Shown: piece after piece, positions 1 through 64,000 of the stretch
Layout: every line of letters begins with the position of its first letter
Numbering within the stretch: the stretch's first letter is position 1
Origin: Nitrospirota bacterium
GTDB taxonomy: Bacteria > Nitrospirota > JACRHJ01
Assembly (NCBI GenBank): GCA_016212105.1
Contig: JACRHJ010000006.1
Span: forward strand, 1-64,000
Reading direction: 5' to 3'
DNA: 64,000 nucleotides
Translations under genes and position numbers: made by a program
The notes under the pieces: model-generated
What the model was told of the DNA's origin: nothing
The model's input: the letters and a program-made list of their open reading frames with translations, nothing else
The model's database searches: none

Positions 1-28
1 ATTGCGTCACCCCGTGCATATATATCTT

Positions 29-62
29 GTCGCCCCGTGCTTGACACGGGGTCCAGGAAGTT
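29..62. repeat. Interspersed palindrome family A
   Basis: tgtcgccccgtgcttgacacggggtccaggaagt; further copies at 28743 and 60938. Confidence 0.7.
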
Positions 63-224
63 GTAGTTGCCCGATTCATCGGGCGCTTTTCGAACAAGGG
101 CCGACACACGGGTCGGCCCCTGCATAAAATCAAAGTCACTGGGTTCCCGCTTTCGCGGGAATGACAACATAAGGTGCGGGCGCGGAATCCGCGCCCCTAC
201 AATTGGCAACAGTTTTAACTATTA

Positions 225-264
225 GAAGTTTCTGGGCCGCCTCTTTTCAAAGAGGCGGGACTTT
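225..264. repeat. Short-form family D palindromic repeat
   Basis: gaagtttctgggccgcctcttttcaaagaggcgggacttt. Confidence 0.7.
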
Positions 265-268
265 GTTC

Positions 269-1174
269 CTATTCTTCCTTCTTCACCGCATGCCCCCCGA
301 ACTCGTTCCGGAGCGCCGCGAGGAGCTTGTCCGAGAAGTCTCCGCCTCCGCGCGAGGCGAACCTCTGGAACAGCGCGGCCGCGATGACCGGCGCGGGCAC
401 GGCGGTGTCCACCGCCTGCTGGAGAGTCCAGCGTCCCTCTCCGGAGTCGTCCACGTAGGGCTTGAGTGTTGGCAGTCCCGGGTCGCGCCTGAACGCGTCC
501 TCGGCGAGCTCCAGGAGCCACGACCGGACGACGCTGCCCTGGTTCCAGAGGTGCGAGACCCTGGACATGTCGAGGCCCGCCCCGTAAGGCGATGCGTGCA
601 ATATGTTGAAGCCCTCTCCGTACGCGGCCATCATGCCGTACTCGATGCCGTTGTGCACCATCTTCACGAAGTGGCCGGCGCCGGCCGGGCCGCAGTAGAG
701 GTATCCGTCCCTGGGCGAGAGCGTCTCGAAGATCGGGACGTGCCGGTCGTAGACCTCCCTGTCTCCGCCCGCCATCAGGCAGTACCCGGCTGTGAGCCCC
801 CATACGCCGCCGCTCACGCCGACGTCCATGAAATATATGCCTTTGGCGTCCAGGACTTCCGTGTGGCGCAGTGCGTCCTTGTAAAAACTGTTGCCGCCGT
901 CGATGACCGTATCGCCGGGTTCGAGCAGTTCCGCGAGCCTTTCGACGGTCTCGTCCACCGGCCTGCCCGCGGGCAGCATCAGCCAGAGCGTCCTCGGAGC
1001 GGGCAGCCAGTCGGCGAGGCCCTCAAGGGTCGTCTCCCCTTTTATGCCCTCCGCGTCCGCCCTGTTGACCGCGTCGATGTCCCTGTCGAAAGCGGCGACG
1101 GTATGCTCGCCCTTCATTAGCCGGACGGCCATGTTCATCCCCATCCTGCCCAAGCCGACCATGCCGATATGCAT
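269..1174 (-). CDS. gnd: 6-phosphogluconate dehydrogenase (decarboxylating, YqeC/Gnd-like)
   Basis: Rossmann start MHIGMVGLGRMGMNMAVRLMKGEH; DGGNSFYKD and GPAGAGHFVKMVHNGIEYGMM motifs; start moved from ORF-track 1240 to MHIGMVG. Confidence 0.93.
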   Translation of the reverse strand: MHIGMVGLGRMGMNMAVRLMKGEHTVAAFDRDIDAVNRADAEGIKGETTLEGLADWLPAPRTLWLMLPAGRPVDETVERLAELLEPGDTVIDGGNSFYKDALRHTEVLDAKGIYFMDVGVSGGVWGLTAGYCLMAGGDREVYDRHVPIFETLSPRDGYLYCGPAGAGHFVKMVHNGIEYGMMAAYGEGFNILHASPYGAGLDMSRVSHLWNQGSVVRSWLLELAEDAFRRDPGLPTLKPYVDDSGEGRWTLQQAVDTAVPAPVIAAALFQRFASRGGGDFSDKLLAALRNEFGGHAVKKEE

Positions 1175-1246
1175 GATGTGTGCCCCCTTCCGGTTATTAC
1201 CCGGCCGCGTGGACTGGTAAACGTCCTGTGTCCGGGCCAAAGCGCG

Positions 1247-3304
1247 TTACAGCCCCAGAAGCCGCTTGACGGCCTTCACGATATTATCCGCCGTGAAGCC
1301 GAACTTCTCCATGTTTGCCTTGACCGGCGCGGACGCGCCGAACCTGTCTATGCCGAGCATGACGCCGCCGCTGCCGACGTAGCGCTCCCAGCCGAACGTC
1401 GCGCCAGCCTCGACCGAGACACGCGCGGTAACTTCCGGCGGCATGACGGACATCCTGTACCGTTCCGGCTGCTCCTCGAAAAGCTCCCACGACGGCATGG
1501 AGACGACGCGCGCCCTGATGCCCTCGGCGGACAGCGTCTCGTATGCGTCGAGCGCGATGCCGACCTCCGAGCCGGTCGCTATGATGATTGCGTCCGGTCG
1601 TCCCTTCTTGGGCCCAGCGAGGACGTACGCGCCCGAAGCTAAGCCGGAGGCAGGGGCGTACCTGGTCCGGTCGGTTATCTTTAAATCCTGCCGCGACATG
1701 ACGAGCGAGACCGGGCCGGCCTTCCGTGTCATGGCGGCCTTCCATGCCTCCGCGGTCTCGCTGGCGTCAGCGGGACGGATGACGGTCATCCCCGGCATCG
1801 CCCGGAGCGAGGCGACGTGCTCGACCGGCTGGTGTGTCGGGCCGTCCTCGCCGAGCGAGACAGAGTCGTGGGTGAAGACATACAGGACGTGCAGGCCGGC
1901 AAGCGCGGCGAGCCGCATCGACGGGCGCATGTAGTCCGAGAATACGAGGAAGGTGCTGCCGTATGGGATTAGCCCGCCGTGCGCGGCCATGCCGTTGAGG
2001 ATACCGCCCATGCCGTGCTCGCGCACGCCGAACGCGACGTTGGGCGAGCCGTAGCCCCACGGGCCTTTTTGCGAACCCTGGACGGTGTCGTCGCCCGTGC
2101 CGGGTGCCTGGAAGCTGCCCATGCCCTTGAGCGCGGTCTTCGTGGACGGGTCGAGGTCCGCCGAACCGCCGATTAAGTTCGGGACTCGTTTCGCCAAGGC
2201 GTTCATTATCTCGCCGCCCGCGGTGCGTGTTGCTACAGGCTTGTGGTCTGGGGTGTATACGGGGACGTCCGAGTCCCAGCCCTCGGGCAGCCTGCCGGAC
2301 ATGAAGCGCGACCACTCGGCGGCCTCGGCCGGGTATTTTTTCGCGTAACGCGCGAAGAGTTTTTCCCACGCCGCCTGCGCCTTCTCTCCGTGCTTCACCG
2401 AACTCCTGTAAACCTTCAGCGCCTCGGCGGGTATATGGAACTTCGCTTCGGCAGGCCAGCCGAGGTTCTTCTTCGTGGCGATGGTCTCGTCCGGGCCGAG
2501 CGGGGAGCCGTGCGCCTCGAAGGAGTCCTGCATGTGCGGGCTGCCGTATCCTATGTGCGTGTCCACGATGATGATCGACGGCTTCGCACCTTCTGCCTTG
2601 GCGGCTAGGAGGGCTTTTTCAACCGCGCCTGCATCGTTGCCTTTACGCACCCGCTGGACGTGCCAGCCGTATGCCGCAAACCGGCCCGCGACGTCCTCGG
2701 TGAAGGTCATCTTCGTGGATGCCGCGAGTGATACGCGGTTGTTGTCGTAGAGGCATATCAGCCGGCCGAGGCCCAGGTGCCCCGCGAGCGACGCGGCCTC
2801 GGAGGCGACGCCCTCCATCAGGTCGCCGTCCCCGCATAATGTGTAGGTGAAGTGGTCGACAATTTCGAAGCCGGGCCTGTTGAAACGCGCCGCGAGGGAC
2901 CGCTCGGCGACCGCGAGGCCGACAGCGTTCGCAAGGCCCTGGCCGAGCGGGCCGGTCGTCACCTCGACGCCCTTCGCCAGCTCGGACTCCGGGTGTCCGG
3001 GCGTTATGCTCCCCCACTGCCGGAAGGCCTTCAACTGCTCCATCGTCATGGACTCGTAACCGGTCAGGTGGAGGAGCGAGTACAGGAGCGCGGAGCCGTG
3101 TCCCGCGGACAGGACGAACCGGTCCCTGTCCGGCCAGGCCGGGTCTTTGGGGTTGTGTTTCATCACGCGCGTCCAGAGCGCGTAGGCCATGGGGGCCGCG
3201 CCCATGCATATGCCGGGGTGCCCGGAGTTGGCCTTCTCGACCATGTCCACCGCGAGCATGCGGAGCGTGTTTATGCAGAGGGTATCGAGGTCCTTTTCGG
3301 GCAT
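1247..3304 (-). CDS. tkt: Transketolase
   Basis: TPP motif [32 protein letters not shown] and typical transketolase length (685 aa). Confidence 0.96.
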
Positions 3305-3472
3305 TGATATGTTCCTTTCGGGGTTGTTTGTATTTGCTGGAGAAACATGTTATGACATTTCAGCGGGCATTACAAGTATAACAGATGAAACCAGCCCTTC
3401 CCTCCTGTCCCCTCCCTTCACAGGGGGAGGGCTGGGGTGGGGGTTGGTTTTGCCCCCGCCTTGTGCTAAAAT

Positions 3473-4612
3473 ATGAATAACATGCCCAAGCACAAAAAAC
3501 CCAAAAAACCGTTCAGGCTTTCGATTGGAAGCCGGAGCCTGACCTTCACCCCGCTCGGGTGGCGGTTCATCCTGATAAGCCTCGGCGTCGGCCTCGCGGC
3601 CGTCAACAGCGGCAGCAACCTCCTGTACCTTGTCGTCGCCATGATGCTCTCGATGGTGCTCATCTCGGGAGTCCTGTCCGAGCAGGCCATCAGCGGCCTC
3701 CGGGTCACGAGGCGGCTGCCCGACGCCGTGTACGCGCTGACGCCCGTCCAGGTCCGCTACACCGTCGTCAACAGGAAGAAGTTCATGCCGTCTTTCGGCC
3801 TCGCGGTATCGGACTACTGGCCGGGCGGGCCTTCCGGGCCGGGGGCGTATGTCCTGAAGCTCGGGCCGGGCGAAGAGGGCAAAGCCGCCGCGTCCGTCGT
3901 GGCCCCCGCGCGCGGGCGGTGGTCCATAACCGGCACGGAGGTTACAACCAGTTTCCCGTTCGGTTTGTTCCGGAAGACGCAGAGGCTCGCCAGGGAAGAG
4001 GTCAAGCTCGTGTACCCGCGCATAAGGGAGCTTGGCGGGGACGAGCTGGATCCGCTGGCCGGAGGGCTGGGCGAGGAACCTGCGCCCCGTCGCGGACAGG
4101 GCGGCGGCCTCCACGGCCTGCGCGGGTACCAAAGGACGGACGACGCAAGGCACATACACTGGAAACGCTCCGCCGGGCGTGATACGCTGATGGTGAAGGA
4201 GTTCGAGGCGGAGGAGACGCGGGCGGTGCGGGTGGTGTTCGACAACCACGCCCCTGAACGGCCCGCGCCGGACTACGAGACAAGGTTTGAGGAGGCGGTG
4301 ACGCGCGCGGCCTCCGTGGTCCATCACCTGCTCACAGACCGGGACGTCCCGGTCTCCTTCGTCAGCCGGGACGCGTACATACCTCCGGGGAGCGGCCAGG
4401 CCCAGTACAGGCTCGTCATGGAGACGCTCGCGGGCATTACGCCGGTAAAGGACACCGGCCCGGACATGCTCTCCCTGCAAACGGACGACGCCCAGACGCT
4501 CATGATAGCAGTGGACAGCGGCACCGGACCGGCCACCGTGGATGCGTCCGCCGGACGCTCCGCCGGACGCACTGGCGGACGCCCCGGGCTGGCGCCGGAG
4601 GCGAAGCCATGA
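3473..4612 (+). CDS. DUF58 domain membrane protein
   Basis: Two N-terminal TM segments, then GLHGLRGYQRTDDARHIHWKRSAGRDTLMVKEFE DUF58 signature. Confidence 0.88.
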   Translation: MNNMPKHKKPKKPFRLSIGSRSLTFTPLGWRFILISLGVGLAAVNSGSNLLYLVVAMMLSMVLISGVLSEQAISGLRVTRRLPDAVYALTPVQVRYTVVNRKKFMPSFGLAVSDYWPGGPSGPGAYVLKLGPGEEGKAAASVVAPARGRWSITGTEVTTSFPFGLFRKTQRLAREEVKLVYPRIRELGGDELDPLAGGLGEEPAPRRGQGGGLHGLRGYQRTDDARHIHWKRSAGRDTLMVKEFEAEETRAVRVVFDNHAPERPAPDYETRFEEAVTRAASVVHHLLTDRDVPVSFVSRDAYIPPGSGQAQYRLVMETLAGITPVKDTGPDMLSLQTDDAQTLMIAVDSGTGPATVDASAGRSAGRTGGRPGLAPEAKP

Positions 4613-6657
4613 GGTTCTCGCGCGCATTCGGGATGTCGTACCGGCTCGCGGCGCTGTCTGGCCTGCTCGCCCTCGCCCTGACGTTCGAGGCGGCCTACTG
4701 GCTCATTGTCCCGGCGGCGGCCCTTGTCCTCGCGGGGTTCGCATACCCGGAGAGGCTCGGGCGGCCGGTCATCCCGGCGGGGGCGGTAGCCGCGCTCACG
4801 GCCGCCGCGTTCTTATTCTCCATAATAGACTTCTTCTACATCGGCGGCTCGCTCGTGATGGCGGGCGCGGACTTCCTCGTCATAATCCTCTGCATAAAGC
4901 TCCTCTCGCTCGCGGAGGAGAAGGACTACGTCCAGCTCTTCGCGGTCAGCTTCTTCCTGCTCCTCGCCTCGACCGGCCTGTCGACGGAGATTTACTTCCT
5001 CGCGGCCTTCTTCATGTTCTTCGTCTCGCTCACCTGGTCGCTGATGCTGCTCAACGTGAAGGGCGAGTCCGAGCGTGTCGCGGGCAGGCAGCCCAACTGG
5101 CGGGTCGGAAAAGGCTTCTTCGCCGGGTCGGCGTTCATGACGCTCGGCGCGGCGGCGGCGACCCTCGCCATATTCCTCGTGATACCGAGGGTCGGCATCG
5201 GGTTCTTCAGCAAGCGGGCGGGCGGGCTCCTCAAGACCTCCGGCTTCTCGGACACGGTGGACCTCGGCTCGATGGGCGGGGTAAAGCTCGACCCGACGAC
5301 GGTGATGCGCATCAGCCTGTCCGGGCCCGGGCTGAGGCCGGATGCGCCGATGTACTGGCGGGGCCGGTCGTTCGACCTGTACAGCGGCACGGGGTGGGAG
5401 GACACGCAGGGCGGCGGGCAGGAGACATACCAGGCCCGGATGGGCATGTTCTACCTTTCGGGCGGCAGGCCGGACGCGGCCAGGGCCGTAATCCAGGAGG
5501 TCTCGCTGGAGCCGCTCGACACGGCGGTCATCTTCGGACTGTCCCCGGCCTACGCGGTGACCGGTTCGTTCAGGGTCATGCGCGTGTCGCCCTCGGGCGT
5601 CCTGTCCCTGCCCTTCGCGCCGGGCAGCAGGCTTCACTACACCGTGTACTCCACCCCCGGCCCCGCCCCGGAGGGGCCGAAGGCGCTCATCCCCGGATAC
5701 TTGCGGATGCCGGATGGCTCCGGTGAACTCGCGCGTCTGGCGGCCGGGACCACTGCGGGGGCGGCAGGCCCGGAGGAAAAGGCCGCGCGTATAGAAGGAT
5801 ACCTGGAGAGAAACTACGCATACTCGCTCGACCCGCCGAGGGACAGCCGATACAGCCCCATAGACGACTTCCTTTTTCATGGGAAGTCCGGCTACTGCGA
5901 ACATTTCGCTACCGCGATGGCGCTGATGCTGCGCGCCTCGGGCGTGCCCGCGCGTATGGTATCCGGCTTCTCGGGCGGGGAGTGGAACGGGTACGGCGGC
6001 TACTACATCGTCCGGGAGAGGGACGCGCACACCTGGGTCGAGGCGCTTGTGCCGGGCAAGGGTTGGGTGGTGTACGACCCGACCCCGCAGTCCGCCGCGC
6101 AGGAGAGGCCGTCGGCCTTCTCGGCCGTTTCCGGCGCGCTCGACTACCTGAAGTACCGCTGGGACCGCTACGTCGTATACTACAACATCCGGGACCAGCT
6201 CGAGGGCATCGGCGCCCTGTCCGACGCGTACCGGAGCGTCAGGGACGGACTGTCCGGCGTTTCATCGTCCATCGGGGACAGCCTCGGCATGCCGGATACA
6301 GGCGGGCTCAGGATTAAACCCGGCAGGCTGCTGCTCGGCCTCGCGGCAATGTTTATTGTAGCGGCAATGGCATACGCCGTCTGGCGGGTCCGCAAGGGGC
6401 CGGGCGGCAGGGGCCGGTCTTCCGTCCGGTTCTACGAGGATATGGCGGCGGCCCTGGCGAAGAGGGGCGCGGTCAGAAACCCCGGCAACACGCCTCTCGA
6501 GTTCGCGGGTGTGGTAGAGCCGTCGGATACCGGCCGGTACAAAGGCGTCGTATACGTTACCCGGCTGTACAACCGCGTGCGATTCGGAGGCAGGCCGCTG
6601 GACGCCGCCGAGCGGGAGCGGGTTAAGGGCGTCATAGAGCGGATTGGGCGGGAGTGA
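4609..6657 (+). CDS. TgpA-like DUF3488/transglutaminase-core membrane protein
   Basis: N-terminal TM helices; GYCEHFATAMALMLRASGVPARMVSGF...DAHTWVEALVPGKGWVVYDPTP transglutaminase core; overlaps DUF58 gene by 4 nt. Confidence 0.9.
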   Translation: MRFSRAFGMSYRLAALSGLLALALTFEAAYWLIVPAAALVLAGFAYPERLGRPVIPAGAVAALTAAAFLFSIIDFFYIGGSLVMAGADFLVIILCIKLLSLAEEKDYVQLFAVSFFLLLASTGLSTEIYFLAAFFMFFVSLTWSLMLLNVKGESERVAGRQPNWRVGKGFFAGSAFMTLGAAAATLAIFLVIPRVGIGFFSKRAGGLLKTSGFSDTVDLGSMGGVKLDPTTVMRISLSGPGLRPDAPMYWRGRSFDLYSGTGWEDTQGGGQETYQARMGMFYLSGGRPDAARAVIQEVSLEPLDTAVIFGLSPAYAVTGSFRVMRVSPSGVLSLPFAPGSRLHYTVYSTPGPAPEGPKALIPGYLRMPDGSGELARLAAGTTAGAAGPEEKAARIEGYLERNYAYSLDPPRDSRYSPIDDFLFHGKSGYCEHFATAMALMLRASGVPARMVSGFSGGEWNGYGGYYIVRERDAHTWVEALVPGKGWVVYDPTPQSAAQERPSAFSAVSGALDYLKYRWDRYVVYYNIRDQLEGIGALSDAYRSVRDGLSGVSSSIGDSLGMPDTGGLRIKPGRLLLGLAAMFIVAAMAYAVWRVRKGPGGRGRSSVRFYEDMAAALAKRGAVRNPGNTPLEFAGVVEPSDTGRYKGVVYVTRLYNRVRFGGRPLDAAERERVKGVIERIGRE

Positions 6658-6827
6658 GGAAACCATGAGACGTATTATACAGGCAACTAATCAGGGCCGA
6701 CACGCGTCCCAAAGTCGGGCCTTGGTACGGCCCCTGCAACTTCCTGACGTCATATCATAAAAATCACTTCCAATCCCGCGCGTTTTGTGTTAATTTTCAT
6801 TAATATACTGATAGGATGGGGGGCCAA

Positions 6828-9800
6828 ATGCCTAAGATACTGATAGCCTGTCCACACTGCGGGTTCAGCAAGGAATTAGCATCCGACGCAATACCCAGGG
6901 GCACGGTAAAGGTCAACTGCCCCAAGTGCAGGCAGGCCTTCCCGCTCGCAGGCAACGTACGCGATGCCGCGCCGACGCCCCCCTCCCCGCCCGCGCCTGT
7001 TACGCCGCGTCCCGAGCAGGAGCGTCCGGCACCGCAACCCCCTGTACAACCGCCAGCCCCACCCGCACCCGCGCCTCCGGCGGCTCCAGAGCCCCCGCGA
7101 CCGGCCCGCCCGTATTCCGTTGACATATCGGACATAGTCTCCGCCGCCGGTACAGGCGATGAGGGCATACCCGTGGCCGAGCCGGAGCCGGAGCCAGAAC
7201 CCGCGCCCCGGAAGCCTGCCCCGCCCCGCCACTCCTACTCCGTGGACCTGTCCGCTATCGAGGCCGAGCTTGAGGGGGTGCCGGACGATGAGCTTGAGGC
7301 CGGGCCCAAACCTGGCACGGGGCGGCAGACGGCCGGTGTGCGGCCGGCCGTGGCCTCCGCGTCCCGGCCGGAGACCGGCGCCGCCCCGCGGCCAGCGCCA
7401 AAGGCGAAGGGCACCGGCGGCGGGCTGTCCGGCATAAGCGAGATGTTCGACTCCGCCTGGGACATATACAAGGAACGGGCGGTCACGCTGCTCGTGCTCA
7501 CGCTTCTTATGACGCTTGTCCCGGCGCTGGTGATAGCCGCCGGGGCCGGGGCCGCTGCCCTTGCCGCGTCGCTGTCGCTCGCCGTCGCGGGCGTGGTCGC
7601 GCTCCTGGGCGTAGTCGCCGGGCTCGCGGGCGCGTTCTGGGTATTCGCGGGTGTCATCTCCGCCATCATGGACGACGGGCTCGGCATCAAGGACGCGCTG
7701 GACGTGGGCCGGTTCAAGCTTTGGCCGATGTTCTGGGTAATGGCACTCTCCGCCTTCATGGTCATCGGCGGCTACCTCTTCCTGATAATACCCGGCATAG
7801 TATTTTCCGTCTGGTTCTTCCTCGCCATATTCCTGCTCATGGACCAGGACGGGCGGGGCGTATCCGCCCTCCTCGCGAGCAGGGAGTACGTCCGCGGCAA
7901 CGGCTGGGGCGTCTTCGGCAGGCTCCTGCTTCTCTGGGGGCTGTCCACGTTCGCCGGCATGATACCCTTTGTCGGACCGCTGCTCTCGTTCCTCGTCTGG
8001 CCGTATACCATAATATGCGGCTACCTGATCTATTCCGACCTCAAGGCGTCCAAGGGCGAGGCCGAGTTCACATTCTCCACGGGCGAGAAGGCGAAGCTCA
8101 TCGCCACAGGCGCGTTCGGCTACGTCCTCATCCCGCTCCTGATAACGGCCTTCATATTCTCATATGCCGCGAAGCTCGGCGTCTCACCCAGGGACGTGCT
8201 CGCCCTCTCCGGCATCAGCCTGCCGTCTCTGTCCGGGTCCCTGTCCGGGCTGACCGGCGGCCTGTTCGAAAAAGACGCGGACGTGCGCCAGGCCTACGCC
8301 GAGTACAGGAAGGCGCTGGCGGAGGGCGACGCCGATACTCTCAAGGGGCATATTGCGAAGGACAAGGCGAAGGACCTCGAAGGGCCCATGGCGGAGGTGG
8401 GGCTCGCCATGCTGAAGGCGTTCGTGCCGGACAACGTCACGATAACCGACTCCTCCGTGGACGGTGATGTCGCAAAGCTGACGCTGTCCGCCGAGACTGA
8501 AGGCGGCGTCATGAAGGGCACCGCCACGATGGTGCGCGAGGACGGCGACTGGAAGCTCTCCGAGGAGAACTGGGAGATGAACGTCGGCCCGCCGTCCATG
8601 AAGCTCAAGGGCGGGAGGGGCGCGCCGGACGTCGAGCCGCTGGCCGACAACAACCTCGCGGCGCCGTCCATGTACGTGACGGGCCTGGCCCAGCAGTTCA
8701 TAAAGGACAAGGCCAACCCGCCCAGGGAGCTGATAACGCTCACGGGACACGAGGGCGAGGTGACCGGCCTGGAGTTCCTGCCGTCCGGACGGCTCGTGTC
8801 CGCGTCCTACGACGACTACACCGTCCGGATGTGGGACGTCGCCACGGGCGCGGAGCTTGCCTCGTACAAGATGGAGAACCGGCCGACCGGTATGGCGGTC
8901 ACGCCGGACGGGAACACCGTCATACTCGCGGACGCGTACCAGAACCTGACATTCCTCCCGGTCCTGGGGGATTTGTTCGGCGATGCGGCGGTCGAGGCCG
9001 CGGGCGTCGGCAGCACCGCGCAGGTCGCTGTCTCCCCGAACGGGCAGCTCCTCGCTGCCGCGTCATACGACAAGACGGTCACGCTCTGGGACGTCCCGCA
9101 CAGGGCGAAGCTCCGGACCATCGAGACGCCGGAGCCGATGCGCGCCGTGGACTTCTCGCCTTCGGGCGAGATACTCGCCGCGAGCGACAGTACCAACAAG
9201 TTCACGCTGTGGGACCTGCGGGGGGGCGAGGGCCGCACTTACGTCGTCTCCAAGGTCGACGGCCGCTCGGACGTCGGCTCCATAGACATCAGCCCGAACA
9301 GCAAGTACATCGCTACCGGCCACATGGACTCGAGCGTCACCATCTGGGACGCGAAGGAGTTCAAGGAACTCCAGAACTTCTACGTGACCGACGCGTCCAC
9401 ATGGAAGGTGCTCTTCAGCCCGGACAGCGGCCTGCTCGCCACCGCGCACGCGAACGGCGATGTATACCTCTGGAACCCTGCCACGGCGGTCAAGAAGGCG
9501 ACGCTCAAGGGAAACCCGGGCGGGGTCAGGAGCCTCGCATTCAACCAGGAAGGCAGCCTGCTCGCCACCGGCGGACCCGACTTCACGATCAAGATATGGG
9601 GCTACGACCTCGCGGCGGCAAGTTCCGGCATGGGGATGACGTCGGGCATGGGGGGCATGGGTGATATGGGCGGGACGATGTCCGTGACGCCCAAGGACGA
9701 GACGCCGTCCTCTCCGGACACCGTGACCGCCGCAGTCGGGCCGAACCGCTTCGGGCCCGGCTCGACCGGCTCCATGATGTCCGTGTACATCTACTCGATA

Positions 9801-10082
9801 AACTACAAGGGCATGGTGAGGCTGAACGGGAAGGACTTCTACGAGATTAAGGGCGAGCGCGACATGAACTACAACTACTCCGGCGGCGGGACCGACCTCC
9901 AGTACGGCAGGAACGTCTTCGACGTGGACTACCAGGCGCTGCCGGACGACCCGTGGACAACCGAGCTTAGGATCAAGGTATACGAGTACAACTTCGACAC
10001 GAACAAGGAGGTCGTCTTCGCCGACTGGAAGGTTACGGACAAGGGCGGGAAGAGGGAGTTTGTGCTGGAGCTTACGGAGTAG
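6828..10082 (+). CDS. Multidomain protein: MJ0042-type zinc ribbon, Pro/Ala linker, multi-TM domain, DUF4878-like domain, WD40 propeller, C-terminal domain
   Basis: ACPHCGFSKELASDAIPRGTVKVNCPKCRQAFPL; TM block; several WD-repeat units (VRMWDVATG, VTLWDVPHR, FTLWDLRGG, VTIWDAKEF, VYLWNPAT, IKIWGYD). Confidence 0.85.
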   Translation: MPKILIACPHCGFSKELASDAIPRGTVKVNCPKCRQAFPLAGNVRDAAPTPPSPPAPVTPRPEQERPAPQPPVQPPAPPAPAPPAAPEPPRPARPYSVDISDIVSAAGTGDEGIPVAEPEPEPEPAPRKPAPPRHSYSVDLSAIEAELEGVPDDELEAGPKPGTGRQTAGVRPAVASASRPETGAAPRPAPKAKGTGGGLSGISEMFDSAWDIYKERAVTLLVLTLLMTLVPALVIAAGAGAAALAASLSLAVAGVVALLGVVAGLAGAFWVFAGVISAIMDDGLGIKDALDVGRFKLWPMFWVMALSAFMVIGGYLFLIIPGIVFSVWFFLAIFLLMDQDGRGVSALLASREYVRGNGWGVFGRLLLLWGLSTFAGMIPFVGPLLSFLVWPYTIICGYLIYSDLKASKGEAEFTFSTGEKAKLIATGAFGYVLIPLLITAFIFSYAAKLGVSPRDVLALSGISLPSLSGSLSGLTGGLFEKDADVRQAYAEYRKALAEGDADTLKGHIAKDKAKDLEGPMAEVGLAMLKAFVPDNVTITDSSVDGDVAKLTLSAETEGGVMKGTATMVREDGDWKLSEENWEMNVGPPSMKLKGGRGAPDVEPLADNNLAAPSMYVTGLAQQFIKDKANPPRELITLTGHEGEVTGLEFLPSGRLVSASYDDYTVRMWDVATGAELASYKMENRPTGMAVTPDGNTVILADAYQNLTFLPVLGDLFGDAAVEAAGVGSTAQVAVSPNGQLLAAASYDKTVTLWDVPHRAKLRTIETPEPMRAVDFSPSGEILAASDSTNKFTLWDLRGGEGRTYVVSKVDGRSDVGSIDISPNSKYIATGHMDSSVTIWDAKEFKELQNFYVTDASTWKVLFSPDSGLLATAHANGDVYLWNPATAVKKATLKGNPGGVRSLAFNQEGSLLATGGPDFTIKIWGYDLAAASSGMGMTSGMGGMGDMGGTMSVTPKDETPSSPDTVTAAVGPNRFGPGSTGSMMSVYIYSINYKGMVRLNGKDFYEIKGERDMNYNYSGGGTDLQYGRNVFDVDYQALPDDPWTTELRIKVYEYNFDTNKEVVFADWKVTDKGGKREFVLELTE

Positions 10083-10087
10083 GGGGC

Positions 10088-11014
10088 TTAAAGCTCATTG
10101 TTTAATATGGCTTCCAATAAGCCCTTGCTCAACATATCAAGATTTAACGTATAGTTAATATGCCTGAAGGTTTCCTCAAGGGGACGCAATGTTGTTGCCC
10201 ATCCCTTTCCATCAGTTATCCATACAAAAGCATGGCCATCTTCAGAAAGGAAGTCGTATAGCGATTTATATTCACCTGCCGTTGCCTTTAGTTTGGAGCC
10301 GCCACCGCCATAATAGTTAGTTTCAATCAGGCAAAGTTTGCTTGATTTTCTTAGAGCAAAGTCAAAGCGTCTTGACGATTTGTCCACGCGCAAATTAAGG
10401 CCCCACTCGGCTCTAATACGTGCTGCGTCGGCTTGCACCATATATGAGATGCCGTTACGTTCACAAATAGGCTTGAGCAACTCTTCAACAATACGCTCCA
10501 TAGTAGAACCACCGCGGTTCTTTCTGCCGTTGCTGTCTAGCCCAACCTCAACACCCAAAACATAGTCAGGTATGCTTTTGACTTTCTTGGCTTGGAAAAT
10601 TTCTAAAATGCCAGCATTTTTTGCAAAGCGACAAGCTTTGTCTATTTCTATATCTGAAAGCTGCTCTTTGTTTTCAAAGTAGAAATCCTCGTATACAAAA
10701 TTACCGCCAATATAACTGTCAAGAATTGTGAAATTATTCTCTCTGGAAGCCAATAGTATCGGTATGAGCCTGGCTATCGTGCCGTGTCTCTTGAGCAAGA
10801 CTTTAAACTCTTCTTCGATGTTGTCTTTGCCGACCAAATAATTCAGCGTATTAAGGTCCATCTCTATAGCCTGGATATTTCCGAACACCTTTTCCCAATT
10901 AACAAAATAATCCCAATAAGTAATAGAACGGTTAATAGTTTTAACAAAATACTCGAAGGCCGTCTCAGCCGAGTTGCAGCCGATATTAGAACTATAATCC
11001 TTGAGCAGCTTCAT
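10088..11014 (-). CDS. DpnII/MboI-family type II restriction endonuclease (probable GATC)
   Basis: AT-rich; LNYLVGKDNIEEEFKVLLKRHGTIARLIPILLASR and RRFDFALRKSSKLCLIETNYYGGGGSKLKATAGEY resemble the DpnII nuclease family. Confidence 0.82.
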   Translation of the reverse strand: MKLLKDYSSNIGCNSAETAFEYFVKTINRSITYWDYFVNWEKVFGNIQAIEMDLNTLNYLVGKDNIEEEFKVLLKRHGTIARLIPILLASRENNFTILDSYIGGNFVYEDFYFENKEQLSDIEIDKACRFAKNAGILEIFQAKKVKSIPDYVLGVEVGLDSNGRKNRGGSTMERIVEELLKPICERNGISYMVQADAARIRAEWGLNLRVDKSSRRFDFALRKSSKLCLIETNYYGGGGSKLKATAGEYKSLYDFLSEDGHAFVWITDGKGWATTLRPLEETFRHINYTLNLDMLSKGLLEAILNNEL

Positions 11015-11041
11015 GTTGTCTCCAATAAAACGGCGTGACCG

Positions 11042-11971
11042 CTACAGGTTCAGTTTTTCCCTGAGCTTCTCGTCTTCGCGTAAGCAATCAAAAAGGTGCG
11101 GGTCTGCTATAATCTCCGAGATGCGCTTCTTTGAAATATCCAAGTAATCGCTCTCTTGGTCAATGCCAACATACTTCCGCTTTAGCATCATCGCGGCAAC
11201 ACCCGTAGAAGAGCTACCACAAAACGGATCGAGTACCAGGTCGTTCTGTTTGGTAGATGCCTGAAGGATCCGATAAAGAAGCTCAACAGGCTTTTGTGTC
11301 GGGTGCTTCCCGAAAGTTTTCTCAGCTCTTGATGGCGCGCCCATAGTCCATACATTGCGCATCTGCTTGCCGCCGTTAATCTCCTTCATGAGCGGGTAGT
11401 TGAAATAGTGCTTGCTCTTCCCATTCTTCGCGGCCCAAAGGACGGTCTCGGTCGAATGCGTGAAGTATCGGCAAGAAAGGTTGGGTGGAGCGTTACGCTT
11501 GTACCAGATTATGTCGTTCAAAATCTTGAAGCCGAGCAACTGCATAGCGTAGCCGACAGAATGAATAATATGAGAAGTGCCGGATACCCAAATGGTCCCG
11601 TTCGGCTTCAAAGCTTTCTGACAAGCTTCAAGCCAGGTCAGGTTAAAGACATGGTTCTCGTATGCGCCTTTGGACTTGTCCCACTTCCCCTTATTTACAG
11701 AAACCATTTTACCTGCATGGCAGGTAATGCCGTCATTGGACAAAAAGTAAGGAGGGTCTGCGAAGATCGTATCCACGCAACCTTCGGGGGCAACATCATG
11801 GACATACTTAAGGACTTTCAGGCAATCACCATGGAACAGCTTCACATGGTGCTTCGGGTCGGAGTAGTAAGGCTCGATAACACTTTTGTATTTAGCGGCA
11901 GTCTCGCGGACAGAGAAAGAAAAGGGGTTGTCCCTTTCTTCTCTGGTTGGGTACGTGCTAATTTTTGACAT
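11042..11971 (-). CDS. Beta-class DNA adenine N6-methyltransferase (DpnA-like)
   Basis: DPPYFLSNDGITCHAGKMVSVNKGKWDKSKG (motif IV) precedes DPFCGSSSTGVAA (motif I), the beta-class order. Confidence 0.9.
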   Translation of the reverse strand: MSKISTYPTREERDNPFSFSVRETAAKYKSVIEPYYSDPKHHVKLFHGDCLKVLKYVHDVAPEGCVDTIFADPPYFLSNDGITCHAGKMVSVNKGKWDKSKGAYENHVFNLTWLEACQKALKPNGTIWVSGTSHIIHSVGYAMQLLGFKILNDIIWYKRNAPPNLSCRYFTHSTETVLWAAKNGKSKHYFNYPLMKEINGGKQMRNVWTMGAPSRAEKTFGKHPTQKPVELLYRILQASTKQNDLVLDPFCGSSSTGVAAMMLKRKYVGIDQESDYLDISKKRISEIIADPHLFDCLREDEKLREKLNL

Positions 11972-11977
11972 GCTTAT

Positions 11978-12190
11978 TTAAAGCCCCTTGAATAATTCTT
12001 CTATGCTGACGTTAAGAGCCTTGGCGAGCTTACCGATGTTTTCGAGGCTGACGTTTCTTTTCCCACCCTCAATACCGCTAATGTACGTGCTGTGCAGGTT
12101 GGCGAGTTCGGCAAGTTTCTCTTGTGAAAGTTCGCGAGCTTTTCTTAGTTGCCTGATTCTATCGCCAAATATTTCAGGTAGGGATTTCAT
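11978..12190 (-). CDS. XRE/HTH controller-type protein of the R-M system
   Basis: 70 aa HTH_3: IRQLRKARELSQEKLAELANLHSTYISGIEGGKRNVSLENIGKLAKALNV; immediately upstream of the MTase. Confidence 0.85.
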   Translation of the reverse strand: MKSLPEIFGDRIRQLRKARELSQEKLAELANLHSTYISGIEGGKRNVSLENIGKLAKALNVSIEELFKGL

Positions 12191-12304
12191 GAGCGCACCA
12201 CTCCGAGATTCTGGTTATCTTATTATCTAAGGCGGCGCATGGCCATAGACTATAAGTAAAGTCCGTCGAAAGAAGTGAATGAGCGGAAGGGGAGTAATAG
12301 ACAA

Positions 12305-12331
12305 CAAAAAAGCCCCAGTAATAACTGGGGC
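12305..12331 (-). terminator. Rho-independent terminator downstream of coiled-coil gene pair
   Basis: Minus strand GCCCCAGTTATTACTGGGGCTTTTTT hairpin plus T tract. Confidence 0.75.
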
Positions 12332-12391
12332 CTGCAATCAACGATTTCTAAATTATAATGTTTGCTAAATCACCAAATTAAATGAACCCCT

Positions 12392-12721
12392 TCACGCCCC
12401 CCTCAACCCCGCGTTGTGCACTTCGGTGTTCTTCCTGTGGTCGGACAGCTTCTGGTCCACGTCCTGCACGTATTCGAGGATGCCGTCGAACTTCTTCGTG
12501 AACTTCCTGTCCATCTTCTTTAAATCCTTGCTGACTTCCGCCAGCTCGTCCTTCGTCGCAAGGGTCGCCATCGTCGCCTTGACCTCGGCCAGCTCGTCCT
12601 TCGTCACCATAGTCGCCTTGACTTCGGCCAGCTCGGTTGCCAGAGAATCGACCTTGCCCGTCAGGTTGTCGATATTTCCGGACAGCTTTTCCAGGTAATC
12701 CTTCAGGTCCTTTTCCATCAC
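12392..12721 (-). CDS. Coiled-coil repeat protein (paralogue B)
   Basis: Repeats of TKDELAEVKATMATLA; C-terminal DHRKNTEVHNAGLRGA; overlaps upstream paralogue by 4 nt. Confidence 0.75.
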   Translation of the reverse strand: MMEKDLKDYLEKLSGNIDNLTGKVDSLATELAEVKATMVTKDELAEVKATMATLATKDELAEVSKDLKKMDRKFTKKFDGILEYVQDVDQKLSDHRKNTEVHNAGLRGA

Positions 12722-13098
12722 GCCCCCCTCAGCCCCGCGTTGTGGGCCTCGGTGTTCTTCCTGTGGTCGCAGATTTCCTTGTCCAGAAACTTCGTGTACT
12801 CGATGTTGTCGTCAAGCTTCTTGGTGAGCTTCCTCTCAACCTTGCGTATTTCCTTGGTGAGGGAGCCTTTGACTTCAGCCAGACCACCGGCCAGCTCGTC
12901 CTTCGTCGCAAGGGTCGCCATCGTCGCCTTGACCTCGGCCAACTCGTCTTTCGTCGCCATCGTCGCCTTGACCTCTGTGAGGTCGGCAGCCATTGTTACC
13001 ATTGTTGAAGACAGCTTGTCCAGATATTCCTTGAGTTCTTTTTCCATGGAAGCCTCCTTGAAACTGATGGTACTACTATAGCCGATTCGGCGCCGCAA
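12718..13098 (-). CDS. Coiled-coil repeat protein (paralogue A)
   Basis: Repeats of TKDELAEVKATMATLA; C-terminal DHRKNTEAHNAGLRGA. Confidence 0.75.
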   Translation of the reverse strand: MRRRIGYSSTISFKEASMEKELKEYLDKLSSTMVTMAADLTEVKATMATKDELAEVKATMATLATKDELAGGLAEVKGSLTKEIRKVERKLTKKLDDNIEYTKFLDKEICDHRKNTEAHNAGLRGA

Positions 13099-13110
13099 GA
13101 GAAGTATTTT

Positions 13111-14493
13111 CTACGGCTCCGTCAGCTTCATCGGGTCAAGCGCCTTCTTCAGCTCGTCCTCGGTCATGTAGCCCTTTTCGAGGGCTATCTCGGCGACGGA
13201 GCGGCCGGTCTTGACCGCCTCCTTTGCGACCTCGGCCGCCTTCATGTACCCTATGTGCGGGTTGAGCGCGGTGGCTATCGCGGGCGAGGAGTCCACGTAG
13301 GAGCGGCAGCGCGCCCTGTCCGCGGTCAGGCCGTCCACGCATTTCGTGCGGAATGCGGACAAGGCGTTCTTCAGTATGGTAGAGGAGGTGAGCAGGTTGT
13401 GGGCCATGACCGGCATCATTACGTTGAGTTCGAGCTGGCCGGCCTGAGCCGCCATGGCGACGGTCAGGTCGTTGCCGACGACCTGGAAGCAGACCATGTC
13501 GAGCATCTCGGCCATGACAGGGTTGACCTTGCCGGGCATGATGGAGGAGCCGGGCTGTACGGCGGGCGGCGTTATCTCGGCGAGGCCCGTCAGCGGGCCG
13601 GAGGACAGGAGCCTTATGTCGTTGGCGATGCGGATGAGGTCGGTCGCAATCCCCCGGAGCGCGGCCGATGCGGAGAGTATCGCGGTCTGGCTCTGCATTG
13701 CGTAGAAGAGGTTCGGGGACGGGCGGAGGTCGAAGCCGGTGATGTCCCGGAGGTGCGAGACCGTGGCCGAGGCGTAGCCCTTTCCGGAGTTGATGCCGGT
13801 CCCGGCGGCTGTCCCGCCGATACCCAGCTCGCCCATCTCCGTAGCGGCGGAAATGAGCTTCGCCACGCCCTTTTCCGCCGCGACGGTGTAGCCGGAGAAC
13901 TCCTGTCCGAGTCGTATCGGCACCGCGTCCTGGAGGTGTGTGCGCGCGGACTTCAGGACGCCGTCGAACTCGGACGCCTTGTTCCGGAAGGACATGGCGA
14001 GCGTCTGCACCTCGTCGATAAGCTCGAAGAACGAGGCTATGCCCGCAACCCGCATAGCGGTCGGGAAGACGTCGTTCGTGGACTGGGACATGTTGACGTG
14101 GTCGTTGGGGTGGCATGCGGAGTACTCGCCCAAGGGTCTGCCCATGAGCAAGGCGACGCGGTTCGCAATGACCTCGTTCGCGTTCATGTTGTGCGAGGTG
14201 CCCGCGCCAGCCTGGTAGACGTCCACGACGAAGTGGGCGTCGAGGAGCCCGGTCATCACCTCGTCCGCCGCCTGTATGATGTAACCGGCAAGCACCGGGT
14301 CGAGCTTGCCCATGTCGCGGTTAGTCATCGCGGCCGCCTTCTTTACTGCGGCCGTAGCCCAGATCAACTTAGGGTGCGCCCGGAGCCCGGAGATTGGGAA
14401 GTTCTCCACAGCCCTCTGCGCCTGCACGCCCCAGAGCGCGTCCGCCGGGACCTTTACCTCGCCTAATGAGTCCGTCTCTGTCCTGTAGTCCAT
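13111..14493 (-). CDS. aspA: Aspartate ammonia-lyase (fumarase/aspartase superfamily)
   Basis: MDYRTETDSLGEVKVPADALWGVQAQRAVENFPISG; SSIMPGKVNPVMAEM signature. Confidence 0.9.
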   Translation of the reverse strand: MDYRTETDSLGEVKVPADALWGVQAQRAVENFPISGLRAHPKLIWATAAVKKAAAMTNRDMGKLDPVLAGYIIQAADEVMTGLLDAHFVVDVYQAGAGTSHNMNANEVIANRVALLMGRPLGEYSACHPNDHVNMSQSTNDVFPTAMRVAGIASFFELIDEVQTLAMSFRNKASEFDGVLKSARTHLQDAVPIRLGQEFSGYTVAAEKGVAKLISAATEMGELGIGGTAAGTGINSGKGYASATVSHLRDITGFDLRPSPNLFYAMQSQTAILSASAALRGIATDLIRIANDIRLLSSGPLTGLAEITPPAVQPGSSIMPGKVNPVMAEMLDMVCFQVVGNDLTVAMAAQAGQLELNVMMPVMAHNLLTSSTILKNALSAFRTKCVDGLTADRARCRSYVDSSPAIATALNPHIGYMKAAEVAKEAVKTGRSVAEIALEKGYMTEDELKKALDPMKLTEP

Positions 14494-14734
14494 TTGGGTT
14501 TCTTTTCCATTGGTGAAGAAAAAGCACGGGCGCAAATAAATTGCGCCCTGCAATAAACATGGTGGGCAATGCCCACCCTACAAGCTGTGCCGGTCCTATA
14601 TTGTCTTTGCGAGGAGCGAAGCGATGTGGCAATCTCCTCGTTCGACTGTCATTCCCGCGAAAGCGGGAATCCATTGTCCATCTTGACGATCAAAATGGCC
14701 CCCCGTTTTCACGGGGGTGACAAACAATGTTGCT

Positions 14735-15439
14735 CTACGGCAGCGTAAGTATCCAGACCGGGTTAAGGACATACGGTATGGCAATGAACACTCCCTTGAC
14801 GACCTCCTCGACCGCGCCGGCCCTCGCCCTAAGGTCGTTCTCGACGTCCTTGGCGCGCATGACCTTGGTCGGGTAGTCCCCGTTCGCGAACGCGGAGCCA
14901 GGCCTGAAGAGCGACTTGACCACACGCGCCTCGGAGACGTTGGACCTCCTGAGCCCGGACGCGAAATCCCTGTACTCGTCCTTCACGGTAAGCACGAACC
15001 TCGTCATGTCCCCTTTGGTAACCCCGGAAGGCGTCCCGTCGAGGACGACAGACCCGGCGTACGAGGCGTCGTGGCCGTCGGGGACAAAGAGCGTCAGTTC
15101 CTCGGGGGCCAAGGTATAGCCGGAGACCGCGACCCTGGCCACATGGTACTCGCCGGCGGGCAGGTACGCTCCGAACTCGCCGGTGTCGAGGCACCTCAAC
15201 TTGTATGTGTTGCCGGTATCCGTCTTGATTATGTACACGCTTGCGTCCTGTTCGGGCGAGGGCATCGGGGCACGCGCGACGAACTCTATAAGGCGTATCT
15301 TGCCGAAAACAGCGACCTCGCCATCCGCGTGTTCCGGGAGCTTGTCCAGCTCGGTGCTGACACGCGTGGCGGTCGTGGCGCACCCGGTGAGGGCCAGCAG
15401 CAGGGCCGCCGTAAGTATCAAAGCAAACTGACGCATCAT
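14735..15439 (-). CDS. Predicted lipoprotein of unknown function
   Basis: Signal peptide with lipobox LLLALTGCATT. Confidence 0.7.
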   Translation of the reverse strand: MMRQFALILTAALLLALTGCATTATRVSTELDKLPEHADGEVAVFGKIRLIEFVARAPMPSPEQDASVYIIKTDTGNTYKLRCLDTGEFGAYLPAGEYHVARVAVSGYTLAPEELTLFVPDGHDASYAGSVVLDGTPSGVTKGDMTRFVLTVKDEYRDFASGLRRSNVSEARVVKSLFRPGSAFANGDYPTKVMRAKDVENDLRARAGAVEEVVKGVFIAIPYVLNPVWILTLP

Positions 15440-15576
15440 TTCCTCCGTGTATGCGGTACAGGCTCTAAACTATCACTAAATACGGAGCGTTGTCAACGGT
15501 AAACGGCCTGGTTCGGACGGCATTTGGTTGTGACCGGTTGTGAGGCGGCCATCACGTCCGCCTGCCTGGATGCCCG

Positions 15577-15891
15577 CTACTTGACCTGTATGGTGTTCCT
15601 GACGCCCCTGACACCGCTTACCTCATACGCAAGCTGCCCGGCCCTGTCCTTTTCCTTGAAGGTGTTCACGAAGCCGCTCAGCTGCACCACGCCCTTGAAC
15701 GTCTCGACCGATATCTGGCGGGCCTTGGTGACGGGGTCGCCGACCAGCGCGGCCTTCACCTTCGTGGTTATGACGGAGTCGTCGACGTACTCGCCCGCAC
15801 TCTCCATCGTGCGGGTGGACGCGCATCCGGACAGGGCGAGCAGCATGGCAAGGCAGACGAGCAGCGCGGACAGCCTCATGGGATCTCTCAT
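15577..15891 (-). CDS. BON-domain lipoprotein
   Basis: Lipobox ALSGCAST; VDDSVITTKVKAALVGDP...VVQLSGFVNTFKEKDRAGQLAYEVSGVRGVRNTIQVK. Confidence 0.88.
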   Translation of the reverse strand: MRDPMRLSALLVCLAMLLALSGCASTRTMESAGEYVDDSVITTKVKAALVGDPVTKARQISVETFKGVVQLSGFVNTFKEKDRAGQLAYEVSGVRGVRNTIQVK

Positions 15892-16002
15892 GATACGGCC
15901 TCCTTGTTTTTCTTTATCTTGTCATTCCCGTGAAAACGGGGGCCCAGTGTCTATTGCATATTTTATTTCCGGAGCAATAGTAATATACCACAAGTCCGCT
16001 GG

Positions 16003-17598
16003 TTATAATAACGGAATTTCGCCTGTGCCGGATTCCCGGCCGCACAGGACGTACCTGTCGCGGCCCTGGTCCTTGGAAAGGTAAAGTGCCCTGTCCGCCT
16101 TCTTGAGGAGCGTCCCGGCATCCTCGCCGTCGTCGGGGTACATGGCGATCCCGATGCTCGCGGTGGATATGACCGGACGGCCTTCTATCGTGAACGTCCT
16201 GCGGAGCGAGTCGAGCACCCTGTCCGCGACCGTCTCAGCTCCGTCGCCGCCCGCGACGTCCGGGACGACCATCCCGAACTCGTCGCCTCCGAGACGGGCC
16301 ACGGTGTCGCACTCCCGCAGGCAGGCGCTTATCCTCCTGGACACGTCGACGAGCAGGCTGTCGCCTGCGGAATGACCGAACTCGTCGTTGACCGCCTTGA
16401 ACCGGTCGAGGTCGAGGAACATCACGGCCACGCGCTCCCTGTGCCTGTGCGCGTGGGCCAGGGCGACGTCCAGCCTGTCCGCGAACAGCAGGCGGTTCGG
16501 CAGGCCGGTGAGCGGGTCGTGGTGTGCGAGGTGATCGAGCCGGGCCTCGTGCTCCTTCATGCGTTCTTCCGCCAGTACACGCGTTGTCACGTCGCGTGAC
16601 GACACAACCGCGGCGTACATCGTTCCGTCCGTGGCGCGCAGCGGGGATGCGAGTATGTCAACAACGCATATCTGGCCACTCGATGTTGAATGTTCGTGTG
16701 TGACGGACACTGGGTGCCCCAGTCTCAGGGCCTCCCGCATAGGGCAGAGGTCCACGCCATGGCCCGTGCATGGACGTTCAAGGTTGTGGGCCAGCTTGTA
16801 GCACGGGACCGGGCTCCCGGGGCTCCATGAGCCGGGGTCCACCATATACGTCTCGCATGCGGCGCGGTTCATCATAGCTACCCTGTAGTCCGCCCCGATG
16901 ACCATGACAGGCTCCGACATCCCGTCCATAACGCTTTGCAGGTATGCCCGTGAGGCGTTCACCTCTGCCTCCGCCCGTTTGCGGGCGCTAATGTCCCTCA
17001 CCATCCCTACGATATGCCGCCTGCCGCCCGCAACGAACGAAGAAAGCGAGATCTCCACCGGGACTTCCGAGCCGTCCCGCCGGACCGCATCGAGTTCTGT
17101 AATCATCCCTACAAGAGGAGAGTCGCCCGTTTCCTCATAATACTTCAAGCCCCTCTCTATCCGGTCGCGGTACCTCGCGGGCGCGATGAGGCGGTGCAGG
17201 TCCAGGCCGACGGCATCGTGAACGGCGTAGCCGAACATCCTCTCCGCTGCGGGGTTCCAGTACGAGACCCTGCCCTCGGCGTCCATGATTATAACCGCGT
17301 CGGTCGCGGTCTCGGTAACGGCCCGCGCCTTTTCCTCGGATTCGAGGAAGGCGGACTCTGTCCGAACGAGCCTATTCAGGATTGCCCGCATATATAGGCT
17401 GAACGCGGTAAACGAGACGAGGACGAAAAGCCTTGTCCAGACCTCCACGGGCTCGGGGCGCAGCAGCTGGGAGACCAGGGTATGCTCCGCGAATACCACC
17501 GCGTCCACGAAGGAGTCCAAGAGCCAGTACAGGATGCCTATAGACACCCCGGCGGCCAGCACGAAGTTTTCGTTGAAGGTATGTGATTTACTGGCCAT
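16003..17598 (-). CDS. Membrane PAS-PAS-GGDEF diguanylate cyclase
   Basis: N-terminal TM segments, PAS repeats, GGDEF core ARLGGDEFGMVVPD. Confidence 0.92.
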   Translation of the reverse strand: MASKSHTFNENFVLAAGVSIGILYWLLDSFVDAVVFAEHTLVSQLLRPEPVEVWTRLFVLVSFTAFSLYMRAILNRLVRTESAFLESEEKARAVTETATDAVIIMDAEGRVSYWNPAAERMFGYAVHDAVGLDLHRLIAPARYRDRIERGLKYYEETGDSPLVGMITELDAVRRDGSEVPVEISLSSFVAGGRRHIVGMVRDISARKRAEAEVNASRAYLQSVMDGMSEPVMVIGADYRVAMMNRAACETYMVDPGSWSPGSPVPCYKLAHNLERPCTGHGVDLCPMREALRLGHPVSVTHEHSTSSGQICVVDILASPLRATDGTMYAAVVSSRDVTTRVLAEERMKEHEARLDHLAHHDPLTGLPNRLLFADRLDVALAHAHRHRERVAVMFLDLDRFKAVNDEFGHSAGDSLLVDVSRRISACLRECDTVARLGGDEFGMVVPDVAGGDGAETVADRVLDSLRRTFTIEGRPVISTASIGIAMYPDDGEDAGTLLKKADRALYLSKDQGRDRYVLCGRESGTGEIPLL

Positions 17599-17765
17599 GC
17601 CGTCACCACGCGTTATTGCTCATAATAATACACTAATAATGTACCACTCATAACCCGTATAGTCAAATCGCAATATTACGCAGGAGGCCTTGACTTTGCA
17701 TACGGCAGCAACTAAAATAACAACCAGTTGTACATGGTGCTTCCCGTAACCCGGACGCCGCAAAA

Positions 17766-19607
17766 ATGCATACCAGAAAACTCCTTCTCGTGGACGACAG
17801 CGCCGAGTTCAGCGACATGCTGAGGCGAAGGCTGAAAAACGACGCACCCCACTTCGACGTCACAATAGCCGGGGGCGGCGACGAATGCCTGCGGCTCTTG
17901 AAGGATGACCGGTACGGCTGCATCCTGTCCGACTTCCAGATGCCCGGCATGGACGGCCTCGAACTCCTGAAGAAGATACGGTCGAACGGGGACGACACGC
18001 CGTTCATATTCCTGACCGGGCAGGGCAACGAGGGGCTGGCGCGCGAGGCGTTCAAGGGCGGCGCATACGACTACTTCACGAAGGAGGTCGGTTTCGCCCA
18101 CTATGCGAGGATAATCAACTCGGTCGAGCAGGCGATAAACCACCGGCTCGCACAGAGGCTCGTCCGCAAGGCGGAACTCGAACTGCTGGACGAAAAGAAC
18201 AAGCTCGACGACGTCCTTTCCTGCATCGGCGACGCCATCAGCATACAGGACAGGGAGTACCGGGTGCTGTACCAGAACCCGGCGCACAGGGAGCTCGCGG
18301 GCGACCACGCGGGCGAGTTCTGCTACAGGGCCTATAACAGGAACGACGACATCTGCTCCGACTGCGCCGTGGCCCTCTGCTTCGCCGATGGGAAAGCCCA
18401 TACCGTCCAGAAGGCTGGACGGCTGGAAAAGGGCGACGTGTACGTGGAGATACACGCCTCGCCGCTGCGTGACTCCGCGGGCCAGATAATAGGCGGCATA
18501 GAGTCCGTCCGGGACATAACCGCAATCAGGAAGGCCGGCCTCGAGAACGAGCGCCTGTTCAAGGCGGTCTCCGCGAGCCACGAGGGGATAGCCTTCACGG
18601 ACAGGGCCGACAGGTTCGTCTACGTGAACGCGGCGCACGCCGGCATCTACGGCTACACCCCTGAGGAACTCATCGGAAGGACCTGGAGGGACATAACTCC
18701 GCCGGACGCCCTCGCCGAGGCCGAGGGCTTCATAGAGAAGACGCTCTACAACAGCGAGGTCGGTGAGTTCTCCGCGGAACTGCCGGGCCTCCGTAAGGAC
18801 GGGACGCTTGCCCAGACAGAGGTACACGCGACCTCGATATGGGACGAGGACGGCTCGTACCAGGGACATGTCTGCATCGTGAAGGACATAGCCGAGCGAA
18901 AGCGCCTTGAGCGGGAGAGGTCGGACTTCTACGCCATGGTCACGCACGACATCAAGTCGCCGCTCACCACCATAATGGGCTACACCGAACTCCTGGCGAT
19001 GCCGGGAAACCGCGTTGACGGCGATGACTCGAAGGAGATGCTGGGCGGCATCCACAAGAGCGCCAGGAAGGTCGTCAACCTCATAGAGGACTTCCTTACG
19101 GTGTCCAAGATGGAGTCCGGACGCCTCGTCCCGGAGCGCTCAATCCACGACATCGCGGAGATGCTTGCCGAGGCATGGGACGAGATGGAGTCTGCGTTCC
19201 GGAAGAAACTCATAGACTGCCGGTGCGAGGTCGCTCACGACCTGCCACCCGCATTTGTGGACAGGAAGCTCCTGCACCGCGCGGTGTCGAACCTCCTGGG
19301 GAACGCCGCCAGCTATACCCAGGCGGGCGGCGAGGTGACGCTCCGTGCGGGCCGCCTGGCCGGGGACGGCAGGGTCTGTGTCGTCATATCCGTGTCGGAC
19401 AACGGGTTCGGCATCCCGCCGGAGGAGCAGGGCAGGGTGTTCGAGATGTACTACCGCGCGAAGGGCTCGGCGGGCACAAAGGGCACAGGCCTCGGCCTCG
19501 CGATTGTCGCGGCGGCGGCCGCCGCCCACGGCGGCAGGGTCGAGCTCGAGAGCGAGCCCGGCAAGGGTTCCACATTCCGGCTTGTGATACCCGTCGTCCC
19601 CGAGTAG
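17766..19607 (+). CDS. Hybrid REC-PAS-PAS-histidine kinase
   Basis: REC LLVDDSAEF...SDFQMPGMDG; HisKA VTHDIKSPLTTIMGYTELL; HATPase DNGFGIPPEEQGRVFE...GTGLGLAIV. Confidence 0.92.
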   Translation: MHTRKLLLVDDSAEFSDMLRRRLKNDAPHFDVTIAGGGDECLRLLKDDRYGCILSDFQMPGMDGLELLKKIRSNGDDTPFIFLTGQGNEGLAREAFKGGAYDYFTKEVGFAHYARIINSVEQAINHRLAQRLVRKAELELLDEKNKLDDVLSCIGDAISIQDREYRVLYQNPAHRELAGDHAGEFCYRAYNRNDDICSDCAVALCFADGKAHTVQKAGRLEKGDVYVEIHASPLRDSAGQIIGGIESVRDITAIRKAGLENERLFKAVSASHEGIAFTDRADRFVYVNAAHAGIYGYTPEELIGRTWRDITPPDALAEAEGFIEKTLYNSEVGEFSAELPGLRKDGTLAQTEVHATSIWDEDGSYQGHVCIVKDIAERKRLERERSDFYAMVTHDIKSPLTTIMGYTELLAMPGNRVDGDDSKEMLGGIHKSARKVVNLIEDFLTVSKMESGRLVPERSIHDIAEMLAEAWDEMESAFRKKLIDCRCEVAHDLPPAFVDRKLLHRAVSNLLGNAASYTQAGGEVTLRAGRLAGDGRVCVVISVSDNGFGIPPEEQGRVFEMYYRAKGSAGTKGTGLGLAIVAAAAAAHGGRVELESEPGKGSTFRLVIPVVPE

Positions 19608-19796
19608 CGCCCCTCCCCCGAAATCGGAAAACCCGCTGCCGGTTTTTCTTGCCTTTTGCCATTTCCGGTGATATAAAAGATATAGTTATCGCAAGGGACA
19701 GTTTTGCAGTTTTGGTTTTACATATAGTAAGGCCGGCTGTGGGGCTGTCCTTTTTTTATCGCGCGCGTGCCTGGTCTTTAAGAGGAGGCTAAAACG

Positions 19797-20339
19797 ATGC
19801 TCGTATTTGTGATGATAGCGTTGGCCGGACTTTTGTTCCTGCTTGTATCCGCTCTTTTCGGCGGACAGGACGACTTCGCCGAGCACGAGTTCAGCGCGGA
19901 GGCCGGGTACGAGGCCGGGGGCGACGTCGATGCGGGCCCCAGCCCGTTCTCCATCAGGATACTCTCGCTGTTCGCTACGGCCTTCGGCGCGGTCGGGGCG
20001 ATAACGCGGTACTACGGCCAGTCGTACCCGGTCAGCTCGGCGGCGGGCGTATTGAGCGGCCTGGTGTTCGGGTTCCTCGGCTGGCAGCTTATCAGGCTCT
20101 TCTGGAAGCAGCAGGCCTCCTCCACCGTGGAGAGCGGCGAGCTTATCGGCGCGACCGGCGTGGTCAAGACCGCGATACCCGCGTCCGGCACGGGCGAGAT
20201 CAGCGTCGAGCTGAAGCAGCAGAGGCTGTACATGCCCGCGCGGTCGAAGGACGGCGGCCCGGTCGCCGAGGGCGCGTTCGTCAGGATAACAGCCAACCCC
20301 GGCGGCGCGGCGGTGGTGGAGATGGTGGAGGAGAAGTAG
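19797..20339 (+). CDS. NfeD/YqiJ-like OB-fold membrane protein
   Basis: N-terminal TM, GELIGATGVVKTAIPASGTGEISVELKQQRLYMPARSKDG; followed by flotillin gene. Confidence 0.7.
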   Translation: MLVFVMIALAGLLFLLVSALFGGQDDFAEHEFSAEAGYEAGGDVDAGPSPFSIRILSLFATAFGAVGAITRYYGQSYPVSSAAGVLSGLVFGFLGWQLIRLFWKQQASSTVESGELIGATGVVKTAIPASGTGEISVELKQQRLYMPARSKDGGPVAEGAFVRITANPGGAAVVEMVEEK

Positions 20340-20658
20340 GGCAGGGGCTTAGGGACGAGGGCCGAGGGACGAGGGGCTGGCAGGAAAAGTCTGTGGAGTG
20401 CATCCCTGATAAATAGTTCGATGCCGAGCGCATGCCAATCATGTCACCCCCGTGAAAACGGGGGTCCATTTTGACTTTGCATTTTACAATGGATTCCCGC
20501 CTTCGCGGGAATGACAAGCATGAGGGCGGGCATCCCGCACGGTGTGCGGGACCCCTGCATTAGAACAAGAAGGGCCGACACGCGCTTCGCTTGGTACGGC
20601 CCCTACCTGAAGCAGGCCTAATCATTACCCGGTACGGCCTGCATTCCGGTACCTCATA

Positions 20659-20746
20659 GAAGTTTTTGGGCGACCGCCCCGCGCTAAGGCTCGGAACGAC
20701 CTCGCCCAAGCGGTGGGGACCCCCCTTTTCCAAAAAGGCGGGACTT
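20659..20746. repeat. Long-form interspersed palindromic repeat (family D)
   Basis: gaagtttttgggcgaccgccccgcgctaaggctcg...caagcggtgggga...aaaaaggcgggactt; copies at 30284 and 41102 in opposite orientation. Confidence 0.7.
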
Positions 20747-20796
20747 GTCTTTATTGTATCGGCGGTTCTGCTTCGGTTCTCTAACAGGAGGCATTG

Positions 20797-22368
20797 ATGG
20801 TCATCTTCGGTCTGAACCTGCTTGTGCCGTTCATGGTGTTTACGCTCGTCGCGGCGGTACTCGCCATGATGAAGTTCATCTCGAACAACTACGTGAAGGT
20901 CCCGCCCAACAAGGTCGCTGTGTTCTACGGGCGGAAGCAGAGGACGCTCGACAACCGGGTGGTCGGGTACAAGGTCGTCACGGGCGGCGCGAAGTTCAGG
21001 GTGCCGCTGCTCGAAAGCGTGACCTACCTCGACCTGAACGTCTTCTCTATAGACCTGACCGTGACCGGCGCTCCGAACAAGGACGGCGTCCTTGTCATGG
21101 TGAGGGGCGTTGCGAACGTCAAGGTGCTCAGTGACGAGGCGTCCCTGATGGCGGCCTGCGAGCGGTTCCTCGGCAAGTCCCCGGACGAGATAAAGGACAT
21201 CGCATACAAGAACCTCGAAGGCCACCTGCGCTCGATCATCGGCAGGCTGACGATAGAGGAGATAGTCTCAGACCGCACGAAGTTCAACCAGGAGGTCCTG
21301 AAGGAGGCGGGCGAGGACCTGAAGAAGCTCGGCCTCGGCGTGGACGTCCTGACCATCCAGGAGATAGACGACCAGTACGGGTACATCAAGTCGCTGGGCC
21401 AGAAGCGTACCGCCGAGGTAAAGAGGGACGCGGACATCGGCCGGGCCGAGGCGGAGCGTGACGCGACGGTAAAGACGACCGACGCCATCCGTGAGGGCAA
21501 GACGCGGGAGAACGAGAACCTCGTAAAGGTGGCCGAGGCGGAGAAGATACGCCAGGTGCAGCAGGCGATATTCGAGGCCGAGGTGGCCAAGGAGAAGGCG
21601 AAGGCCGAGCAGGCCGGGCCTCTTGCACAGGCGCTCGCGCGCAGGGACGTCGTCGAGCGCGAGGTGGACGTCGAGAAGATTCGGACCCTGAAGGAGGCCG
21701 AGGTCGCCATAGCCGAGGCGGACAAGCGGGAGAAGGAGCTTATCGCCCAGGTCATAAAGCCTGCCGAGGCGGAGAAGCTTGCCGCCATAGCGCGCGCCGA
21801 GGGCGAGCGCGAGGCTGCCATCCGGCGGGCCGAGGCGGAGAAGCAGAAGAAGTCGCTCGAAGGCGAGGGCGCGGCGGCCGCGACCCGCGCGACCGGCCAG
21901 GCCGAGGCGGACATCATACGCGCGACCGGCCAGGCCGAGGCGGACATCACGAGGGCGAAACTCCTCGCGGAGGCCGAGGGTATCGAGAAGAAGGCCGAGG
22001 CATACAAGAAGCTGGACGAGGCGGGCAAGCTGCTCCAGGTGCTCGACGCGGTGGAGAGGATACTCCCCGCGGGCCTCGAGAAGCTCGCGCCGGTCATGGC
22101 CGAGATAGCCAAGCCGCTCGGCAACGTGGACCGCATCTCGCTCGTGGACTTCGGCGGGGGCGGGACGAATGGCGGGAGCGTGAACAAGTACGCGCAGATT
22201 GTGCCCGCGACTCTCGTGCAGTTCCTGGAGGGGATGAAGGCGCTCGGCCTCGACCCGTCGCAGATAGAGAAGCTCCTCCGTATAAAGTCCGAGGGGCAGT
22301 CCCTGACCGCCGAGGTTGTGGAGAAGGTACTGCACAAGGATGAGGCGGGGGAAGGGCCGAAGGCGTAA
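20797..22368 (+). CDS. Flotillin/SPFH-domain protein
   Basis: PPNKVAVFYGRKQ; SPFH region then long EA-rich coiled coil (AEAEKIRQVQQAIFEAEVAKEKAKAEQAG). Confidence 0.93.
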   Translation: MVIFGLNLLVPFMVFTLVAAVLAMMKFISNNYVKVPPNKVAVFYGRKQRTLDNRVVGYKVVTGGAKFRVPLLESVTYLDLNVFSIDLTVTGAPNKDGVLVMVRGVANVKVLSDEASLMAACERFLGKSPDEIKDIAYKNLEGHLRSIIGRLTIEEIVSDRTKFNQEVLKEAGEDLKKLGLGVDVLTIQEIDDQYGYIKSLGQKRTAEVKRDADIGRAEAERDATVKTTDAIREGKTRENENLVKVAEAEKIRQVQQAIFEAEVAKEKAKAEQAGPLAQALARRDVVEREVDVEKIRTLKEAEVAIAEADKREKELIAQVIKPAEAEKLAAIARAEGEREAAIRRAEAEKQKKSLEGEGAAAATRATGQAEADIIRATGQAEADITRAKLLAEAEGIEKKAEAYKKLDEAGKLLQVLDAVERILPAGLEKLAPVMAEIAKPLGNVDRISLVDFGGGGTNGGSVNKYAQIVPATLVQFLEGMKALGLDPSQIEKLLRIKSEGQSLTAEVVEKVLHKDEAGEGPKA

Positions 22369-22562
22369 GGCTAATCATGGAACACCAGACCCTGGCGGAG
22401 ACCCCTCACCCCCAGCCCCCCGTTCGACTTCGCTCAGGGCAGGCTCTCTCCCGCGAGGAGAGGGGGATTAAGAGGTCGTCATTCCCGCCCCGGCTTCAGG
22501 CATACCGGGGCAGGCTCCGGCGGGAATCCAGGAATTAGATTTTTCTGCTGGGGCCGGCGCGT

Positions 22563-23636
22563 TTGCCGGCCCCGCATTTTTCTGTTGTCGAGGTTGTTAT
22601 GGGCCTGTTCACGCGTAAAGAAACCAGGGTGGCGACACCGGCCGCCGGGTACACGGAATATTGCGCGGGTATGCCTTTCACCGGCATGCGCCCGCTCGGG
22701 GCGGACGAGCTTGCCGCATTGAACAGGGAGAGAAAAGGATACCTGAAAAAAGCGCTGCTGTACCTTTCGGTCCTGTGTTTCTCTTTCTTCGGCGCATGCA
22801 TGTCCATTGCCTATGACCTGAATATCGACTTAGGTGCCTTCGATACGATATTTGTGATTCTGACATTGTTGGTCTCAATAATCGGGGTCCCGCTTCTAAT
22901 AGTGTATGCCAACGATAATTACAGGCACTATGGAACCCTTAAAGGTACTTGTTCAAGAGCATTTGTGAGGCACTACGAGGGGCGGGTCAATTTCGATGAC
23001 TGGACCGACCCCGTTGTCGAGATGCTCAACGACTCGGGGTTGTTAATACGCGAACCGGATACGGTAAACTCGGTCGAGCTGCTGTCTGACAGGGATACTT
23101 TATACAGGATTAACGGGCAAAGGGCCGTATCGTGGGGGGGAGTCGGACTGACAATCGCGGCTGGCGCTCCTGAAAAAACCGTTCTTTACGCATTGCCGAA
23201 GGAATGGGGGGCGCCAGACTCGCTATCGCTTCTAAGGAGACGGCTTTCCGATGATGAGAAGGTGGAGATTGAAGCGCATGTCCGGAACATACAAAGGAGA
23301 AGATGGTCGGATATGTTCTGGCTTTCATTACTGCTCGCTTATCTTGCCAAGGCTATTTCCCGCGTTTTCTTTAAACTGACACTTGAACAGGCGTCCCCTT
23401 ATATAGCAATACTTGTTGTGTCAGCTTGCGCGTTTATCTTCCTCAACTCAAGAAAGAAGGCCAACGAATTGCTTCTGGATTTGGAGGGCGGCTGGGTAGT
23501 GCAACTGGACCCTGATAAATCGGATTTGAAAGGGGCACCGATCATACCTGCCCAATTAACAGAATTGTTGCCGGTTTCCACTGCCGTCTGGCGTATCGGC
23601 GACAAGCCCGCAGGCTGGAGAAACGCGAAGGGATAG
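22563..23636 (+). CDS. Membrane protein of unknown function
   Basis: Open frame with four hydrophobic segments; followed by a strong terminator. Confidence 0.65.
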   Translation: MPAPHFSVVEVVMGLFTRKETRVATPAAGYTEYCAGMPFTGMRPLGADELAALNRERKGYLKKALLYLSVLCFSFFGACMSIAYDLNIDLGAFDTIFVILTLLVSIIGVPLLIVYANDNYRHYGTLKGTCSRAFVRHYEGRVNFDDWTDPVVEMLNDSGLLIREPDTVNSVELLSDRDTLYRINGQRAVSWGGVGLTIAAGAPEKTVLYALPKEWGAPDSLSLLRRRLSDDEKVEIEAHVRNIQRRRWSDMFWLSLLLAYLAKAISRVFFKLTLEQASPYIAILVVSACAFIFLNSRKKANELLLDLEGGWVVQLDPDKSDLKGAPIIPAQLTELLPVSTAVWRIGDKPAGWRNAKG

Positions 23637-23650
23637 GGTGGAATATATAT

Positions 23651-23685
23651 GGCCGCCCCGCTTAATCAGCGGGACGGCCTTTTTC
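23651..23685 (+). terminator. Rho-independent terminator
   Basis: GGCCGCCCCGCTTAATCAGCGGGACGGCCTTTTT. Confidence 0.8.
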
Positions 23686-23706
23686 ATCTCACGCCTTGCG
23701 CGCGTC

Positions 23707-23823
23707 TCAGTCTATCTTCTTCATCGGCTTGCCGCAGCAGACCAGTCCGCCGCCGCCCGCCTTCGTGACCAGGACTTCGTTGCCGCATACGTCGCATAAG
23801 TAATGCTTTCCGAGATCAGCCAT
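23707..23823 (-). CDS. Stand-alone desulforedoxin (38 aa)
   Basis: Below ORF-track size limit; translates MADLGKHYLCDVCGNEVLVTKAGGGGLVCCGKPMKKID with CxxCG...CCGxPM Fe(Cys)4 motif. Confidence 0.88.
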   Translation of the reverse strand: MADLGKHYLCDVCGNEVLVTKAGGGGLVCCGKPMKKID

Positions 23824-23925
23824 GATTTCCTCCTGTTGATATTGTGCGCCGGTGGCGCGGTCATGTTTTCCGCCTCTATGCAATCCCCTATCCTCGCGGG
23901 AGAGGGGCTGGGGTGAGGGGTCTCC

Positions 23926-24057
23926 TTACCTAACCTTCTCGAACTCTTCCTTCCCGGCGAAGCAGACCGGGCACTTCCAGACGTCCGGCAGGTCCGCGAA
24001 CGGGGTGCCCTCTACCGCCTCGTCATACTCGTAGCCGCATACCGTGCATTTGTACAT
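23926..24057 (-). CDS. Rubredoxin (43 aa)
   Basis: Below ORF-track size limit; [43 protein letters not shown]. Confidence 0.92.
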
Positions 24058-24190
24058 GTTGTGTGAATCTCCTTTCTATTAACGATATCGTCGTGCAATA
24101 TTTCCAGGAAGGGCCGACACGCGGGTCGGCCCCTACATAAAAGCAGGTCCCTCGGCTTCGCTCGGGACGACACGAAATATGTAACCTGTC

Positions 24191-24232
24191 GAAAGTTCTT
24201 GGGCCGCCTTCTTACAAGAAGGCGGGACTTTC
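24191..24232. repeat. Short-form family D palindromic repeat
   Basis: gaaagttcttgggccgccttcttacaagaaggcgggactttc. Confidence 0.7.
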
Positions 24233-24242
24233 GCCCTTGACG

Positions 24243-25457
24243 CTAAAACTTCGCGTGGTATTCCCTGAGCCTGACCGCGAACTCGCGGCCGAAGTTGTAG
24301 CAGGCAAGCTCGTCTTCGTGGGACGGCTTGTAGTTCACCTGCACGCCCGGCTCGAAGACCTCGAGGCCCATCTTCTTGAACTCGTCGTAGGCCTCCCTTA
24401 CAGCGCCCCCGCCCCAGCCGTAGCTGCCGAACGCGCCGACCATCCTGTTCTTTGGCCGGAGTCCCCTCAGGTGAGTCAGGAACTCGGCCACCGTCGGGTA
24501 CAGGATGTTGTTCAGCGTGGGCGAGCCGATGAGGCAGCCGCGCGCCTTCCAGAACTCCTTTATCGCCGCGCTCATCGGCGTTGCCCGGAGCTTTATGACC
24601 TTGCAGTCGAGCCCCTCGTCCTTGACGCCCTGCATGATGGCGAGCGCCATGTTGGCGGTGGACTTCCACATCGTGTCGTAGATGATGGGCACGGAAAGTT
24701 CGGCCGCGCCGTTTGCCAGGTCTAAGTACTTCTGCACGACCTTCTTCGAGTGGCTCCGCCAGATGATGCCGTGGTCCGGGGCTATCATGTCTATGTCGAG
24801 CCCGAGCCTGCCGACCTCGGCCAGCTTGTTCTTTATGATTGGCCCGAACGGCATCAGGATGTTCGCGTAGTAGTCGAGGACCGCGTCGTCCAGCTCGGAT
24901 ACGGACTGGCATGTCACGAACTCGTCGTCGAACCGGGAGGCCGAGGCTATGTGCTGGCCGAATCCGTCCTGCGAGATGAGGAGCTTCTTCTCCTGGACGT
25001 AGGTCATCATCGAGTCCGGCCAGTGGAGCATCGGGGTTTCGAGGAATGTCAGCGTGTGGTGGCCGGTGGACAGAGTGTCGCCTGTCTTGACCACGTTAAT
25101 CTTCCATTTGGAGGTGTCGAAGAACCTCTCCAGCCCCTTCCTGCCCTTCTCGGTGATGTAGATCGTCGCGTCCGGCGCGAGCGCCATGATACGGTCGAGC
25201 CCGGTGACGTGGTCGTCCTCTATATGGTTTACTACCATGTTCTTTATCTTGGACGGGTCCACCAAGCCCTTGATGCTCTTAATGGAGACGTCCACGAAGT
25301 CGAACTTGACGGTGTCCACGAGGGTTATGTCGTCGTCAATTATCAGGTAGTTGTTGTAGGTCGTGCCGCGCGGGGTCTCGTAGCCGTGGAAGTCCCTCAC
25401 CGCCCAGTCCACGGCGCCTACCCAGAAGATGTTCTCTTTTATCTCGACGGACATCAT
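24243..25457 (-). CDS. Flavodiiron protein (FprA/ROO-type A-flavoprotein)
   Basis: MBL di-iron ligands NHIEDDH; C-terminal flavodoxin domain MVGAFGSYGWGGGAVREAYDEFKKMGLEV. Confidence 0.93.
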   Translation of the reverse strand: MMSVEIKENIFWVGAVDWAVRDFHGYETPRGTTYNNYLIIDDDITLVDTVKFDFVDVSIKSIKGLVDPSKIKNMVVNHIEDDHVTGLDRIMALAPDATIYITEKGRKGLERFFDTSKWKINVVKTGDTLSTGHHTLTFLETPMLHWPDSMMTYVQEKKLLISQDGFGQHIASASRFDDEFVTCQSVSELDDAVLDYYANILMPFGPIIKNKLAEVGRLGLDIDMIAPDHGIIWRSHSKKVVQKYLDLANGAAELSVPIIYDTMWKSTANMALAIMQGVKDEGLDCKVIKLRATPMSAAIKEFWKARGCLIGSPTLNNILYPTVAEFLTHLRGLRPKNRMVGAFGSYGWGGGAVREAYDEFKKMGLEVFEPGVQVNYKPSHEDELACYNFGREFAVRLREYHAKF

Positions 25458-25645
25458 GATGCAAGGACCTCCTTAATCCATGCCAGTAGCAGTATACCGC
25501 GTAATTAAATCCACGCAAGTCCTGCAAGGATGTCATTCTGAGCGTAGCGAAGAATCCACGGTTGACTTTGGATGTAAAGAAAAGTCAAAGGTGGGTCCTT
25601 CGGCTTCGCTCAGGACGACAAGCGATAACCTATTTCATCCTGATG

Positions 25646-26221
25646 TTACAGCCTTCCCTCGGCCGAGGCCCAGTCTATGTTCCTGAAGAACGCGCCGATA
25701 TAGTCCGCGCGCTTGATGCCGTAGTCCGTCATGTATGCGTGCTCGAAGACGTCCATGATGAGGAGCGGACGGCAGCCGGCCGGGTGGGCGGTGTCGTGCT
25801 CGTTGATCCAGAAGTTGACAAGCCTGCCGTCGGAGGAGTCCTCGTACAGCACCACCCAGCCGATGCCGCGCATCGCGCCGGTCGCGCGGAAGTCCTTCTC
25901 CCAGGCCTCGACGCTTCCGAACGAGGCCGCCATCTTCTTTGCCAGCTTGCCACCCGCGTCCAGCTTCCCGTCGCCGCCCAGGTTCCCGAAGTAAAGCTCG
26001 TGGAGGCGCATCCCGTTCCACTCCCAGCCGAGCCGGCGCTTCATCTCCGCGTACTCGTAGGCCGAGGCCTTGTCGTCCGCGAGCATCTGCGCGAGGGTGT
26101 TCAGCACCTTGTTGGTGTTGGTCACATAGCCCTGGTACAGGGTGAAGTGGTTCTTCAGAAGCGTCTCGGAAAAGCCTTCCATGCCGATGAGCTTGCTGTA
26201 ATCCTTGGCAGCGTAATCCAT
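25646..26221 (-). CDS. Superoxide dismutase, Fe/Mn family
   Basis: LKNHFTLYQGYVTN; SFGSVEAWEKDFRATGAMRGIGWVVLYED; MDVFEHAYMTDYG. Confidence 0.93.
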   Translation of the reverse strand: MDYAAKDYSKLIGMEGFSETLLKNHFTLYQGYVTNTNKVLNTLAQMLADDKASAYEYAEMKRRLGWEWNGMRLHELYFGNLGGDGKLDAGGKLAKKMAASFGSVEAWEKDFRATGAMRGIGWVVLYEDSSDGRLVNFWINEHDTAHPAGCRPLLIMDVFEHAYMTDYGIKRADYIGAFFRNIDWASAEGRL

Positions 26222-26232
26222 TAATGCCTCCT

Positions 26233-26712
26233 TTAGCCGACTTTTTCAAATGCGTCCTTCCCCGCAAAGCAGACGGGGCATTTCCAGTCATCCGGCAGGG
26301 ATTCGAACGGCGTCGCCTGCTCCTTCTCCTTGTACAGCCATCTGCAGGCGGCACAGCGCCAGAGCCCGAAGTCCTCCCGTTCGACGCGTTTCTCGACAAG
26401 CTCCCAGCCCCTCGCGAGCCATTCCTCCAGGGCGGGCGGGTAAACCCCGGAGAAGATTACCTTGTCCCTGGCGTCTTCCATCGTCACTTCGACCGTGGTG
26501 CCGTCCTTCCTAACGGTGTAGCCCCACTCGAAGTTGTCCTTTGTGTCGGGAGCGGACGTCTTCCCGGTGTATGTGACGGTGTCGCCGGACTTCTTTACCT
26601 TCGACCAGCTGTGGCAGCAGGGCAGCACCGCGGTGCAGCCGCACTTGCCGTTGAACATCTCAAGCCCGTCCACAGACAACCCGCCCGGCACCTTCTCTAT
26701 GACTACTCCCAT
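26233..26712 (-). CDS. Novel Cys-containing N-terminal domain fused to C-terminal rubredoxin
   Basis: MGVVIEKVPGGLSVDGLEMFNGKCGCTAVLPCCHSWSKV... then [42 protein letters not shown]; start reassigned from 26913. Confidence 0.82.
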   Translation of the reverse strand: MGVVIEKVPGGLSVDGLEMFNGKCGCTAVLPCCHSWSKVKKSGDTVTYTGKTSAPDTKDNFEWGYTVRKDGTTVEVTMEDARDKVIFSGVYPPALEEWLARGWELVEKRVEREDFGLWRCAACRWLYKEKEQATPFESLPDDWKCPVCFAGKDAFEKVG

Positions 26713-26783
26713 GAAGCCTCCTGTAATTATACCGGAATATCCGGATTTTGTAAGAAATAATTCGCCACGCAAACGGCGGGCCG

Positions 26784-26942
26784 TCAGGGCTTGCGGACCT
26801 CCCTGCCGCAGGACGGGCATACGGCCGCGTCCTCGTCGGACCAGACCTCGACCTCCTCGCTGCAGCCAGGGCAGCCGAGTACCGTCGGCGAGGGTGAAAC
26901 GCTTACACTGCAATGGGGCTTTGTGAAGAAATCGTCCTGCAT
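26784..26942 (-). CDS. Small zinc-ribbon protein (52 aa)
   Basis: MQDDFFTKPHCSVSVSPSPTVLGCPGCSEEVEVWSDEDAAVCPSCGREVRKP; two CxxC pairs. Confidence 0.65.
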   Translation of the reverse strand: MQDDFFTKPHCSVSVSPSPTVLGCPGCSEEVEVWSDEDAAVCPSCGREVRKP

Positions 26943-27037
26943 TGTGTGCCTCCCTTGGATTTGATAGTAATTATCCCGATTATAGTATTGGAAGCGTTAC
27001 TTGTCAAGAAGAATTCCATTGACATAGACTGAAACGT

Positions 27038-27472
27038 ATGTTAATCTTACGCAATGAGGTGATGATTATGGAAAAGAAGATAAAGATGACCCCGCAGAGG
27101 GCCGCTATAATGGAGTACCTCGATGGCAACATGTCCCACCCGTCCGCGGACGAGATATATACCGAGGTACACAAGATGTACCCGATGATGTCGTTTGCTA
27201 CGGTATACAACACGCTGGACGCGCTCAAGAAGCAGAACATGGTCTGGGAGCTGTCCGTAGACGGCGACAGGCGGCGGTACGACCCCAGGACAGAGCCGCA
27301 CGACCACCTGGTCTGCGTGGACTGCCGCAGCATCAAGGACATAGGACACAACGGCCACAAATGCCCGTCCGGCGACGAGCTGAAGGGTTACATGATACTG
27401 AGGGAGCACGTCGAGTACTTCGGGCTGTGCCCCAAATGCCAGAGGAAGAGGGGCATGGGCGGGGACGGCTGA
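27038..27472 (+). CDS. Fur-family regulator, PerR-like
   Basis: KMTPQRAAIMEYLDGNMSHPSADEIYTEV...SFATVYNTLDALKK; CVDC and CPKC zinc pairs. Confidence 0.9.
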   Translation: MLILRNEVMIMEKKIKMTPQRAAIMEYLDGNMSHPSADEIYTEVHKMYPMMSFATVYNTLDALKKQNMVWELSVDGDRRRYDPRTEPHDHLVCVDCRSIKDIGHNGHKCPSGDELKGYMILREHVEYFGLCPKCQRKRGMGGDG

Positions 27473-27537
27473 CGGACGGGTTCATGTGCGCAATATGCGG
27501 CGCGGGCAGGGACACTTACGCGGAGCCGTGGGCGGCG

Positions 27538-28659
27538 TCAGGCCGTGTCCGGCTGAAGCTTCTTTTTGACTATGGAGAGGTTAATCTGGAGCGTCTTGTC
27601 CGCGGGGTTGGCCTTGTACGCCTCCTCCCAGTCGGCAAGGGCGCCCGCGTAGTCCTTGTCCCTGTACTTCTCGAAACCCGACTCGAAGAACCTGCTGAAC
27701 CGCGCGGAGACGGACTCGCCCGAAGACTCCTTCTTTTTTACAATCCCGCTTATCTTGTCCCGGACCTCGCCCTCCACGGCGGTATGCTGCTCCTCTATGA
27801 CACGCTCGAGCGCGGTCTTGTCCATGCCAGCCGGAGGCGGGACGGACTTCTTGAATACCACCTTCCCGTCGAGGATGACGATGGACAGGAGCTGGTCGGA
27901 CGGGTAGGTCACGAACTCGGTCTGTACCTGGAGGAGCCGGCCGTTGACGTCTATCCCGGAGAGCTTCCCCATCGGGATCTCGCGGTCCTTCCTGCCCTCC
28001 GCCGGGGCAGGTTTCGTAACAGCCGCGTCCCCAAGCTCGGAGAAGTCCACCGGGACGGCGTGTATGGAGAACCCGCCCTCCGTAAGGTCGTACAGCCGCT
28101 CTATGAGCGAGTCGGCGTCGTCCAGGCCGTCGAGGACGACGTTTCCCGCCTTGAACCCGAGCGTCGTCCGGAAGCCCGGCGCGGTAATCTCGACGGACCC
28201 GGTCAGCCCTTTAAGCTCGCAGAACTGCATCAGCTTGACGAACGGGTACCTGGCGAGGTCGCCGTGGAAGATGGGCGTGAGGCATGCGGCCTTGCGGCCG
28301 AGTATCGAGCGCACCTTGGCCTTCATGACCTCCGGGTGGACCGGCTTGACCAGGTAGTCTTCGGCGCCCGAGTCGAGGCCCTTTACCATGACGACCGGGT
28401 CCGTGAGAGACGACATGAAGACGAAGGGCGTCGCCCGGCCCGGGAAGGCCGCCCCGTACTGCTCCTTCAGGTCGAAGCCGCCCATCTCCGGCATCACGAT
28501 GTCCGAGATTACCAGCCGCGGCTCGTGCGACGCGGCGTACTCCAGGACGTCGGAGCCGGAGCCGAACGCGGCAACGTTGTAGCCCGCGCCCGCGAGCGTC
28601 TCCTTAAGACCGCCGAGTACCTCGTCGTCGTCGTCGACTATGATAATCAAGTCCGCCAT
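27538..28659 (-). CDS. Response regulator with DUF4388 and C-terminal TPR-like segment
   Basis: REC IIIVDDDDEVLGG...VISDIVMPEMGGFDL...YLVKPVHP; DUF4388-like middle; FEKYRDKDYAGALADWEEAYKANPADKTLQINL. Confidence 0.85.
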   Translation of the reverse strand: MADLIIIVDDDDEVLGGLKETLAGAGYNVAAFGSGSDVLEYAASHEPRLVISDIVMPEMGGFDLKEQYGAAFPGRATPFVFMSSLTDPVVMVKGLDSGAEDYLVKPVHPEVMKAKVRSILGRKAACLTPIFHGDLARYPFVKLMQFCELKGLTGSVEITAPGFRTTLGFKAGNVVLDGLDDADSLIERLYDLTEGGFSIHAVPVDFSELGDAAVTKPAPAEGRKDREIPMGKLSGIDVNGRLLQVQTEFVTYPSDQLLSIVILDGKVVFKKSVPPPAGMDKTALERVIEEQHTAVEGEVRDKISGIVKKKESSGESVSARFSRFFESGFEKYRDKDYAGALADWEEAYKANPADKTLQINLSIVKKKLQPDTA

Positions 28660-28742
28660 CCGGCTCCCCCGTCAGTAAGACATGCAGGAATGGAATATAT
28701 AATTTTCCAGGGCGAGAGTCAACAGGAATCCATAATAGTCTA

Positions 28743-28777
28743 ACTTCCTGGACCCCGTGTCAAGCACGGGGCGACAC
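28743..28777. repeat. Interspersed palindrome family A (inverted copy)
   Basis: acttcctggaccccgtgtcaagcacggggcgacac. Confidence 0.7.
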
Positions 28778-28799
28778 GTAAGTGCCGGTCGGCCGGCCC

Positions 28800-29468
28800 T
28801 CAGCTCGCGGTCATGATGGACGCTATCTCGTCGATCGAGACCTCTATCTCGCTGCGCTCCTCGACCGTCTGCGGGCAGAGCACCATGAGGAAGTAGGGCC
28901 TGTTGTCTATGTTGAACCGCCGGAGCACCACCTTGTCCGTGTAGTTGATGTCCATCGAGATGTTCTCCGCGCCGGTCTGGCCGAGCATGGGGCCCGCCTT
29001 CTCCAGCGCGTCGCCGAGCACCGACGTGAACGCCGCGAGCAGGCCGCCGTCCACCGGGCTGTTGTACAGCGCGAGGGCGAGGCCGCTCCTGTCCGCGACG
29101 ACCGCGCCGGCAAAGCCAGCCCGCCTGCAAAGCGCGGAAAGCGCGTTCTCAAGGCGGTCGCCCCTGAACTCCGCCTCGGGCAGCGGAGCGGCCTGGACAT
29201 GGGCTGGTGCGGATGCGGGTGCGGGTGCGGGAGGCGCAGGAGCAGCCACGGCCGGAGGCGCGGATACGGGCATTTCCGGAACGGGCGGCGGCGAGGCGAC
29301 AGCCGGCGCGGGCGCCGCCTGTACAGGCGCGGGGCGCGGCGCCTCAGCCGCGGGCGCGGGCGCGGGCGCGGACGGGGCGGCCTCCGCCTGTGCGGGCTTC
29401 GCGCCGAGGAGGCCCGCGATAAGCCTCGCGGCCTCCTTTATCTCAGAAGAGTCCTGTAACAGGCTCAT
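28800..29468 (-). CDS. Roadblock/LC7-like domain protein with Pro/Ala-rich linker
   Basis: PA-rich segment then GFAGAVVADRSGLALALYNSPVDGGLLAAFTSVLGDALEKAG. Confidence 0.75.
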   Translation of the reverse strand: MSLLQDSSEIKEAARLIAGLLGAKPAQAEAAPSAPAPAPAAEAPRPAPVQAAPAPAVASPPPVPEMPVSAPPAVAAPAPPAPAPASAPAHVQAAPLPEAEFRGDRLENALSALCRRAGFAGAVVADRSGLALALYNSPVDGGLLAAFTSVLGDALEKAGPMLGQTGAENISMDINYTDKVVLRRFNIDNRPYFLMVLCPQTVEERSEIEVSIDEIASIMTAS

Positions 29469-30249
29469 CGTCCGCACCTCCCCCCTGGTTCAGCTCGCGC
29501 TGCTTCAGCTCCATCGCGAGGTCCATGTAATGCTTCGCCGCCTCATGGCCGGACTGGAGGAGCGCGACCGGCACCGAGCGCATGCTCGCCTTCTCGAACG
29601 ACTCGTCGTACGGGATGGTCGTCTTGAAGAATATCTCCTCCGGCAGGCTGTCCATCAGCTCGCCGAAAATCTGGGTCTCGGACTGGTTCCTGCCGTCGAT
29701 CATCGTCAGGGCGACACCTTCGAGCCGGAGCGCCGGGTTCATATTCTCCTTTACCCATCCGACGAGGTTCAGAAACGACGGCAGAGTCTTGAGCGACAGC
29801 GTCCTCGACACAACGACAAGTATCACGGAGTCGCTCGCCGAGAGGAACGAGGTGACGATGCCGCCAACTCCGGCCGGGGCGTCTATTATGACATAGTCGA
29901 ACGCGGACGCGGTCTCCCGCACCGCCCGGCCGAGCGCGCCGTTACGCGCCCAGTCCTCGAACATCAGCACCTCGTCCGGCGTCATCGTACCGACACCCGC
30001 GACCGCCAGCGTGTTGTCCCTGGTCTGCATCACGATTTGAGATGGCGGCACGCCGTCCTTCATCACGTCCTTCAGGCCCAGCTCCGTCCGCTTCCTGAGG
30101 TTCGTCGCGACCGTTATCCCGCCCTGCGGGTCCCCGTCCACAAGAAGCACCCTGTTGCCGAACCTGCTCAGGCTGTAGCCCAGGTTGAGCGCCGTGGTCG
30201 TCTTGCCGACTCCGCCCTTCTGGCTGGCTATCGTAATAACCTTGCCCAT
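29443..30249 (-). CDS. ParA/Soj-family ATPase
   Basis: MGKVITIASQKGGVGKTTTALNLGYSL deviant Walker A; YVIIDAPAGVGGI. Confidence 0.93.
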   Translation of the reverse strand: MGKVITIASQKGGVGKTTTALNLGYSLSRFGNRVLLVDGDPQGGITVATNLRKRTELGLKDVMKDGVPPSQIVMQTRDNTLAVAGVGTMTPDEVLMFEDWARNGALGRAVRETASAFDYVIIDAPAGVGGIVTSFLSASDSVILVVVSRTLSLKTLPSFLNLVGWVKENMNPALRLEGVALTMIDGRNQSETQIFGELMDSLPEEIFFKTTIPYDESFEKASMRSVPVALLQSGHEAAKHYMDLAMELKQRELNQGGGADDEPVTGLF

Positions 30250-30283
30250 TAAATTAGTCTCCGTGTAAGAAAATCAAAATCGG

Positions 30284-30370
30284 AAATCCCGCCTTTTTGT
30301 AAAGGGGGTCCCCACCGCTTAGGTGAGGTCTTGTCGAGCCTTAGCGCGGGGCGGTCCGGCCCAGAAACTT
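30284..30370. repeat. Long-form interspersed palindromic repeat (family D)
   Basis: aaatcccgcctttttgtaaagggggtccccaccgcttaggtgaggtcttgtcgagccttagcgcggggcggtccggcccagaaactt. Confidence 0.75.
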
Positions 30371-30378
30371 TTGACAGG

Positions 30379-31278
30379 CTATGCCGCCAACTTTATCAGT
30401 CCGTCTCGGTACGCGTCCGCGAGAAGCGACGCGTTGTCCTTGAGGTCGCCCTCCATGAGCACCGCGACGTCGGCCAGCGGGGCGGGAAGCATCCCGGCCA
30501 GCGCGGCAAGCCCGGCGGGAAGCGACGCGCCCTTTACCGCCTCGACGACGGGGCTTCCGGGCGGGAAGACGGACAGGACGAGCTTCAGCTCGTCCACATA
30601 CGTCACCGCCCCCATCAGGAGCGACTGCACGGACTCGGGCCCGTCACCTCTCTCCGGGGGGGCGGTATCGAAAAACACGGCGAACGAGCCGGACTCGAGG
30701 TACAACAGGCGGTACATCGCCTGCGCCCCCCGGGACGCGCCCTGCCTCGCCCCGGCAAGCATGCCGTCCGCAAGGTAGACGTCGCCGTCCATGTCCTTCA
30801 GGTTAATCCTCGCGGTCTTCCTGCCCATCTCCAGCGTCTGGAGCAGCTCGGACAGGCTGATGTCCGACAGCCTGCCCTCCATCGCGCCCTCTATCCGCCT
30901 GTACCTCGAACTCCGCCTGAGCGCCGCCTTTACGCGGGCCATCAGCTCCGCCTTGTTGAACGGCTTCACGACGTAGTCCTCGGCCCCGAGCTCCAGCCCC
31001 TTCACCTTCAGGTTGTATCGGTCGAGGCTGGTCAGGAAGATGACCGGTATGTCCCTGAGCCCCTTGTCCCTGCGGATAAGCTCCATCGCCTGGAACCCGT
31101 CCATCTCCGGCATCTGGACGTCGAGCAGGACAAGGTCCGGCGGCGTCTCCTCCAGCATCGAAAGGCCCTCGAGCGCGTTCATCGCGTCCATGACGGAGTA
31201 GCCGGAGAGCCGCAGGTACTGGCCGAGCACCTCGTGGGTGGACTCGTCGTCGTCAATTATCATAACTCTGTAGCTCAT
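30379..31278 (-). CDS. Response regulator with DUF4388-like output domain
   Basis: MSYRVMIIDDDESTHEVLGQYL...LVLLDVQMPEMDGFQAME...YVVKPFNKAELMARVKAAL; DUF4388-like C-terminus. Confidence 0.87.
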   Translation of the reverse strand: MSYRVMIIDDDESTHEVLGQYLRLSGYSVMDAMNALEGLSMLEETPPDLVLLDVQMPEMDGFQAMELIRRDKGLRDIPVIFLTSLDRYNLKVKGLELGAEDYVVKPFNKAELMARVKAALRRSSRYRRIEGAMEGRLSDISLSELLQTLEMGRKTARINLKDMDGDVYLADGMLAGARQGASRGAQAMYRLLYLESGSFAVFFDTAPPERGDGPESVQSLLMGAVTYVDELKLVLSVFPPGSPVVEAVKGASLPAGLAALAGMLPAPLADVAVLMEGDLKDNASLLADAYRDGLIKLAA

Positions 31279-31288
31279 GGAGCCTCCG

Positions 31289-33100
31289 TCATAAGGCCGG
31301 GCCCGCCTGCACGTCCCGGAGTAGTTCGTAGACCTCGACATCAGCGACCGGGGCGGTGAGGGTCAGGTCGTAAATTGCATCCCCGGCGTGCCCTTCGCCG
31401 TCCGTGATGTTGACGACCACCGGCCGCCGGGCCGCCGCCATTACGCCGGACAGGAACCCGGCCATCTCGGGGCCGAGCGCCTCGTGCCGGACTATGACGA
31501 TGTCCGGCCTCTCGTACTCGAATACGCGCCTCGCCTCGTCCGGCGTCTTCGTGATGAAGCAGGACGCGCCCTTGCCCTTCAGCGGCCCCTCGACATAACC
31601 GAAGATGCATGCGTCAGGGTCGTGCACCATGACCGCGACGTCGCGGCCGGAGCTTACGGAGCACCTGGCCGGAAGCTCGACGGCGAACTCGCAGCCGCCG
31701 CCCTCCCTGTTCCGGGCGCTCACCGCCCCGCCGTGCAGTTCTACTATCTGCCTCACGATGCTGAGGCCGAGGCCGACGCCCGCGCCGAAGCCCCGCTTGG
31801 GGACGTTCGCGCCCTTCTTCGCCTGGTAGAACCTGTCGAATATCGCGCCCAGGTCCTCGTCCGGTATGCCCGGCCCCCGGTCTAGTATGGTGACGCGCAC
31901 GGAGCCGTCCTCGGACTGGTGGTACACCGCCTCGACCTCCGAGCCGGGCGGCGAGAACTTGAGCGCGTTCGAGAGCAGGTTCATGAACACCTGCTCCATC
32001 TTGACCGCGTCCGCGACGACCGGCCTCGGGCTGCCGGTGACACGCGTCCTGACCGCCACGCCCGCCGCCGCCGCGCTGGCCGACACCGTGTCGGCGCAGA
32101 GCGCGAGCGAGTAGTCGAGGTGCAGCCTCGACGTGTTGAGGCCGACGTTCCCGGACTCCAGCTTCTCCAGGTCGAGCAGGTCGTTTATGAATGCGGTCAT
32201 CCGCATCCCGGCCGCGACTATGCGCTCCAGGTGGTCCTTCAGCTCGCCGGGCGTCATCCGCCCGGCAAGGTCCAGCATTAAATTTGCCCGGCTTATCATC
32301 GAGTTCAGGGGGGCCTTCAGGTCGTGGCTGGTTATCGCCATCAGGTCGCTCTTCAGCCGGCTCATCTCGGACAGCTCAGCGTTGTACGAGAGTATCTCCG
32401 CCTCGAGCCGCTTCTGCCGGGAGATGTCGGTCGCGCTCGCTATGTACCCGATGAACTCGCCGCCCCACCGCCTGACGGCGGATATGGTCAGGAGCACCGT
32501 CACCTCGGTCCCGTCCTTCTTCCGGTTGACGACCTCGCCGGTCCAGCTGCCCACGGCGGGGTCGGAAATCATCTCCCACATGTCCCGGTAGACCTCAGGC
32601 GACTGGCGGCCGGACTTGAGTATCCTCGGGTTCCTGCCCCTGACCTCGTCCATGGCATAGCCGTAGAAGTCGAGGAAGGCGCGGTTCGCCTCCAGGATGT
32701 TGCCGTCCCTGTCTGTGTAGCACATGGCGGTCGGGGTGGTGAGGAAGTTCCTGTAGAAGAGCGCGAGGCTCTCCAGCGAGCGGACCCTGCCCTCCATCGA
32801 ACGGAAGAAGACGTCGTGCCCGCCCTCGCGCCCGGCGATAAGCACCTCTATCGGGACGCCGGAGGCGGATATGTACGCGCCGGTCGATACCCCGGACACG
32901 CCAGTCTCGGCCGCGTCCGCCTCGAACTGCGCGCGCGCGCCGTCTTCCAGGCAGTCGAGGATACAGGCCGGGGACGCGCACCCGAACACTGACGCGACCG
33001 CCTCGGCCCCGGACGTCACGGCGTATCCCGGCCCGAGCGAGGCCCTCCCCCAGCCTTCGAGCTCCAGGAGCAGAAGCCCCAGGTCTTTTCTGTTACCCAT
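31289..33100 (-). CDS. PAS-histidine kinase with C-terminal degenerate receiver-like domain
   Basis: Start reassigned to MGNRKDLGLLLLELEGWG; PAS; HisKA ITSHDLKAPLNSMISRANLML; HATPase; C-terminal VAVMVHDPDACIF...DIVIVRHEALG. Confidence 0.88.
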   Translation of the reverse strand: MGNRKDLGLLLLELEGWGRASLGPGYAVTSGAEAVASVFGCASPACILDCLEDGARAQFEADAAETGVSGVSTGAYISASGVPIEVLIAGREGGHDVFFRSMEGRVRSLESLALFYRNFLTTPTAMCYTDRDGNILEANRAFLDFYGYAMDEVRGRNPRILKSGRQSPEVYRDMWEMISDPAVGSWTGEVVNRKKDGTEVTVLLTISAVRRWGGEFIGYIASATDISRQKRLEAEILSYNAELSEMSRLKSDLMAITSHDLKAPLNSMISRANLMLDLAGRMTPGELKDHLERIVAAGMRMTAFINDLLDLEKLESGNVGLNTSRLHLDYSLALCADTVSASAAAAGVAVRTRVTGSPRPVVADAVKMEQVFMNLLSNALKFSPPGSEVEAVYHQSEDGSVRVTILDRGPGIPDEDLGAIFDRFYQAKKGANVPKRGFGAGVGLGLSIVRQIVELHGGAVSARNREGGGCEFAVELPARCSVSSGRDVAVMVHDPDACIFGYVEGPLKGKGASCFITKTPDEARRVFEYERPDIVIVRHEALGPEMAGFLSGVMAAARRPVVVNITDGEGHAGDAIYDLTLTAPVADVEVYELLRDVQAGPAL

Positions 33101-33120
33101 CTGTCCTCCCGCGGCCTGGG

Positions 33121-34422
33121 TCAGGCGGCGCCCGCGGCCCTCGTGCCCGCGGCCTCCGCCCTCACGTCGTCGAACTCCCTGTGCGCGGAGGCCTCGGCCT
33201 TCCGGCATGCGTTGTACAGCCTGTCGTACTCCCTCTCGACCAGACCGACCAGGTGCCGGTCCAGCTTCCTGACGGACGACATCCTCGACATAAGGTCGTG
33301 CGCGTCGCCGCGCGGCATCGCCGGCCGGTAGGGCCTGTCCTGCATCAGCGCGGAGAACACGTCCGCGACCGCGAGTATCCTTGAGCCGAGCGGTATGACG
33401 TCGCCCACGTGGTGGAACGGGTAGCCCGTGCCGTCGAGGCACTCGTGGTGGAAAGACGCCCAGGCGTTGACGGCCTCCATCACCGGGTCCATCCCGCTTA
33501 TCGTGCTCAGGACCCTGTGCGTATGGTAGACGTGGCACTTCATTATGTCGCGCTCCTGCTTGTCCAGCGGGCCCGGCTTGTCGAGCACCTCGACCGGCAC
33601 CGCGAGCTTGCCCAGGTCGTGGAGGTTGCCCGCCGTCCTTATCATCCGGCACTCGTACTCGGAGAAGCCCGTCATCCGCGCAAGCTCCTCCGAGACCGCC
33701 GCGACGCTCTTGGAGTGAGCGGCCGTGTGCGTGCTCCTGAAGTCTATTATCTTCCTGAACATCTCCGAGAACTTGAGCAGCATCCCGAGGTCGAGTTCCT
33801 CGTTCCATGCCACGCCGCCGCTCTTTATGTCGAGTATGCCGTCCTCCATGTACATCGAGTCGAGCCAGAAGAACTCCCTGGCCGAGACCCGCATGAACGC
33901 GTCCACCACGTCCGGGTGGAACATGTTGCCCTTCTCCCGCAGTATCGCGTCGCGCACGCCGTCCACCTGCGTCAGGACGTGGCCCCGGTTGTCCAGCAGG
34001 ACGGCCGCCCTGTCCGCAAGGTGTATTATGTGGCCGCCGAGTGGCACCGGCTTCCCCTTGTACTCGCTCCCGTTGCCGTGGTCCCAGGGGATGTGGTGGC
34101 ACCTTATCATCCGGGCCGCCTGCCGGAAAGGCGTGAAGTCTTTAAGGAGCAGGTACCCGAGTTCCGCGTGCTTCTGAAGGCCGGTGGCGTTGAACGTCAT
34201 CTCGAATCGCTCGTTGAACGAGACCGCGCCGATGTCGTGCAGGGCGGAGGCTATGGCCAGGTCGCTCATCTCGCTGTCGGGCAGGCCCATCTCGTCGGCT
34301 ATCTTCCCGGCGAAGCCCGTTACCTGCCTGTGGTGGTTGACCACGAACTGGTTCACCAGGTCGAGCGCGGACGAAAGGCCCATGATGACCCGCGAGAGCT
34401 TTATGTGGGGGTGCGCTATCAT
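33121..34422 (-). CDS. Tandem HD / HD-GYP domain protein
   Basis: First HD: AIASALHDIGAVSFNERF; second: RTAGNLHDLGKLAVP...WASFHHECLDGTGYP. Confidence 0.9.
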   Translation of the reverse strand: MIAHPHIKLSRVIMGLSSALDLVNQFVVNHHRQVTGFAGKIADEMGLPDSEMSDLAIASALHDIGAVSFNERFEMTFNATGLQKHAELGYLLLKDFTPFRQAARMIRCHHIPWDHGNGSEYKGKPVPLGGHIIHLADRAAVLLDNRGHVLTQVDGVRDAILREKGNMFHPDVVDAFMRVSAREFFWLDSMYMEDGILDIKSGGVAWNEELDLGMLLKFSEMFRKIIDFRSTHTAAHSKSVAAVSEELARMTGFSEYECRMIRTAGNLHDLGKLAVPVEVLDKPGPLDKQERDIMKCHVYHTHRVLSTISGMDPVMEAVNAWASFHHECLDGTGYPFHHVGDVIPLGSRILAVADVFSALMQDRPYRPAMPRGDAHDLMSRMSSVRKLDRHLVGLVEREYDRLYNACRKAEASAHREFDDVRAEAAGTRAAGAA

Positions 34423-34442
34423 AGTGCCGCCTGCTTTCTTGC

Positions 34443-35192
34443 TTACGCGGGCACCGGGAACGAGTCTCCCATGATGTCCACGCCGCATTCAAGGCCGTCT
34501 ATCCAGTCTATGAACCTCACGGACAGCTCCCGCGTCGGGAAGACCGCGCCGTGCTGCGGGGCTATCATCTCGATGTCGAGCGTCCGGGCGGTCTTCGCCC
34601 ACATCTTCAGCGCCTTGGTCGCAGGCATGTACCTCTTGTGGAAGCCCTCCATGTACTGGACGTGCGAGTCGAAGTCCTCGACCTTCGAGTAGGTCTGGCC
34701 GAGCGAGGCCCCGAGGTCGCCCGTGTAAAATATCTTAGAGACCGGGTCGTAGACGTGGAAGTTCCCGCAGGAGTGCAGGAAGTGGGCCGGTATGAACTTC
34801 AGCGGCGAGCCGCCGAGCGAGATGGTCAGCCCCTCGTCCGGTATCGGCTTAATGCGTTCGGTCACCTTCTCGTCCACGCCGAAGTGCGGTATGAACCGCA
34901 TCCAGAGCGCGGACAGGTATGCCTGCGCGTCCGTGACCATCAGCCAGCCGTTCGCGGCGGCGATGATGTCCGGGTCCTGGTGGCTGAAGAAGACGTGCTT
35001 CAGGTCGTTTATCTTCATCACGCCGGGAAGCTGGGAGAAGAGCTTCGTGTAGACCTTGTGGCCGCCCGGGTCGAGTACGATGCCCTCGTTTCCGTGGAAT
35101 ATTACGTGCTGGTTGGCCTGCACCATCTGGCCCGAGGTGAGGTCGTCGAAGAAGACGTTCTTGTGCTCACCTTTGTCGTATAGGGAAATCAT
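34443..35192 (-). CDS. ODP-type (oxygen-binding di-iron) metallo-beta-lactamase-fold protein
   Basis: FFSHQDPDIIAA, PAHFLHSCGNFHVYDPVSKIFYTGDLG and MIAPQHGAVFP retain the flavodiiron MBL ligand set; no flavodoxin domain. Confidence 0.85.
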   Translation of the reverse strand: MISLYDKGEHKNVFFDDLTSGQMVQANQHVIFHGNEGIVLDPGGHKVYTKLFSQLPGVMKINDLKHVFFSHQDPDIIAAANGWLMVTDAQAYLSALWMRFIPHFGVDEKVTERIKPIPDEGLTISLGGSPLKFIPAHFLHSCGNFHVYDPVSKIFYTGDLGASLGQTYSKVEDFDSHVQYMEGFHKRYMPATKALKMWAKTARTLDIEMIAPQHGAVFPTRELSVRFIDWIDGLECGVDIMGDSFPVPA

Positions 35193-35221
35193 TTAAACAC
35201 CTCGTCTTGTTGGGGGGTAGG

Positions 35222-35590
35222 TCATGACAACAGGTTCTTCGTCTCCTCCGCGGCCTTGCCGAGGTCGAAGAATATAAGCCCGAGCTTCGCGTCCTTCCGG
35301 GCCATCGCGATGAGCACCGCATGCGGGCCCGCGTGCATGGACAGGAAGTAGCCGTTGTCGCCCTTGACGTAGAGCTGCTCGAGGTTGCCCCTCTTCAGCT
35401 CGACCGATATGCGCTCGCCCATGGACAGCATCGCCGCGCTCATCGCGGCTATCATGCCCTCCTCGACCGACTGCGGGAGCGAGCTTGCTATGATAAGCCC
35501 GTCCTCGGATACCACGGCGCACGCCTCTATGTCGCTGGAGCTTGCCTGAAGCCGCGCCAGCGTCTTGTTCAGCTCTTCAATCCTTGACAT
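35222..35590 (-). CDS. Roadblock/LC7 domain protein
   Basis: DIEACAVVSEDGLIIASSLPQSVEEGMIAAMSAAMLSMGERISVEL...VKGDNGYFLSMHAGPHAVLIAMA. Confidence 0.88.
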   Translation of the reverse strand: MSRIEELNKTLARLQASSSDIEACAVVSEDGLIIASSLPQSVEEGMIAAMSAAMLSMGERISVELKRGNLEQLYVKGDNGYFLSMHAGPHAVLIAMARKDAKLGLIFFDLGKAAEETKNLLS

Positions 35591-35791
35591 TGTCGTCCTC
35601 CTTGTGGATGTGGAACACTGACTTCTTCATGGTGTCCTGGCAATCGGAGCCTGCCGTACCGGCGGCCTCCATATCGGATTATAGTCGTCCTGTTAACGAC
35701 AGATGATAACCGCATGAAGCCCTATTGTCAATAGGTTTAATAAGTTATTCGCAAACTGTCAAGTCACAACATCAGGCCAACCGCCGGCTGG

Positions 35792-36490
35792 CTACCAGAA
35801 TATCCAGTGCGGTACGATGCCGCTGGATGCCAGCCCGCGCAGGAACGCCTGCACGCCAAGGAGTATGACCATCGCCGCCGCGAGCCTGTATATCCTGTCC
35901 TTCAGGCGGCCTGTCAGGTACGATGAGAAGAACCCGAAGCCCGCCATCGCGGGCACTGTGCCGAGCCCGAATACGGTCATAAGCGTGAACCCCTGCCAGA
36001 AGCCGCCGGACGAGGCCGCCTTTATCTCCATCGTGTACGACAGGCCGCAGGGCACAAGGCCTAGTAGCAGGCCGAGAGGGAGCATGGACAGCGGCCCGCC
36101 CGAGCCGACGAGGCTCCTGAACGCGGACCGGAACGCGCCAAGCCCGGTAAGCCCCGAGGAGTCGAGCGCGTCCCGACGCCCGAGCACGCCCATGAGGTTC
36201 AGGCCCATCAGCACCATGAAGAAACCCGCGACGATGAGCGCGAGCCCCTGCACGCCTTTTATGCGGCCCGCCGCCTCGACGAACGAGCCCACCCAGCCCA
36301 TGAATCCGCCGACCAGGCTGTAGGTCAGGATGCGGCCCATGTTGTACGTCAGGTGCGCATACCAGTTGGACGTCCCGCCGGAGGCCTCGACCGAGTACAT
36401 CAGGACGAAGCCGCCGCACATGCCGATGCAGTGCGCGCCGCCGAGGAACCCGGTGGTCAGGACGGCCAGGTATTCGGTCACGGGCGGCAT
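35792..36490 (-). CDS. TauE/SafE-like membrane protein associated with cytochrome oxidase biogenesis
   Basis: LTTGFLGGAHCIGMCGGFVLMYS; GLLLGLVPCGLSYTMEIKAASSGG. Confidence 0.88.
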   Translation of the reverse strand: MPPVTEYLAVLTTGFLGGAHCIGMCGGFVLMYSVEASGGTSNWYAHLTYNMGRILTYSLVGGFMGWVGSFVEAAGRIKGVQGLALIVAGFFMVLMGLNLMGVLGRRDALDSSGLTGLGAFRSAFRSLVGSGGPLSMLPLGLLLGLVPCGLSYTMEIKAASSGGFWQGFTLMTVFGLGTVPAMAGFGFFSSYLTGRLKDRIYRLAAAMVILLGVQAFLRGLASSGIVPHWIFW

Positions 36491-36931
36491 CTACTTGTCT
36501 ACCGCGTCGAACCTGAACTCGCTGGCAGCGGTCGAGCATTCGTGCGTGACCTCGACCTTCGCGAGCCAGCCGCCGCCCATCGTGAGAATGCCCTTGCCCT
36601 CGTAGACGCCCGGCGCGGTCTCCGCGAGGACAGGCCTGTTCTCGCCGTGGTACATGCCCGGCATAGAGAGGTCGAGCATTACTGTCGCGCCGGGCAACGG
36701 CTTGCCGTCCGCGCCGGTTACGTTTATGGTGAACGCGGTGTCCTTGAGCGCGACCGGCGGGTCCGGGGCGTACTTGAGGGCTATAGTGGCCGCAAGCGGC
36801 GCCGAGGCGGGCGCCGGGGCCTCGGCCGCCGCCGGGGCCGCCTGCTCGGGCTCCTTGGCCTTGCAGCCTGTGAATGCGAGAGTCAGCGTGAGTATGGCCG
36901 CGAGCGCGGCCGATGCGGCTGTCTTTTTCAT
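36491..36931 (-). CDS. FixH/YtkA-like lipoprotein
   Basis: Lipobox LAFTGCKAKE; SMPGMYHGENRPVLAETAPGVYEGKGILTMGGGWLAKVEV. Confidence 0.75.
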   Translation of the reverse strand: MKKTAASAALAAILTLTLAFTGCKAKEPEQAAPAAAEAPAPASAPLAATIALKYAPDPPVALKDTAFTINVTGADGKPLPGATVMLDLSMPGMYHGENRPVLAETAPGVYEGKGILTMGGGWLAKVEVTHECSTAASEFRFDAVDK

Positions 36932-37089
36932 CTGGTTACCTCTTCTCTTATGTAGGGGCGGGTCCCTGTGCCCGCCCTTCTTAAAATGCGCCCGATGAAT
37001 CGGGCAGCTACAACCGACAAACAGATTCTTCGCTTCGCTCAGAATACCAAGGCAAAGAGGGCGGGCACGGGGACCCGCCCCTACATTAA

Positions 37090-37284
37090 CTACTTATCGT
37101 CCTTATCCTCCTTCTTCCCCCCGCCGCCATCCCGCCGCACCTCGTCGTCGTCGTCCAGCATGCGGTGCTTGGGCCCCTCGATGTCGTCGAACTGGCCGGT
37201 CTTTACCGCCCACATGAATATGAGCCAGGCGGCCAGGCCGAACGCGAGGGATATGATTATCAGCGGGACCATCGAGTCGAGCAT
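37090..37284 (-). CDS. ccoS: cbb3-type oxidase assembly protein CcoS
   Basis: MLDSMVPLIIISLAFGLAAWLIFMWAVKTGQFDDIEGPKHRMLDDDDE; abuts ccoI. Confidence 0.93.
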   Translation of the reverse strand: MLDSMVPLIIISLAFGLAAWLIFMWAVKTGQFDDIEGPKHRMLDDDDEVRRDGGGGKKEDKDDK

Positions 37285-39764
37285 CAGAGTGGTATCCTTT
37301 TTATCCTGAGTGAGTTGCCGACGACGCTCACGGACGACAGCGCCATCGCCGCCGCCGCGACGATGGGAGAGACTATCCCCGCCGCCGCGAGCGGGAGCGA
37401 CATGACGTTGTAGAAGAACGCCCAGAACAGGTTCTGGTATATGATGCGGAAGCCGCGCTTCGCGAGCGTCAGGGCGGCCGCCACGCCGAGCGGGCTGTCG
37501 CCGAGCAGCACGACGTCCGCCGACTCTATGGCGATGTCCGAGCCGCGCCCGACGGCGAAGCCGACGTCGGCCGCCGAAAGCGCGGGTGCGTCGTTGATGC
37601 CGTCTCCTACGACAGCCACCGAGCGGCGCCCGGCTTTCAGGCGCTTCACCAATGCGGCCTTGTCCGCGGGGGACTGTCCTGAGTACACCTCGTCCACGCC
37701 GCATAAGTCCGCTATCGCCTTTGCCGTGCGTTCGTTGTCACCGGTAACGAGGAGGGTGCGCACCCCCATCGCCCTGAGCCGCCTCACCGACTCCGGAGAG
37801 TCCGCGCGCACCTCGTCCGCGATCGCGATTATGCCGATGCAGACGCCCGCGTGCGAGGCGAACACCACTGTGTTGCCAGCCGCCTCCAGCCGCTCCGCCT
37901 CGCCGGTTAAAAAGTCCGGGACGGCTACACCGCACGAGACAAGGAGCGGCCGCTTCCCGACGACCGCGACCTCGCCCCCGACGGATGACGAGCAGCCCTC
38001 GCCGGGGAACGCGGTATAGCCGATGCGGGCCGGGAGCGGAAGCCCTCCCGACACGGCTGCGTTGTATATAGCCCTGCCCACCGGGTGCTCGGAGGCCTCC
38101 TCGGCGGATGCCGCGACGGACAGCACGCGGGCGGAGTCCGCGCCATCCGCCGGGACGACGTCCTGTACCGTCATCCGGCCGTGCGTAAGCGTCCCGGTCT
38201 TGTCGAAGATGACCGTGTCCACGCGCTTCATCCGTTCGAGGACGTCGCCGCCTTTTACGAGTATCCCACGCGAGGCCGCGACCCCGGTGCAGACCAGGAC
38301 CGCGGTCGGAGTCGCCAGGCCGAGTGCGCACGGGCATGCGATTACAAGCACAGTGATGGCGTTCACCAGCGCGGGCGTGAAGCCTCCGGCTGCGGCAAAC
38401 CAGTACCAGTAGGAAAACGTAGCCGCGCCCATTATCAGGACGAGCGGCACGAAGACAGAGGATACCCTGTCCGCGAGCCTCTGCACCGGCGCGCGGTTCG
38501 CCTGGGCGTCGTCCACGAGCCGGATAATCTGGGACAGGACGGACTCGGCCCCGACGGCAGTGACCGCGAATATAATACCGCCCTCGATGTTCATCGTCGC
38601 CCCGGTGACGGCGTCGCCCGGGGCCTTGCCGGCAGGCTTCGACTCGCCGGTTATCATCGACTCGTCCACGGAGGTGACGCCCTCGGTCACGTAACCGTCG
38701 GCGGGAATGCGCTCGCCGGGCCGGACCTCGACCAGGTCTCCGCGCACGACCTCCGAAAGCGCGACCATGGTACGCACGCCGTCCCGGACGACCCGCGCCT
38801 CCTTGGGCGCGAGGCTGTACAGCCGGGCGACCGCGTCCGAGGCCCGCCGCCTCGCCTGGTTCTCGAATATCCGGCCGAGCAGGATGAGCGTTATGATCAT
38901 CGACGAGGTGTCGAAGTAGACCTCGCCGGACGTAAGCACGGCGTAGATGCTGTAGAAGTACGCGCTGCCCGCGCCCATAGTGATGAGCGCGTCCATGCCC
39001 GGCGCGCCCGCGCGTATGCTCCGTACCGCCCCGGAGACGAACGGCCAGCCGCAGTAAAACAGCACCGGCGTCGCCATCGCCCAGGACAGGAGGCCGAGCA
39101 GGAACTTGGGCCCGGGCTCGATGCCCTGGAAGTAGCCCGCGTAAAGCGCCGTCGTGTAAAGCATAAGGTTCATCGAGAAGAAGGCGGCCGTGCCGAACCT
39201 CAGGAGCAGGTCGCGGCCCTCCCTCGCCGCGAGCGCCTCGGACTCCTTCTGCTCGTAAGGCCTGGCGAGGTAGCCTATCGAGCGCACCCTCGCCATTATG
39301 TCCTTAGCCGAGGTTACGGCCGGGTCCCACGATACGGCCGCCCGGTGCGTGCCGTAGTTGACGCGCGCGGACACGACGCCTGGCGTCCTCTCCAGCGTCT
39401 TCTCGTTAAGCCAGACGCAGGAGGCGCAGCGTATGCCCTCTATGAAGAACGTCTCCTCGGCGAGGCCGTCCTCGGAGAGGACCGGCCTTGCGTCCGGCTC
39501 CGCATGCTCGCCCGTGTCGAATACGCCCTTGGGGACTCCGGGGGAACACCACTGCCTGTTCCTGTAGAAGTCGCCGAGGCCGGACTCGACTATCATGCTG
39601 TAAATCCCCTTGCACCCGCCGCAACAAAAGACGCGGGGCGTCCCGTCCACGGTGTCGTACACCTCCTCGCCCTTCCGGACCGGGAGGCCGCAGTGGTCGC
39701 AGTGGTCGCAGACGAGCGCGGCCGGGGCCGCGGTTGTGTCTATATGCTGTTCTAAAGTAGCCAT
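37284..39764 (-). CDS. ccoI: CcoI copper-translocating P-type ATPase
   Basis: CASCVWLNEKTLERTPGVVSARVNYGTHRA; ACPCALGLATP; DKTGTLTHG. Confidence 0.94.
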   Translation of the reverse strand: MATLEQHIDTTAAPAALVCDHCDHCGLPVRKGEEVYDTVDGTPRVFCCGGCKGIYSMIVESGLGDFYRNRQWCSPGVPKGVFDTGEHAEPDARPVLSEDGLAEETFFIEGIRCASCVWLNEKTLERTPGVVSARVNYGTHRAAVSWDPAVTSAKDIMARVRSIGYLARPYEQKESEALAAREGRDLLLRFGTAAFFSMNLMLYTTALYAGYFQGIEPGPKFLLGLLSWAMATPVLFYCGWPFVSGAVRSIRAGAPGMDALITMGAGSAYFYSIYAVLTSGEVYFDTSSMIITLILLGRIFENQARRRASDAVARLYSLAPKEARVVRDGVRTMVALSEVVRGDLVEVRPGERIPADGYVTEGVTSVDESMITGESKPAGKAPGDAVTGATMNIEGGIIFAVTAVGAESVLSQIIRLVDDAQANRAPVQRLADRVSSVFVPLVLIMGAATFSYWYWFAAAGGFTPALVNAITVLVIACPCALGLATPTAVLVCTGVAASRGILVKGGDVLERMKRVDTVIFDKTGTLTHGRMTVQDVVPADGADSARVLSVAASAEEASEHPVGRAIYNAAVSGGLPLPARIGYTAFPGEGCSSSVGGEVAVVGKRPLLVSCGVAVPDFLTGEAERLEAAGNTVVFASHAGVCIGIIAIADEVRADSPESVRRLRAMGVRTLLVTGDNERTAKAIADLCGVDEVYSGQSPADKAALVKRLKAGRRSVAVVGDGINDAPALSAADVGFAVGRGSDIAIESADVVLLGDSPLGVAAALTLAKRGFRIIYQNLFWAFFYNVMSLPLAAAGIVSPIVAAAAMALSSVSVVGNSLRIKRIPL

Positions 39765-39784
39765 TGAACCTCTGGACCAGAAGC

Positions 39785-39860
39785 AAGTCCCGCTTTCTTG
39801 TAAGAAAGCGGCCAAAGAACTTTTAAAAGTTTTTGGGCCGCCTTTTTACAAAAAGGCGGG
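39785..39860. repeat. Inverted pair of short-form family D repeats
   Basis: aagtcccgctttcttgtaagaaagcggccaaagaacttttaaaagtttttgggccgcctttttacaaaaaggcgg. Confidence 0.75.
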
Positions 39861-39871
39861 GGTATATGTTC

Positions 39872-41101
39872 TTACGGACAGAAGAAGCTCGTCCGCGCCT
39901 CGGCCGCCGCGCCGGACTTCGGGTCCGTCGCGGAGATAACTATCCTGACCGGTGTCTTTCCGGTGACTCCGGCCGGTGCTTTTACGAACACGGCCATCGT
40001 CCTTCGCCCGTTGCCGGCGACCGTTACCGGGTTCTCCGGCGCGGCAAGTATCGCGCCGTCCATCCCGGATACGGAGAGCGAGAGCGAGACGTCCGCGCCG
40101 CCCCTGTTTGCCAGCTCCAGGCGGTACGGAGCGACCCTGCCCCCGTCCGGCGCGACGCGGCATGCGGCGCCGGAGAGCCTGACCGCGCTTACCTCGACGT
40201 CCGGACTGCCCGAGTACACAGCCGCGGTCAGGACGCCGACGCCGGCGATGACCGCCGTGAGCGCGATCGACTTGAACGTCAGCGCGTCCCGGAAACGCCC
40301 CGTGGGCGTCCCGAACATGTAGCCAACCAGCGAGGTCCCGCCCTTCCTCGACTTGACCTTCACGCAGGCGTCTATGCAGCGCGCGCACCCTACGCACTGC
40401 ACCTGCGGCCCCGCCTTGATGTCTATACCTGTCGGGCACGCCCTGACGCAGAGGTCGCAGCCCATGCAGTCGTCCCTGCGGGACGTATCGAACCCGATAG
40501 TCAGGCTGTGGCTGTCCATCAGGACGTCCTGCATCTTCGCGTAGGGGCATATGGTAGCGCAGAACCTCCGCCCGAGCAGCTCGAACTGGAGCATCAGCGC
40601 CGCCCAGAATACGCCGACACACCAGACGGTCAGCCGCCCAACCTCGCCCCGCATCAGACCCGGCAACATCTCGTATGGCGAGACGAAGTACCAGGTCAGG
40701 TTGACCGATACGAGCAGCGCGAGCGCCGCGAGGAACAGGTGGTACACAGCCCTGCGCGCATACCCGGAAGCGGAAGGGGCCTTGCCACCGACTGACAAGG
40801 CCCCCTTTACTATGTCTACTATCTCCATCAGCGCGGTCTGCGGGCAAAGCCAGCCGCACCAGACCCTGCCGAATACCAGCGTTACGGTTATCACGCCGAG
40901 CAGGAACAGGAGCGAGCCGACCAGAAGTATGAAGTACTCCCCGGCCGCGAGCGTGGCCCCGAAGAAGAACAGCCTGAACGTCGGGACGTCGAACCGGAGC
41001 GCGCTCTCCCCGCCGAGCCTGACGAAAGGCAGGCCGACAACGAGCGCGGCCTGGACCGCCACCGCCGCCTTCCGCCACCTCTGGATGCCGGGGGATCTCA
41101 T
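39872..41101 (-). CDS. ccoG: CcoG polyferredoxin (cbb3 assembly)
   Basis: GRVWCGWLCPQTALMEIVD; CMGCDLCVRACPTGIDIK; CVGCARCIDAC. Confidence 0.94.
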   Translation of the reverse strand: MRSPGIQRWRKAAVAVQAALVVGLPFVRLGGESALRFDVPTFRLFFFGATLAAGEYFILLVGSLLFLLGVITVTLVFGRVWCGWLCPQTALMEIVDIVKGALSVGGKAPSASGYARRAVYHLFLAALALLVSVNLTWYFVSPYEMLPGLMRGEVGRLTVWCVGVFWAALMLQFELLGRRFCATICPYAKMQDVLMDSHSLTIGFDTSRRDDCMGCDLCVRACPTGIDIKAGPQVQCVGCARCIDACVKVKSRKGGTSLVGYMFGTPTGRFRDALTFKSIALTAVIAGVGVLTAAVYSGSPDVEVSAVRLSGAACRVAPDGGRVAPYRLELANRGGADVSLSLSVSGMDGAILAAPENPVTVAGNGRRTMAVFVKAPAGVTGKTPVRIVISATDPKSGAAAEARTSFFCP

Positions 41102-41188
41102 AAAGTCCCGCCTTCTTGTAAGGGTGGCCCCACCGCTTAGGCGAGGTCGTATCGAGCCTTAGCGCGGGGCGGTACGGCCCAAGAACTT
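41102..41188. repeat. Long-form interspersed palindromic repeat (family D)
   Basis: aaagtcccgccttcttgtaagggtggccccaccgcttaggcgaggtcgtatcgagccttagcgcggggcggtacggcccaagaactt. Confidence 0.75.
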
Positions 41189-41240
41189 CTATTCCATTTA
41201 ACTCCCCTCCCCTCGCGGGAGGGGCTGGGGGAGGGGGATA

Positions 41241-41726
41241 TTATTTCTTCAGGCTCTCCACGTACGCCAGCGTCTCCCACGTCTTCTTTTCGCCGAGGGA
41301 GTCTTTGAACGGGGGCATCCCGCCGGGCCTGCCGTCCATGACCGACGTGTACAGCTCGCCGTCGCCGCCGCCGTAGACGTACTGCGGGCCGACGATGCCC
41401 GGGCCCATTCCGCCCTTTCCGTCCTCGCCGTGGCAGGAGGCGCACATCTCGGAGTAATGCTTCCTGCCCTCTGCTATCTCCTCCACCTGGCCCTTGAACG
41501 GGTTGGCGGCCGGCGGTATGTTTATGGTCGCCGATGCCGTCATGGCGGGCGCGGCCGCGCCTGCCTCCTCGTCGTATGCCTGGTACTGCGACCAGGTCCC
41601 GATCGGGACGTGGACGAAGGTGTAGTAGACACCCCAGGCGATGACGCCTATGAAGAACAGGAGCCAGCCCGCTGGGAGCCTCCTGCTCGTGTCCTGCCTT
41701 TCCTGTATGCCGTCGTAATCTTCCAT
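41241..41726 (-). CDS. ccoP: Monoheme CcoP-like cytochrome c subunit
   Basis: N-terminal TM; a single CASCH heme motif; LYTSVMDGRPGGMPPFKDSLGEKKTWETLAYVESL. Confidence 0.88.
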   Translation of the reverse strand: MEDYDGIQERQDTSRRLPAGWLLFFIGVIAWGVYYTFVHVPIGTWSQYQAYDEEAGAAAPAMTASATINIPPAANPFKGQVEEIAEGRKHYSEMCASCHGEDGKGGMGPGIVGPQYVYGGGDGELYTSVMDGRPGGMPPFKDSLGEKKTWETLAYVESLKK

Positions 41727-41869
41727 TTATCTTCCCTCCGTGCGGGTGTAATATCCGGTTCAAGTACCATCTCATACCCCCTCTTAAGATAAGAGGGGGC
41801 AGGGGGCGTTATGTGCTTTTTGCCCTCACCTCCCATTAAACAGGCAGGGGGAGAGGGAGCGCCGCTCCC

Positions 41870-42019
41870 TCAGTCCTCGTCTTCCATCATCGCGTGCGCG
41901 GGGTCCTCGCTGGTCTCCTTGCCGGAGCCGACGTAGTAGTAGTAAGCCATCCCGGCTATCACAGCCGCCATCGCCACCGTAAACCCAACGTATGCTATCG
42001 CCTGCCAGGTCGCTTCCAT
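41870..42019 (-). CDS. ccoQ: CcoQ-like small membrane subunit (49 aa)
   Basis: Below ORF-track size limit; MEATWQAIAYVGFTVAMAAVIAGMAYYYYVGSGKETSEDPAHAMMEDED between ccoO and ccoP. Confidence 0.8.
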   Translation of the reverse strand: MEATWQAIAYVGFTVAMAAVIAGMAYYYYVGSGKETSEDPAHAMMEDED

Positions 42020-42143
42020 ATCAGTATCTCCTTGTCGCTGTCATTGCGAGGAGCCCCTTCAGCTACGCTCAGGGCAGGCTCCGGCGACGCGGCAATCTCC
42101 TCCAAATTGAGGAGATTGCTTCGCTTCGCTCGCAAAGACATAA

Positions 42144-43070
42144 TTAGTGGTGCCCGCCGTGCCCGGCCTCTTTGGCCTCTTCACCGCCGCCCCGTACGTA
42201 CTGTATGAAGCTCACGACCCGCCATACCTTGTCGTCTCCGAGCGCGTCCTTGAACGGGGGCATCCCGCCCGGACGGCCGCCCGTTATGCTCGCATAGAGG
42301 TCCGCGTCCGTGCCGCCGAACTTGAGCGAGGCCGCGGTCAGGTCCGCGCCTATGCCGCCCTTGAGGTCCTTGCCGTGGCACGAGGCGCAGTTGACTTCGA
42401 AGATGTCGTCGCCCTCCTCGATGGCCGACTTGTTGCCAGCGTAGGGGTTGGACAGTGCCGAGGCGGGCATTGCCGCCTGCGCGTTCTTCGCGGCCATTAT
42501 CTCCTTGAAGTCGCGGCCGAGCTTCTGCATGTACGCGACCATCGCGTCCATCTCCGTCTTGCCGTTAAGCGCGGTTATCTCGTCCGCGGTATACGGGAAG
42601 CCGAGCGCCGCCATCTTCTTCTCGGCCACGGCCGGGTCGACCTGCGTGTCCTCCAGCCAGCCGTAGGCAGGCATGTTCGAGTCCGGGACGAGGGCGCGCG
42701 GGTCCTTGAAGTGCTGGTAATGCCATGCGTCCGGGTACCTACCGCCTTCTCTCGCCAGGTCCGGGCCGGTCCTCTTGGAGCCCCAGAGGAACGGCCTGTC
42801 GTACACGAACTCGCCGCCCCTCGAGTAGTCGCCGTAGCGGTCGGTCTCGAACTTCAGCGGACGGACGGTCTGGGTGTGGCAGTTGTTGCAGCCCTCGCGG
42901 ACGTAGATGTCGCGCCCGGCAAGCTCCAGCGCGGTGTAAGGCTTGATGCCGTCTATCGGCGTCGAGGTCGTCTTCGCGAACAGCGGAATGAATGTGGTGA
43001 CGAGAGTACCGACCGAGATCACTACTATCGCCAGGACGAGAAACACTATGGGTCTTGAATATACGTTCAT
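42144..43070 (-). CDS. ccoO: CcoO cytochrome c subunit fused to a second C-terminal cytochrome c domain
   Basis: CNNCHTQTVRPLKFETDRYGDYSRGGEF (CcoO) followed by CASCHGKDLKGGIGADLTAASLKFGG. Confidence 0.92.
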   Translation of the reverse strand: MNVYSRPIVFLVLAIVVISVGTLVTTFIPLFAKTTSTPIDGIKPYTALELAGRDIYVREGCNNCHTQTVRPLKFETDRYGDYSRGGEFVYDRPFLWGSKRTGPDLAREGGRYPDAWHYQHFKDPRALVPDSNMPAYGWLEDTQVDPAVAEKKMAALGFPYTADEITALNGKTEMDAMVAYMQKLGRDFKEIMAAKNAQAAMPASALSNPYAGNKSAIEEGDDIFEVNCASCHGKDLKGGIGADLTAASLKFGGTDADLYASITGGRPGGMPPFKDALGDDKVWRVVSFIQYVRGGGEEAKEAGHGGHH

Positions 43071-43099
43071 TGGCTTTCTCCTCTCAAGGGTAATCGGTC

Positions 43100-44500
43100 T
43101 CAGGCGGCCGCGGCCCCAAGCCTCTTGCCCTTCTGTATGGTCATGAGGATGTTATAGACGAATATGGCGAAGCCAAGGAAGAATATCACCCCTCCGACTC
43201 CCCTCATAATCCAGAACGGGTAGTTGAGCTTGAGCGCCTCCATGAAGGTGTGCGCGAGCGTCCCGTCCGCGTTCCTCTGCATCATCATCAGGCCCTGCTG
43301 AAGGCCGGTGAACCACATCGTCACCGAGAATATCAGCTGGCCGATGAGCGCGAGCCAGAAGTGCGCGTTCGCCAGCGGCACGCTGTATACCTCGGTCTTG
43401 TAGACCCTCTCGATGACATAGTAGATTGCGGCCGAGGCGGTCAGCGCGACCCAGCCCATCGTCCCCATGTGGACGTGGCCGGGCAGGTAGTCGGTGTAGT
43501 GCATCACCTGCGACACCGCGCGTATCGCCTGGGACGGGCCCTGTATCGTCTGGAGTCCGTAGAACGTGATTCCGAGTATCAGGAACTTTATGAGGTAGTT
43601 GCTCCTCATCTGGTCCCAGCGGCCGTTCATCGTGTAGTAGCCGTTGACGACCGAGGCCCAGGACGGGGCGATGAGGAATATCGAGAAGACTATCGCGGTG
43701 GTCTGGATCCAGTCCGGCACCGGGGTGTATACGAGGTGGTGCGCGCCCGTCCAGAGGTACCCGAATATGAGCGCCCAGAAGCCGATGATCGAGAGCCTGT
43801 GCGAGAATATCGGGGCGCCGGTGGCCTTGGGCAGGACGTAGTAGAACATCGCGAGGATGGGCGTGGTGAAGACGAAGCCGACCGCGTTGTGGCCGTACCA
43901 CCACTGGACGTTCGCGTCGTCCACGCCCGCGTAGACCGAGTAGGACTTGAGAAGCCCGACCGGTATCGCGAGGTTGTTGAGGATGTAGAGCACCGCGACG
44001 GTGACGATGGTAGCGAGGATGTACCAGAGCGAGACGTACATCTGCTTTTCCTTGCGGTTCAGTATCGTCCCGATAATGTTCACCGCGAACATCACCCAGA
44101 TTACGACGACGCCGATGTCGAGCGGCCACTCAAGCTCCGCGTACTCCTTCGCCTGCGAGTACCCGAGGAGCAGCGTGACCGCTGCGGCCGCGATGGCGGC
44201 GTTGAACAGCCACAGGTGTACCCGGGCGAGCTTGGGGAAAGGCAGCGGCGCCTTTGCGAGCCTCTGCGTTATGTAGTAGAACATCCCGAATATCGCCCCG
44301 AGGCCGAACCCGAAGGCAAGGCCGTTGGTGTGCACCACCCTGAGCCGCCCGTAGGTCAGCCACGGCGCGAAGTTAAGCTCCGGGTAGACCAGCTGGAAGG
44401 ATATGAGGATGCCGATTAGCACCCCGATTACCCCCCAGAACAGCGCCGAGAGTGCAAACCCCTGCACCACCCCGTACTCGTAATTGACTTCCTTTTCCAT
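43100..44500 (-). CDS. ccoN: cbb3-type cytochrome c oxidase catalytic subunit I
   Basis: WWYGHNAVGFVFTTPILAMFYYVLPK; YTDYLPGHVHMGTMGWVALTA; 466 aa multi-TM. Confidence 0.95.
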   Translation of the reverse strand: MEKEVNYEYGVVQGFALSALFWGVIGVLIGILISFQLVYPELNFAPWLTYGRLRVVHTNGLAFGFGLGAIFGMFYYITQRLAKAPLPFPKLARVHLWLFNAAIAAAAVTLLLGYSQAKEYAELEWPLDIGVVVIWVMFAVNIIGTILNRKEKQMYVSLWYILATIVTVAVLYILNNLAIPVGLLKSYSVYAGVDDANVQWWYGHNAVGFVFTTPILAMFYYVLPKATGAPIFSHRLSIIGFWALIFGYLWTGAHHLVYTPVPDWIQTTAIVFSIFLIAPSWASVVNGYYTMNGRWDQMRSNYLIKFLILGITFYGLQTIQGPSQAIRAVSQVMHYTDYLPGHVHMGTMGWVALTASAAIYYVIERVYKTEVYSVPLANAHFWLALIGQLIFSVTMWFTGLQQGLMMMQRNADGTLAHTFMEALKLNYPFWIMRGVGGVIFFLGFAIFVYNILMTIQKGKRLGAAAA

Positions 44501-44593
44501 CTCTCCTCCTCTTGAAAGGGTCCTAAACTTTCAGTTACCCTGCCATACCCGCCGGATTTCATCACACAACCCGGCCCCTGACAACATGTCGCC

Positions 44594-44764
44594 CTAAGCG
44601 TGCCCCGCCGGCAGCTGTACCGGCTTCCCGCCGAAGCTGGCCTGCGCGAACGCGCCCTTCGCGGCGCCGCATAGCGGGCACCTGTACTCCTCGCCAAGTT
44701 CCGAAAAGCTCTTGTTTGCCGAAGTCTCGTGGTAGGTAAAACCACACAGCCTGCATTCGTACAT
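44594..44764 (-). CDS. Small rubredoxin-like protein (56 aa)
   Basis: MYECRLCGFTYHETSANKSFSELGEEYRCPLCGAAKGAFAQASFGGKPVQLPAGHA; two CxxC(G) pairs. Confidence 0.8.
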   Translation of the reverse strand: MYECRLCGFTYHETSANKSFSELGEEYRCPLCGAAKGAFAQASFGGKPVQLPAGHA

Positions 44765-44893
44765 TTTTATTATACCCTCCTTGCCCGAATCCCGCCAGTT
44801 TCCCCATACTTACGCATACCTGTCAAGTACATCCATTACCTCCCTGTCGTGTACCTGACCATCATACAGGATTAATATTGTCCTGATTGGCCC

Positions 44894-44924
44894 CCGAAAA
44901 AACCGCCGGGCGGACCAGGCGGTT
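44894..44924 (-). terminator. Rho-independent terminator for the second PerR/Fur gene
   Basis: Minus strand AACCGCCTGGTCCGCCCGGCGGTTTTTTC. Confidence 0.7.
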
Positions 44925-44945
44925 CTGTTGTGTGTCTTGTTGAAG

Positions 44946-45350
44946 TCAACCGTTCTTGGCGCAGTCCGGGCAGAGGCCGTAGAACTCGACGTGCTTGCCG
45001 GTTATCATGAAGCCCTGGGCTATATCCGCCGGGACGGTCAGGTCGAAATCCTTGAAGATGTCCACTACCGCGCGGCATTTCTCGCAGATGAGGTGGTGGT
45101 GGAGCTTGGTGTTCGGGTCGTAGCGTTTCCTCTGGTCGTCTATGTTCAGCTCCCAGAGCATGCCCTTCGCCTTCAACGCCTCGAGCGTGTTGTAGACGGT
45201 GGCGAAAGACATCATCGGGTACTTCTTCTGGATGGCCGAGTATATGTCCTCGGCCGAAGGGTGGGAGGTGTTGCCGTCCAGGTATTCGAGGATGGCTGCC
45301 CTCTGCGGTGTCATCTTGAAAACTGTCTTGCCTTCCATTGAACCCTCCAA
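44946..45350 (-). CDS. Fur-family regulator, PerR-like (second paralogue)
   Basis: KMTPQRAAILEYLDGNTSHPSAEDIYSAIQKKYPMMSFATVYNTLEALK; CEKC and CPDC pairs. Confidence 0.9.
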   Translation of the reverse strand: MEGSMEGKTVFKMTPQRAAILEYLDGNTSHPSAEDIYSAIQKKYPMMSFATVYNTLEALKAKGMLWELNIDDQRKRYDPNTKLHHHLICEKCRAVVDIFKDFDLTVPADIAQGFMITGKHVEFYGLCPDCAKNG

Positions 45351-45508
45351 AGACTTTGTTCAAACTCTTGTTAGAAACATTCTCATATTGGAATTGATTT
45401 GTCAAGGGTAAAAATACAGTTCAGCTAAAAATAGTGTAGTTTTCTTTATAGGCGTGGTTATCAGGCAGGTTGTAGTGAGTGAGGTTGGCATCAGAAGGTC
45501 AAGCACTG

Positions 45509-46828
45509 TCACCTTATCAGAATCACCCCAATATCCATGACGTTCGTCCCGGTCGGCCCGGTGACGAAGAGGTCGCCGGTCATCTCGAAGAAGTGGTACG
45601 AGTCGTTGTCCAGCAGGTTGGCCTCCGCGCGCAGCCCCATCCGCCAGCCCCGCTCGACGGCCGAACCGTCCGCGAATGCGCCTGCCGCGTCCGTCGGCCC
45701 GTCCGTGCCGTCCGTCCCCGCGAAGAGCGCGGCTATGCCGTCCTCGCCGCGCACCTTCATGGCGAAGGCGAGCGCCTGTTCCTGGTTCCTGCCGCCCTTG
45801 CCCGCGCCCCGGACTGTGACCGTCGTCTCGCCGCCTACAATGATGCAGGCGGGCCGGTCTATACCCTGGCCCCTGAGCTTCAGCGCGTCCTCCGCGAGCC
45901 GCCAGGCGACCTCGCGCGCCTCGCCGTGTACTTCGGAGTCGAGGATGTATGCGTCGTAGCCGAGGTAGCCCGCGACCTCCTCCGCCTTCCGGAGCGCGGC
46001 GAGGTTGGACGCGGCGACGACGTTCCGGACGCGCGCGAAGGTCTCGGCCTCCGGCTTGGGCGTCTCCGGCAGGTCGCCTCGTACGCCCTTGTCGAGCAGT
46101 TCCTTCACGCCATCCGGAAGACGTCCGTACACGCCGCGTATCTGGAGTATCTCTTTCGCCTGGAGGTACGTCGTCTCGTCAGGCGCGGTCGGCCCGGATG
46201 CGATCACGCCGATGTCGTCGCCGAGCACGTCGGATATGATGAGGCTCGCCACCTGAGCCGGGTAGGCCGCGACCGCGAGCCTGCCGCCCTTAATAGCCGA
46301 GAGGTGTTTCCTGACACAGTTGATTTCGCCGATGTCCGCGCCGGAGGCGAGCAGGAGCCGTGTCACGGCCTGCTTGTCCTTCAAGGATATGCCCTGCACG
46401 GGGAGCGCCATCAGCGCGGATGCGCCACCGGAGAGAAGGCACAGGACGAGGTCGTCCTCGCCCGCCCTGGAAATTATCTCGATGATGCGCTTCGCGGCGA
46501 CGAGGCCGCGCCCGTCCGGGACGGGGTGTGACGCCTCGTACAGCTCGACGCGCTCAAGCAGGCCGCCGTGCCCGTCCTTTGTGACGACCGCGCCTTCGTT
46601 GATGAGTTCGCCAAGGACCTCTTCCGCCGCCTTCGCCATGCCGTACGCGGCCTTACCCGCGCCGACGACGTATATCCTGCTTATGTCCGGGAGCGCGTAA
46701 CCTTCGTTTCCGACGAATAGCGTGCTGCCGGAGATGCGCAGGTGCTCCTTGACCGCGGCGTACGGGTCGACTGCCGCGATTGCGGAGTTGAAGATCTGGG
46801 TGAGGTTATGACGGGTATCGTGGTCCAT
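45509..46828 (-). CDS. Glycerate 2-kinase (MOFRL/DUF4147 family)
   Basis: YVVGAGKAAYGMAKAAEEVL; LCLLSGGASALM; ISDVLGDDIGVIASGPTAPD; FAGTDGTDGPTDAAGAFAD. Confidence 0.9.
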   Translation of the reverse strand: MDHDTRHNLTQIFNSAIAAVDPYAAVKEHLRISGSTLFVGNEGYALPDISRIYVVGAGKAAYGMAKAAEEVLGELINEGAVVTKDGHGGLLERVELYEASHPVPDGRGLVAAKRIIEIISRAGEDDLVLCLLSGGASALMALPVQGISLKDKQAVTRLLLASGADIGEINCVRKHLSAIKGGRLAVAAYPAQVASLIISDVLGDDIGVIASGPTAPDETTYLQAKEILQIRGVYGRLPDGVKELLDKGVRGDLPETPKPEAETFARVRNVVAASNLAALRKAEEVAGYLGYDAYILDSEVHGEAREVAWRLAEDALKLRGQGIDRPACIIVGGETTVTVRGAGKGGRNQEQALAFAMKVRGEDGIAALFAGTDGTDGPTDAAGAFADGSAVERGWRMGLRAEANLLDNDSYHFFEMTGDLFVTGPTGTNVMDIGVILIR

Positions 46829-46957
46829 AGTTTAGAGGGAACGCCCTGCCGGAATGCAGTTGATTACGCCCGTCATTCCCGCCCGTTCAGCTTCGCTCAG
46901 GGCAGGCTCCGGCGGGAATCCAGGGACTTTATAAATTGTGGACCGATAACGCAATGT

Positions 46958-47341
46958 TCATAATATCCCAAGCATGCATACAATAAAAATCACTGCGTTC
47001 ACCAGAGCAATTATCTTAATCGCGATACTCTCTTTAGTTCCAGCCCAGAGAACCTTGAAAAATTTCATATCCATCTGGACTGTAATTAACGTAGGTTTGA
47101 CATGAATGTACTTCTGGATTTTTATTGTATATATAGAACTCATAATTACCCCTGCCGCCATCAATAAATATTCGACGTGAGCAAACATGAATACGTCGAG
47201 ATTGACGATGGTCATAGAACCTGGTCTACTCAGATAATAACATCCATCTCTCTCATCAGGGAAACCAATCAAGAAAGGTAGCAACATTAGCGTACAAGAT
47301 ATTTCCAGCAAGAGGATACGATTTCTAAGATAACTATCCAT
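46958..47341 (-). CDS. Small membrane protein of unknown function (AT-rich)
   Basis: 127 aa frame with several hydrophobic segments, composition distinct from flanks. Confidence 0.5.
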   Translation of the reverse strand: MDSYLRNRILLLEISCTLMLLPFLIGFPDERDGCYYLSRPGSMTIVNLDVFMFAHVEYLLMAAGVIMSSIYTIKIQKYIHVKPTLITVQMDMKFFKVLWAGTKESIAIKIIALVNAVIFIVCMLGIL

Positions 47342-47669
47342 AAGCTGTACCGGGGGTGAGGGGTCTCCACCTGTAGGGGCCGACCGGAGCCTGTCCTGAG
47401 CGCAGTCGAAGGATGTCGGCCCTTCCTATAAAAACGCCCGATGAATCGGGCAGCTACAACTTCCTGGATTCCCGCCTTCGCGGGAATGACGACAAAAGGC
47501 AAATCCCCCCTGTAGTCCCCCCTTTTTCAAAGTGGGGACAATGCGTTTACCTCCCCCTTTGTAAAAGGGGGAATGAGGGGGATTTGGCTTTCTCCCCTCT
47601 CCCCGAAGTGGGAGAGAGCCTGCCCTGAGCGAAGCCGAAGGGGGCCGGGGGTGAGGGTTCCGCCTGGCC

Positions 47670-49058
47670 TTACCCCTCCGTCTTCTTCCTCAACTCCTTC
47701 ACAAGCTGTATATGCTCCATTACCGCCGCCCTGGCAGTTCCGCCGATATGGTTGCGCGAGTTGACCGAGCTTTCGACGGTAAGCCGGCGGAGGCCCTCCT
47801 CGTCCGCGCCGGGATAAACCCCCTGAAGCTCCTCAAGGGTCAGTTCCTCCATCTCGCGCCCGGACTCGGTAAGCATCCTGACGACCTTGCCCACGACCTC
47901 GTGCGCCTCTCGGAAGGGCAGCCCCTTGCCGACCAGGTAGTCTGCTAAGTCGGTCGCGGTAGAGTACCCGCCCTTCGCCGCGGCAAGCATCCTGTCCACG
48001 CGCGGCGTCATCCCCGCCATGATGTCCTTCATAGCGCGGAGCGAGCCGCGCACGGTGTCCGCGGCGTCGAAGACCGGCTCCTTGTCCTCCTGCATGTCCT
48101 TGTTGTACGCGAGCGGCAGACCCTTCATGACAGTCAGGAGCGCGACGAGGTCGCCGTATACCCTGCCGGTCTTCCCGCGCACAAGCTCCGGGACGTCCGG
48201 GTTCTTCTTCTGCGGCATGATGGACGAGCCGGTGCAGTACGCGTCCGGCAGGTCTATGAAACCGAACTCGCCGGTGGACCAGAGTATAAGTTCCTCGGAC
48301 AGCCGCGAGAGGTGCATCATCAGCGCGGAGCAGCAGAACAGGAACTCGAGGTTCGTGTCCCGGTCGGAGACGGAGTCAATAGAGTTCGCGGTCGGCCTCT
48401 CGAACCGGAGCAGCATGGCGACGAAGCCCCGGTCTATCGGGAAGTCCGTGCCCGCGAGTGCGCCCGCGCCGAGCGGCATCCGGTCGGCCCTCTTCGCGCA
48501 GTCGAGGAACCTGCCCCGGTCACGTTCCAGCATCTCGAAGTATGCCATCAGGTGGTGCGAGAAGAGGACGGGTTGCGCGCGCTGGAGGTGCGTGTAGCCG
48601 GGCATGATGACGTCTATCTCCTTCTCGGCCCTGTCGAGTATAACCTCCTGCATCTCGTATATGGCCTTCGAGATAGCGGCCATCTCGTCCCTGAGGTAGA
48701 GCTTCACGTCGAGCGCGACCTGGTCGTTCCGGCTCCTCGCCGTGTGCAGCCTCTTGCCCGCATCGCCGACCTTCTCGGTCAGCCGCGACTCGATGTTCAT
48801 GTGGACGTCTTCGAGGTCCACGCGCCATTCGAAGCGGCCCTCCTCGATGTCGTCGAGGATCTCCTCCAGCCCGGCCATTATCTTCTTCGCGTCCTCAGCC
48901 GATATTATCCCCTGACGCGCGAGCATCCGGCAGTGCACGATGCTGCCCGCTATGTCGTACCTGTACAGCCTCTTGTCGAACGGGACGGAGGCGGTGAACT
49001 CCTCGACGAACTTGTCGGTCGGCTCACTGAACCGCCCGCCCCATGGTTTGTCTGCCAT
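47670..49058 (-). CDS. argH: Argininosuccinate lyase
   Basis: [50 protein letters not shown]. Confidence 0.96.
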
Positions 49059-49373
49059 GTCTGTATCTCCGAAATTGGTTACGTTGTCATTCTGAGCGAA
49101 GCGAAGAATCCGCCTGTATCTGAAAACTTGTAGGGGCGCAGTTCACTGCGCCCGCACGTTAATCCTTATGATGTCACCCCCGCGAAAGCGGAGGCCCAGT
49201 GACTTGGTAATACTTTGTTGCACACGCAACGACAGTCACTGGATTCCCGCTTTCGCGGGAATGACGGGATACTGTAACCGGGCCGGGGGTGAGGGTTCTT
49301 TAACAAAAAGGGCCGACACACGGGTCGGCCCCTTACATAAAAGCCTGATGCAAGGCCGAGTCTCGTACGCGCG

Positions 49374-50603
49374 CTAAACCTTGCCCCCGCGCCATTCGCA
49401 GCCTTCGCCCAACAGCGCGCTGATTCGCATCCTGAGCGCGTTCAGCTTTATGAAGCCTGCAGCGTCCTGCTGGTTGTACACGCCCTCCTCGCCGAACGTG
49501 GCGAACTCGGGGTGGTAGAGTGAGCACTTGGACTGCCTGCCCACAACGTCGCAGTTGCCCTTGTACAGCTTTACGCGGGCCAGGCCGGTGACGTTTCTCT
49601 GGGTGTCGTCCACGAGCCTCTGGAGGAGCACCCGCTCCGGCGCGTACCAGAAGCCGTAGTACACAAGCTCGGCGTACTTTGGCATGACAGAGTCGCGTAT
49701 GTGCATCACCTCGCGGTCCATCGTTATGGACTCGACCGCCCTGTGCGCCGCGTGCAGGAGCGTCCCGCCGGGTGTCTCGTAGACCCCGCGCGACTTCATC
49801 CCGACGAAACGGTTCTCGACCAGGTCCACACGGCCCACGCCGTTTTCGCCCGCGAGCCGGTTGGCCTCGGTGAGGATTTCCGCCGGGGTCATCCGAACGC
49901 CGTTTATCGCAACCGGGTTGCCGGACTCGTACTCGACCTCGACGTATGTGGCCTTGTCCGGGGCCTGCTCGACCGGCACCGCCATCGTGTACATGTCGGC
50001 GGTGGACTCCATCCACGGGTCTTCGAGGATGCCGCCCTCGTAGCTTATGTGCAGGAGGTTCCTGTCGGTCGAGAACGGCTTGGAGCGGGTCGCGGTGACG
50101 GGTATGCCGTGCTTCTCCGCGTAGTCCATCAAATCTTCGCGCGACTTCATGTCCCACTCGCGCCAGGGCGCGATGACCTTTATGTTGGGCTGGAGGGCGT
50201 AGCAGGTCATCTCGAACCGGACCTGGTCGTTGCCCTTGCCGGTCGCGCCGTGTGATACAGCGTCCGCGCCCTCAATTTCCGCGATCTCCACCTGACGCTT
50301 CGCTATGAGCGGACGCGCGATGGAGGTGCCGAGGAGGTACCGGCCCTCGTAGACGGCGTTCGCACGCAGCATCGGGAAGACGAAGTCGCGGGTGAACTCC
50401 TCCCTCAGGTCCTCGATGTATATCTTGGATGCGCCGGTCTTGATCGCCTTCTCTTTGAGAGGGGCAAGCTCCTCGCCCTGGCCGAGGTCGGCGGAGAACG
50501 CTATTACCTCGCAGCCGTAGTTCTCGATGAGCCACGTTATGATAACCGAGGTGTCCAGCCCCCCGGAGTACGCCAGCACTACCTTCTTTACGGACTTGTC
50601 CAT
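49374..50603 (-). CDS. argG: Argininosuccinate synthase
   Basis: [33 protein letters not shown]. Confidence 0.97.
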
Positions 50604-50764
50604 TACAGTATTATGAATCCTTTCCGCGTTCTTAAATGTAGGGGCCGACCCGTGTGTCGGCCCTTCTTGTCTTCAATAGTGTTGTCGTCCCGACCGGAGT
50701 GGAGGGACCTTTTTTTTACAGCAGATTCCTCGACTACGCTCGGAATGACAATAGAAGAGGCAAG

Positions 50765-51526
50765 TTACCTGGCCCACCCCGGAGGCGCTCCGGCCTTCCT
50801 GGCCTCGTCCGGGAGCACCTCGTTCAGCATCTTGTCCGCCTCTTCCATGGCTTCCTTGTACTTGTCCATGTCCACCCTGGACGCGCCGCGCAGGTCCTGG
50901 TAGCGTATGACGTCGTACTGCGAGGCGTCGCCACCGGATACCAGGCTGTTCACGGTACCGTCGTAGTTGTTCCAGTCCTGACGGGCCTTCTCGTACTTCG
51001 CTTCCGCCTCGGACTTCTTCTTCTTCCATTCCTCGACCCTTTTCTTCCACCACAGCTGGTCGTGTCCGTTGTTGTCGGTTATCTCGACCGGCCCGGGTTG
51101 GGTCGTCTCGGACGGGCCGTTGCCCCTTTGCCCCTGGGACTGCAGCTTCGGCGGGCCGGACGCACGGTCCGCCGAAGGGCGGTCGATGGGGGTCATCTGG
51201 ATAGTCTCGTCCTCTGGGCCGGAGACCTCCTCTATGCTCTTTATCATACCCTTGTCGAGGTATATGAAGCCCGACGACAATGAGACTTTCACTGAATCCT
51301 TCTGGACCTCATAGTTGTCGGTCTCGAGCTTGCCGCCGTTCTTGAAATGGATGAGGTACTTGCCCTTCTTTTCGCCAGGGGCATCTTCGGACGTGCCAAT
51401 CCCGGATGCTCCCTGCCCGAGGAGCTTGTCCGCCGTCTCCTTGAGGGTGTCGATTATCCCCTGCTCGGCGCGAGCGGAAACGGGTAGAAGCAGTAAAGCC
51501 ATGAGCAACACCGTAGCCCTCTTCAT
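50765..51526 (-). CDS. Secreted protein of unknown function inside the arg cluster
   Basis: Signal peptide MKRATVLLMALLLLPVSARAEQG; charged C-terminal region. Confidence 0.7.
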   Translation of the reverse strand: MKRATVLLMALLLLPVSARAEQGIIDTLKETADKLLGQGASGIGTSEDAPGEKKGKYLIHFKNGGKLETDNYEVQKDSVKVSLSSGFIYLDKGMIKSIEEVSGPEDETIQMTPIDRPSADRASGPPKLQSQGQRGNGPSETTQPGPVEITDNNGHDQLWWKKRVEEWKKKKSEAEAKYEKARQDWNNYDGTVNSLVSGGDASQYDVIRYQDLRGASRVDMDKYKEAMEEADKMLNEVLPDEARKAGAPPGWAR

Positions 51527-51586
51527 ATCAGCCCCCCCTGTTTGGGTGAGCGGCGCTTAACGGGACGGACCACCCGTCCCCGGCCG

Positions 51587-52513
51587 CTACCCCGCGATTA
51601 ACATCTCAAGAAGCGCCTTCTGTACGTGCAGCCTGTTCTCCGCCTGGTCGAAGACCGCGGAATGGCTGCCCTCCATCACGTCGTCGGTAATCTCCTCGCC
51701 CCTGTGGGCGGGCAGGCAGTGCATGACCAGCGCGTCCGGACGCGCGACGTCGAGGAGCGCCTGGTTCACCTGGTACCCCTTGAAGGCCTTGGCGCGCTCG
51801 GCGTTCTCGCCCTCCTGGCCCATGCTCACCCATACGTCCGTGTATATGACGTTCGCGCCCTTTGCCGCCTCCAGCGGGTCCGTCACAAGCTCGACCCTGC
51901 TCATGCCGTGCCGGTTGGTGGAGTCCATGTGTCTGGCGAGTACGTCCTTGTCTGGCTCGAACCCCTTGGGACATGCGAGCGATATGTTCATCTCCGCCCT
52001 TACCGCGCCCTCGATGAGCGTGTTGGCCATGTTGTTGCCGTCGCCGATATATGCTATCTTGAGGCACTTGAGTGCGCCGAGGGTCTCCTGTATCGTGAAG
52101 AGGTCCGCGAGCACCTGGCACGGGTGGAACTTGTCCGTCAGGCCGTTGATGACCGGCACGCTAGCGTAACGCGCCATCTCCTCGACCGTCTCCTGCCTGA
52201 ACGTGCGGACCATGATGGCGTCCACATAACGGGACAGGACGCGGGCGGTGTCCCGGACCTCCTCGCCGCGCGAGATCTGCGTGTCGGACGGAGACAGGAA
52301 GAGCGCGTGTCCGCCGAGCTGGAACATCCCGGCCTCGAACGAGACACGGGTGCGCGTGGACGACTTCTCGAAGACCATCGCGAGCGTCTTGCCGAGGAGA
52401 GGCTGGTAGACCTGGCCCTTCTGGCGTCTTTGCTTGATGGTCCTGGTCCTGTCCATCAGGTCCCAGAACTCCCTCTCGGACAGCTGCCCGAGCGTCAGAA
52501 AATCCTTTTTCAT
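51587..52513 (-). CDS. argF: Ornithine carbamoyltransferase
   Basis: FEKSSTRTRVSFEAGMFQLGG; HPCQVLADL; MHCLPAHRGEEI; start reassigned to MKKDFLTLGQL. Confidence 0.96.
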   Translation of the reverse strand: MKKDFLTLGQLSEREFWDLMDRTRTIKQRRQKGQVYQPLLGKTLAMVFEKSSTRTRVSFEAGMFQLGGHALFLSPSDTQISRGEEVRDTARVLSRYVDAIMVRTFRQETVEEMARYASVPVINGLTDKFHPCQVLADLFTIQETLGALKCLKIAYIGDGNNMANTLIEGAVRAEMNISLACPKGFEPDKDVLARHMDSTNRHGMSRVELVTDPLEAAKGANVIYTDVWVSMGQEGENAERAKAFKGYQVNQALLDVARPDALVMHCLPAHRGEEITDDVMEGSHSAVFDQAENRLHVQKALLEMLIAG

Positions 52514-53715
52514 CCCGGCTGCCTCTTTTCGAAGATTTTGTCCAGGGTTTCGAGCAGCCCGTCCACCTCGTCCTCTGTGACGATAAGCGGCGGCACGAAC
52601 CTGAGCACGTTGCCCATGGTGCAGTTTATGACGTATCCGGCCTTGAGCGCCTCTTTTACTATGTCCGCGCCCTCGTCCTCCAGTTCCATTCCAATGAGCA
52701 GGCCCTTGCCGCGCACTTCCTTTATGGCGGCCGGGTACTTCCTCTTCAGGTTCATCAGGCCTTTCTTGAAATACTCGCCCATACGGACGGTCGCGCCGAT
52801 AAGCCATCCGTCCTCGAGTATCGCTTCGAGCGTAGCCACGCCCGCCGCGCAGGCAAGCGGGTTGCCGCCGAATGTCGAGGCGTGGTCGCCGGGCGAGAAC
52901 GACTCGGCCACCTTCTCGGCCGCGAGCATGCAGCCGATGGGAGCGCCGCCTCCGAGCGCCTTGGCGAGCGTCATGATGTCCGGCTCGATGCCGTAGTGCT
53001 CGTACGCGAAGAGCTTGCCCGTCCTGCCCATGCCGGTCTGGACCTCGTCCAGTATCAGCAGCAGCCCCTTCTCGTTCAGGAGCGCGCGCAGCTCCTTCAG
53101 GTATCCCTCGGGCGGGACCCTCACGCCGCCCTCGGCCTGTATGGGTTCCAGCATCACCGCGCAGGTCTCGGAGGTTATCGCCTTCGCTACCGCGTCTACG
53201 TCGCCGAACGGGACGTATTTAAAACCCGGAAGGAGTGGCGTGAACGACTTCCGGTACTTCTCCTGCCCGGTCGCGGTCACGGTCGCCATAGTCCGGCCGT
53301 GGAAAGAGCCCTCGGCCGTGATTATCTCGTAGCGCTCGCCGGTCATGTTCTCCTTCGCGTACTTGCGCGCGAGCTTTATCGCGGCCTCGTTCGCCTCCGC
53401 TCCGGAGTTGCAGAAGAACGCCCTGTCCGCGAACGAGTTCTGGCAGAGCATCTTGGCGAGCTTTATCTGCGGCTCGATGTGGAAGAAGTTCGAGACGTGC
53501 ATCAGCTTCTGGGCCTGCTTCTGGAGCGCGACGACGACCTTCTGGTGGCAGTGCCCCAGGTTGTTCACGGATATGCCCGCGAGGAAGTCCGTGTACTCCC
53601 TTCCGTCGGAGTCGTAGAGCTTCATGCCCTTGCCCTTCACGAACACCACCGGGAACCGCCCGTAGGTGTTCATGATGTACTTCTTCGAGTCCTCTATCAT
53701 CTTGTCGGTAGACAC
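52510..53715 (-). CDS. argD: Acetylornithine aminotransferase
   Basis: FFCNSGAEANEAAIKLARK; LILDEVQTGMGRTGKLFAYEHYGIEPDIMTLAKALGGG. Confidence 0.94.
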   Translation of the reverse strand: MSTDKMIEDSKKYIMNTYGRFPVVFVKGKGMKLYDSDGREYTDFLAGISVNNLGHCHQKVVVALQKQAQKLMHVSNFFHIEPQIKLAKMLCQNSFADRAFFCNSGAEANEAAIKLARKYAKENMTGERYEIITAEGSFHGRTMATVTATGQEKYRKSFTPLLPGFKYVPFGDVDAVAKAITSETCAVMLEPIQAEGGVRVPPEGYLKELRALLNEKGLLLILDEVQTGMGRTGKLFAYEHYGIEPDIMTLAKALGGGAPIGCMLAAEKVAESFSPGDHASTFGGNPLACAAGVATLEAILEDGWLIGATVRMGEYFKKGLMNLKRKYPAAIKEVRGKGLLIGMELEDEGADIVKEALKAGYVINCTMGNVLRFVPPLIVTEDEVDGLLETLDKIFEKRQPG

Positions 53716-53995
53716 GTCAGTAGTCCTTTTATTATGATGCCGTCACGGGGCACGTCCGCCCCGTCCGGCTTTTAATTCTACCACATTAATCCGAGAAAAT
53801 TAACAAGTATCACAATGGCTTGGGAAAATCAATGGAAAAATGGCGGGACGGCCGCGCGGACGGCCTGCGCTACCACATTCGTGAGTCAACGCTCGCATCC
53901 GAAATCGCCCCCTCTCCCCTCGCGGGAGAGGGCTGGGGAGAGGGGGATTGAACATGTGCTACAATTGGTGTATTCGCTGATACTGGAGGCACATA

Positions 53996-54388
53996 ATGGG
54001 CAAGGCAAAAAAACTGGTTACCGCTGAGCAGTTCCGGGACGCGTTCGACTCGGAAGTCCTGGGCTGGCCGGACGTGACGACGCGGAAGATGTTCGGCTGC
54101 CCGTGCTATCTGGCGAGGGGGAAGATGTTCTCGTTCTTCGTAACGGACGGGCTCGTCCTGACGAACCTGTCCGCCGACGCATGGAACGATTTGGCCGAAG
54201 TCGCGGCGATGGCCCCGTTCAAGTACGGCGGCAAGGTCATCACGGGCTGGGCGCATGTGGACATATCCGGGATGCCCGGCCCGCTTATGGAGTCCGTGCG
54301 GGCGAGCTATGAGGGGGCGCTGAAGAAGGCGGATGCTGAGGTTGTGAAGAAGGCAGCAAAGGGCAAGCGGCGTCTATCGTCTTCTTAA
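53996..54388 (+). CDS. TfoX/Sxy N-terminal domain protein
   Basis: TTRKMFGCPCYLARGKMFSFFVTDGLVLTNLS...WAHVDISGMPGPLMESVRASYEGALKKA. Confidence 0.8.
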   Translation: MGKAKKLVTAEQFRDAFDSEVLGWPDVTTRKMFGCPCYLARGKMFSFFVTDGLVLTNLSADAWNDLAEVAAMAPFKYGGKVITGWAHVDISGMPGPLMESVRASYEGALKKADAEVVKKAAKGKRRLSSS

Positions 54389-54613
54389 TTCGTCGAACTC
54401 CTCGACAGTAATCCCTGCGCAGTCCATTATTGATTTGAGTGTGCGCCTCTTTATAATCTTGCCTGAATGGACGGGTACGTTCACCCTTTTCTTGTCGGAG
54501 GCCCGTTTAAAGATGGCGTGACTTGTCCCCGACTGCCTAAGCAACTCGAACCCGATTTTCCTCAACACCTTGACGACCTCGTCCGAGGTAACGGCGGGAA
54601 AGTGCGGTGTCAT
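54374..54613 (-). CDS. hicA: HicA-family toxin
   Basis: VVKVLRKIGFELLRQSGTSHAIFKRASDKKRVNVPVHSGKIIKRRTLKSIMDCAGITVEEF. Confidence 0.92.
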   Translation of the reverse strand: MTPHFPAVTSDEVVKVLRKIGFELLRQSGTSHAIFKRASDKKRVNVPVHSGKIIKRRTLKSIMDCAGITVEEFDELRRR

Positions 54614-54843
54614 CAGACCGCGACCTTGAGCGAGGTCACTGTAACCTCGTCGTCCGGGATGGGCTCGCCCTCCGCGATGTAGTCCTCAAGGAAGGCGTCG
54701 ATAGAGTGGCGCATCTCGGCGAGCGTCTCCTCGTAGGTCTCGCCCTCGACATGGCAGCCCGGCAGCGCGGGGCAGTATGCGAAGAACCCGCCTTCCTCGC
54801 AGGGCTCCACAACTATCGTAAAACGGTATTCTTTCTTCTGCAT
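54613..54843 (-). CDS. hicB: HicB-family antitoxin
   Basis: FTIVVEPCEEGGFFAYCPALPGCHVEGETYEETLAEMRHSIDAFLEDYIAEG; abuts hicA. Confidence 0.92.
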   Translation of the reverse strand: MQKKEYRFTIVVEPCEEGGFFAYCPALPGCHVEGETYEETLAEMRHSIDAFLEDYIAEGEPIPDDEVTVTSLKVAV

Positions 54844-54927
54844 GTCAAACCTCTTTATTCATACCCGTATACTACATACTACTTAGATACCACATTTGCA
54901 CCCGTCAGGCAACAACATTGTTGCCCC

Positions 54928-55668
54928 TCAACTTCCCATCATCTTCACCGCAATCACTATCGTGGCGACCAGATACCCGAACCCGAAGAACCCGCCCGCC
55001 AGTATGCCTATCCAGGCATGTACGATGCCTTTCCGCTCAGGGTTGTCGATGGCATTCCGCCTGCCCTTCAGTCCGAGGACAAACGCGGCGATGCCGAGGA
55101 ATATACCCAGCACCGGGATAATGGAGAACACGCCCAGATAGTAGGCCACAAGCGCGGGCTTGTTCCTGTAAGGTATAACGGTGCTGACCCCGTCGTACTG
55201 CCCCGCCGCCTGACCGGTACACTCCGGGTGGTACAGGACAGTGCCGCAGTCCGTGCATCTGAAGCTGTTCGGGTCGTTCTTGAAGCCGCACTTGTGGCAG
55301 AACAGCACTCCGTTTTCCTGGGCCGGCATCGGCTTAGGCTCGCACCAAATGTACAGGTACCAGTAGAACGGGAAGACCAACAGGTTTCCGAGAAGAAGCA
55401 GGACCGCCCACAGCGCCTTCTTTCCGTCCGGCAGCAGCTTGCTCGTGAACAGGTGTACGACGTAATATATCGTCAGGCCGAAGCTGAGCAGCACCATCAG
55501 GAAGTGGACGCCAAATAGTACAAAGAACTTCCCGTCGGGCGGTTGTTGTGCTCCTCCACCACCTGCATGGTGTGGGACCATTGACATCATGACTATAAAG
55601 AATACTGGGATATAGACGAACGGCAGCACGTTCAATATGCCGAGCGTTACTTTGGTGGACTTTTTCAT
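54928..55668 (-). CDS. Membrane protein with internal zinc ribbon
   Basis: Four or more TM segments; FCHKCGFKNDPNSFRCTDCGTVLYHPECTG. Confidence 0.75.
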   Translation of the reverse strand: MKKSTKVTLGILNVLPFVYIPVFFIVMMSMVPHHAGGGGAQQPPDGKFFVLFGVHFLMVLLSFGLTIYYVVHLFTSKLLPDGKKALWAVLLLLGNLLVFPFYWYLYIWCEPKPMPAQENGVLFCHKCGFKNDPNSFRCTDCGTVLYHPECTGQAAGQYDGVSTVIPYRNKPALVAYYLGVFSIIPVLGIFLGIAAFVLGLKGRRNAIDNPERKGIVHAWIGILAGGFFGFGYLVATIVIAVKMMGS

Positions 55669-55697
55669 TCCGCCTCCCGTAGTTGGAAATCCATCCG

Positions 55698-56522
55698 TTA
55701 TTTTGTCCCGCCCAGAAAATCAAACCCCTCGACGTTGTACCCGCAGGACGGGTTCCTGAAGACCGCCGCGTCCCTGACGCCGGAATCGCCCGCCCGCGTC
55801 CACGTCCCGAACATCACCGCCGCGACGTGCGCGTTGTCCTCGCCGGCGAAGAATGCGCCGGTTGCCGCGCTGAGAACGCCGGATGACTCAGGCCCCTCCA
55901 TACCGGCCTGCCCGTCGATATAACAGGCGATAAGCCCCGGCCTGAACCGGCCCCGCATCCGCTCCGACGCGTCGTCGAGGCAGCCGCGTATTGTGTCCTG
56001 CTGAGCGTCCCGGACACTCCCGCACGCGACGTCGAAATCGAGGCTCCCGGTATCTACTGAAAAGCCGGGGCCGTCGTCGCCTTCGCCCCACGATATCGCA
56101 TGGTCGCGCCTGAAGTACCGCCACGCGGTGGCCAGCTCGTAGAGCGTCCCGTTCGCGGTCGTGTAGTCCGTAAGACCCGCGGCGAGCCGTGTACGCACCC
56201 CGGCGGGCATGCCCTTCCTCATGCGGTTGACCATCAGGGCGTCCGCTGCCAGAAGCTCAAGCTCGGGCGTGAGGTTGTCCGAGATGGTCTTGCAGGCGTG
56301 GTCGAGCTCCACGAAGTACTCGAGGGTCTCCCACCACGGGTGTCTCTTCTTGAGGCAGCTCTCGACGTACTCGGGCGCGTGGCCGCCGGACTCCAGCGAC
56401 TCCTTGTACGTCAGGAGCAGCGCCTCGACCTTCGCCGGGCCGCCCAGGAAAAGTATCAGCCTGTGTATCAGGCCGCGTATCTCGCCGACCAGTATCTGTT
56501 CCAGACCGCCGCCAGGTGTCAA
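55698..56522 (-). CDS. Protein of unknown function
   Basis: 274 aa frame, coding-like composition, overlaps apbE by 4 nt. Confidence 0.65.
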   Translation of the reverse strand: MTPGGGLEQILVGEIRGLIHRLILFLGGPAKVEALLLTYKESLESGGHAPEYVESCLKKRHPWWETLEYFVELDHACKTISDNLTPELELLAADALMVNRMRKGMPAGVRTRLAAGLTDYTTANGTLYELATAWRYFRRDHAISWGEGDDGPGFSVDTGSLDFDVACGSVRDAQQDTIRGCLDDASERMRGRFRPGLIACYIDGQAGMEGPESSGVLSAATGAFFAGEDNAHVAAVMFGTWTRAGDSGVRDAAVFRNPSCGYNVEGFDFLGGTK

Positions 56523-57535
56523 TTGTCCGCCTCCACAGCCTCAATGTCCATTCCGGAAAAACGCCCGGTAGCGAGGACTCTCCCCTCGGACGTGACCATA
56601 AGCGCCTCGACCTCCGGGTGCGCCCGCGCGAAGGCAAGCGCCCGGACCGGCCCCATGACGAACAGGGCGGTGGACAGGCCGTCGGCAAGATACGACTCCT
56701 TGGAAAGGACTGTGACGCTGATGAGCCCCCTCGCGGGAAGGCCCGTGGCCGGGTCGATGATGTGGTGGTAGCGCACGCCGTCCTTCATGAAGTACCGCTC
56801 GTAGTCTCCGGACGTGGAAATCGCGGCGTCCCCGGGCTCAAGCCTTGCGAGCAGGCCACCCTCCCGCCTCGGGTGCTGTATGCCGGCCTTCCAGGGCCTG
56901 CCGCCGTCCCTCGTCCCGAAGAACTTTATGTCGCCCGCGACGGCGACGATGCCGCCGGTCAGTCCGCGCTTCCTGAGCAAAGAGACGGCGAGGTCGGAGG
57001 CGTAACCCTTGGCTATCCCGCCCAGGTCGAGGGCCATGCCCTTCTTCTTAATGTATACCGTGGAGGCGGGCTCGTCCACGACTACCTGCCTGTAGTCCAC
57101 AAGCTCCTTCGCCTTCTCTATCTCGGCGGACGTGGGCAGCCGTGCCTCTTCCGAGCCTATCTTCCAGAGTCTTATCAGCGGGCCGACGGTCGGGTCGAAT
57201 GCGCCGTCCGTCCTGCGCGCGACGTCGAGCGCGTCCCGCACCGTCTCCAGGACCTCCGGGTCCACCTTGACCGGCGCAATACCCGCCTGGCGGTTTATCT
57301 CGCTCAACTGGGACTCCGGCTTGTACGTGCTCATCAGCCTGTCGACGCGCTCAATCTCCTCGAAGGCGTCACGGACCGCGCCGCGCACGACCATCTCCGG
57401 CAGCTCCCCGCGCGCCACTGTGATGGTCACGTACGTGCCCATTATCTCGCGCGTCTTCCTGTACTCTTCACCGCCGCCGCAGGAGGGCAGGAGGAAGGCC
57501 AGTATGAGGGCGGCTATGAAATATTTCTTGCGCAA
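56519..57535 (-). CDS. apbE: ApbE-family FAD:protein FMN transferase
   Basis: Lipobox AFLLPSCGGG; KGMALDLGGIAKGYASDLAV; YHHIIDPATGLPARG. Confidence 0.94.
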   Translation of the reverse strand: MRKKYFIAALILAFLLPSCGGGEEYRKTREIMGTYVTITVARGELPEMVVRGAVRDAFEEIERVDRLMSTYKPESQLSEINRQAGIAPVKVDPEVLETVRDALDVARRTDGAFDPTVGPLIRLWKIGSEEARLPTSAEIEKAKELVDYRQVVVDEPASTVYIKKKGMALDLGGIAKGYASDLAVSLLRKRGLTGGIVAVAGDIKFFGTRDGGRPWKAGIQHPRREGGLLARLEPGDAAISTSGDYERYFMKDGVRYHHIIDPATGLPARGLISVTVLSKESYLADGLSTALFVMGPVRALAFARAHPEVEALMVTSEGRVLATGRFSGMDIEAVEADN

Positions 57536-57844
57536 TTTGTACCTGAGGGGTTTCCTTGGACGGACCTTATTAAACTGGCGGCTGAATATTTGGATTCATC
57601 GCCGATACTTCATAACGCCCCCCGGCCCCCTCTTATCTTAAGAGGGGGAGTTATAGGTGGGGGCCAGAATGTTATAAACCCGGCGGGCGAAGCTCGCCAT
57701 AATTTGGCTTCCATCCTTATAGTATCGAGGGGATGCAAGGGGGAACGCTTCCCCCTTGTCCGGGGGTGCAAGGGGGAAGCGCCCCCTTGAACGCGTGCGA
57801 TACTGTTGAGGATGTCCGGATCTATATCCGCCGGCTTAATAAAA

Positions 57845-57874
57845 CAAAGAAAGGGTTACGCCGTCCCGTAACCC
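57845..57874 (-). terminator. Rho-independent terminator for the histone-like gene
   Basis: Minus strand GGGTTACGGGACGGCGTAACCCTTTCTTTG. Confidence 0.7.
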
Positions 57875-57901
57875 TCCCTTGAAACGCGATATATTTTCCT
57901 G

Positions 57902-58456
57902 CTATGCCTTGGCTGCCTTCTTTGCGGGCGCGGCCTTCTTCGCAGCAGGCTTCTTCGCCGCCGTGGCAGGCTTGGCCTTGGCGGCCGCCGTGGGCTTCGC
58001 GGCCGCTTTTTTGGCAGGGGCCTTCTTTGCGGGCGCGGCCTTGGCGGCCTTGATGCCTGCCTTTACGCCGGCCTTCGCAATCTTCACCGCGTCGCTCGCG
58101 GGCTTCGCCACGTCGTCGGCCAGCTTCACCATCTTGTCGGCGTACTGGGAGGCCTTGTCGGCGGCCTTGTGTGCGGATGTGGCTGCGGACTTGAGCGCCT
58201 TGTCGGCGGCGTCTATGGCGGTGACCTCCGCGAGCTTCAGCGCCTTGTTGAAGGCGTTCTTCGCGGCTAACGCCGCTACCTTGGCGGCCTTTACCGCGAG
58301 GTCGGCGGAGTCTTTCGCGGCCTTCGCCTCGGCGTGGTGCGGCGGGGACTTCTTGACCGCTGCCTTCTTGACGGGCTTCTTCGCGGCTGGCTTGACATCC
58401 GGCTTTACTGCGGACTTCACTGCGGGCTTTGCTGCTGGTTTTTTTGCGGTAGCCAT
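57902..58456 (-). CDS. Lys/Ala-rich histone H1-like DNA-binding protein
   Basis: MATAKKPAAKPAVKSAVKPDVKPAAKKPVKKAAVKKS... C-terminal PAKKAPAKKAAAKPTAAAKAKPATAAKKPAAKKA. Confidence 0.82.
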   Translation of the reverse strand: MATAKKPAAKPAVKSAVKPDVKPAAKKPVKKAAVKKSPPHHAEAKAAKDSADLAVKAAKVAALAAKNAFNKALKLAEVTAIDAADKALKSAATSAHKAADKASQYADKMVKLADDVAKPASDAVKIAKAGVKAGIKAAKAAPAKKAPAKKAAAKPTAAAKAKPATAAKKPAAKKAAPAKKAAKA

Positions 58457-58657
58457 CTTACCCCCATGTCTTTCGGTTATGAAAAATCGGACGGTGTGTG
58501 AAGCTTACCCGGTACTTCCCTTGCAAAAGCCGTGCGTTCTGTTGATTGTATATGCAAATGCGGTGGAATGTCAAGCAAATGAAGAGGATATGAGGAGAGG
58601 GGGTTGAGGGTGATGGGCCTCCCTGTGGATACAAGACCATCCCGGTAAAGTTTTCCC

Positions 58658-58698
58658 TTGACAACCACGTTAAAATATGAAATAGTTCTTATATAATA
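58658..58698 (+). promoter_or_regulatory. AT-rich promoter-like segment of the small Cys-rich gene
   Basis: TTGACA at 58658-58663 and TATAAT at 58693-58698 in an otherwise GC-rich window; the two boxes are not ideally spaced to each other, so the exact pair is uncertain. Confidence 0.35.
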
Positions 58699-58788
58699 AC
58701 CGTTCGACTTGGAAAGGAGGCGAGCAGCATAAGGCCTACAGGCTTTCAGGGGACGGCAACGAAATCATAAACAACCGGGAGGGACATA

Positions 58789-58971
58789 ATGACAGCTACC
58801 CAAACAATATCGCAGTCCAAGGCGACCTTGAAGAAGAAGGGCTTTCCGGTCGGCAGGCTCGGTGCGCACATCAAGCAGGGCATAGGCGCGAGCGCGTTCG
58901 ACTACTGGGAGGACCGCGCCAAATGCTGCCAGCCCGGCGGCTGCGGCGTCGGCTGCAATACCGGGAAGTGA
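58789..58971 (+). CDS. Small Cys-tailed peptide (60 aa)
   Basis: MTATQTISQSKATLKKKGFPVGRLGAHIKQGIGASAFDYWEDRAKCCQPGGCGVGCNTGK; GGGAGGGA Shine-Dalgarno; strong downstream terminator. Confidence 0.75.
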   Translation: MTATQTISQSKATLKKKGFPVGRLGAHIKQGIGASAFDYWEDRAKCCQPGGCGVGCNTGK

Positions 58972-59013
58972 GTCTGGTTCCGGGCCTTTTGACTGCCCGG
59001 CTATACTGAAATG

Positions 59014-59047
59014 AACAGGGGCACAGGCGAAGGCCGGTGCCCCTGTT
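59014..59047 (+). terminator. Rho-independent terminator-like hairpin after the Cys-rich gene
   Basis: AACAGGGGCAC-AGGCGAAGGCCG-GTGCCCCTGTT, 11 bp perfect stem. Confidence 0.75.
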
Positions 59048-59301
59048 GTTATTGTCTTCATGCAGGGGCAGGGCCCCGTGCCTGGCCATCTTGTCATTGC
59101 CGACAATGAATAATTCCTGGATTCCCGCCTTCGCGGGAATGACGGAAAAGACCGGGCGGCCACAGAGGGCCGCCCCTACACGAGGAAAAGAAGGGCCGAC
59201 ACACGGGTCGGCCCCTACATAAAATCATTCACGAACACGAAACGCGTCCTTCAACGCCCCTACATAAAATCCCTCACGAACACGAAGCAAGCCCTTTTCC
59301 T

Positions 59302-59347
59302 GCTAGTCCCTAGCCCCTAGCCCCTAGCCCCTAGCCCCTAGCCCCTG
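59302..59347. repeat. Tandem heptamer TAGCCCC tract (G-rich on minus strand)
   Basis: ctagtccctagcccctagcccctagcccctagcccctagcccctgcc directly after the stop codon of the minus-strand HHE gene. Confidence 0.85.
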
Positions 59348-59349
59348 CC

Positions 59350-60741
59350 TTACTCCCAGTCCAGAAGCCTCTTGTCGCCTTCAAGCGCGCGAAGCTCGGT
59401 CAGGTCCTGGCTGACTTCCAGTATCCCGCGATACCTGCCCGCATCGTCCCGCACCGCGAAGTAGCGGATGTATATAAACCGGCCCTTCATCTGTATCCAG
59501 AACTCGGCGGTGTCTTTTTCCCCTTTTTTGAACGCGTCGATAATCTTCTCGACGGTGTGCACGCTCTTGGGCGGGTGGCAGTTCTGGACGCGCCTGCCGA
59601 TTACCGCCGGGCTCCGCGGGAATATCCTGTCTGCCGTCGCCGAGTAGTACACGACCTCGTCGTTTTCGTCCACGAAGGAGATGTCCACCGGCAGGTGTTT
59701 CAGCATCAGGTTTACCTGCTCGGCGGTCAGGCGGCCCGTGTCGAGGTTCAGGCTCCCGGCCTGCCCGCCGGGCATGCCAGCCGCCCCGGACGGCGCCATC
59801 GGCCCCGGCCCGTTCACCCACGCGAAGCCTATCTCCTCCTCGCCCCGCTTCACCTTCAGCCAGTCCTCCTCGGACAGGGTCTCGAGCGCCATCGGGTAAA
59901 GTATATGCTCCTCCTTGTATATCATGTCCTCGAACATGGCAACCAGGCCGTCCACCCAGACCTTGTCGAACTCGCCCGCGGCGGCCTTCGCAATGCCCGC
60001 CTTGAGGTTCGCGCGTATGTCGTCGTGCAGCGCCCACATAACCTTGGAAGGGCCGGATATTCCCTTCGCTTCGAGTATCGGGAAAAGCTGGTTCTCTTTG
60101 CGGAGATAATGCTTCTCGACCGGCGCGATGCGCTCGTACATCCGGGCGAGCCCGGCCGCGTCCTTCTGCTCGACGATGTCGTGGAGTATGGACTCCAGGT
60201 GCCTGTTCTCGAGCATCAGGGTATGCACCGGGTGTCCGTCCGGCAGGCCCGGCATCGTCTTCTTGTCGAGCGACTCCTTGAAGACCTCGACGTGCACCGA
60301 GCAGAGCCTCTTTACCTCGGACTCCGGCATGCCGCCCGCGATGAGCGTCTGCTCCATATGTGCTATCTCAGAAGGAGAGACGTCCTTTATCAGGTCGAGG
60401 AACCGCTTCTTGAGTATGCCAAGCTCCACGCCCTTGTGCAGGTCCTCTATGATTACCTTGAGGATAGACGCGCGCTCCTCCTGGCTCAGTTCGGCGGACG
60501 TCACCGCGACCGCCTGCCCGGTGGACTTCATGATTTCGAGCGCGACCTTCTCGATGAGCCTGTCCGGCTCCATGCCGCCTACCATCGCAACCTGGCCGAG
60601 CGTGGCGACGCGGCCGAGCGTCCTCATCATCACCGGGTTGTCGAGCGACCTGAAGCTCGGGTTCAGGCCTATGAGGAACTCCTTTAGGAAGGGGTACGTC
60701 GCAAGCACCGCCGAGAGTTTCGTGTTCGCGTTAATCTCCAT
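59350..60741 (-). CDS. DUF1858/DUF438-hemerythrin HHE-PAS protein
   Basis: DUF1858-like N-terminus; HPVHTLMLENRHLESIL...EKHYLRKENQLFPILEAKG...EEHILYPMAL; C-terminal PAS. Confidence 0.87.
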   Translation of the reverse strand: MEINANTKLSAVLATYPFLKEFLIGLNPSFRSLDNPVMMRTLGRVATLGQVAMVGGMEPDRLIEKVALEIMKSTGQAVAVTSAELSQEERASILKVIIEDLHKGVELGILKKRFLDLIKDVSPSEIAHMEQTLIAGGMPESEVKRLCSVHVEVFKESLDKKTMPGLPDGHPVHTLMLENRHLESILHDIVEQKDAAGLARMYERIAPVEKHYLRKENQLFPILEAKGISGPSKVMWALHDDIRANLKAGIAKAAAGEFDKVWVDGLVAMFEDMIYKEEHILYPMALETLSEEDWLKVKRGEEEIGFAWVNGPGPMAPSGAAGMPGGQAGSLNLDTGRLTAEQVNLMLKHLPVDISFVDENDEVVYYSATADRIFPRSPAVIGRRVQNCHPPKSVHTVEKIIDAFKKGEKDTAEFWIQMKGRFIYIRYFAVRDDAGRYRGILEVSQDLTELRALEGDKRLLDWE

Positions 60742-60937
60742 CTGAGCCTCCGTGTGAATGGAATGGGTTATGAGTGCATGGATAATAATATAGCAGGAAA
60801 GGCGGGATAGGGCCGGGAAATATGTCGGAGAAACAAAAACTGCCCGGATGATATTAATCCGGCAACTTTATATGCAAACCATGCAAACAAGAAAAGTCAC
60901 TGGATTCCCGCTTTCGCGGGAATGACGCGTGCTTGTT

Positions 60938-60971
60938 CGTCGCCCCGTGCTTGACACGGGGTCCAGGAAGT
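60938..60971. repeat. Interspersed palindrome family A
   Basis: cgtcgccccgtgcttgacacggggtccaggaagt. Confidence 0.7.
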
Positions 60972-61076
60972 TTGCCTATATAATTGCCGGATTAATAATT
61001 GAATCCCCCTCTCCTCGCGGGAGAGAGCCTGCCCTGAGCGAAGCCGAAGGGGGGTTGGGGGTGAGGGGCCTCCTAA

Positions 61077-62027
61077 TTACCGTATATGACACCCCTGGCA
61101 CAGCTCCTGCCAGAACCTGCGCTCGCCGATGCGCAGGCCGACACCGCCGCCGACTGCGTACGGGTCGTGGCATGTGCAGCAGCCAAGCTTCCCGTCGAAG
61201 AGCGGCAGGCGCGGGTCGCTCTCGGTCTTCAGCTCCTTGTTCGCCCAGGCGGCCTCGCCGTAGTCTATGCCGATGGGGTGGGACAGGCCGTTGTCAGGGC
61301 CGTGCCTGTAAGAGCTCGCGATTGAGCTGGTATACGCCGGCGTCCCCGGCGTGGTATGGCAGTTCATGCAGAAGACGGACAGGTCGTCGAGCGCGGGCCG
61401 CGTGTCGCGGATGTCGAGGTCACGGTCGCCGTACTCCATCCGCACCGTGGTAAGCACTACGAACTTCGCCACGCCGTGCGCCCTGTCCATGACGTGCCTG
61501 CGTGTCTCGACACCCTGGGGCGTCAGGTCGTCCGAATGACATGCCATGCAGCCGAGCCGCCCCGGCACGCCCGCCCGGAGCAGGTACGTCCTCTTGCCGG
61601 TGGCAGGTTGCATGGTCTGCATGTGCGGGTCGTGGCATGTGGCGCAGGTGAGTGTCACGGAACTCCTGACCGGGAACCGGTGGTCGTAGCTGAGCCTTGT
61701 CGTCGTGTTCACAAAATGGGAGACCGGGCTCAGTCCCTTGTGGCATACGAGGCAGAGGTCGTTCACGGCGGAGACGAACCTGTACGGCCTGGGGTCTCCG
61801 GACTGCGGCACGGTAAAGTGGCAGTTGAAGCAGTCGGAAGAGGTAAACCCGTGCGGAGACTGAGAGGTGTCCACCGCGCCCAGGTAAAGGAGAGCGGCCG
61901 GTATGGCTATGAGCGCGGCGCCGATGACGTGTTTCTTTGCCTTCTGCCTGTGGAGCTTCAGGGAGAGGTCCAGCTCCCAGTCGAACAGCTTAATCCTTAA
62001 AGTACGTTTTAAGATGCGGCGTAACAT
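61077..62027 (-). CDS. Heptaheme c-type cytochrome with N-terminal membrane anchor
   Basis: Seven CXXCH motifs: CFNCH, CLVCH, CATCH, CMACH, CMNCH, CCTCH, CQGCH. Confidence 0.9.
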   Translation of the reverse strand: MLRRILKRTLRIKLFDWELDLSLKLHRQKAKKHVIGAALIAIPAALLYLGAVDTSQSPHGFTSSDCFNCHFTVPQSGDPRPYRFVSAVNDLCLVCHKGLSPVSHFVNTTTRLSYDHRFPVRSSVTLTCATCHDPHMQTMQPATGKRTYLLRAGVPGRLGCMACHSDDLTPQGVETRRHVMDRAHGVAKFVVLTTVRMEYGDRDLDIRDTRPALDDLSVFCMNCHTTPGTPAYTSSIASSYRHGPDNGLSHPIGIDYGEAAWANKELKTESDPRLPLFDGKLGCCTCHDPYAVGGGVGLRIGERRFWQELCQGCHIR

Positions 62028-62250
62028 GGCGACACCTCCACACGATGCGGAAGGCGTTAACTGCACAAGGCTTGTCAGCCTGTACCATGCTGTCTGGCCC
62101 GCGTAAGACTCGATGACGGCCGGAACGCCCGTCTAATAATAAGTATACACCCGGGTGCGGATTATGCAACACGCGGTGGACATGCTATAATTAATTTTAT
62201 ACGGCCGGGCACGACAAACCGGGGTTATCCGGGGCGCGGGGAGGTGGAAC

Positions 62251-63411
62251 ATGGCTTCGCTGAAAATACTGCACGTGGACGACGACCCGGAGATAACGAC
62301 GATAACCAAGCTGCTCCTGTCCAGGCAGGCGCCTGGCGTCAAGATAGCCACCGCCAGCAGCGGCCAGGAGGTCCTCGAATATCTCGGCAGGGAGCAGGTG
62401 GACTGCATACTGTCCGACTACCAGATGCCGGGCATGGACGGGATGGAGCTTCTGGACCGCGTCAGGGAGAGGACCCCCCGCCTGCCGTTCATATTCCTTA
62501 CCGGACAGGGCAACGAGGAGGTGGCGAGCGAGGCCTTCAAGCACGGCGCGAACGACTACTTCACGAAGGACGTCGGGTTCGCCCACTTCACGAGGCTTAT
62601 CAACTCCATCGAGCAGGCAGTGAAGCAGAGCGCCGCCGTCGAGGCCAGGGCCAGGGCCGAGAAGGAGTGGGAAGACACCTTCAACGCCATCAGCGAGTCG
62701 ATAACCATACAGAGCACCGACTTCACGGTGCTCCGGGCGAACCGCTCGACTTGCGAGATGCTCGGCATGTCCCAGGATGAGATAGTCGGCAGGAAATGCC
62801 ACCAGCTCTTCCACGGCCTGGGCTACCCCATGGAGGGCTGCCCGGCGGTCGAGATGATGCGGTGCGACGCCGGCATACTGGCGGCGTCCGTTACCGGGAA
62901 GGGGAGCAGCCTGATGTTCACGGGCGAGTTCCCGGCCGGCGGCAGGGTGTACGAGTTCGACGTCTGCCCCCTGGTGAAGGACGGGAAACTGAGGGCGTTC
63001 GTCCACCTGGCCAAAGACGTCACCGGGCGGAAGATGGCCGAGGCTGCGGTCGTGAAGTCCAACGAGATGCTCGCGGCCGTCGTGAACTCCATCCAGTTCG
63101 GCGTGATGCTCATCGGCACGGACCGGCGGATAAGGCACGCGAACCCGGCCGCGCTCAGGATGCTCGGAGTCGAGGACATGGGCGACATCGTCGGTAATAT
63201 CTGCCACAAGACCATCTGCCCCGCCGAGACAAACAAATGCCCCGTCCTCGACCTCGGGATGAAGGTGGACATGTCTGAGAAGACGCTCATAGACGCGCGT
63301 GGCGGCATGATACCCATCATCAAGTCGGTGGGCATTATCAACATATCCGGAGAGGACGTCCTGCTCGAGACGTTCTTCCGGGCGCGGGATGCGGACAGGC
63401 AGGCCGCCTGA
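62251..63411 (+). CDS. REC-PAS-PAS protein lacking kinase or DNA-binding output
   Basis: REC LHVDDDPEI...CILSDYQMPGMDG; two PAS regions with CHQLFHGLGYPMEGCPAVEMM and CHKTICPAETNKCPVLD. Confidence 0.85.
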   Translation: MASLKILHVDDDPEITTITKLLLSRQAPGVKIATASSGQEVLEYLGREQVDCILSDYQMPGMDGMELLDRVRERTPRLPFIFLTGQGNEEVASEAFKHGANDYFTKDVGFAHFTRLINSIEQAVKQSAAVEARARAEKEWEDTFNAISESITIQSTDFTVLRANRSTCEMLGMSQDEIVGRKCHQLFHGLGYPMEGCPAVEMMRCDAGILAASVTGKGSSLMFTGEFPAGGRVYEFDVCPLVKDGKLRAFVHLAKDVTGRKMAEAAVVKSNEMLAAVVNSIQFGVMLIGTDRRIRHANPAALRMLGVEDMGDIVGNICHKTICPAETNKCPVLDLGMKVDMSEKTLIDARGGMIPIIKSVGIINISGEDVLLETFFRARDADRQAA

Positions 63412-63436
63412 AGCCACCGCCTCCCGGGGTCCGGGC

Positions 63437-63796
63437 TCAGTGCTCCCCGCAGTCTCCGCAGGTGGCCTTGGACGTCCCGGCCAGCTCGCCGCGCATGAAC
63501 GCAAGGACCGCCGCGTCCGGGTCCGTCTGGCTTGTGATGACAGGCTGGATGCCCGCCTGCATCAGCCCGTTCAGCATGCCCCCGCCCATCCCCTGCGTGA
63601 TTACCGCGTGGCAGCCGGCGAACGGGCTTACGTTGTGCTGCCCGTCCCCGCCGTGGCTCGGGCAGGCGCCGGCGGTGCCGGTCACGGTCTTGCCGGTCAC
63701 CTTGTCCCCGTCCGTCTCGTAGATTATAAAGCTCCTGCACTTGCCCAGGTGGCCGCAGATTGTCACACCGTCCGCCGTCGATACCGCTATCCTCAT
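63437..63796 (-). CDS. NifX/NifB-type dinitrogenase Fe-Mo cofactor-binding domain protein
   Basis: MRIAVSTADGVTICGHLGKCRSFIIYETDGDKV...CHAVITQGMGGGMLNGLMQAGI. Confidence 0.88.
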   Translation of the reverse strand: MRIAVSTADGVTICGHLGKCRSFIIYETDGDKVTGKTVTGTAGACPSHGGDGQHNVSPFAGCHAVITQGMGGGMLNGLMQAGIQPVITSQTDPDAAVLAFMRGELAGTSKATCGDCGEH

Positions 63797-63797
63797 C

Positions 63798-64000
63798 TTA
63801 TCCTCCATTTGCCTGCTGTGTCTGTGAATATGCCGGCACAACCTTCTTGTGTCCCGGTACTTCGAGGAGCCTGTGCCGGTTGAAGCCGAACATGGCCGCG
63901 AAGACGTTCTCGGGGAACCGCTCGACCCTGATGTTGTAAATCGTCACGCTGTCGTTGAAGAACTCGCGCCTGTCGGAGATGGAAGACTCCAGGAACGTCA
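63798..64000 (-). CDS. lemA: LemA family protein, C-terminal part (truncated by window edge)
   Basis: Minus-strand translation RREFFNDSVTIYNIRVERFPENVFAAMFGFNRHRLLEVPGHKKVVPAYSQTQQANGG. Confidence 0.82.
   Translation of the reverse strand, partial: TFLESSISDRREFFNDSVTIYNIRVERFPENVFAAMFGFNRHRLLEVPGHKKVVPAYSQTQQANGG

Follow-up and report, generated by a model that had tools for sequence, protein, structure and literature searches.

The window, by which we mean the whole stretch of 64,000 nucleotides that was analyzed, carries a real, stand-alone gene for a protein of 60 residues, with homologues in the other genomes of its Nitrospirota class. The explanation that we prefer, with about even confidence, is that of a monocistronic, class-restricted basic microprotein, which would bind a partner through its GFPVGRLGAH segment and bear an accessory Cys tail.

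The gene and its transcription unit

The preliminary description held the gene to be small and isolated, with a promoter and a terminator of its own, and this was upheld (Table 1). The product is likewise as had been described, with no Cys up to residue 45, followed by CCQPGGCGVGC. Among the stop-to-stop frames of at least 40 aa in the window, 5 of 806 carry at least four Cys within their final 15 residues; just two of these five, both short, have no Cys elsewhere. Third-position GC amounts to 0.82 for the whole ORF and to 0.88 for the Cys tail, compared with 0.86 to 0.87 in neighboring genes; this coding-like value in the tail indicates that it lies in the true reading frame.

Table 1 Features of the small-protein gene and of a candidate cassette elsewhere in the same genome. 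Positions refer to the window, except those of the cassette, which are counted within locus L044.
Feature	Position	Strand	Basis or remark
Promoter core CTTGACAA-N12-ATGAAATAGTT, -35 TTGACA, extended -10 TGA-AATAGT	about 58657-58687	+	consensus match 10/12
Second, overlapping promoter-like site TTAAAA-16-TATAAT	58670-58697	+	not conserved in homologues
Presumed 5' leader, ~95 nt	58694-58788	+	length inferred from promoter
Second, perfect SD-like AAAGGAGG	58713-58720	+	within leader; no start codon behind it
Claimed small leader hairpin AAGGCC-TACA-GGCTTT	~58732-58747	+	missing from predicted fold
Shine-Dalgarno-like GGGAGGGA of real start	58777-58784	+	direct reading
Small-protein gene MTATQTISQSKATLKKKGFPVGRLGAHIKQGIGASAFDYWEDRAKCCQPGGCGVGCNTGK	58789-58971	+	60 aa; class-genome homologues
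Conserved block of the 60-aa protein	residues 15-31	+	alignment
Lineage-specific Cys tail	residues 46-56, nt 58924-58956	+	alignment
Strong terminator-like hairpin, then GTTATTGTC	59014-59047	+	fold z = -4.2
L044 HprK-like kinase	first gene listed of cassette	+	
L044 PqqD	3300-3578	+	
L044 radical SAM/SPASM	3524-4564	+	
L044 54-aa peptide MEQEKKPWLRPELEELSVNPPGECNPGWPQGAICNFQGVPQYQTSCNQKPTVLS	4569-4733	+	weak paeninodin-lasso-like start
L044 transglutaminase-like B2 protein	4741-5313	+	

The AT-rich promoter-like segment that had been proposed is present, the 61 bases upstream having 31% GC versus 62% for the whole window. The promoter core reads TTGACA-17-AATAGT, at 58658-58686, a TG preceding the -10 element (TTGACA-14-TGn when written from the TG), and its spacing is identical in the five sister-genus loci, so that the pattern CTTGACAA-N12-[AG]TGN[AG]ANANTT holds in 6/6 genomes across two genera. 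This 30-nt pattern occurs once in each of the six genomes, always upstream of the small-protein gene, and a reversed control gave 0 matches. Because the pattern was drawn from the same six sites that it later matched, what counts is that it matched nowhere else, and no wider regulon with the exact pattern was seen in the six genomes. Transcription would start from a strong promoter of the gene's own, of the sigma-70 type and with an extended -10. Divergent from the peptide gene lies a Lys/Ala/Pro-rich histone H1-like gene (57902-58456, minus strand), which has its own promoter match of 11/12 at 58574-58545.

At the other end, the proposed strong terminator was confirmed, including its perfect 11-bp outer stem; the 15-bp arms are 93% complementary, and at 0-1 mismatches the window holds no second copy of the hairpin, although the T-tract behind it is weak. 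Farther downstream, the window holds short repeats and hairpins at 59114-59350, namely GGCCGCCCCTACA-type units, an GGATTCCCGCCTTCGCGGGAATGACGG element, and a 7-nt CTAGCCC tandem run. Translation would proceed from the Shine-Dalgarno site, which was found ahead of the gene as described, and the hairpin would end the transcript.

The leader fared differently. The small hairpin claimed for it does not appear in the predicted fold, and as a whole the leader shows no more stable folding (z = -1.1) than shuffled versions, of which 27 of 200 were equally good. The leaders of the homologues are ~40 nt long and do not contain the claimed hairpin. The distance from the -35 element to the ATG is 132 nt in the window versus 73-78 nt in the sister genus, which makes the long leader specific to the window. 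As the leader is conserved in neither length nor sequence and a search of Rfam gave nothing close to a gathering score, a structured cis-regulatory leader RNA is not supported. The additional SD-like sequence in the leader sits about where the sister-genus genes carry their working SD and is possibly a relic, a decoy, or a ribosome standby site.

Distribution of the family

Six genomes of the class were compared, the window genome and five sister-genus MAGs. A homologue is present in 5/5 of the latter (single-sequence search, E from 1e-8 to 2e-6), and the gene is single copy in all six. An alignment query of GTDB r220 returned five homologues, from Nitrospirae MAGs (DBS, WY, and clean isolates), and no homologue passed the test in a single-sequence scan of the same database. 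When 396 genomes of the phylum were searched with a profile, E values jumped from 1e-29 to 5e-4 beyond the known members, and no member was recognized in the ~390 other Nitrospirota genomes. Two weak matches were dismissed, one (L016) as a low-complexity repeat frame overlapping a SAM-methyltransferase-like ORF and the other (L017) as a frame interrupted by stops. No recognizable relative was seen in GTDB r220 beyond the class or among IMG/VR viral contigs, phages, and plasmids. The family appears to be confined, so far, to one poorly known Nitrospirota class.

Searches of Pfam, NCBIfam, and PHROGs with all six members gave nothing above noise, and the sole match in the PDB was universal stress protein F (E = 1.6); none of the four points to a particular partner. 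Within the sister genus, pairwise dN/dS is ~0.05-0.16, for pairs with dS > 0.8, and the nucleotide differences are mostly at third positions; the family is under strong purifying selection. No neighboring gene is conserved between the two genera in the loci compared, suggesting that the small protein acts alone.

The conserved block and the Cys tail

The alignment reveals a basic, near-invariant block, KKxGFPVGRLGAHvKnG, that defines the family. Eleven of the 17 invariant columns fall in residues 15-27 (K15 and G18-H27), the stretch G18-H27 being invariant across both genera, and the net charge of the family proteins is +6 to +8. The sister-genus proteins have 58 aa and follow the pattern M....Q.nSk..LK.KrRGFPVGRLGAHvKnGiNaTytAFFqEYEKnGLPRIGxaSIRP. 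They keep the N-terminal two thirds in common with the window protein, which has diverged from them in its helix region and its tail, KCCQPGGCG being aligned with KNGLPRIG.

The lack of a conserved Cys tail in homologues had been named beforehand as a refuting observation, and Cys is indeed absent from all five. Their C terminus, KNGLPRIGxASIRP, is as conserved as the rest of the protein. No credible match emerged when 60 other genomes of the phylum were searched with the tail only, and no second copy of the tail was found in the window genome. In a comparison where the window's genus is represented by one species, the Cys tail is, as judged from the alignment, not a family trait and is lineage-specific. 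By the same evidence, KCCQPGGCGVGCNTGK cannot provide a function common to the whole family; it is possibly a metal- or thiol-binding addition of this lineage. Since the tail is lineage-specific, it is unlikely that a modified peptide is made from the window protein.

These observations bear on the alternative of a metal- or redox-responsive microprotein whose functional center would be the CCx5Cx3C tail, as in a metallothionein-like scavenger or a metal relay. Four Cys within 11 residues are rare among the window's frames, and the tail is real coding sequence, both of which favor such a protein. We regard it as unlikely, however, in view of the Cys-free orthologues, the lack of a similar tail in the other genomes searched or of a second copy, and a promoter core that is common to the Cys-free orthologues rather than lineage-specific. 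Another arrangement, which we think very unlikely, would make KKxGFPVGRLGAHvKnG a recognition segment with exchangeable C-terminal modules, Cys-rich or Arg/Pro-ended depending on the genus, that are processed or loaded by a trans-encoded partner common to both genera.

Search for a RiPP maturase

The preliminary description had likened the gene to that of a RiPP precursor or a metal-binding microprotein. As a RiPP precursor, the protein would use KKxGFPVGRLGAH as a leader for a maturase encoded elsewhere, and its tail would be a core replaced between genera (CCQPGGCGVGCNTGK versus GLPRIGxASIRP). A conserved N-terminal part, a diverged C-terminal part, and a Cys/Gly-rich end are consistent with this idea, but the sister-genus tail is conserved like the rest of the protein, and the modifiable core Cys are missing from all five homologues. 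Moreover, no maturase, protease, or transporter gene adjoins the small-protein gene. YcaO, MNIO/DUF692 (PF05114), and LanC-like genes are absent from all six genomes, the window genome being 94% complete, as is the C39 peptidase (PF03412), for which control genomes were positive. With PF03412 in 0/6 genomes, export of the peptide as a bacteriocin through a C39 peptidase transporter finds no support.

Radical SAM/SPASM enzymes are encoded in the window genome, which would suit a RiPP precursor. In agreement with the earlier statement that the window contains no maturase, all of these genes lie off the window's contig, and the genome-wide search for YcaO or radical SAM enzymes that had been proposed yielded no YcaO and two peptide-type radical SAM genes that adjoin other small ORFs. 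Two of the SPASM enzymes, an AhbD-like heme enzyme and a GeoRSP-SPASM-like protein, have relatives in the sister genus. The two peptide-type enzymes, which are DynA-like (L043) and PqqE/mycofactocin-like with a PqqD (L044), have no counterpart there, and each adjoins a small ORF resembling its own precursor. Conversely, the GeoRSP radical SAM protein scores above the NCBIfam cut-off in 5/5 sister-genus genomes (e.g., L047, G001:C6) and is absent from the window genome. Given this pattern of shared, genus-only, and missing enzymes, no SPASM maturase within the families searched appears to track with the peptide family. We accordingly find a RiPP precursor quite improbable. The idea of a RiPP or metal-binding microprotein is thus weakened by the Cys-free homologues and the lack of a tracking maturase, and what stands is that the tail may bind metal.

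The L044 locus (G000:C4:1500-10500) is itself a candidate RiPP cassette, at 1904-5313 on the plus strand, and its gene order resembles a lasso-type layout that includes a radical SAM enzyme (Table 1). At L043 (G000:C17:33000-42000; 4043-5366, minus strand), the DynA-like radical SAM/SPASM gene is followed by one for a 62-aa His/Cys-rich candidate precursor, MENTN...CCANHSNYSDRHSDHHDHSDCTCFIGGL, and a 272-aa ORF lies upstream. The GeoRSP family is named after Geobacter, and the GeoRSP radical SAM protein of the sister genus occurs outside Geobacter.

Predicted structure and resemblance to histones

In the AlphaFold model of the window protein, a helix runs from residue 24 to 46; in that of the sister genus it begins at residue 21 and also ends at 46. 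The pLDDT values, 52 and 54, make both models too low in confidence for a fold search. Compared with shuffled sequences, the helix is not significantly amphipathic in the window protein (p = 0.49) and marginally so in the sister proteins (p = 0.03-0.05); an amphipathic membrane helix was rejected for the window protein.

The GFPVGR..(7)..KnG pattern imitates the start of histone alpha-1, sharing 6/14 identities with residues 25-38 of histone H2A (QFPVGRVHRLLRKG). Together with the basic charge and the H1-like gene on the opposite strand, this likeness might suggest a DNA-associated peptide. The hhalign probability is, however, 11% for H2A and 0.8% for the archaeal histone HMfB, no histone match was found in the PDB or Pfam, the protein is too short for the histone fold, and the H1-like gene does not adjoin the peptide gene in the sister genus. 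A histone was rejected on these grounds, and a DNA-associated peptide seems highly improbable.

Proposed function and comparison with known systems

In the microprotein explanation that we prefer, the working part may comprise KKxGFPVGRLGAHvKnGi and the helix that is predicted, with low confidence, to follow it (about residues 21-46). The GFPVGRLGAH segment would most likely dock on a conserved cellular partner, be it a protein, a nucleic acid, or a membrane surface. The protein would end in the conserved Cys-free KNGLPRIGxASIRP in the sister genus and in KCCQPGGCGVGCNTGK in the window lineage, where disulfides or a bound thiophilic metal could give the tail an extra property.

With one copy and a conserved promoter in each of the six class genomes examined, this undescribed, well-defined small-protein family is a marker for an uncultured Nitrospirota class. 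It also illustrates how poorly a striking Cys tail, taken alone, points to a RiPP precursor.

Comparing the family with known systems, it shares FPVGR followed by KG/NG with the alpha-1 segment of histone H2A, but the likeness is confined to 14 residues and is not significant. In common with MNIO (DUF692) copper peptides and bacterial metallothioneins, the window protein has Cys clustered in its tail, where a soft metal could be bound; here, however, there is no MNIO gene, the Cys are not conserved, and no Pfam metallothionein matches. Radical SAM RiPP precursors (SPASM, and GeoRSP-type in the sister genus) are likewise small, with a conserved N-terminal part, a divergent C-terminal part, and a Cys/Gly-rich end, whereas here no maturase is adjacent or co-occurring and the sister-genus tail is conserved and Cys-free. 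Lineage-restricted bacterial microprotein families have in common with the present one a short single-gene unit, purifying selection, the lack of a known domain, and a distribution limited to a class, from which this family stands apart by its own invariant GFPVGRLGAH and by a Cys tail that was either gained or lost as the genera diverged.
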